A stretch of 33,875 bases of DNA from Chloroflexota bacterium (GTDB lineage: Bacteria; Chloroflexota; Limnocylindria; Limnocylindrales; CSP1-4). The stretch lies in the NCBI GenBank assembly GCA_015478725.1, contig JADMIG010000024.1, forward strand, positions 1 to 33,875, written 5' to 3'. Below, one piece after another: positions 1-33,875 of the stretch. Each line of letters starts with the position of its first letter. The stretch's first letter is position 1. The notes under the pieces are model-generated. The model saw only the letters and a list, made by a program, of their open reading frames with translations, ran no database searches and was not told the origin of the DNA. Position numbers and translations under genes: made by a program.

Positions 1-125
1 ATCGGTTGGGACCGCTCGTCGGCGGGGGGCCGCGGCCGTCGGGGACCGGAGATCGAGCGGGTGCCGGCGGATCGGTTGGGACCGCTCGTCGGCGGGGGGC
101 CGCGGCCGTCGGGGACCGGAGATCG
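1..125. repeat. 70-bp-period direct repeat at the left edge
   Basis: Positions 1-55 are repeated exactly at 71-125, separated by 15 unrelated bases. The first copy begins at the window edge, so the array may continue to the left. The unit is very GC-rich with runs of G. I see no convincing gene in 1-402; the open frames here are repeat-driven and lack recognisable protein features. Confidence 0.9.
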
Positions 126-289
126 GCCATCTCCGCCATATGCCCCTCACGCGGGCACTGGTCCGCTCTGCCATGGTCCAAGGCGTCCGCGCCGTGCTCA
201 ACGATCCGGTCGGACGTTCCGCGTTCGTGTCATCCGCGCGTCGAGCTCGCCATCTGGCGCGATCGCACCGACGAGCGCGCGGGTGGTGG

Positions 290-304
290 CCAGATGTCAG
301 GATC
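290..304 (+). repeat. 15-bp direct repeat flanking the XRE gene (left copy)
   Basis: The sequence CCAGATGTCAGGATC occurs here and again at 1230-1244, on the same strand, on both sides of the XRE/PD-(D/E)XK gene. It could be a duplicated insertion footprint, an operator pair, or part of a dispersed repeat. A related CAGATGTG motif lies near 10611. Confidence 0.6.
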
Positions 305-327
305 TCGCTCGTCGAAGTGGGCCGGAG

Positions 328-378
328 AGCGGCCGGCGCGCGAGGCAGAGCGGCCGGCGCGCGAGGCAGAGCGGCCGG
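328..378. repeat. 21-bp tandem repeat, 2.4 copies
   Basis: Two exact 21-bp copies (328-348 and 349-369) are followed by the first 9 bases of a third. The unit combines an AGCGGCCGG block with a GCGAGGCAG block. It lies just upstream of the XRE gene, so it may sit in its promoter region. I assign no function. Confidence 0.85.
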
Positions 379-426
379 AATGGCCCGGTGAGTGGCCGAT
401 GAGTGGCCCCTGCGATGCTTCGGCCG

Positions 427-1197
427 ATGGACGTGATCCGGTTCGGGCTCGGCATCAGGGCACTTCGCCACCGGCGTCGCTGGACACAGGAGCAGCTCGC
501 GCGCCGCGTCGGTGTTTCGCGGTCCACGATCGCTCGGATCGAGCGCGGGCGAGCGGATCGCGTCGCGGTCCACACGCTCGTGGACGTGGCGGCCGAACTC
601 GGCGCGCGCACTGACGTCCGGTTGCTGTGGCAGGGCGAGGCGCTCGACCGTCTGCTCGACGCCCGCCACGCTGAGCTCGTCGAGTGGACGGTCCGGCGGT
701 TGGACGACGTTGGCTGGATCGTCGCCACCGAGGTCTCGTTCAACATCCGCGGAGAACGCGGGTCGATCGACGTGCTCTCGTTCGATCAGGCCACCGGCTC
801 GCTGCTCGTCGTGGAGGTCAAATCGGTGGTGCCGGATCTCCAGGCGATGCTCGCCGGCCTCGACAGGAAGCGACGGCTGGCCCGCGAGATAGCCCACGAG
901 CGAGGGTGGAGCGTGTCGTCAGTCGGCAGGATCCTGGTACTGCCCGACGATCGCACCGCCCGGCGTCGCGTTCAGGCGAAGTCAGCCACCCTCGGATCGG
1001 CGCTCCCCGCGCGCACCATCGAGGTCCGACGATGGATCCGCAGGCCGCTCGGCCCGATCGACGGGATCCTGTTCGTGACAGACGACCACCAGGCGAGCAC
1101 TCGTCACCGCGTGCCGGGAGCGCAGGGCGCGGCCGAGCGCGGGCCGCACCCGGAGCCCGCACACGTCTGGACAGCCGGTCCTCACGCGACCGCCTGA
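427..1197 (+). CDS. XRE-type HTH protein with C-terminal PD-(D/E)XK-like domain
   Basis: Residues 10-60 form a Cro/C1-type helix-turn-helix, with the recognition region near WTQEQLARRVGVSRSTIARI. Residues 80-210 look like a small restriction-endonuclease fold: E102, D115 in a GSIDVL strand and E130-x-K132 in VVEVKS match the E...D...ExK pattern. Standalone proteins with this HTH-plus-nuclease-like layout are common in Actinobacteria and Chloroflexota and, as far as I know, are uncharacterised. The product is probably a DNA-binding regulator that may or may not retain nuclease activity. ATG 427 gives 256 residues; ATG 415 and GTG 403 are in-frame alternatives, and none has a clear Shine-Dalgarno. 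The last ~40 residues (after GILFVTDD) are low-complexity and are encoded partly by a sequence repeated near 10752, so the 3' end may be repeat-derived. The gene stands alone, between repeats and the convergent dnaK operon. Confidence 0.75.
   Translation: MDVIRFGLGIRALRHRRRWTQEQLARRVGVSRSTIARIERGRADRVAVHTLVDVAAELGARTDVRLLWQGEALDRLLDARHAELVEWTVRRLDDVGWIVATEVSFNIRGERGSIDVLSFDQATGSLLVVEVKSVVPDLQAMLAGLDRKRRLAREIAHERGWSVSSVGRILVLPDDRTARRRVQAKSATLGSALPARTIEVRRWIRRPLGPIDGILFVTDDHQASTRHRVPGAQGAAERGPHPEPAHVWTAGPHATA
1076..1105 (+). repeat. Dispersed 30-bp repeat, copy A
   Basis: This 30-bp segment matches 28 of 30 bases of the reverse complement of 10752-10781. The shared core is ACGACCACCAGG, then one variable base, then GAGCACTCGTC. 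Copy A lies inside the 3' end of the XRE gene. Copy B lies in the rpsT upstream region about 9.6 kb away, in inverted orientation. Confidence 0.8.
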
Positions 1198-1423
1198 CAG
1201 CAACGCGGGGACCAACGCCCGCCTGAGGACCAGATGTCAGGATCCGAGTCGCTGGCCGCACACCGTGATGCGCGCCGCGTCGCGGGTGGCCAAGAGCGAC
1301 CTCAGATCGCGAGTCGTGGGTGGCGACGGCGACCAGGCGGCGCCTTGCCCCTTGCGCCCGCCCTGCGGCGCCGCCCGCCGGCCGGCCGCCCGCCGCCGGC
1401 CACCTCAACGTGCCCGCCAGGGG
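1198..1423. other. Intergenic region between convergent genes
   Basis: No gene is seen between the XRE gene and the end of dnaK. The segment holds the right copy of the 15-bp direct repeat (1230-1244). At 1360-1405 there is an extremely GC-rich stretch of CCGGCC/GCCGGC blocks that could fold and end dnaK transcription. I see no U-tract and cannot define one clean stem. Confidence 0.5.
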
Positions 1424-3397
1424 TCAGACCTCCTTGAACTCGCCCTCGACCGTCTCCTCGCCAGCCGGATGTGAGCCGGTACCGCCGGCAGGATGTGCGC
1501 CGGCACCGGCACCTGCGGTCCCTCCGGCCTCGCCGCCCGACGTCTCATCGCCGGCCGAGGCGCCGTTCGCGGACGCGTCCGAGGCGGCTGCCTGGTACGC
1601 CTTCGTCGAGACCTGGGTGAGCGCCTCGGCGAGGGACGCGGCTCCCTTCGACACGGCCTCGAGGTCCGAGCCCTTCAGCGCCTCCCGAAGGGACGCCACC
1701 TTGCTCTCGACGTCCGCGCGGTCCTCGGCCGCGACCTTGTCGCCGAGATCCTTCAGGGTCCGTTCCGCCTGGTAGGTGAGCTGCTCGGCCTGGTTCCGCG
1801 TCTCGACCTCCTCGCGGCGAGACCGATCCTCGGCGGCATGATCGGCCGCCTCGCGGACCATCTTGTCGACGTCGTCCTTGGAGAGCATGGAGGAGGCCGT
1901 GATCCGGACCTGCTTCTCCTTGGAGGTCGCCCGGTCCTTCGCCTTGACGTCGAGGATGCCGTTCGCATCGATGTCGAATGTCACCTCGATCTGGGGGACG
2001 CCGCGGGGCGCCGGCGGGATCCCGTCGAGGATGAACCGGCCGAGGGTCTTGTTGTCCGTGGCGAACTCGCGCTCGCCCTGGAGGACGTGGATGTCCACCT
2101 GGCCCTGGTTGTCCGACGCCGTCGAGAAGACCTGCGACTTCGAGGTCGGGATCGTCGTGTTCCGGTCGATGAGCCGGGACATCACACCACCGAGCGTCTC
2201 GATGCCGAGCGACAGCGGCGTGACGTCGAGCAGGAGCACGTCCTTGACGTCGCCCGCGAGGACCCCGGCCTGGATCGCCGCGCCGACCGCGACGACCTCG
2301 TCCGGATTGACGCCCTTGTGCGGCTCCTTGCCGCCGAACATCGCCTTCACGGCGTCGACCACGGACGGCATCCGGGTCATCCCGCCGACGAGGATCACCT
2401 CGTCGATTTCCGACGGCTTGAGTCCGGCGTCCTTGAGGGCGGAGGTGACCGGCCCGCGGGTCTTCTCGATGAGGTCGCCGACGAGGTCCTCGAGCTTCGC
2501 CCGGCTGAGGGTCACGACGAGGTGCTTCGGGCCGCTCGCGTCGGCGGTGACGTACGGCAGGTTGATCTCCGTCGAGAGCGTCGTCGACAGCTCGATCTTC
2601 GCCTTCTCGGCCGCCTCCTTGAGGCGCTGGACCGCCTGGGCGTCCTTCGAGAGGTCGATGCCCTGATCCTTCTTGAACTCGGCGAGGAGCCAGTCGATCA
2701 CCCGCTGGTCGAAGTCGTCGCCACCGAGGTGCGTGTCGCCGTTCGTCGCCTTGACCTCGAAGACGCCCTCGCCGAGCTCGAGGATGCTGATGTCGAACGT
2801 GCCGCCGCCGAGGTCGTAGACGGCGATCTTCTCGTCGTGCTTCTTGTCGAGGCCGTAGGCGAGAGCCGAGGCCGTCGGCTCGTTGATGATCCGCTTCACA
2901 TCGAGGCCGGCGATCTTGCCCGCGTCCTTCGTCGCCTGGCGCTGGGTGTCGTCGAAGTAGGCGGGGACGGTGATGACCGCCTCGGTCACCTTCTCGCCGA
3001 GGTACGCCTCCGCGTCCGCCCGGAGCTTCTGCAGGATCATCGCGCTGATCTCGGGCGGCGTGTACGCCGAGCCGTCGGCGAGGACCACCTTGACCCCGTC
3101 GTTCTTGGCGTCCTTCTCGACCTTGTAGGGGACGAACTCCTTCGAGCGCTTCGTCTCCGGGTCGTCCCAGCGGCGGCCCATGAATCGCTTGATCGAATAG
3201 ACGGTGTTGACCGGGTTCGTCACCGCCTGCCGTTTCGCGAGCTGGCCGACGAGACGCTCGCCGGTCTTCGTGAAGGCGACGACGGACGGGATGGTCCGGC
3301 CGCCCTCGGCGGAGGCGATGACCGAGGGCTCGCCGCCCTCCATGACGGCGACGACCGAGTTCGTCGTGCCGAGGTCGATGCCGATGATCTTGCCCAT
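1424..3397 (-). CDS. dnaK: Chaperone DnaK (Hsp70)
   Basis: ATP-dependent cytosolic Hsp70 that binds exposed hydrophobic peptides and works with DnaJ and GrpE. The 657-residue product shows the N-terminal phosphate-1 motif [10 protein letters not shown], the hydrophobic linker region [16 protein letters not shown] that starts the substrate-binding domain, the phosphate-2 motif [12 protein letters not shown], the adenosine motif [11 protein letters not shown], and a C-terminal helical lid. The last ~45 residues are Gly/Ala-rich, have two [12 protein letters not shown]-like units, and end EFKEV, close to the usual EEVD-like acidic end. The start is ATG, 8 bp after the grpE stop, so it is the last visible gene of the hrcA-grpE-dnaK operon under CIRCE control. 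No dnaJ follows, since the next gene is convergent and unrelated. Length and motifs are normal. Confidence 0.98.
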
Positions 3398-3405
3398 GTC
3401 GTTGA

Positions 3406-4071
3406 CTACTCCTGATCGGTCGCGGTGTCCGCGTGGTTCGGATGGTTCGGATGGTTCGATGGTTCGGCGTCGCCGGCGGATCCGGTGGATGCATGACCGT
3501 CCGCTCCGTCGCTCACGGCGACGAGGGCCGGCCGCAGGACACGGTCCGCGACCCAGTAGCCGCGGGCGAACTCGCCGACGATCTCATCGGCCGGACGTCC
3601 GCTGCCGGCGACATGACTGAGCGCCTGGTGGAGGCGCGGGTCGAAGCGGTCGCCGATTGAGGGCTCCATCGGACGGACGCCATCCCACTCGAGGAGTGCG
3701 CGGAGCTTGCGGTCGATCGCGGCGATCCCCTCCGCCCACGGATCGTCGGCAAGGGTCGACGGGCGAGCCTCGATGGCGCGGTCGAAATCGTCGAGCGCGT
3801 CGAGGATCCGCAGGCGGAGCGAATCCGCCGCCCGGCTGGCCGCGGCCGCGCCGTCCTGTTCCGTGCGGCGCCGGAAGTTGACGAACTCGGCGCGCTCGCG
3901 CTGCAGCCCCGCGAGGTACTCGGCCGCCTGGGCGCGGGCTTCCTCGCGTTCCGCCGTGAGCCCCTCGATGTCGGCGAGGAGCTTCGTCGGGGAGACGTCG
4001 ATCTCCGCCGCCCGCTCCTCCGCCCTCGTGCGCCGGGGCATCCTCGGTCCGTCGTGTCGTTCACGGTCCAT
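3406..4071 (-). CDS. grpE: Nucleotide exchange factor GrpE
   Basis: Promotes ADP release from DnaK. The 221-residue product has an N-terminal charged coiled-coil region (about residues 12-75), then the GrpE core with [18 protein letters not shown] and the C-terminal beta-domain signature ending [18 protein letters not shown]. The last ~25 residues are low-complexity and include a tandem NHP triplet encoded by a GGTTCGGAT-type repeat near 3430-3465. The start is ATG 4071, 12 bp after the hrcA stop. An internal ATG (MPRRTRAEE) ten codons on is an alternative. Tight spacing to hrcA and dnaK supports one transcript. Confidence 0.96.
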
Positions 4072-4083
4072 CGCGCCGTCCGC

Positions 4084-5148
4084 TCAGGCGTACAGGTGAT
4101 CGACGAGCTCGTTCATGAGCGCCGACACGAAGCGGACCGTCCCGATCGCGTGCGGGTAGCTCATCCGAGTCGGTCCGAGGACACCGACCACGCCGACCGC
4201 GCGCCCCGGCCGGCCATACGGCGCGAGGACGAGCGACACGTCGCTCATCTCCGGACTGCCGTTCTCGCCGCCGATGAAGACCTGGACGCGGCCCGAGCCG
4301 GCGACGGTGCCGAGGAGCTCGCCGAGGTAGACGTGGTTCTCAAGGGCCGAGAAGACGCGCCGGAGCTTGTCGCTCTGCGCGAATTCGGGGGCCTCCATGA
4401 CGTTGAGGAGGCCATCGCTGAAGAGCTCCTCGATGACCGCCGTATCGAACTCTCGCATCGTCCGGGCGATCCGTTCGGCGACCTTGCGCACGAGCACATT
4501 GGCCGGATCCATCGCCGAGAAGCGCTCGAGGGTGGCATCGATCTGGCGGGCCGTGCGGTCCGCGAACAGGCGGTTCAGGCGCTCCGCCGCGTCCGACAGG
4601 GTGCCCTGATCCACGGGGTCGTCGAGGTTGAGGAGGATCTGCTTCACCGTCCCCTCGCGAAGGACGAGGATGAGGCTCGCCAGTCGCTCCTGGATGGAGA
4701 CGAGGTCCACCCGCCGGACGCGCGACGAGCGCGGCTTGGCAGGGGTGGCGAGCCCGGCCGCCTTGGTGAGTCCGGCCAGTGTCGTCGCAGCGAGGCGGAA
4801 CCAGTGCTCGCTCGCGAACTCGATCTGTCCGAACTGATGGCGGATCATGAGCTGCTCGACCTGGGTGAGCGGCGGCGACTCGACGAGCGATTCGACGTAG
4901 TAGCGATACCCGAGGTCGGTCGGGATGCGCCCGGCGCTCGTGTGCGGCTGGCTGAGAAAGCCCGCGGTCTCGAGGTCGGAGAGGATCGAGCGGACGGTCG
5001 CGCTCGACACGCCGAGCCCGTACCGCTCGACGAGCGCGATGCTGCCGACCGGTGCGGCGGTCGTGACATATTCCTCGATGACGGCCCGGAGGATCGCCTG
5101 CTCGCGGAGGTCCAGCGGGCCATTGGTGCGACGGACGCGACGCGCCAC
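4084..5148 (-). CDS. hrcA: Heat-inducible transcription repressor HrcA
   Basis: Repressor of class I heat-shock genes that binds CIRCE. The 354-residue product has an N-terminal winged helix (residues 10-75: LDLREQAILRAVIEEYVTTA, then SSATVRSILSDLETAGFL), a central GAF-like dimerisation region, and the conserved end GPTRMSYPHAIGTVRFVSAL. It is the first gene of hrcA-grpE-dnaK. A perfect CIRCE lies 20 bp upstream of its start, consistent with autoregulation by HrcA whose folding depends on chaperonin, as known for the family. ATG 5148 is preceded by CGAGGAGC, a plausible ribosome site. Confidence 0.97.
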   Translation of the reverse strand: MARRVRRTNGPLDLREQAILRAVIEEYVTTAAPVGSIALVERYGLGVSSATVRSILSDLETAGFLSQPHTSAGRIPTDLGYRYYVESLVESPPLTQVEQLMIRHQFGQIEFASEHWFRLAATTLAGLTKAAGLATPAKPRSSRVRRVDLVSIQERLASLILVLREGTVKQILLNLDDPVDQGTLSDAAERLNRLFADRTARQIDATLERFSAMDPANVLVRKVAERIARTMREFDTAVIEELFSDGLLNVMEAPEFAQSDKLRRVFSALENHVYLGELLGTVAGSGRVQVFIGGENGSPEMSDVSLVLAPYGRPGRAVGVVGVLGPTRMSYPHAIGTVRFVSALMNELVDHLYA

Positions 5149-5167
5149 GGCTCGGCTCCTCGGGGAG

Positions 5168-5194
5168 TTAGCACTCTCACGTCGTGAGTGCTAA
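5168..5194. promoter_or_regulatory. CIRCE operator (HrcA-binding site)
   Basis: A perfect inverted repeat, TTAGCACTC-N9-GAGTGCTAA, matches the CIRCE consensus in both arms and in the 9-base spacer. It sits between the predicted promoter and hrcA, the standard place for HrcA repression of the heat-shock operon. Confidence 0.98.
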
Positions 5195-5208
5195 CGATTG
5201 CTCGGGGC

Positions 5209-5238
5209 ATCGTAGCAGTCCGGCCCGGACGGTGTCAA
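5209..5238 (-). promoter_or_regulatory. Sigma70-type promoter of hrcA-grpE-dnaK
   Basis: Reading the minus strand, TTGACA (5238-5233) is followed after 18 bp by TACGAT (5214-5209), and CIRCE begins 14 bp downstream. The -35 is a perfect consensus. Transcription should start near 5202, so the operator lies at about +8 to +35. Confidence 0.75.
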
Positions 5239-5610
5239 CGCTCGGGCTCGTCTCTGTGGACGGGCTCGTCTCTCTCGGGCTCGGCCCGCGCCGTGTATGC
5301 GCTCGGCGCGCGGCGGGTATGCACGGGGTGCGTACGTGGCGTGGGTGGCCGATCGAGAGGGCGTCTCCCGCGCCGGATACGCGCGGGTTGCGTACTTGGC
5401 GTGGCGAGCGACGTGGCAGACCCCATGATGACCGTCCGCCGTGCGAGGGGCTCGGTCCTGGTCTCGTGTCCTGCGCTTCACCACGCACCCGGCGCGTACG
5501 TGACGCGCAGGAGTGACTGAAGCCGGCGCGGCGGCGCGAATCCGCACCGGGAATTCCGCACCGGGAATTCCGCACCGGGATTGTGGCGGGCCGGGTCCGA
5601 GGGGGCGTCG
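5239..5610. other. Gene-free stretch between hemW and the heat-shock promoter
   Basis: No convincing gene is seen. The segment contains degenerate repeats: two related blocks around 5321-5346 and 5375-5403 share TGCGTAC and TGGCGTGG, and a 14-bp tandem repeat lies at its left end. Antisense frames here are repeat translations with no family resemblance. Confidence 0.6.
5538..5578. repeat. 14-bp tandem repeat, 3 copies
   Basis: The unit GAATTCCGCACCGG occurs three times in a row (5538-5550 with one base missing, 5551-5564, 5565-5578). It lies about 35 bp downstream of the hemW stop. It has no terminator-like symmetry. Confidence 0.9.
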
Positions 5611-6906
5611 TCAGATGAGGCGGGCGAAGAGCTCGTTCGAGAGGAGGCGCCCGCGCGTCGTGAGTCGGAGACGCTCGCCGGCCTCGCCCGCCTCCTCGGC
5701 GGCCGCGGCGACTTCGATGAGCTCGGCCGCGAGGGCCCAGCCGGCGATCGCGTCGAGCGGCGGCTCGTGCATCGCCGAGATGGGGATGCCGCGCGATGTC
5801 CGGAGGCCGAGGATGATCCGCTCGCTCGCGGCGGTCGCCGCATCGAGCCGCTCCGCACCGCCGGGCGGAAGCTGCGGCGCTCCATCGGCGGGCCGGAGCG
5901 ACCCGATGTAGCGGTCCAGGCGGGCCGCGTTCCACCGTCGTTCGACGCCATCGAACGCGTGCGCGCCGGGGCCCACGGCCTCGTACGGCCGCCGTTCCCA
6001 GTAGGCGAGGTTGTGCCGGCTCTCGTGGCCCGCTCGGGCCCAGTTGCTGATCTCGTAGCCGTGCCAACCCTGCTCGGCGAGCCTGACCACGGTGTGGTGA
6101 TACATCGCGGCAGCCCGGTCCTCGTCCTGCCAGGGCCGTGCCGCGTCCCGCCAGCGCCGGGCACCGGGACTGGTCACGAGGTGATCGCCGTCCGCACCGG
6201 TCAGGCCCTCGGCGTCGGGATCGTCGAGGGTGAGGGCGTACGCGGAGAGGTGGTCGGGTTCGAGCTCGAGTGCGGCATCGAGCGTGGTCATCCAGGAGAC
6301 GACCGACTGTCCCGGGACGTCGTACAGGAGGTCGAGGTTGACCGACCCGATCCCCGCCGCACGAGCCGTCGCGACCGCGGTCGCGACGTCGCCCGCCCGA
6401 TGGCGACGGCCGAGCCGTCGAAGCTCGGCCTCGTCGAGGCTCTGAGCACCGAACGAGAGGCGCGTGACGCCCGCCGCCCGCTGGGCCGCCGGGTCGCCGC
6501 GGTCGTCCGGACCGGGGTTCGCCTCGAGCGTCACTTCCGCCCCTGCGGCGAGGCCGAAGCGAGCACGGACGAGGTCGACAAGGCCGGCGATCTCGTCGGC
6601 CGCGACGAGGCTCGGGGTCCCGCCGCCGAGATAGAGCGTCGCGAGCGGCGGCCGGGTGGGCGTACCGGGCGGCCCGAAGCGCCCGTCGGCGACGTCGGCC
6701 CGCAGGTCGATCTCCGTCCGGAGCGCGTCGACGAACACCGCGATCCGGTTCCGCGGTCCGCGCGCCGCGGCACCGGCCACGACGACGAAGTCGCAGTACG
6801 GGCAGAGCGAAACGCAGAAGGGGAAGTGGAGATAGAGCGCGACCGGCGGGTCCGCGACCGGGCCCGCGACTGCGTTCGCGGACGGATCGCCGTGGCTGTC
6901 CGCCAT
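5611..6906 (-). CDS. hemW: Radical SAM heme chaperone HemW
   Basis: HemW belongs to the HemN-like radical SAM family and is a heme-binding chaperone; it is often mis-called coproporphyrinogen III oxidase. The 431-residue product has the 4Fe-4S/SAM motif CVSLCPYC near residue 32, the glycine-rich YLGGGTPSL, TLEANPGP, and the HemW-type SRHNLAYW motif, which separates HemW from true HemN. The GPGAHAF motif follows. ATG 6906 overlaps the stop of the upstream CPBP gene by one base (TGATG), suggesting translational coupling. The neighbourhood lepA-hemW-hrcA-grpE-dnaK is widely conserved in bacteria, with the CPBP gene as an insertion. Confidence 0.93.
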   Translation of the reverse strand: MADSHGDPSANAVAGPVADPPVALYLHFPFCVSLCPYCDFVVVAGAAARGPRNRIAVFVDALRTEIDLRADVADGRFGPPGTPTRPPLATLYLGGGTPSLVAADEIAGLVDLVRARFGLAAGAEVTLEANPGPDDRGDPAAQRAAGVTRLSFGAQSLDEAELRRLGRRHRAGDVATAVATARAAGIGSVNLDLLYDVPGQSVVSWMTTLDAALELEPDHLSAYALTLDDPDAEGLTGADGDHLVTSPGARRWRDAARPWQDEDRAAAMYHHTVVRLAEQGWHGYEISNWARAGHESRHNLAYWERRPYEAVGPGAHAFDGVERRWNAARLDRYIGSLRPADGAPQLPPGGAERLDAATAASERIILGLRTSRGIPISAMHEPPLDAIAGWALAAELIEVAAAAEEAGEAGERLRLTTRGRLLSNELFARLI

Positions 6907-7607
6907 CACCGCCGGGCGACCGAGGGGCCCGCCATCGAAACGACCCGCCGAGAGGCGATGACGCCGGCGGCCCGGGTCGCCGTGTGGCCCACGAAGGCGG
7001 CACCGAGGCCTCCGGTCATCACCGTGAGCCAGCCGCCGACGACGCCGACCCCGAGGACGAGCCCGACGGCGGAGAGCTCGTCGAGCGTCGATCGGTCCTC
7101 CCGCGGCGCGGCGACGTGGGTCGCGAGCGTGTACAGGAGGGCCTGGGCGAGGATCGCGAGCGTCGGATCGATGCCCGCCAGGATGAGCAGGCCGAGCAGC
7201 AGGCCGCGGAATGCCACCTCGTCGACGAGCGCTGTCGCGGCCGCGGACAGGACCGGCTCGATGAGGTCGGCGTCCCGACCCGACGCTCCGCGGCGACCCA
7301 TGAGCGTGACGAGCCCCGCTGCGATCCCCGCGCCGAGGAGGCCGTAGGCCGAGCCGAGCACGACGATCCCGGCGATGTCGCCGGGCGCCAGGAGGAGCCC
7401 ACCGTCTCGGGCCGGGTGGATCGCCACGATCGCGCCGACGAGGATCGCCGCGAGGGCGTACCACGTGACGCGCCAGCGAAGCGGCGCTCGAGCGCCGGTC
7501 CCGATCGGCTCATCCTCCGCGATCCCGAAGCGTCGTGCGTCGATTCGGGCGAGGACGAGGAGCAGGACGAGGCCGACAGCGACGAGCGAGCGGAGCGTCT
7601 CTTCCAT
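6906..7607 (-). CDS. CPBP-family intramembrane protease-like protein
   Basis: A 233-residue multi-pass membrane protein with an N-terminal membrane helix (residues 8-21) and about five more hydrophobic segments. The motif ALVDEVAFRGLLLG matches CPBP (Abi/Rce1-like) motif 1, usually EExxxR, with Asp replacing the first Glu. YTLATH and FVGHTATR fit motifs 2 and 3, which supply histidines. The family includes CAAX-type membrane proteases and bacteriocin self-immunity proteins. Which role applies here is unknown, and the D-for-E change could alter activity. The gene lies between lepA (42 bp upstream) and hemW (one-base overlap), so it is probably co-transcribed with both. The ATG has no clear Shine-Dalgarno. 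Confidence 0.75.
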   Translation of the reverse strand: MEETLRSLVAVGLVLLLVLARIDARRFGIAEDEPIGTGARAPLRWRVTWYALAAILVGAIVAIHPARDGGLLLAPGDIAGIVVLGSAYGLLGAGIAAGLVTLMGRRGASGRDADLIEPVLSAAATALVDEVAFRGLLLGLLILAGIDPTLAILAQALLYTLATHVAAPREDRSTLDELSAVGLVLGVGVVGGWLTVMTGGLGAAFVGHTATRAAGVIASRRVVSMAGPSVARR

Positions 7608-7649
7608 CGCCGCGTCACCGTAGCACGCTGGACGTCCGCCGGGGAGGGG

Positions 7650-9461
7650 TCAGCCCTCGTCGATGCGGAGGATCGCGAGGAAGGCCTCCTGGGGGATCTC
7701 CACGGACCCGACGCGCTTCATCCGCTGCTTCCCCTCCTTCTGCTTCTCGAGCAGCTTCCGCTTCCGGGTGATGTCGCCGCCGTAGCACTTCGCAAGGACG
7801 TTCTTCCGCATCGCCCGGACGGTCTCGCGGGCGATGACGTTGGACCCGATCGCGGCCTGGATCGGGATCTCGAACATCTGGCGGGGGATGAGCTCCTTGA
7901 GCCGATCCACGAGGACTCGGCCGGTGGACTGGGCGCGGTCGCGATGGATGATGAGCGAGAGGGCGTCGATCGGCTCGCCGTTGACGAGGATGTCCACCCT
8001 GGCAAGGTTCGCCGACCGGTAGCCGGCCTCCTCGTAGTCCATGGAAGCGTAGCCCTGGCTGCGGCTCTTGAGCTGGTCGAAGTAGTCCACGATGAGCTCG
8101 GCGAGGGGCATCTGGAAGCGGAGCACGACGCGGGACGGGTCGAGGTACTCCATGTCCTGGAACTCGCCGCGCCGGTTCGTCGAGAGCTCCATGAGCGGGC
8201 CGATGTACTGCGACGGGGTCACGACGCTGAGCGTCACCCACGGCTCCTGGATCTCCTCGATCTCGGAGACGTTCGGGAGGAGGGCCGGGTTGTCCACGGC
8301 GATCGTTCCGCGGCCGGTCGTGAGGACGACCCGATACTCGACGGACGGCGCACTGGCGATGAGGTCGAGGTCGAACTCCCGCTCCAGGCGCTCCTGGACG
8401 ATCTCCATGTGGAGGAGGCCGAGGAAGCCGCAGCGGAAGCCGAAGCCGAGGGCGACCGAGCTTTCCGCCTCGTACGTGAAGCTCGCATCGTTGAGGTGGA
8501 GCTTCTCGAGGGCGTCGCGGAGAAGCGGGTAGTCCTCGCCGCTCAGCGGGTAGATGCCGGCGAAGACGAGGCTCTTCGCCTCCTGGTACCCGGGCAGCGG
8601 GGCATCCGCCGGGCGGGCGGCGCTCGTGACGGTGTCGCCGACCTGGGCCTCACGGACGTTCTTCAGGCCGGTCGCGATGTAGCCCACCTCGCCGGCGACG
8701 AGCCGCGGGACCGGCACGAGCTGCGGCCGGAAGACGCCGAGCTCGAGGAGCTCGGCCTCGACGCCCGACGCCATGAGCCGGATCGTCTCGTGATCCTCGA
8801 GCGTCCCGGCCGCGAGTCGGACGTAGACGATGACGCCCTTGTACTGGTCGTAGTGGCTGTCGAAGATGAGTCCCTGGAGGGGACGGCCCGGGTCGCCCTT
8901 CGGGGCAGGGATCCGGGCGACGATCGCCTCGAGGATCTCGGCGACACCGGTGCCGTCCTTCGCCGAGGCGAGGAGGACCTCCTCGCGGGGGATCGCGAGG
9001 ACGGTCTCGAGCTCGTCCATGATCGTCTCGGGATCCGCCGAGGGCAGGTCGATCTTGTTGAGGACGGGGATGAGGGTCAGGCCCTCGCGCAGGGCGAGGT
9101 GGACGTTGGCGAGCGTCTGGGCTTCGATCCCCTGGGTCGCGTCGACGACGAGGATCGCGCCCTCGCACGCCTGGAGGCTGTGGCTCACCTCGTAGGCGAA
9201 GTCGACGTGGCCCGGCGTATCGATGAGGTTGAGGGCGTAGGTCAGGCCGTCGCGCGCGGTGTACTCGAGGCGCACCGCCCGGGCCTTGATCGTGATGCCC
9301 TTCTCGCGCTCGAGATCCATCGAATCGAGGACCTGGCTCGTCATCTGGCGGGCATCGATGGTGTGGGTGAGCTCGAGGAGGCGGTCCGCGAGCGTCGACT
9401 TGCCGTGATCGATGTGGGCGATGATCGAGAAGTTGCGCAGGCGCGCCTGGGGGATGGTCAC
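7650..9461 (-). CDS. lepA: Elongation factor 4 (LepA)
   Basis: Ribosome-associated translational GTPase. The 603-residue product is normal length. The G motifs are [16 protein letters not shown] (G1), DTPGH (G3), NKIDLP (G4) and SAKDG (G5). Domains II, III and V follow, then the LepA-specific C-terminal domain with [20 protein letters not shown] and ending near [12 protein letters not shown]. The start is GTG 9461 ([20 protein letters not shown]), chosen because it gives the normal N-terminus; the frame stays open far upstream but that part is not LepA. It sits 119 bp downstream of the EamA gene and leads lepA-CPBP-hemW. Confidence 0.97.
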
Positions 9462-9580
9462 CGGGCGGGAGTGTAGTCGGTCGGGCCGGTTGCCTTCGCG
9501 CCGGGTCTCGATGCCGGGCCTTGACGCCGGGTGGCCCTCCCCCCTCGCGCATTCCCGCATGCAGGCCGTGTCAGGCCGTC

Positions 9581-10456
9581 TCAGGCCGTCAGGGCGGTCA
9601 GAACGGCGACGCCCACCACGACGAGTGCGACCCCGACCACCTGCAGCCGACCGAGCCGCTCGCCGAAGAGGAGATAGGCGCCGACGGCCGCGAGCGGCGC
9701 GAACTGCGAAGCGACGATCGCCGTGGTCGCGATCCCGGCCTGCGCGCCGATCGTGTACGCGGAGCTCCCGATCACCTCGCCGACGCCGGCGATCACGACG
9801 AGCGGCACCGCGCGGCGCACGAGCCGGATCCGGCCGCTGGCGATGAGCGGGGCGGCGACGAACGCGACCCCGACGCAGCGGGCGATGAGGGCGACCCAGA
9901 CGACCGGCATGCCCAGCGTCACCGAACGCGCCGAGGCGACGAGCCCGATCGCGAACGCCAGGGCGGCAGCGCTCGCGAACGCGGCCGTGGTGCGCGTGGA
10001 GCGGACATGATCGAGACGGGCCGCCGACGGCTCGCTCGCACGAGCTCCGGGGGCCATCGAGGCGAGCGCGACCCCGCTGACGATGACGACGAGCGTCACC
10101 GCTGCCGCCGTGGTCAGGGTCTCTCCGAGGGCCACCGCGATGACCGCCGCGAGCGCACCCTCGGTCGAGGCGATCGGCGCGGCGATCCCGACCGGGCCGA
10201 TGCGGAGTGCTCGGTAGTTGAGATAGAGCCCGATGACGTAGGCGAAGCCGGCCACGACAGCCAGGACGATCGCGGCGGGGTGGAGGTCGCTCGTCGGGCG
10301 CACGATGACGGCCGGGCCGGCCGCGGCGACCATCCCGACGACCATGACCCAGGCGAGGACGGACGACGCGCCGATCATCCGGCTCGACCTCGAGGAGACG
10401 ATCGTGGCAACGGCCCAGCACGCAGCGGCCACCGCACCACCGACGACGGCGATCAC
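9581..10456 (-). CDS. EamA/DMT-superfamily transporter
   Basis: A 291-residue integral membrane protein with about ten hydrophobic segments in two homologous halves, the layout of drug/metabolite transporters. The second half ends with [20 protein letters not shown], the typical closing of EamA repeat 2, and [20 protein letters not shown] is the equivalent in repeat 1. The substrate cannot be predicted. GTG 10456 is the best start; the frame is open further upstream but encodes proline/arginine-rich sequence from the repeat region. A short TCAGGCCGTC repeat overlaps the stop codon (9571-9595). Confidence 0.85.
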
Positions 10457-10492
10457 CCGGCGGAGTGTACGGGTGGGATGGCGCGCCGCGTG

Positions 10493-10602
10493 CGGGTGGG
10501 CGACGAGGTGGTGGCGGCGGCGGGCGGGGGGCGGTGGCGGGGCGGTGGAGGGCGAGGTGGGGCCGGCGGCGGCGGCGGGAGCGGGCGAGGTGGGGCCGGC
10601 GG
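10493..10602 (+). repeat. G-rich tract with potential G-quadruplexes
   Basis: The plus strand carries many runs of three or more G within about 110 bp, plus the exact 20-bp direct repeat noted for this region. The spacing would allow G-quadruplex folding of the plus strand. It lies just upstream of the EamA start, on the non-template side of that gene's leader. Confidence 0.6.
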
Positions 10603-10751
10603 AAACCGTCAGATGTGCGTCACGCGACCATTGGTCAGGCCAGCGCCGCCAGATGCGCGCCTGGAGGTCAGACGGCACCGATACAGGCGCGTCGATCGAG
10701 CATCCATGCTCGTCACGAGCGATCGCGGTCGACGGGGGACGGAAGCCGGCC

Positions 10752-10781
10752 GACGAGTGCTCACCTGGTGGTCGTTTGTCA
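10752..10781 (-). repeat. Dispersed 30-bp repeat, copy B
   Basis: The reverse complement matches 28 of 30 bases of 1076-1105. This copy is intergenic, upstream of rpsT, and is followed at once by the GTTCTGTGACCGAG direct repeats and the 27-bp array. Confidence 0.8.
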
Positions 10782-10815
10782 GGTTCTGTGACCGAGACGG
10801 GTTCTGTGACCGAGG

Positions 10816-10889
10816 CCGGCCCTCGCGACCGAGCTCTCGCGACCGGCCCTCGCGACCGAGCTCTCGCGACCGGCCCTCGCGACCGAGCC
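10816..10889. repeat. 27-bp tandem repeat, 2.7 copies, upstream of rpsT
   Basis: Exact copies lie at 10816-10842 and 10843-10869, with a partial third at 10870-10889. Each unit holds two TCGCGA palindromes around a GAGCTC palindrome, so the array gives regularly spaced dyads. It ends 11 bp before a possible -10 element of rpsT and could bind a regulator, or be a replication-slippage minisatellite. Confidence 0.9.
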
Positions 10890-10976
10890 GGCTCATCTGG
10901 TACCATCTGCCGTCGCGTCCGCGGTCGACTCGCGCGCCGCGATCGAAGCTCGATCAACCATACGAGAGGTTTGACG

Positions 10977-11792
10977 TTGGCAACGAAGCCCCGCGGTTGG
11001 ACCGGCGCGCGGACGCCGTCCGCCCTCAAGCGTGTCCGGACCGCGAAACGTCGAACCGAGATCAACGGCCCGCGCCGTCAGGAAGCGAAGACGCTCGTCA
11101 GCAAGGCCGTCAAGGTCGCGACCGGCGCCATGCCCGGTGACGCCGACGCAGCGCTCATCGATGCGCTCTCGGCGCTCGATCGAGCGGCCAAGACCGGCGC
11201 CCTCCATCCGAATGCGGTCGCCCGCCGCAAGTCGCGGCTCACCCGCAAGGTGAATGCCGCAGTCGGTGGCAGCCACGTTCAGACGTCGACGAAGCCGACG
11301 AAGACGACCGGGACCGCCGCCGCCGCAAAGGCGGCCCGAGCCCGGATCGCGGCCGGCAAGGCCGCCAAGGCCAAGGGAGCTCAGACCGCGGCGGGCAAGG
11401 CACGCGCCGCACTCTCGAAGACGGCTCGGGCCGAGGCGGCAGCCGCGGCGAGCTCGACGACCGCGGTGACGGCCGCGACGCCGAAGGCAGCGGCACCGCG
11501 CACGAAGGCGCCGGCGAAGCGAGCGACGACGTCCAGGGCGGCAGTCGGCGACAAGGTCGCCACTCCGTCGGCCGGGACCGCCGCGCCGAAGAGCGCCGAT
11601 GCGAAGGCCACGCCGTCCGCGAAGTCGACGGCCAAGGCTGCGACGAAGACCCCCGCCGCGAAGGCGAGTGCGAAGGCCACGAAGCCCACGACGGCCAAGG
11701 CCTCTGCCGCCAGGACCACGGCCAAGGCTGCGACCAAGACCCCCGCCGCGAAGGCGAGTGCGAAGAAGGCGAGCCCGAAGAAGGCGAGCTAG
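10977..11792 (+). CDS. rpsT: Ribosomal protein S20 with long Lys/Ala-rich C-terminal tail
   Basis: The first ~100 residues are S20, a primary 16S rRNA-binding protein of the 30S subunit: SALKRVRTAKRRTEIN, then KTLVSKAVKVA, then DRAAKTGALHPNAVARRKSR near residues 72-88. Typical S20 is 85-95 residues, while this product is 271. The remaining ~170 residues are almost entirely Ala, Lys, Thr, Ser and Pro, resembling histone H1 or mycobacterial HupB-type tails, and are strongly basic. Part of the tail is a duplicated 48-bp block (11628-11675 and 11718-11765, one mismatch). TTG 10977 is chosen because GAGAGG lies 7 nt upstream and the S20 sequence starts there. A 9-bp hairpin follows the stop. The tail might bind rRNA or DNA; this is inference. 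Confidence 0.9.
   Translation: MATKPRGWTGARTPSALKRVRTAKRRTEINGPRRQEAKTLVSKAVKVATGAMPGDADAALIDALSALDRAAKTGALHPNAVARRKSRLTRKVNAAVGGSHVQTSTKPTKTTGTAAAAKAARARIAAGKAAKAKGAQTAAGKARAALSKTARAEAAAAASSTTAVTAATPKAAAPRTKAPAKRATTSRAAVGDKVATPSAGTAAPKSADAKATPSAKSTAKAATKTPAAKASAKATKPTTAKASAARTTAKAATKTPAAKASAKKASPKKAS
11628..11765 (+). repeat. Duplicated 48-bp block in the S20 tail
   Basis: Positions 11628-11675 and 11718-11765 match except for one base (GACGAAG versus GACCAAG). Both encode TAKAATKTPAAKASAK. The 90-bp period suggests that the tail grew by in-frame duplication. Confidence 0.9.
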
Positions 11793-11818
11793 GCCGACGC
11801 GTTCAGATTGCGTCGGCC
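11792..11818. terminator. Hairpin terminator after rpsT
   Basis: A perfect 9-bp stem, GGCCGACGC / GCGTCGGCC, with a 9-nt loop begins at the last base of the rpsT stop codon. There is no U-tract. It lies between convergent genes and could stop transcription from both sides. Confidence 0.65.
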
Positions 11819-11865
11819 GCGCCCGGCCGAGCTCGCGTCACCCAGACTGAGGCCGCGTCACCGGC

Positions 11866-14983
<3,118 letters not shown>

Positions 14984-14987
14984 GCGA

Positions 14988-16218
<1,231 letters not shown>

Positions 16219-17228
16219 TCAGGCGGCGCGGGAGCGGGCCCGGACGAGGGCGAGGGCGCCGATGAGGCCGACGTCGTCGCCGAGGGCAGCTGCCACGATG
16301 CGGACCCGCGACGCAGCGGTCCGGAAGGCCGTTGCGCGGACCGCGTCCCGTGCCGGACCGAGGAGGCGTTCCCCCTGCGCCGCCGCGATGCCGCCGCCGA
16401 CCACGACGATCTCCGGCGCGAAGACGTCCACCATCCCGACGAGCGCAGCGGCGAACGCCCGGCGGGCGAGCTCCATGATCGCCGCGGCGTCGGGGTCGCC
16501 ACGTTCCTCCGCCGCGGCGACATCGCGGGCCGTGATCGGGCGCGCTCCGATGCGCCGGGCGAGGTCGGACAGGCCCGGCGCGCCTCCGCGATCGATCGCG
16601 TCCCGGGCCGCGCGGGCAATCCCGACACCGGAGCTGTACGCCTCGAGGTGGCCACGCGCGCCGCAGCCGCACGGTGGGCCGTCCAGGTCGACCACGACGT
16701 GGCCGAGTTCGCCGCCAAGGCCGCCCGAACCGGCGAGCAGCCGACCGTCGACGAGCACGGCCCCGCCGATGCCGGTCGAGACCGTGAGGTAGAGCGCATG
16801 CCGCGCCCCCTTCGCGGCACCGAAGGCGATCTCGCCGAGGAGCGCGACGTTCGTGTCACGCTCGAGCACCGCCGGGAGACCCATCGCCGATCCGAGCGGC
16901 TCTGCCAGCGGCAGATCTCGGAACGCCGGGCCGAGATTCGGTGGTTCGAGGAGCAGCCCGCCGACCGGATCGACCGGTCCCGGGGCGCTGATCCCGACGG
17001 CGTGGATCCCCGTAACGTCCGCGGACGCGGCCGTGGATCGCACCGCGGCGAGGAGGGCGACGGCGTCGGCGACGACGGCGACCGGACCATCGGCGATCCG
17101 CGTCGGGCGTTCCGCGCGCGCCACGATCGATCCATCCGGACGGACGACCGCCGCCCGGATGCGGCTCGCCCCGAGGTCGAGGGCGAGGATCGGCCCGACG
17201 TCGAGGGCGAGGATCGGCCCGAAGCCAT
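16219..17228 (-). CDS. ROK-family sugar kinase (glucokinase-like), 5' end frameshifted
   Basis: The body matches ROK kinases: the ATP-binding start LALDLGASRIRAAVVRPDG, ISAPGPVDP, ERDTNVALLGE, TVSTGIGGAVLVDG, the ELGH motif, and a zinc motif CGCGARGHLEAY in which the third expected Cys is His. Its place beside gap-pgk-eno suggests glucose phosphorylation. The 5' end is odd. The ATP-binding motif is encoded upstream of GTG 17124, but that frame has no ATG, GTG or TTG back to a stop at 17299-17301. The best start, ATG 17228, is one base out of frame; one extra C in TTCGGG would restore M-A-S-G-P-I-L-A-L-D. A 24-bp duplication also doubles PILALDVG. This may be a real frameshift, an assembly error or non-canonical initiation. 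Starting at GTG 17124 leaves 301 residues without the nucleotide motif. Confidence 0.75.
17176..17223. repeat. 24-bp in-frame tandem duplication in the ROK kinase
   Basis: Positions 17176-17199 and 17200-17223 are identical except for the last base. On the minus strand each unit encodes GPILALDV/L, so the first beta-strand and nucleotide-binding Asp are present twice. Confidence 0.92.
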
Positions 17229-17244
17229 GGGTCCGGGACAGCCG

Positions 17245-17274
17245 ACGGCCCCCGCCGTCACCGGCGGGGGCCGT
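17245..17274 (-). terminator. Strong hairpin between the 46-aa gene and the ROK kinase
   Basis: A perfect 13-bp stem (ACGGCCCCCGCCG / CGGCGGGGGCCGT) closes a 4-nt loop. It begins 25 bp downstream of the 46-residue gene's stop. No U-tract follows, as at other hairpins here. Its position argues that the kinase begins downstream of it, consistent with ATG 17228. Confidence 0.75.
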
Positions 17275-17298
17275 CCAGGCTCGGGTGCTCCCGGTGCG

Positions 17299-17439
17299 TC
17301 AGCCGCCGATCCTGAAGACCTTCCCGCCGCACTTCGGGCAGGTGCCCGAAATCGCCGGCTTGCCGTTCTTCATGGTGATCTTCTGCGGATTCCGGACTTC
17401 GACCTTCATCTTGTCCTTGACGCAATACGCTTCGGCCAT
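17299..17439 (-). CDS. 46-aa small zinc-ribbon-like protein (DUF5679-type)
   Basis: This tiny gene encodes 46 residues. It begins MAEAYCVKDKMKVEVRNPQK, continues through a KNGKPAISG segment, and ends with CPKCGGKVFRIGG. One Cys near the N-terminus plus CPKC suggests a small metal-binding knuckle. I recognise it as the DUF5679 type, common in Chloroflexota and Actinobacteria and of unknown function. AGGAGG (17454-17449) sits 9 nt upstream of the ATG, strong support for translation. It lies 59 bp downstream of the uridine phosphorylase gene and ahead of a 13-bp hairpin, so it probably ends that transcript. Confidence 0.88.
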   Translation of the reverse strand: MAEAYCVKDKMKVEVRNPQKITMKNGKPAISGTCPKCGGKVFRIGG

Positions 17440-17498
17440 CCCGGGCGTCCTCCTCTACTCCGCGTCGCGGCGCGAGACACACGTCACGCGTCCGCAGT

Positions 17499-18347
17499 TC
17501 ACGATCGTCCCCACAGCGACGGTCGCCATCGATCCGCCGACGCCTCGCGGCGCTGGCGGTCCATGTCGGCGAGGATGCGGAGTCCTTCGAGACCCGTCTC
17601 CACGCACGCTGCTTCGGCACGGTCCTTGGCTTCCCCGTCGACGAAGTCGCCGGTCGAGCGCTGGGCATAGACGGCGCACACGACGCCGGCACGACTGCGG
17701 GCCAGGCCCGCGAGCACGAGCAGCGCCGATGCCTCCATCTCGAAATTCAACACCCGCTGCCGGGCCATCTCTTCGGCGAGGTCAGGGTAGCGGATGGGGA
17801 GTCGCGGGATCGGCCGGCCCTGCGCGCCGAAGAACCCGGGCGCTGTGGCGGTGATCCCGACATGGGCGCGGTGGCCGAGGACGTGGGCCGCCTCGACGAG
17901 CGCGGCGACCGCCTCGTAGTCGGCGACCGCTGGGTAGCCGTCGTGGACGAAGAAGCTCGTCGTCGCCTCCAGACGGACCGCGCCGCTCGTGATGATGAGG
18001 TCGCCGAGGCCGATCTCCGGCTGCAGCGCCCCGCAGGAACCGACGCGGATGAACGTGGGGTTGTCCGTGATGGCCAGGATCTCGGCGACGACGATCTCGA
18101 CGTTGTCCGTCCCGATCCCGGTCGACACGATCGACACGCGTCGGCCGCGATACATGCCGGTGACCGTCGCGAACTCGCGGTTCCGTCGTTCGAGCTCGAC
18201 CGACTCGAGTCGCGTGGCGATCCGGGCGGTCCGGTCGGGATCGCCGGGGAGGAGGATGTACTCGGCCACCTCGCCGCGGCCGAGTGCGATGTGGTACTGC
18301 CGTTCTCCGATCGGGAGTGCGACGCGGTGGTCCGCGTTCGTCGGCAA
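17499..18347 (-). CDS. udp: Nucleoside phosphorylase, uridine phosphorylase-like
   Basis: Cleaves a nucleoside, probably uridine, with phosphate to base and (deoxy)ribose 1-phosphate for salvage. The 282-residue product shows the PNP/UDP fold motifs LLPGDPDRTARIA, VSTGIGTDNVEIVVAEI, RVGSCGALQPEIGLGD and LNFEMEASALLVLAG (the Met-Glu pair contacts the ribose). The N-terminus HIALGRGEVAEYILLPGDP fits uridine phosphorylase better than purine enzymes; specificity is inferred. The TTG start at 18347 is preceded by a GAGGGACGAGG stretch. It starts 15 bp after the stop of the large surface-protein gene, so the two are probably co-transcribed. Confidence 0.85.
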   Translation of the reverse strand: MPTNADHRVALPIGERQYHIALGRGEVAEYILLPGDPDRTARIATRLESVELERRNREFATVTGMYRGRRVSIVSTGIGTDNVEIVVAEILAITDNPTFIRVGSCGALQPEIGLGDLIITSGAVRLEATTSFFVHDGYPAVADYEAVAALVEAAHVLGHRAHVGITATAPGFFGAQGRPIPRLPIRYPDLAEEMARQRVLNFEMEASALLVLAGLARSRAGVVCAVYAQRSTGDFVDGEAKDRAEAACVETGLEGLRILADMDRQRREASADRWRPSLWGRS

Positions 18348-18362
18348 GACCTCGTCCCTCGC

Positions 18363-21300
18363 TCACCGGTGTGCTTCGCGGGCGCGAAACTCGGCCGAGG
18401 ATAGCCCCGCGCTCGAACGAGCGTCAACCTGAACCGAGCGTGGGTCACGCTCGGGTGATACGGCTCCGTCCGCCGACCGCCATGCCATCGGCGTCGTGGG
18501 GGGCGCCGCCACGACAGTTTCGAGGCGGATCGCGATCCTCCGGGCGCGCGTGCGACGGAGGTGTCGACGGCGGAGGACCACCGCCCCGATGGCCGCGACG
18601 ACCACGAGGACGAGCGCTCCGAGACCGGCCGGCGCGGTGTCGCCGAGGCCGCGCGCCTCGCCGAGTCCGGCGGTCGTGACGGGTTTGCCCTCGGTCGGCG
18701 GTAGCGGTCCGTTGGGATCGACCCGGTCATCCGGGGCCAGCGCTGCGCTCGAGGAACCCGACGGATCGCCCGTTCCGAGGTCGTCGACGCGAACGATCCC
18801 CGCCGCGGCGGTCACCCGGAGCCGCGGGCCGGCCTCGACCCGGCCGATGGCGTCGAGCGCGTCGCCGGGGGCGAGGATGGACAGGTACATGGCGGCCTCA
18901 CCCGTCAGGGCGACGTCACCGATACCGGTCCCGTCGTCGAGACGGATCGTGCCCCGCTCGCTGCCGACCGCGACGACGATCCCGCCGATCCTCACCATCT
19001 CATCGAGGTGGTCGGTGAGGGTGGAGACGTCGACGTCGAGTGGCTCCGGGACGACTGCGGCCGCCGTGGGAGGCGTCGCACCGTCCGAGCCGGGCGTCCC
19101 GGAGCCGGGACGGTCCCGACCGGTCCCTCGGCCGAAGGATGCCGAGCCTCCCGCGACGCTCACGACGACGTCCCTGATCGATCGAGGCATGACGGCGAAT
19201 CGACGGTCCCTGGCGCTGGGATATGGGCGCCGGACGACCCCCACGATGGACGCCCGATGGCCCTCGATGAGGACGGAGGCTGGGATCCCCGCCGCGTCGA
19301 TTCCGGCGATCGCGATGCGGGCAGACCCGACGAGGAGATCCGCGCGCCAGGTGTCGCCGGCTCGTCGCACGTCGACGAGGACGCCGGTCGCACGGACGAG
19401 GCGCCATTCGTGGGCGGCGCCGGGCGAGGCGGCGAGGAGGAGCGGCGTGACGGGCACCCCGACGCCGAGATCGGTGACGGACGTCGCGGTGAACCGCGGA
19501 GCGCCGTACGCCCGACCGATCGCTCCGTCCACCCGGACCTTCGCGCCCACGGCCAGGGCTGACGCGCCGGCGGGGAGCCGGATGGCCACGGCCGCACTCG
19601 CGTCCTGGATGACGACGACGAGGCCCTTCGAGTCGAGCAGCCGTCCGGCGGCGGTGACCGTCCCCTGGATCCGGACGGGAGAGCCCGCGGCGAGGAGGGC
19701 GTCCACGATCGCGATCGTCGGCCTGGAGGCGGCAGGGCTCGGTGTCGCGGAGGGCGCCGAACCGAGGAGCGCGACGTCCGCCCGGTCGCGGAGCCAGATC
19801 CGGTACCCGTCGAGTCGCCCGGTGCGGCTGGCTCGCTGGCCGACGATGCCGGTGAGCCGGACGGAGGCGCCCTTCGGCAGGTCCGCCGTCCCGATCCCGG
19901 AGGAGGCGTCGGCCATGACGAGGACACGTCTGCCACTGACGGGATCGAGGACCGCCAGCGACAGGCCGCCGCCCGAGACCCGCCTCGGACCCGAATCGAT
20001 GGTCGCCACCAGGACGACGAGACGCGCCTCCACCGATTCGCCGAGATCCAGCGACGTGATCGAGAGCGGGAGCGGGGGCGGCGAGGAACCGAGGACGAGC
20101 AGCCCGGCAGAGGTCGGGCGGACCTCGAGCTGGCCGTACGGTGCGGCGGTCCTCCCGACGACCTCCACGAGCGACCCGCGCACGAGTCCCGCGGCGCCAT
20201 CCGGCGATCGCACGACGATCGCTCCGGAGGCATCCGCGATCGAGAAGAGCCGCAGACTCCCGAGACGCCGCGTCTCGGCCGTGACGACACCTCGGACACG
20301 GACCTGGGTGCCGACCGCGAGGGCGCGAGCGTCGGCGATCGCCTGGACCGGGTCCGTCGGTGCGGGAGTCGGCGCCGGAGTTGCCGTTGGAGTCGGCGCC
20401 GGAGTTGCCGTTGGAGTCGGCGCCGGAGTCGGAGTGGGCGTGGGTTCGGGTGTCGGACTCGGTGTCGGCGTGGGCTCGGGCGTCGCTGTCGGCGTGGGCT
20501 CGGGTGTGGGACTCGGTGTCGGCGTGGGCTCGGGTGTGGGGGTCGGCGTCGGCTCGGCGACCAAGAGATCGCCAGGCAGCGTTCCGTAGACCCGGTACCC
20601 GCTCGCGCCGGTCCCCGAGCTGTCACGCTGGCCGATCGGCCCGCGGACTGTGACGCTCGATCCTCGCCCGACCGTCAGCCCGCCGACGGCGGCCGGCGTG
20701 ACGACGACGCGCACGGATCCGGACCCATCGTCGATGAGGAGTCCGGTCCCGTCCGCGAGCGTCGACGGGGCCTCCAGAACGATCCCGGTAACCGTGGCGC
20801 GGCGGCCCTCAACGGATTCGGAGACCGTTCCGGAGGCGAGGACGATCGGGTCCGGGAGCGCCGCCGACCCGACGACGGCCGAGGGATCGAACGAGGCGCG
20901 AAGTGTCCGCTGGCCATATCGATCGTCGATGGACCCACCGATCCGGAGCACGGTCCCGGCGGCCACACCCGGCCCGGCGGCCGTGTCGAGGTAGATCGCC
21001 ATACCACCGGTCGAATCCTGGATGAACGCCGTGCGTCCAGATTCGAGGACGCCGAGTTCCGTCGTGAGGACACCCTCGATGATCACGGACGACCCGTCGG
21101 GAAGCGTCCGTGCGACCGCGATCGAGGAGATGGAGGGCGTTGGGGTCGGCGTTGGGGTCGGCGTGGGGGTTGGCGTGTGCTGCGGGGTGGGCGTGGGAGT
21201 CGGCGTGGGAGTCGGCGTCGGCGCAGGGGTCGGCGTGGGCTCCGGCGTCGGCGCAGGGGTCGGCGTCGGGGTTGGTGTCGGCGTGGGGATCGGTGTCGGC

Positions 21301-22007
21301 TCCGGCGTCGGCGTCGGCGTCGGCTGCGATGTCGGCGTGGGAGTCGGACTTGGCGTCGGGCTCGGCGCATCCGACGGTGCGGGCGGCGCGGCAAGGTTCT
21401 GGGCGACCGGCGCGGCCTGGATCGCCAGATCGCTTGCGTTGTCGTTGGTGTCCTCACCGTTCCCGGCGGCGCCGCCGGGTCCCCGTTCGATGCTCGATCG
21501 AGCCGGAGGCGCGGGCGCCGCCGTTCCTTCGACGAACGCGTTCGTCGCGTCGCCCCAGCCGACTGCATCGATGGGCGTGCCGCCGACGGGCCGGATGACG
21601 ATCGCGCCGCCGGTGGCGGCGATGCCACCGCTGTAGGTCGCATCCGCGGACGCCGCGAACACCCCAAGGACGTTGGCGACGAGGAGGTGCTGTCCAGGCG
21701 CCAGCGGCCGCGACGCGCTCCAGCTGACCTTGCGGGTGACCGTCGCCCCCGACGAAGTGGCATAGACGACCTCGAGACCCTCGAGATCAACCGCCACGGA
21801 GCCGGCGTTCGTCAATTCGACGTACTCGTCCGAGGCGGACGACCCGCCGGTCACCACTTCGGCGATGAGCAGCGACGCCGGCGGCCAGCCGACCGCGGCA
21901 GCGGGCGCCGCATCCTCCGCTCCTCGCCCGGTGCCGCCGATCGTCGTCCCGGCAAGGAGCGCGACGAGAAGGACGAGACTGCACACGAGACGCCGGGCAC
22001 GAACCAT
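18363..22007 (-). CDS. Large secreted, membrane-anchored protein with lamin-tail and OB-like repeats
   Basis: A 1214-residue protein. Residues 1-30 are a signal peptide ([20 protein letters not shown]). Residues 44-165 resemble a lamin-tail domain ([20 protein letters not shown], then a [10 protein letters not shown] segment). Residues about 208-291 and 485-550 are Pro/Thr linkers of PTPTPEPT units. From 292 onward I count about seven degenerate OB-like units with the pattern GxxVxIxGxV...IQDxxGxxxIxL (starting near 303, 398, 565, 665, 780, 880 and 1010). A membrane helix (about 1128-1145, [16 protein letters not shown]) is followed by an Arg-rich tail, so the bulk is extracellular. Lamin-tail and OB modules occur in extracellular nucleases such as ExeM/NucH types, but I see no nuclease domain. 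It could bind extracellular DNA or RNA; the downstream uridine phosphorylase would fit nucleic-acid scavenging. This is inference. Confidence 0.8.
20360..20560. repeat. P/T-linker coding repeat 2
   Basis: Hexamer-based repeats (GGCGTC/GGAGTC/GGCTCG on the plus strand) encode the PTPEPTP linker of the surface protein on the minus strand. A stretch of GGAGTTGCCGTT units is also repeated. It looks slippage-prone and is likely to vary in length between strains. Confidence 0.85.
21130..21375. repeat. P/T-linker coding repeat 1
   Basis: Repeated GGCGTGGGGGTC-like hexamers over about 240 bp encode the longer PTPTPTP linker (residues 208-291) on the minus strand. It is low-complexity coding sequence, not a CRISPR array, because there are no unique spacers. 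Confidence 0.9.
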
Positions 22008-22068
22008 CGAACGACCTCCCGGCGGGTCTCGGGGGGCGGGTGCGAGCTCATGCGTTGTACGCTGACCG

Positions 22069-22144
22069 ACTCACCGGCGACTCACCGGCGACTCACCGGG
22101 GACTCACCGCCGTGTGCCGGACCGCTGGCCCGGACTCACCGCCG
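22069..22144. repeat. 11-bp tandem repeats between divergent genes
   Basis: The unit ACTCACCGGCG occurs four times end to end (22069-22112, the last two slightly diverged), and once more at 22134-22144. The 11-bp period puts each copy on the same DNA face. It sits in the 228-bp divergent region between the surface-protein gene (starting at 22007) and the membrane-protein gene (starting at 22236), so it may be a regulator-binding array. Confidence 0.85.
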
Positions 22145-22235
22145 ACGTAGCTGCGACGCGCCGCAACCACCCGAACGACGGCACGGCCCCTGCGCCTCGA
22201 CTACCATGCGCGAGAACCATCGCAGAGGAGGGACC

Positions 22236-22919
22236 GTGGCCCGCGCCAAAAGGACCGATCGCGCCGAAGCGCGCCGCCGCTACCGGGCGGAGGCCGCGGA
22301 GGCTGCCGCGACCGAGATCCCGGATGACGACGAGGCCGCCCCCGCGGGAGCGGCCGGGGCGAGGCCCGGTTCGGCCGCAGCGAGGAGTTCGGCAACCGGC
22401 GGCCCGACACCGCGACCCGGCTTCCTCGGCGCCTTCCGGAGCGCGTATCACGTCGCCGATATCCGCGGCGACCTCCGCGCACTGCCGGGTCTCGTCCGCG
22501 GTCGAGCGTTCCTCGTGTCGAGCGGGCTCATCGTCGCGACCCTCGTCGTCGCCGTCGCCACCACCGGGGTCCCGAACGCCGTCACCGCCCTCGTGGTGGC
22601 CCTGTTCCTCGGTCCGTTGCCGATCGGTGCGATCTACGCGGCCGGAGCCCTCGCGCCGCGAGCCTCGTACCTGCTCGGCGCGATCGCCTCGTTCCTCGGG
22701 ACACTCGGCCTGGTCATCTACGCGGTCACCGTGACCCGGAGTGTCCCCTCGATCGCCGACGTCGTCTACGCCTTCGTCTTCTACACGGTCTTCGGCGGCG
22801 TCATCGGCGCCGGCCTCGGCTTCTACCGACGGCTCCTCCGGGCGCTCAATCCCACGCCGGATCGGCGGCCCTCACAACGTCCGAGGAATGGAGCGAAGGC
22901 AGGAGCGAAGGCTCGCTGA
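22236..22919 (+). CDS. Four-helix membrane protein of unknown function
   Basis: A 227-residue protein. The first ~85 residues are charged and Ala-rich (RTDRAEARRRYRAEAAEA, then an acidic stretch), followed by four hydrophobic segments: VSSGLIVATLVVAVATTG, AVTALVVALFLGPLPIGAIY, SYLLGAIASFLGTLGLVIYA and VYAFVFYTVFGGVIGAGLGF. The C-terminus is basic. GTG 22236 is chosen because AGAGGAGGG lies just upstream; an in-frame ATG at 22206 has no such site. I do not recognise the family. It is followed after 63 bp by an MFS transporter on the same strand and may be co-transcribed with it. Confidence 0.7.
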   Translation: MARAKRTDRAEARRRYRAEAAEAAATEIPDDDEAAPAGAAGARPGSAAARSSATGGPTPRPGFLGAFRSAYHVADIRGDLRALPGLVRGRAFLVSSGLIVATLVVAVATTGVPNAVTALVVALFLGPLPIGAIYAAGALAPRASYLLGAIASFLGTLGLVIYAVTVTRSVPSIADVVYAFVFYTVFGGVIGAGLGFYRRLLRALNPTPDRRPSQRPRNGAKAGAKAR

Positions 22920-22982
22920 GGCACCTCGAGGCGTCCCGGGCGCGTTGACCCGCGCACGCCGCGATCGGATGGCCGCACGATC

Positions 22983-24275
22983 GTGACGCCGTCATCGTCC
23001 GCCCGGCACCTGCCGGCGCTCGCGTCGCCCGCCTTCCGCATCCTGCTCGTCGGGGTCTTCGTGTCGAACGTCGGCACGTGGATGCAGGTCACCGCCCTCG
23101 GCTGGCTCGTCCTCCGCCTCACCGGTTCGGCCGGATCACTCGGCCTTGCCGCCTTCGCGGGCAGCGCGCCGGCGCTGCTCCTGACGCTCTACGCCGGCGC
23201 CCTCGCCGACCGCGTCGACCAGCGCCGGATCCTGCTATGGACCCAGGTGGCGCTCGCCCTGTTCGCCGGACTCCTCGCCGTGCTCGTCCAGGCGGACGCG
23301 ATCCTGTTCTGGCACGTGCTCGTGCTCGCGGTCCTGGCCGGCATCGCGAATGCCCTCGCCAGCCCCGCGTTCCAGGCCATCGTGCCCGGGATGGTCGATC
23401 GGTCCGCCCTGGGCAACGCCATCGCGCTCAACAGCGCTCAGTTCAACCTCGCGCGGATCGTGGGACCGGCGGTGGCGGGCATCCTCATCGGCGTCGTCGG
23501 CGAGGCCGCGAGCTTCTGGCTCAATGCGGCCAGCTTCGGGGCCGTCATCGTCGCCCTGCTCGCCATCCGGATGCCGACCCAGGCGGCCATCACGCACGAT
23601 CAGGCGGGCTTCTGGTCGAACCTCGGCGAGGGCATCGACTACGTCCGGGAACGGCGCCAGCTCGTCGCGTTGCTCCTGCTCGCCGCCGCGCCGGCCGTCC
23701 TCATCCTGCCGTACCTGGCGCTGCTGCCGATCTTCGCCGCCGACCTCGGCATCGGTGCCGCCGGTCTCGGGCTCCTGACCGCCTCGATCGGCATCGGGGC
23801 CCTGGTCGGTGCGATCGGCGTGGCGCTCCTCCGCAGGGACGGCGCGAGCGGACGGACCGTCGCCGTCGGGCTTACGCTCATGGCTCTCACGGTGGCGGTC
23901 TTCGCGGTGTCGCGGAACCTGCTCGTGACCTGCGGGGCGCTCGCCATCCTCGGCGCCTCCCAGGTCGCGTACTACACGGGCACGAACACGCTGGTCCAGC
24001 TCCTCTCGCCGGCCCGGCTCCGGGGACGGATCCTCAGCTTCTACGTCCTCACCTCCATCGGCGTCTCGCCGCTCGGGAGCCTCGTCGCGGGAGGCGTGGC
24101 GGAGGTCATCGGCGCGCCGCTGACGCTCGTCGCCGGCGGCGGCCTGACGATCATCGCCCTGGGAGTGGTGCTCGCCTGGTACCCGGATCTGTGGCGCCTC
24201 AGGGTCGCGGCCGTCGAGACGCCGGAGGGCGCCCTCCGGCCGGTGACGGAGGCCGATCGACCACCGGACCGATAG
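22983..24275 (+). CDS. MFS transporter, EntS/transmembrane secretion effector type
   Basis: A 430-residue major-facilitator protein with about twelve hydrophobic segments. The N-terminus SPAFRILLVGVFVSNVGTWM, the loop GALADRVDQRRIL, NALASPAFQAIVPGMV, and the second-half ARLRGRILSFYVLTSIGVSP fit the subgroup that includes enterobactin exporter EntS and related transmembrane secretion effectors. It is likely a proton-driven exporter of a small molecule; the substrate is unknown. GTG 22983 is the start. It closes the housekeeping-like part of the window, and the accessory region begins immediately downstream. Confidence 0.88.
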   Translation: MTPSSSARHLPALASPAFRILLVGVFVSNVGTWMQVTALGWLVLRLTGSAGSLGLAAFAGSAPALLLTLYAGALADRVDQRRILLWTQVALALFAGLLAVLVQADAILFWHVLVLAVLAGIANALASPAFQAIVPGMVDRSALGNAIALNSAQFNLARIVGPAVAGILIGVVGEAASFWLNAASFGAVIVALLAIRMPTQAAITHDQAGFWSNLGEGIDYVRERRQLVALLLLAAAPAVLILPYLALLPIFAADLGIGAAGLGLLTASIGIGALVGAIGVALLRRDGASGRTVAVGLTLMALTVAVFAVSRNLLVTCGALAILGASQVAYYTGTNTLVQLLSPARLRGRILSFYVLTSIGVSPLGSLVAGGVAEVIGAPLTLVAGGGLTIIALGVVLAWYPDLWRLRVAAVETPEGALRPVTEADRPPDR

Positions 24276-25354
24276 GCGCGGACGCGTCAGCCGGCCTCAG
24301 CCGGATCGACCCGTGCCGGGTCAGCCGAGCCGCCGCATCCCCGCGTGGCCGGGGATTTCGTAAGAACGCCAGACAGGCGGTCGTCGGGCGCGCGCCTGAC
24401 CGGAACAGATCGTCGGCTGGAGCGATTGCGCCTGACAACTCAGGGGCCAATGCGCGGGGAACGGCGAGGCGAACCCTGATCGGCCCGACCCGATCGAGCG
24501 GGGGAACGAGCCGCCCAAGAACCCGATGTCCGCGGGCTGCTCCGCAGCGAGGCCCGCTGGACCCCACCAGCCGTCGGCACCCGCCGCATACAAGCCGGGC
24601 CAGCGGCTCCGATCGAGCGGGGTCGGATCCCAGGCGAGGGACCAGACGTTCGGGCGGACCCGGAGGAGCCAGCTCGCGATGATGTCGTCTTGGGTCAACG
24701 CGTCGAGCGAGCGGAGCCTCCGGGCATACCAGCGGCGCCACCGGACGAGAGAGCGGGCGTCGTCAGTCAAGGGAAAGAACGCGGTCGGAGGATCGCATGG
24801 GATCGAAGTTTGAAGTCGCCAAGCACGCGGCGGCCGGGCACGAAGTGGAGTGACCCGCTCGGTCCTCCGCGAGCGGTTCGCGGAGGCGACTGCGAGACGC
24901 TCGACGATCCCGCGATAAGCGCCCTCAATCTCGGCACGGAGCGTCCGCCCTGCATACGACCGATCGATGACGGCACAGCGTCGACGCGCCGCACGAGATC
25001 CTCGTGGCCGACCGCGAATCGCACGGGAGACCATCGTCCAGCGGGCGCAATGGCACGTCCCGAAAGGGCAGCCCTGCCTCAGGCTCGCATTCGTGCGGCG
25101 GAGAGTCCCCGGCTGACCCGCTCCGAAAGGAGGCGCGGTGCACCCGGTCACCTGTCTCCGAGGTGCCAGCGTCAAATCAGCCTCGCCGTGCGGAGCCGGC
25201 TGCGTATAGTCTGCTGGTAACCACCGCAGGAAGAGGGCAAGACCGGCGGGGCACCGGAGGGGTTCGACATGCAGTATGGCGAAGACCGGGGTGCTCACGG
25301 GCAGCGGACGGCTCCATCGCGTCGGTCGTTCGCGACCCGGCCCCGGGAGAGCAC
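24276..25354. other. Gene-poor kilobase at the start of the accessory region
   Basis: I find no recognisable gene. A long minus-strand frame (24321-25391) stays open. Its middle part (about 24500-24800) has a Trp/Arg-rich protein-like stretch including RSLDALTQDDIIASWLLRV, but it has no family match I know, no ribosome site and repeat-like ends. It could be a decayed gene. On the plus strand TATAGT at 25205-25210 may be a -10 element for the downstream lipoprotein. No tRNA or riboswitch could be assigned. Confidence 0.45.
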
Positions 25355-26509
25355 ATGAACGGTACAGGGCGACGGCTTCGGGTGCTCGCATGGGCGGGAG
25401 TCACACTACTTACCGCGGCCTGCACGTCCGGTAGGTCGTCGGTGCCGCCCAGTGCGGCTGCCTCTGCTCCAGAGATCACCCCAGCCATGGTAACCGCGGC
25501 ACCGAACCCCGCTGCTCAGGGGCTCTCGGGCTACCTTGCGATCGCGGGCAACGGCGTCGTCTTCCTGCAGTGGACGCAGGCGGGCGACGGCCTGACGGGT
25601 TCGCTCACCATGGCCTACACGCCGTCAAATGACTCGACCACGCTGAAGACCCAGAACGCCGCGTTCACCGGCGTCGTCAACGGATCGTCGGTGACCCTGA
25701 GCTTCGCCCAGGGGCTGGGGATCAGCACGACGTGGACCGGCGCGTTCAGCGGGTCTTCGCTGGTGCTGAGCTTCGCGGCCCCCGACGGCAGCTTGTCCAC
25801 GCTGACGTTCGAACCGGCCACCGTGGCCGACTACAACCGGGCCCTGGCCCACGTGCAGACGCAGGTCCAACAGGCGCAGGCGGCCGCGGCGGCCGACGCG
25901 GCCGCACAGCAGCAAGCGCAGGAGCAACAGCAGCAGCAGGCGCAGGAAGAAGGCGCCATCGACTCAGGATCACGGGCGGTGGCAGGCGACATCACAACCG
26001 TCGCTGGCGACGTCAGAAGCATGCAGGCGGACCTCGGCCACGTGCCGAACGACCTTGTGAACATGCAGAACGACGTGAGTGCCACGTACAAGGACCTGCA
26101 GGCCGTCATCGCGGAAGCCCAGCAGTACCCCAGCGGGAACAACGGCAGCGTCTGCACGGACGCTTCTGGCGTCGGCACCGATGCATCAGGGGTTGCCACG
26201 GATGAGTCAGGGATCGAGACCGATGGCTCCGGACTTGCGACGGACATCGACGGCGTCCAGCAGGACATCACGACGCTTCAGCACGACGTCTCAAACCTGC
26301 AGGCTGCGGAGGCCGTCCTCCCCTCGTACCAGCCAGCAGGGTTGCCTTCCGCCGCCGCGGTTTCGCAGGCCGTGGCGTCGGCGAACACCGCCGTGGCGGC
26401 GGCCAGGCAGACGTTCGCAGGCTACCTCGCGAAGGCCAAGCAGATGGTGGCGACGGCCAACGGGTACGCGGCGGACGCGCAGAACGTCTGCAAGCAGGTC
26501 GGCGGGTAG
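25355..26509 (+). CDS. Coiled-coil lipoprotein with TDxSG heptad repeats
   Basis: A 384-residue predicted lipoprotein. Residues 1-23 form a lipoprotein signal ending in the lipobox LTAAC (lipidated Cys23). Residues 55-155 look like a small beta domain with alternating strands (GSLTMAYTPS, GVVNGSSVTLSFAQG, GAFSGSSLVLSFAAPDG). Residues 160-200 are Gln/Ala-rich coiled coil, and further helices follow. At 268-302 five heptads of the form TD-x-SG-x-x run in tandem. Cys267 and Cys378 could form a disulfide. GGGAGA lies 4 nt before ATG 25355. CTG and AGC codons are more frequent than in the housekeeping genes, hinting at a different origin. The function is unknown; an envelope-attached structural or sensing role is a guess. 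Confidence 0.75.
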   Translation: MNGTGRRLRVLAWAGVTLLTAACTSGRSSVPPSAAASAPEITPAMVTAAPNPAAQGLSGYLAIAGNGVVFLQWTQAGDGLTGSLTMAYTPSNDSTTLKTQNAAFTGVVNGSSVTLSFAQGLGISTTWTGAFSGSSLVLSFAAPDGSLSTLTFEPATVADYNRALAHVQTQVQQAQAAAAADAAAQQQAQEQQQQQAQEEGAIDSGSRAVAGDITTVAGDVRSMQADLGHVPNDLVNMQNDVSATYKDLQAVIAEAQQYPSGNNGSVCTDASGVGTDASGVATDESGIETDGSGLATDIDGVQQDITTLQHDVSNLQAAEAVLPSYQPAGLPSAAAVSQAVASANTAVAAARQTFAGYLAKAKQMVATANGYAADAQNVCKQVGG

Positions 26510-26527
26510 TCCGGGAGAATGGCTGTG

Positions 26528-26960
26528 ATGCGCTAGCTTCGTCGGCTCGCTATCCCGGTACTGGTGGTTGTGCTGGCCGGGTTCGTCTCGACCTGGCAGG
26601 CGGGTTCGTCAGGACTCAGCCGGCCCGGCTATGCGGTCGTCGTGCCCCCGCCGACGATCGGCGCAGCCAGTCGGGTGGACCTCGCCGCTCTGCTGCGGAC
26701 CGGTACCCGCACCCCACCCGCCAGCATCAGCTCCAGGCAGCCAGCCGGGTCGCGCCCCGGCTGGCTGCTTTCGCGGTCACCGGCAACGTCTCCAACACGG
26801 TGTCCACGACGGTCGGCACATCCGCCGACTGGTCGGGCTACGTCGTGGGCACGGGTCCCTATACCAGTGTCACCGGGACCTTCACTGTGCCCAATCTCGC
26901 CGCCACGCCCACGGAGACCCTCACGTCCGAGCGGGTCTGTCACCTGTCCCTTGACAGGCC
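26528..26960 (+). pseudogene. Decayed secreted G1-type (eqolisin-like) peptidase
   Basis: The segment starts ATG-CGC-TAG, so the third codon is a stop. The same frame continues with a signal-peptide-like stretch (LRRLAIPVLVVVLAGFVS). After about 26700 the recognisable protein moves to another frame: NTVSTTVGTSADWSGYVVGT, then a SVTGTFTVPNL segment resembles the start of bacterial G1 peptidases (xWSGYVxxG...VxGxWxVP). TSERV then stands where TSEWVG is expected, after which similarity ends. A nonsense codon, at least one frameshift and 3' truncation mark it as a remnant. It lies at the junction with the AAA/DUF4276 operon and was probably cut by that insertion. Confidence 0.6.
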
Positions 26961-27066
26961 GACGACACCACGGGCCAGAACCTCTTTCGGCGCATGGGTT
27001 GTCCTAGACATCGGCGCGCAGGCCGCCGAGAGGTCCTCTCGCTCCCAAGTCATCTCGATACGGATG

Positions 27067-27666
27067 TCACGCTTCGATCGAAGGCATCAGCTTTGCAAGC
27101 TCATTCACAAGTTTTCGGAAAGACCGGGAACGCGCGATCGCGGCTTCGACATTAAGGAGCTCCGCAAAGGCGGCCTGATCATCGGTTTCGAGATAGCTTC
27201 GCGCGCCCATCTCGCGATCAAGCCTGCCCTTCGGCGAGGCGATCGAATCCGGGTCTGGTGCGGGCGTGGCGGCTGCTCCGATCCCGCGAAGACCGCGAAG
27301 TCCCTCGATCCCTCCCAGAATCCAGGACTCGAACTCTTGATTCGCTAAGACGACGCCGACCGGCATCCCCCGTCCGACGGCCTGGGCTCTGGCCTGGAGG
27401 CTTGGACCCAGCTCGGCGGGGCAGTCTTCGTCCGCATCGAGAACGATCAATATCGATGCGCACCCTGGCTGAAGCAGCGCCAGCTCGATAGCCTTCTCGA
27501 GCTCATCGGGCTTGACCACTCGCTGCCTCTTCACCCGGATTGCTTTCATGCGTGGATAGAGACCGCGCTCCCGTAGCAGCTTCCGAACAAGAACCGGCAC
27601 GGCCTCCGCATCACCGTGGCCTTCGACGATCGTCACCACTAGGTCAGTCGTGGGCCGGGCGTCCAA
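27067..27666 (-). CDS. DUF4276-type, TOPRIM-like protein
   Basis: A 199-residue protein from TTG 27666. GTG 27639, only 4 bp after the ATPase stop, is an attractive alternative and starts right at the first strand. The pattern VVTIVEGHGDAEAVPVLV, then ILIVLDADEDCPAE, then VVLANQEFESWILGG matches DUF4276: a conserved Glu after the first strand and a DxDxD-like acidic cluster, as in the TOPRIM folds of OLD-family nucleases and primases. In that family these acids bind Mg and support nucleic-acid cleavage; activity here is inferred. The C-terminal third carries RGIGAAATPAP and a basic segment. It is second gene of a two-gene operon, overlapping the AAA gene by 23 bp if TTG is used. Base composition is less GC-rich than in the housekeeping regions. 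Confidence 0.8.
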   Translation of the reverse strand: MDARPTTDLVVTIVEGHGDAEAVPVLVRKLLRERGLYPRMKAIRVKRQRVVKPDELEKAIELALLQPGCASILIVLDADEDCPAELGPSLQARAQAVGRGMPVGVVLANQEFESWILGGIEGLRGLRGIGAAATPAPDPDSIASPKGRLDREMGARSYLETDDQAAFAELLNVEAAIARSRSFRKLVNELAKLMPSIEA

Positions 27667-29545
27667 AGAGATCCAACTCCGCGTTCAAGTGGACACTGGC
27701 CGCCAGGTCTGGATCGAGCGAGTTCGCCCGCAGCAGTTCACCTGCCGAGTAGAGACCGCGCCGGACCGCGGCTCGACTAGCTGCACTTACCGGGCTAATC
27801 GATGTTCGGCCCGCGGTGGCCGTGACCACTCGGATCTGCTCATCAGCGATCTTCGGGCTGTCGAGCAGATCCGGACTGTGTGTCGTGATCAGCACCTGAC
27901 TGCGCTGTTGTCCCTCCAGGAAGGCATCGAGCAGCACATCGAGCGCGCCCGGATGCACCGTCGACTCGGGCTCCTCCACGGCCACGAAGGGGGGCGGAGG
28001 CTGCTGATAGATCGCGAGCAAGAGCCCGAAGACCCGAAGTGTTCCATCGGACATGTTCAGCGGTGGGAACGTCCAAGGGTACTGGGTGCCAATCTGTTGC
28101 CGGAACTGAAGGGTCTCCTTTGACCCAACACGTTCGTACTCCACGGACGTGGTCCCAGGCACCACCTTACCCAGCAGCCGGCAAAGCCGCTCGTAATCCT
28201 CCGTGTTCCGCGCCTTTACTTCTCGCAGCACGGAAGCCGCATTGCTACCGTCCTTCTTCAGGGAGAGGCCCGTGTCCGGGTCCTGAAGCGCTCGAATGTG
28301 GTCCGGCACGAGCGAGTAGAACCTCATGCCGGCGATGAAGTCGTAGACGTCCCGGAACTCCTCGGTGGCTGACAGGACGGTCAGTGCCAACCGATCAGGT
28401 GCAATGCGCGGGCGGACCCCGCTGGGGGCCTCTTTGAACTCGCCTTCTCGCAGGTCGTAAGCGGCGGAGATGACGCCCTCGGTCGCAATGCGGCACGTCT
28501 CCCGCTTAACGACGAAGTCTCCTTGGGAGCGCGCGGCGATCTCGAACGCGTAGCTGGCTATTCGGCGGCCAGTCAGACGCAGGTCGAGCCGGATGCCCAT
28601 GTTCGTTGGGTGCCCGGCCGAACGCCGACGCACTCCGTCGATTCCGCCGCGCACCTGGACGGCTCTGGCCAACGTCGAGGTGACAGAGTCCGTCACGAAT
28701 GACAGACAGTCCACGAAGTTACTCTTGCCCGAGCCGTTCGGACCGACCAGCACGGTCAGCTGGCCGAGGTCCACTACCACCTCATCCAGACTGCGAAAGT
28801 TGCGAGCCTGGATCTGGAGCAAGGTTGGCTTCCGTTGCGATGACGTTTCCCCTGAATCAAGCTGCGATTGAGGGAGCGAGCTGCGGCCGCCATCACTCGG
28901 GGAAGACGATCCCTTCCTCGGTCGATGCTGCCGCGCTGATGTTCGCCGTGACGTTCGCGCATTCGTGACACCGTTGCGGGTCCCTTGGCCAGACACGCTC
29001 GGGCGTCGAATCCTCGGAGAGTGTCTCAGTAGGTCGTCGACCTTGGTCACGTCCGCGAACCGCCGAATCCCGAGGTCGACTTGGCGGCGCCACGGTCCGC
29101 CCTCGATGCCTCCGCCGCCGCCCAGGCCCGGCAACCGCTGGATGATTAGATGGACGCGACGAAGACGGAGGTCGCTCATGCCGAACCTGGCAGCAAGTTC
29201 TTCGCTTCTGATCTCGGCGCCGATACCGGCTTCGAGATAGAGCTGATACGCGAATTGGACGACCGCGAGCGTGTCGGAGAGTTCCTCCGCTTCGCCTGCA
29301 CACAGCGCAATGCCATGCAAGGTGAGGGAGACCTCGCCGTGGGGTCCCCACTGGACCGCGCCGAGCCCCGGATCTAGGTCCTCCCCAACGGCCACGACAT
29401 CGAGCCTATCCTTGGCGCGGTCAAGTTCGAGCTGCAGCTCGGACACGTGCGGCCACACGCCGGTCGCGTGGAATCGATCAAATACCAGCTGGAGGAGGTG
29501 CAGCTCGTCTGCCGTTGGCCTCTTGGATTCGGACGCGGTCGGCAT
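27644..29545 (-). CDS. AAA/ABC-type ATPase (RecF/OLD-like) with N-terminal extension
   Basis: A 633-residue protein. Residues 242-570 form the ATPase: LLQIQARNFRSLDEVVVDLG, Walker A VGPNGSGKSN (267-276), ABC-signature-like MSDGTLR (498-504), Walker B FVAVEEPES (520-528) and H-loop THSPDLLD (555-562). This is the AAA_21/AAA_15 class found in OLD nucleases, PARIS AriA and other defence ATPases. Residues 1-175 are an unusual extension with helical blocks (TADELHLLQLVFDRF, EELAARFGMSDLRLRRVHLI) that look like a winged-helix or HEAT-free helical domain. A Ser/Arg-rich linker (178-240) joins it to the ATPase. No TOPRIM is fused; the next gene supplies one. ATG 29545 lies 6 bp from TAATAT, suggesting a leaderless mRNA. 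The pair is likely a nucleic-acid-directed defence or repair complex. Confidence 0.82.
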   Translation of the reverse strand: MPTASESKRPTADELHLLQLVFDRFHATGVWPHVSELQLELDRAKDRLDVVAVGEDLDPGLGAVQWGPHGEVSLTLHGIALCAGEAEELSDTLAVVQFAYQLYLEAGIGAEIRSEELAARFGMSDLRLRRVHLIIQRLPGLGGGGGIEGGPWRRQVDLGIRRFADVTKVDDLLRHSPRIRRPSVSGQGTRNGVTNARTSRRTSARQHRPRKGSSSPSDGGRSSLPQSQLDSGETSSQRKPTLLQIQARNFRSLDEVVVDLGQLTVLVGPNGSGKSNFVDCLSFVTDSVTSTLARAVQVRGGIDGVRRRSAGHPTNMGIRLDLRLTGRRIASYAFEIAARSQGDFVVKRETCRIATEGVISAAYDLREGEFKEAPSGVRPRIAPDRLALTVLSATEEFRDVYDFIAGMRFYSLVPDHIRALQDPDTGLSLKKDGSNAASVLREVKARNTEDYERLCRLLGKVVPGTTSVEYERVGSKETLQFRQQIGTQYPWTFPPLNMSDGTLRVFGLLLAIYQQPPPPFVAVEEPESTVHPGALDVLLDAFLEGQQRSQVLITTHSPDLLDSPKIADEQIRVVTATAGRTSISPVSAASRAAVRRGLYSAGELLRANSLDPDLAASVHLNAELDLFGRPAHD

Positions 29546-29551
29546 CGTTCG

Positions 29552-29557
29552 ATATTA
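29552..29557 (-). promoter_or_regulatory. Candidate -10 of a leaderless promoter for the AAA operon
   Basis: TAATAT on the minus strand ends 6 bp before ATG 29545, so a transcript starting about 7 nt downstream would begin at the start codon. No Shine-Dalgarno precedes the ATG. The surrounding AT-rich patch (29550-29585) stands out in this GC-rich window. A -35 is not clear. Confidence 0.5.
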
Positions 29558-29703
29558 GCGTTCCGAGGAATTGCAATTGTGGCCGGGTACTGGGTTCGAC
29601 CGAGCAGGCATGCGATGTGCCGGCGCGATCGCAGGGTGATTTGGCTCCCTCGTTGGTGCCGCCTCGGGCGCAGCCCGATGAGGCAGATGGTCGCCAACTT
29701 TCG

Positions 29704-31248
29704 CTATGTAGCCAGAAAAGCAGCGACCCACTCTGGGACCACGATTCGAGGTGTGGAACCCGGAGGTTCAAGTCCTCTCGCCCCGACCATAACAACCAAG
29801 CGAGCCCCGTTCCAGGCCGCGGCCCATCCCTGAGCCTGCGCCGACGCGCTCGGATGGAGCTGCACCGTGCGGGTGCCGAGGACGTCGATCCGCTCGAACA
29901 GCGCCTCCGCGAGCTGCTTGCGGCCCGCGCCCTCGGCCTCCTCCCACAGTCGCGCCAGGTCACCGAGGTAGGCGGCCGCCTCGGTCGCGGTCGGGACGTC
30001 GGCGTTCGTCGCCTGCGCCGCGCGCTCGTCGTGGTCGAGCCGCCGCATCGTCGCACTGAGGGCGACCTCGTCGCGGTCGCGCCGATAGCGGGCCAGCGCG
30101 CTGTCGCGGTCGTGCTCGATCCGGGCGAGGGCCACTGGATCGGGTCCCGCCTCGTCGGCCGCGAGACCGGCGACGACAGCGGCGACGAGGCCGGCGTTCG
30201 CGCTCACGTGACCGAGGGCCTGGGCAACGATCCCCTCGAACGCCGCGGCGGGATAGCTCACCCCCTTGTGGCGATGATCGGTCGCGTGGCGGAACGCCCG
30301 CGGTGGTGGTGCCTTCGCGGCGAGCCAGGTCGGGCAGGCGAAGGTGTGGCGGTAGCGGTTCTGCTGGCCGATGATGTGGCGGCCACAGGCGGCGCAGTAC
30401 AACATCGAGAGGGCATACGTCCGCCAGCGGGTCGAGCGCCCCGGATGGCGGCGGGAGAAGCGGCCCCGGGCGAGCGCGACGCGGCCCCACAACCCTGGCT
30501 CGATGACCGGCGGCACCCGGGTCGGGGTGCCATCGCGCAGCTCGCCCTTGTAGAGCGGGTTGGTGAGGATGCCGCGGGCGGTGTAGAAGGGCAGGCCGAC
30601 CTGCTTCGCGACCTGCGCATCGGTGAGCCCCTCCGCCGCGGCGACGAAGCAGGCCCGGACCCGCGCCAGATCGGCGGGGATCGGCTCGAGGAGCGGCGGC
30701 CGTCCCGCGCGGCTGTACCCGAACGGCGGCTGACCACCGGGCTCGCCGAGGCGGCGCCGCTTCGCGGCGAGGCCCTCGCTGATCCGGCGGCCGAGCTTGC
30801 GGCTGTAGGACTCCGCCTCATGGGCCTCGCGGACGAAGTCGTCCCAGCGATCGGCATCGGAGGAGAGGATCCGCTCGTCGGCGAAGAGGACCGCGACCCC
30901 GGCAGCATGGAGCTCATCGACCGCGATGAGGGTCTGCTTGAGGTTGCGCGCGAAGCGACTGACGTAGCCGACGACGAGGATGTCGAAGGACCCTGCCCGG
31001 GCGGCGTCGAGCATCGCCGCGAACTCCGGGCGGAGGTGGACGGTCCGCCCCGAGGCGGCGGTCTGCCAGGCGATCCCGCTGTCAATGAGCCCGTACCGCT
31101 CGATCATCCGGTCGGCCTGTTCCGCCTGGGCCGCGGGTCCCCAGTTGTCGTACTGGCCGGCGGTCGACTCGCGGACCCAGCGGGCGGCCCGCCGGCCGCG
31201 GAGGTCGTCGGGCGAGGCGGGCAGTCGATGGAGCATGGTGGGTGTCAT
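29704..31248 (-). CDS. Large serine recombinase/integrase
   Basis: A 514-residue site-specific recombinase. The resolvase-like catalytic domain (residues 20-155) has RWVRESTAG with nucleophile Ser28, and VSRFARN (96-102) with the conserved arginines. The recombinase domain follows, with GGQPPFGYSRAGRPP and ILTNPLYKGELRDG, then a zinc ribbon (CAAC at 285-288, Cys305) and a coiled-coil motif (about 375-440). The last ~27 residues, VGARGLEPPGSTPRIVVPEW and beyond, are translated from the reverse complement of a tRNA 3' end, so the reading frame runs through the attachment site. It probably integrates an element at a tRNA gene. ATG 31248 or ATG 31236 may be the start. It is divergent from the zinc-finger gene. 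Confidence 0.9.
   Translation of the reverse strand: MTPTMLHRLPASPDDLRGRRAARWVRESTAGQYDNWGPAAQAEQADRMIERYGLIDSGIAWQTAASGRTVHLRPEFAAMLDAARAGSFDILVVGYVSRFARNLKQTLIAVDELHAAGVAVLFADERILSSDADRWDDFVREAHEAESYSRKLGRRISEGLAAKRRRLGEPGGQPPFGYSRAGRPPLLEPIPADLARVRACFVAAAEGLTDAQVAKQVGLPFYTARGILTNPLYKGELRDGTPTRVPPVIEPGLWGRVALARGRFSRRHPGRSTRWRTYALSMLYCAACGRHIIGQQNRYRHTFACPTWLAAKAPPPRAFRHATDHRHKGVSYPAAAFEGIVAQALGHVSANAGLVAAVVAGLAADEAGPDPVALARIEHDRDSALARYRRDRDEVALSATMRRLDHDERAAQATNADVPTATEAAAYLGDLARLWEEAEGAGRKQLAEALFERIDVLGTRTVQLHPSASAQAQGWAAAWNGARLVVMVGARGLEPPGSTPRIVVPEWVAAFLAT
29762..29789 (+). other. tRNA 3'-end fragment, probable att core
   Basis: GGAGG-TTCAAGT-CCTCT forms a T-arm (stem 29762-29766/29774-29778). 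It is followed by a 7-nt acceptor strand CGCCCCG, discriminator A and encoded CCA (29787-29789), the pattern of a tRNA-Pro 3' end. No matching CGGGGCG 5' acceptor strand or D-arm lies about 75 bp upstream, so this is only a 3' fragment. It lies inside the 3' end of the serine recombinase gene, as expected for an attachment site. Confidence 0.6.
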
Positions 31249-31436
31249 ACCTCGCTTCGTCCGATCAGTCCAGCGCCGTCCCGGCGAGGCGCCGGGCGTG
31301 GGCCTGCCGGATGCAGCTCACGAGCGCCCGGACGAGCGGATCGCCGGGACCGAGTCCACCGCCGACGGCGGCCGGGATGGCATCCGGCGCGGGGCCACTG
31401 CGCGGCCGGTGGGGGCGGCTCGATCGATCGCTCGGT
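31249..31436. promoter_or_regulatory. Divergent promoter region, recombinase / zinc-finger gene
   Basis: A 188-bp spacer between the recombinase (leftward) and the zinc-finger gene (rightward). It must hold both promoters. I see no clear -35/-10 pair and no strong dyad apart from CGATCGATCG near 31419-31428. Confidence 0.4.
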
Positions 31437-32528
31437 ATGGTGCTCATGGACGACACGATCGGCGGGCCAGTAGACTTGCGTCGAATTCGTGGAGAACCCG
31501 TGGAAGAGCGACGACCAGCGACCGATGCGGCCCTCGCCACCGGCGGGTGGGTGGTGGGCGAGACCTACGTCGTCCGAGATGCGATCGAGCGGCTCGATCT
31601 CCGCGGCCAGGCCGGGCGCCCGCTGCAGGGTCGAGCGGTCTGGGCCGTCGAGGAGGGCGACGGGCGCCTCGTCTGGCCCGAGCGCGATTGGCGCGGCCAG
31701 TGGGGCGCCATCCGCGATGAGGATCGGACGCTCCGGCCGGGCGAACGGCGGGTGCGGCTCATCGTCGAGGCGAGCCCCGACCCCCGAACCCGGACTCCGA
31801 CGGTGTGGGGACCAGGCGAGCGGGCAGGGCTCGCCGATGAACTCGTCGCCCTCGGCCAGGCGGATGAGGCGGCGATCGTCCGCTGGGTCGAGGCGCATGG
31901 CTTTCTCGGCATCCGGGCCGACCCGCACGAGTGGCACGAGAGCGTGGAGGAGATCCGGGCCGCCCTCGCCGTCCTCGGTCAGGCCCGTTCGCTCGTCGCG
32001 GCGATCCGCACCCTCACGGGTGACCCACTGCGGGCCGAGACCGAGCGGCTCCTGAGCCTGCCCCCGGGCCTGCTCACCGAGGCCCAGGCCGATCACGACC
32101 ACCAACCGCTGGCCGGCCCGCAGCTGGCGCGCGCATTCGGGATCGTGAAGCCGACCGCCGAGGCATGGCCCGGGGCCGGGGCGCACATCCAGGCCCTCTC
32201 TGCCCTGAGCTCGGTGCTCCAGGCGCCGCTCGAACGGTTCCTCCGGGTCCAGACGACGATCGCCCCGACCGGCGATGGGATGCGCCTCCAGGGGGCGATC
32301 GTCGCCGCGGGACCACTGGCGACGGCCTACCTGCGGACGCTCGACGAGGCGAGCTGGCCCGCCATCACGTACGTCGGGTCGCTGCTCCGCGTCAACTGGC
32401 AGACCCCCCGGCCCTGCGGCCGCTGCGGCCGAACGTTCCGGCCCTCTCGGCGGGATCGGAAGTGGTGCAGTGAGCGGTGCCGCTGGGCCGCCTCGAAGGC
32501 ACGCGCCGCCGCCCACCCGCCGGCCTAG
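31437..32528 (+). CDS. Protein with C-terminal C2-C2 zinc finger, function unknown
   Basis: A 363-residue protein. ATG 31437 is used; ATG 31446 is equally possible and GTG 31500 less so. The body has no motif I recognise: an acidic/Trp-containing N-terminal part (GGWVVGETYVVRDAIERLDL, VWPERDWRGQWGAI), then helices including VEEIRAALAVLGQARSLVAA. The C-terminus has CGRCGRTFRPSRRDRKWCSE, then RC: a CX2CX13CX3C zinc-binding site followed by a basic helix, reminiscent of the CGNR/ABATE-type zinc finger but without CGNR itself. CGNR proteins are putative transcription regulators, so a DNA- or RNA-binding role is plausible. It is divergent from the serine recombinase and may belong to the same element. 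Confidence 0.7.
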   Translation: MVLMDDTIGGPVDLRRIRGEPVEERRPATDAALATGGWVVGETYVVRDAIERLDLRGQAGRPLQGRAVWAVEEGDGRLVWPERDWRGQWGAIRDEDRTLRPGERRVRLIVEASPDPRTRTPTVWGPGERAGLADELVALGQADEAAIVRWVEAHGFLGIRADPHEWHESVEEIRAALAVLGQARSLVAAIRTLTGDPLRAETERLLSLPPGLLTEAQADHDHQPLAGPQLARAFGIVKPTAEAWPGAGAHIQALSALSSVLQAPLERFLRVQTTIAPTGDGMRLQGAIVAAGPLATAYLRTLDEASWPAITYVGSLLRVNWQTPRPCGRCGRTFRPSRRDRKWCSERCRWAASKARAAAHPPA

Positions 32529-33300
32529 GCGGCAGCGACACCGTCGTGCCGCGCCGCGCTACCGATGGCGGCGGTCGGACCCCTTGCCGCGCGGCCCCAT
32601 CTCGGGTGGGTTGACGGGATCAACCGGTCCGTCGGCGGCAGGGTTGCCCGATCTGAGCACGAATCATGGGCCGGCCGCCGGGCGCCACCTCCCGCCGGAG
32701 CAGCCGCTGCGGGCTCGTTCACGCACGAATTCGGGTGCGCGCGGGCGAACCGTCGACTTTCTCCATGACATGTTCAAAGTCGCGGATTCTGGGGTCCGGT
32801 CGCGACCCATCCCCCCGCGGTCAGGCCGCCGCTCGTGGGGTTTCACCCGGACTCGGGTGGCGCTCGCGGTCCTCGTCGCTCCACCGTGAGCACGCCCTCA
32901 CGCTGGGGGCGAGGGCGCCGACGCCGTGCTCGGAGCACCTCGACCGCCGCCGCTCGCGAGCCGTACGGTGCGACCCCGGGCGACGCAGCGCGCGGCGCTC
33001 ACCCACAGATCGGGGGCTCCGTCGGCTGCGAGGGACCACTCGGGGCGCGATCAGGTCATTCGTCGGTCCGCTCGATGGTCGTCGTAGATCCTCCTCGTCG
33101 CGAGAGCGCCCGTCAGCCTGGAGGGCGCTCCACGGCACCACCCGATCGCCATCGTTCCGGGCGTCGTCGAGGCGGGCCAGCGCCGATCTTGCCCGAGCGG
33201 TCGCCCCCGGGCACACCGTCGGCTCGACGTTGACCCTCGGGATGTGCCATGGGTCGGCCACCCGATCGGACATCAACCACCGGCACCGACGCCCGACCTC

Positions 33301-33336
33301 GGGGCCGATCTCGGGGCCGATCTCGGGGCCGATCTC
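33301..33336. repeat. 12-bp tandem repeat, 3 copies
   Basis: GGGGCCGATCTC occurs three times end to end (33301-33312, 33313-33324, 33325-33336). It is flanked by partial matches. It is too short and spacer-less to be a CRISPR array. Confidence 0.92.
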
Positions 33337-33377
33337 CGGCCTGATGTATCCCGAGAAACCCCGGCCGATCCCGACGC

Positions 33378-33540
33378 GAACGGCGGTCCGACCGACGGTC
33401 CGGTCGAGGGTCCGACCTCCGGCCAGGTCGGACGGATTCGGACACCCGATCGGACGGGATCGGACACGCGGCAAGGGGGTACGGACGCCGCCGAGGTCGG
33501 ACGGATTCGGACGGACTCGGACACCCGATCGGACGTCGGA
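33378..33540. repeat. Cluster of TCGGAC/GTCCGA motifs
   Basis: About a dozen TCGGAC or GTCCGA hexamers occur in 160 bp, in both orientations. Two larger related blocks near 33424-33454 and 33493-33533 share AGGTCGGACGGATTCGGAC and CACCCGATCGGACG. The second block has one extra GGACTCGGACG-like insert. The pattern could be a regulator or initiator binding array. Confidence 0.75.
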
Positions 33541-33611
33541 AGACCGCGGTCGATGCCCAGGGGCGGCACGGCGTTGCCCCCCCGAGCGGGGCATGGTCCG
33601 GTCGGCTGATC

Positions 33612-33875
33612 ATGGCTACCGACCCACTCGTCCTCCAGGCGGTCGCGGATGGCGCAGCCTCGACCGCCGGGGTCGAGGCGGGCACTGGTCTTGCCGAGCG
33701 CCGCAGCCGTCGCTCGCTCGATCGCCAGCTGCGCCTCGGGACGGTCTGGAGTCCCGCCTACGCCAGCTACGAGCTGACTCCGGTCGGGCGCGACCTCGTG
33801 GCTGACCTCGCCGCGCCGAGGCGGGAGGCCGCGATCGCGCGGCCCGAACAGGCTCCGCCACCGCCAGCGAGTCGA
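33612..33875 (+). CDS. Partial winged-helix-like DNA-binding protein (cut by window edge)
   Basis: An open frame from ATG 33612 runs without a stop to the right edge (88 codons seen). It reads MATDPLVLQAVADGAASTAG, then ERRSRRSLDRQLRLGTVWSP, then YELTPVGRDLVADL. A short helical HTH-like part followed by a wing ending in YELTPVGRDL is typical of MarR/PadR/ArsR-like winged helices. Its ligand and role are unknown because the C-terminus is missing. The repeat cluster just upstream could be its operator. No strong Shine-Dalgarno is visible. Confidence 0.6.
   Translation, partial: MATDPLVLQAVADGAASTAGVEAGTGLAERRSRRSLDRQLRLGTVWSPAYASYELTPVGRDLVADLAAPRREAAIARPEQAPPPPASR

Follow-up and report, generated by a model that had tools for sequence, protein, structure and literature searches.

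A candidate HEC-01 immune pair in a Chloroflexota genome carries an N-terminal module that recurs on unrelated effectors

Does the two-gene operon that abuts a serine recombinase in a Chloroflexota genome encode an anti-phage system, and if so, is it one that has not been described? The DNA studied here, referred to as the window, is a stretch of 33,875 nt from a Chloroflexota bacterium (CSP1-4; contig JADMIG010000024.1, assembly GCA_015478725.1), in which an earlier note had proposed a candidate defence system in the style of PARIS and OLD, combining an ABC-type ATPase with a Toprim-like DUF4276 protein, and had considered it distinct from described systems. The features of the locus are as follows.

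26827..26916, forward strand: truncated Peptidase_A4 fragment at the other edge of the operon (PF01828, 25.2 bits, profile positions 2-33 of 206)
27067..27666, reverse strand: DUF4276 protein, HEC-01B-like, 199 aa from the TTG at 27666 or 190 aa from the GTG at 27639 (PF14103 and PADLOC HEC-01B)
27644..29545, reverse strand: ABC/AAA ATPase open reading frame, HEC-01A-like, 633 aa, with an N-terminal extension (AAA_21 and PADLOC HEC-01A)
29704..31248, reverse strand: serine recombinase (Resolvase N-terminal domain), abutting the operon (Pfam)
29761..29789, forward strand: 29-nt copy of the 3' end of tRNA-Pro(CGG), matching at 28 of 29 positions, a probable attachment-site scar (pattern search)

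Both open reading frames of the pair were recovered where they had been drawn, directly consecutive on the reverse strand, and their spacing is either a 23-base overlap (from TTG 27666) or a 4-base gap (from GTG 27639, after the ATPase stop), as had been claimed. The ATPase frame begins with an ATG, four codons 5' of which lies an in-frame stop. The operon is indeed less GC-rich than its surroundings, with GC of 0.62-0.65 and GC3 of 0.68-0.76 in the pair, whereas the flanking genes, those for the recombinase and the transporter, have GC of 0.73 and GC3 of 0.88-0.94. GC3 is equal in the N-terminal part (0.758) and the ATPase part (0.762) of the large protein, and the fusion of the two parts was therefore probably acquired as a single gene. 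A Resolvase-family recombinase does abut the pair on one side; on the other, the truncated peptidase fragment agrees with the suggestion of a pseudogene but does not show that the operon interrupts it, as the remaining part of the gene was not found. The tRNA copy lies within the 3'-terminal part of the recombinase frame, so that the last recombinase codons cross the tRNA remnant, and the tRNA-Pro(CGG) gene of this genome sits on a different contig. Pattern-based searches of the window genome found no further copy of the tRNA-Pro 3' end at one mismatch or fewer, and we interpret positions 29761-29789 as a probable attachment-site-like scar at the edge of a low-GC island.

The large protein possesses all the key motifs that the earlier note had listed for an ABC-type AAA ATPase, and matches Pfam AAA_21 with 109 bits (cut-off 27), while an NCBIfam scan gave it SMC/RecF-like character. 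Its parts, all on the reverse strand, are listed here.

28721..28744, reverse strand: Walker A, GPNGSGKS, residues 268-275 (sequence motif)
28037..28051, reverse strand: ABC signature-like SDGTL, residues 499-503 (sequence motif)
27965..27979, reverse strand: Walker B, VEEPE, residues 523-527 (sequence motif)
27869..27886, reverse strand: H-switch region, TTHSPD, residues 554-559 (sequence motif)
27674..28831, reverse strand: ABC-type ATPase domain, residues 239-624 (Pfam and PADLOC)
28832..29011, reverse strand: low-complexity linker rich in S, R and P, residues 179-238 (sequence; no family match covers the linker)
29015..29509, reverse strand: N-terminal module, residues 13-177, an undescribed domain (recurrence on TIR, HEPN, deoxyribosyltransferase-like and cyclase proteins)

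The proposal of a candidate defence system was supported by a PADLOC profile search, which returned HEC-01 for both genes: the ATPase matched HEC-01A (PDLC04178) at E=1.3e-130 over residues 237-624 and profile positions 4-391 of 399, and the small protein matched HEC-01B (PDLC04196) at E=2.9e-55 over profile positions 4-192 of 197. Given these matches, the pair belongs to a catalogued candidate system and not to an undescribed one, and the claim of distinctness does not hold, since PARIS, Gabija, and MADS all fit the two proteins much less well than HEC-01 does; matches of the ATPase to other PADLOC profiles were far weaker (AriA 2.4e-30, mad3 2e-29, Old 4e-17, GajA 2e-16). The window pair resembles HEC-01 in the full-coverage matches of both proteins and in the adjacency, order, and shared strand of the genes, but differs in length, as the matched HEC-01A profiles have 363-464 positions and the window ATPase adds 236 N-terminal residues (domain and linker). 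The best HEC-01A match begins at residue 237, and other HEC-01 ATPases are without the N-terminal domain. Judged by profile matches, the window pair is thus a HEC-01 member with a new domain architecture, and the pair alone is ordinary for the field. HEC denotes Hma-embedded candidate, and anti-phage action has been demonstrated for HEC-05 and HEC-06, whereas no statement that HEC-01 itself was tested was found in the same sources (PMC12988326, PMC11411939). A further difference is that no Hma genes were recognised beside the window pair, whose immediate neighbours are the recombinase and the peptidase remnant; nor were any other defence genes recognised adjoining it. Embedding in Hma is how the HEC family was found and is not known to be required for a PADLOC call.

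Three better-known systems were compared and rejected. PARIS (AriA ATPase with the AriB Toprim protein, DUF4435) is likewise a two-gene combination of ABC ATPase and Toprim-like effector, and the AriA profile matches the ATPase domain, but the window ATPase is much nearer to HEC-01A and the small protein gave no AriB (DUF4435) profile match at E<=1 in PADLOC. OLD and Gabija GajA share ABC ATPase and Toprim chemistry with the window pair, and the DUF4276 acidic residues follow the OLD order (PMC6755086); the window ATPase and Toprim-like protein, however, are encoded by separate genes and not as one polypeptide, and the operon is without a GajB-like helicase. From MADS, the mad3 profile matches the ATPase (2e-29) and mad4 barely matches the small protein (0.02), but the NCBIfam MAD3 model scored 117 bits against a cut-off of 420 and no other MADS genes were seen.

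Whether the small protein is Toprim-like, as the earlier note had suggested, was answered only in part. It matches PF14103 (DUF4276) with 59 bits (cut-off 30.2), and seven diverse homologues show no variation at E15, D77, D79, C82, E113, W115, K146, and Y158, while each has either D or E at position 19 (D19 in the window protein). The two magnesium ions of class 2 OLD nucleases are coordinated by E400, E404, D455, D457, T506, and E508 (PMC6755086), and the DUF4276 residues E15, D/E19, D77xD79, and E113 match the order and approximate spacing of the OLD/RNase M5 ligands E400/E404/D455/D457/E508 (PMC6755086). In the predicted model (pLDDT 83), residues 6-198 align with the C-terminal region of OLD, residues 391-594 (Z 7.8, rmsd 4.8, 169 residues), and three more OLD entries match at Z 7.1-7.4, with the OLD alignments spanning 165-169 residues; by arithmetic placement from the alignment ends, which is not a residue superposition, E15 would fall at about 400 and E113 near 508 of OLD. 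The best structural match was PH0156, a protein of unknown function (Z 9.2), and because unrelated Rossmann-like folds score level with OLD, the fold comparison is by itself not decisive. Foldseek gave no match to the model below 1e-3, profile comparison with two GajA proteins gave no signal, and sequence searches of solved structures found no credible relative; the structure comparison had no AriB or RNase M5 row, an absence that carries no weight. The acidic residue pattern and a predicted fold compatible with Toprim, though not decisively so, favour the Toprim-like assignment, but the structural match is not clear of unrelated Rossmann-like folds.

The pairing of the two genes is conserved elsewhere, as had been expected. 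With the window protein as query, 17 of 400 Chloroflexota genomes gave matches at E<=1e-20, one of them (G339) to the N-terminal part only, and all seven of the closest ATPase relatives had a DUF4276 frame directly downstream. Two of the seven are damaged: L005 has a degraded DUF4276 frame, and G329 carries its ATPase gene as two fragments separated by 3.2 kb, of which the second is followed by DUF4276. Pairs were also found on a viral contig (L098), on a Streptomyces plasmid where they adjoin GajA and GajB (L044), and in L093, where genes for type I restriction and methylation precede the HEC-01 pair. Searching plasmids with the window ATPase itself at E<=1e-20 returned nothing.

The earlier note had overlooked a separate conserved N-terminal domain, residues 1-178 of the ATPase reading frame, and this exchangeable module, not the pair, is the interesting part of the locus. 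Pfam holds no family for residues 1-178 even at E<=10, and NCBIfam no model. The module is 36% identical over 165 residues to the N-terminus of a protein from another genome of the same bacterial family; the remainder of that protein consists of a TIR domain of CAP12/Pycsar type and then HEAT-like repeats. In a third genome the matching N-terminus belongs to a protein of 361 aa whose C-terminus is different and looks helical. Profile searches placed it in 24 of 400 Chloroflexota genomes, and searching across the order added some further carriers; a single scan of genome contigs returned the loci L029 and L030 only, not enough for a good structure alignment, and the weak matches L042 and L043 (a sigma factor) were set aside. 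Ten Streptomyces-type plasmid records carry the module by tblastn with a more central module sequence as query, which found no phage record, and neither plasmids nor viral contigs yielded close relatives when searched with the window module sequence. Carrier architectures, read from reading frames and from Pfam and PADLOC scans, comprise the module joined to the following parts.

CAP12-PCTIR TIR domain: L029 and L069; L172 by eye
Hypoth_Ymh HEPN domain: L031, L032, and L034, of which L032 and L034 also match the PADLOC PD-Lambda-3_B and Argonaute-associated HEPN models
Abi_C HEPN domain: L170
Nucleoside deoxyribosyltransferase-like domain (Nuc_deoxyrib_tr), matching the PADLOC 'TIR effector' model: L035-L037
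Helical-looking domain with a conserved WRQH motif, no family assigned: L070, L072, L074, L077, and L078
Helical-looking domain from Streptomyces, no family assigned: L045-L047, L049, and L050
C-terminus with an AbiJ_NTD4 trace (E 0.06): L048
Class III nucleotide cyclases from one bacterial family: L038-L041 and others

Several carriers had no PADLOC match, and one Streptomyces gene model begins after the module. The fusion to the HEC-01 ATPase is a single case among the genomes sampled. Twelve carriers are class III cyclases, a single clade from one bacterial family, and no immune role is evident there.

Exchange of the module between effectors can be seen directly in two Streptomyces plasmid proteins, L047 and L048, which are 67% identical over residues 1-236 (domain and linker) and unrelated beyond, a direct effector swap that is robustly supported (100/100). 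A tree built from 33 module sequences unites the cyclases in one clade and does not recover the Ymh or the TIR carriers as single groups, although support at most deep forks is weak. Well-supported branches break up the Streptomyces helical-domain group, and the grouping of the window module with the TIR protein L029 (89/68) is below the usual standard. Taken at the level of sequence, the module looks like an interchangeable control part. We tentatively suggest that this region of about 165 residues may be an undescribed, exchangeable infection sensor, found in Chloroflexota and Streptomyces, that controls unrelated effectors (TIR, HEPN, deoxyribosyltransferase-like, and the HEC-01 pair).

The module could also be a DNA-binding autoregulator in place of a sensor of an infection trigger: a winged helix through which the effector is tethered to invading DNA or to its own promoter and held inactive, much as toxin-antitoxin systems regulate themselves. 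The predicted secondary structure of the module (helix-helix-helix-strand-strand, then helix-strand-helix-helix-strand-strand) suggests two winged-helix-like halves, and the better-predicted half, residues 86-156 (pLDDT mostly 65-87), resembles a winged helix. Foldseek matches were mostly winged-helix proteins, including transcription factors and the tandem winged-helix proteins MukE and ScpB, but none was significant, and with a poor model overall (pLDDT 55) the list is only a hint. Against DNA binding, the invariant residues W31, P32, and W152 look structural and not like a basic recognition helix, and winged helices bind proteins too. We consider autoregulation rather unlikely.

Non-enzymatic N-terminal domains common to HEPN, TIR, deoxyribosyltransferase, and ABC-ATPase proteins have been described before, namely AbiJ-NTD1-5, AbiTii, and HEPN/Toprim-NTD1 (PMC3710099). 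The window module had no Pfam match to AbiJ_NTD or AbiTii at E<=10, nor was there one over the module in its relatives, and it is therefore a different domain by sequence; the sole AbiJ_NTD4 trace lies in the C-terminus of L048, outside the module. EADs are likewise short domains carried by many effectors, in systems common in actinobacteria and Chloroflexi (PMC7159879), and the spread of one domain over many effectors in Chloroflexota and Streptomyces resembles their pattern (PMC7159879). The module might accordingly act as the EADs of VMAP/GAP1 conflict systems do, as a homotypic adaptor whose copy on the core protein recruits effectors bearing the same domain. EADs, however, depend on another copy carried by a core component that the same genome encodes, whereas the window genome and most carriers are single-copy, and no copy was seen on a VMAP/STAND/GAP1-like core protein. 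The single copy in the window genome was the outcome of two profile searches of an assembly that is 96% complete, in which a copy could have been missed. We regard recruitment by a homotypic adaptor as improbable. The module belongs to a known kind of domain (AbiJ-NTDs, AbiTii, EADs; PMC3710099, PMC7159879), although by sequence it matches no Pfam family of this kind.

The locus as a whole we propose, with moderate confidence, to be a HEC-01-type two-gene immune unit whose ATPase has acquired an exchangeable N-terminal input module, and which would work as a PARIS-like ATPase/Toprim abortive-infection unit. In PARIS, a hexameric ABC ATPase holds a Toprim tRNase that is released when phage proteins trigger it (PMC12409363). 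By analogy with AriA and AriB, the window ATPase would oligomerise and hold or gate the DUF4276 Toprim-like nuclease, while the module, probably winged-helix-like, may receive the infection signal or position the complex on its target, as its recurrence on unrelated effectors suggests. Once activated, DUF4276 would cleave nucleic acid (tRNA, other RNA, or DNA) through a two-metal Toprim site, and this cleavage could stop phage growth through killing or arrest of the cell. The support is of a sequence-level kind, comprising intact motifs, conserved pairing, acidic residues, modularity, and the defence neighbours of relatives. We counted against the proposal the single fusion, the poor model of the module, the tied OLD matches, the cyclase clade, and the lack of a recognised defence neighbour.

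Two further readings concern the pair and its condition. The ATPase and nuclease could serve DNA repair or chromosome maintenance, as Rad50/RecF/OLD-like housekeeping and not immunity, given the SMC/RecF-like character of the ATPase and the non-immune roles of some OLD-family ATPases (PMC12796447). Such a role carries little probability in our estimate: the distribution is patchy (17 of 400 genomes), GC is below that of the chromosome, a recombinase and an attachment scar lie nearby, the closest profiles are defence candidates, and relatives adjoin Gabija and type I restriction genes. It is very improbable that the island is a decaying, non-functional remnant, despite the position of the pair between a truncated peptidase and a tRNA remnant and the decayed DUF4276 of L005 and split ATPase gene of G329, for both window genes are open at full length with every catalytic motif intact.

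If the locus is an immune unit as proposed, the fusion matters in several respects. HEC-01 is a catalogued candidate for which we found no account of a mechanism, and the module offers a separate handle on it, as an input domain could be removed or exchanged while the ATPase and nuclease are left as they are. A module that has no Pfam or NCBIfam entry and fronts several unrelated immune effectors would by itself find uncatalogued immune proteins. Were the module a sensor, what is sensed would be separate from how the cell responds, and one trigger-recognition part could be transplanted between killing mechanisms.

The neighbourhoods of module carriers add a last observation. A TIR gene with the module adjoins a GajA/GajB pair (L082), a Ymh HEPN gene with the module lies downstream of HmaA (L084, HmaA E=1.7e-203), and a second such HEPN gene is close to a DNA methyltransferase (L085). 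Since HEC candidates were first noticed inside Hma, two independent routes bring the module and the HEC-01 pair together in one type of locus.

The N-module, the N-terminal domain of the HEC-01-like ATPase in the window (residues 13-177), occurs in several other architectures. Class III nucleotide cyclases (L038-L041, L061-L068, L071, L073, L075 and L076) carry a diverged copy, which sits C-terminal to an additional N-terminal domain of ~150 residues; these carriers are lineage-wide within one Chloroflexota family, and since they lie in no evident defence context, the N-module may also be used in ordinary signalling. Another set of proteins (L070, L072, L074, L077 and L078) has a helical-looking C-terminal domain of ~170 residues with a conserved WRQH motif, found in two Chloroflexota families and partnered with the N-module in every case. 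Pfam scans of three members, L072, L074 and L077, gave no match to this domain, which is unassigned and possibly a new HEPN-like effector. In the deoxyribosyltransferase/TIR-like proteins L035 and L036, an HTH_17 domain and an unassigned domain of ~200 residues precede the N-module. The annotated start of the Streptomyces protein L048, at 6685, leaves the N-module out, and the open frame begins at 5980.

5980-7830, Streptomyces sp. NBC_00184 plasmid NZ_CP108139.1: N-module gene L048

Two genomes hold the following HEC-01 relatives (paired ATPase and DUF4276 genes).

2081-2839 and 6094-6471, G329:C242: split HEC-01 ATPase gene (L008, L020)
6241-8540 (L095) and 3-2195 (L096), separate contigs of G065: two HEC-01 pairs

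In G329, ~3.2 kb of intervening DNA, possibly a transposon or intron, interrupts the gene between the positions equivalent to residues 485 and 493. Near-identical sequence comes after the L095 pair and ahead of the L096 pair, which suggests a tandem array or recent duplication divided by assembly.

Two further features of the window lie at either end of the serine recombinase gene (29704-31248, reverse strand).

29761-29789, forward strand: copy of the tRNA-Pro(CGG) 3' end, 28/29 (tRNA on G000:C37, in the same genome)
31242-32528, forward strand: 428-aa ORF just past the recombinase

Because the recombinase ORF passes through the tRNA-Pro copy, its final ~25-30 residues may be accidental read-through. 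A family search with the 428-aa ORF returned no significant match; its C-terminus bears a zinc-finger-like CxxC...CxxxC motif.
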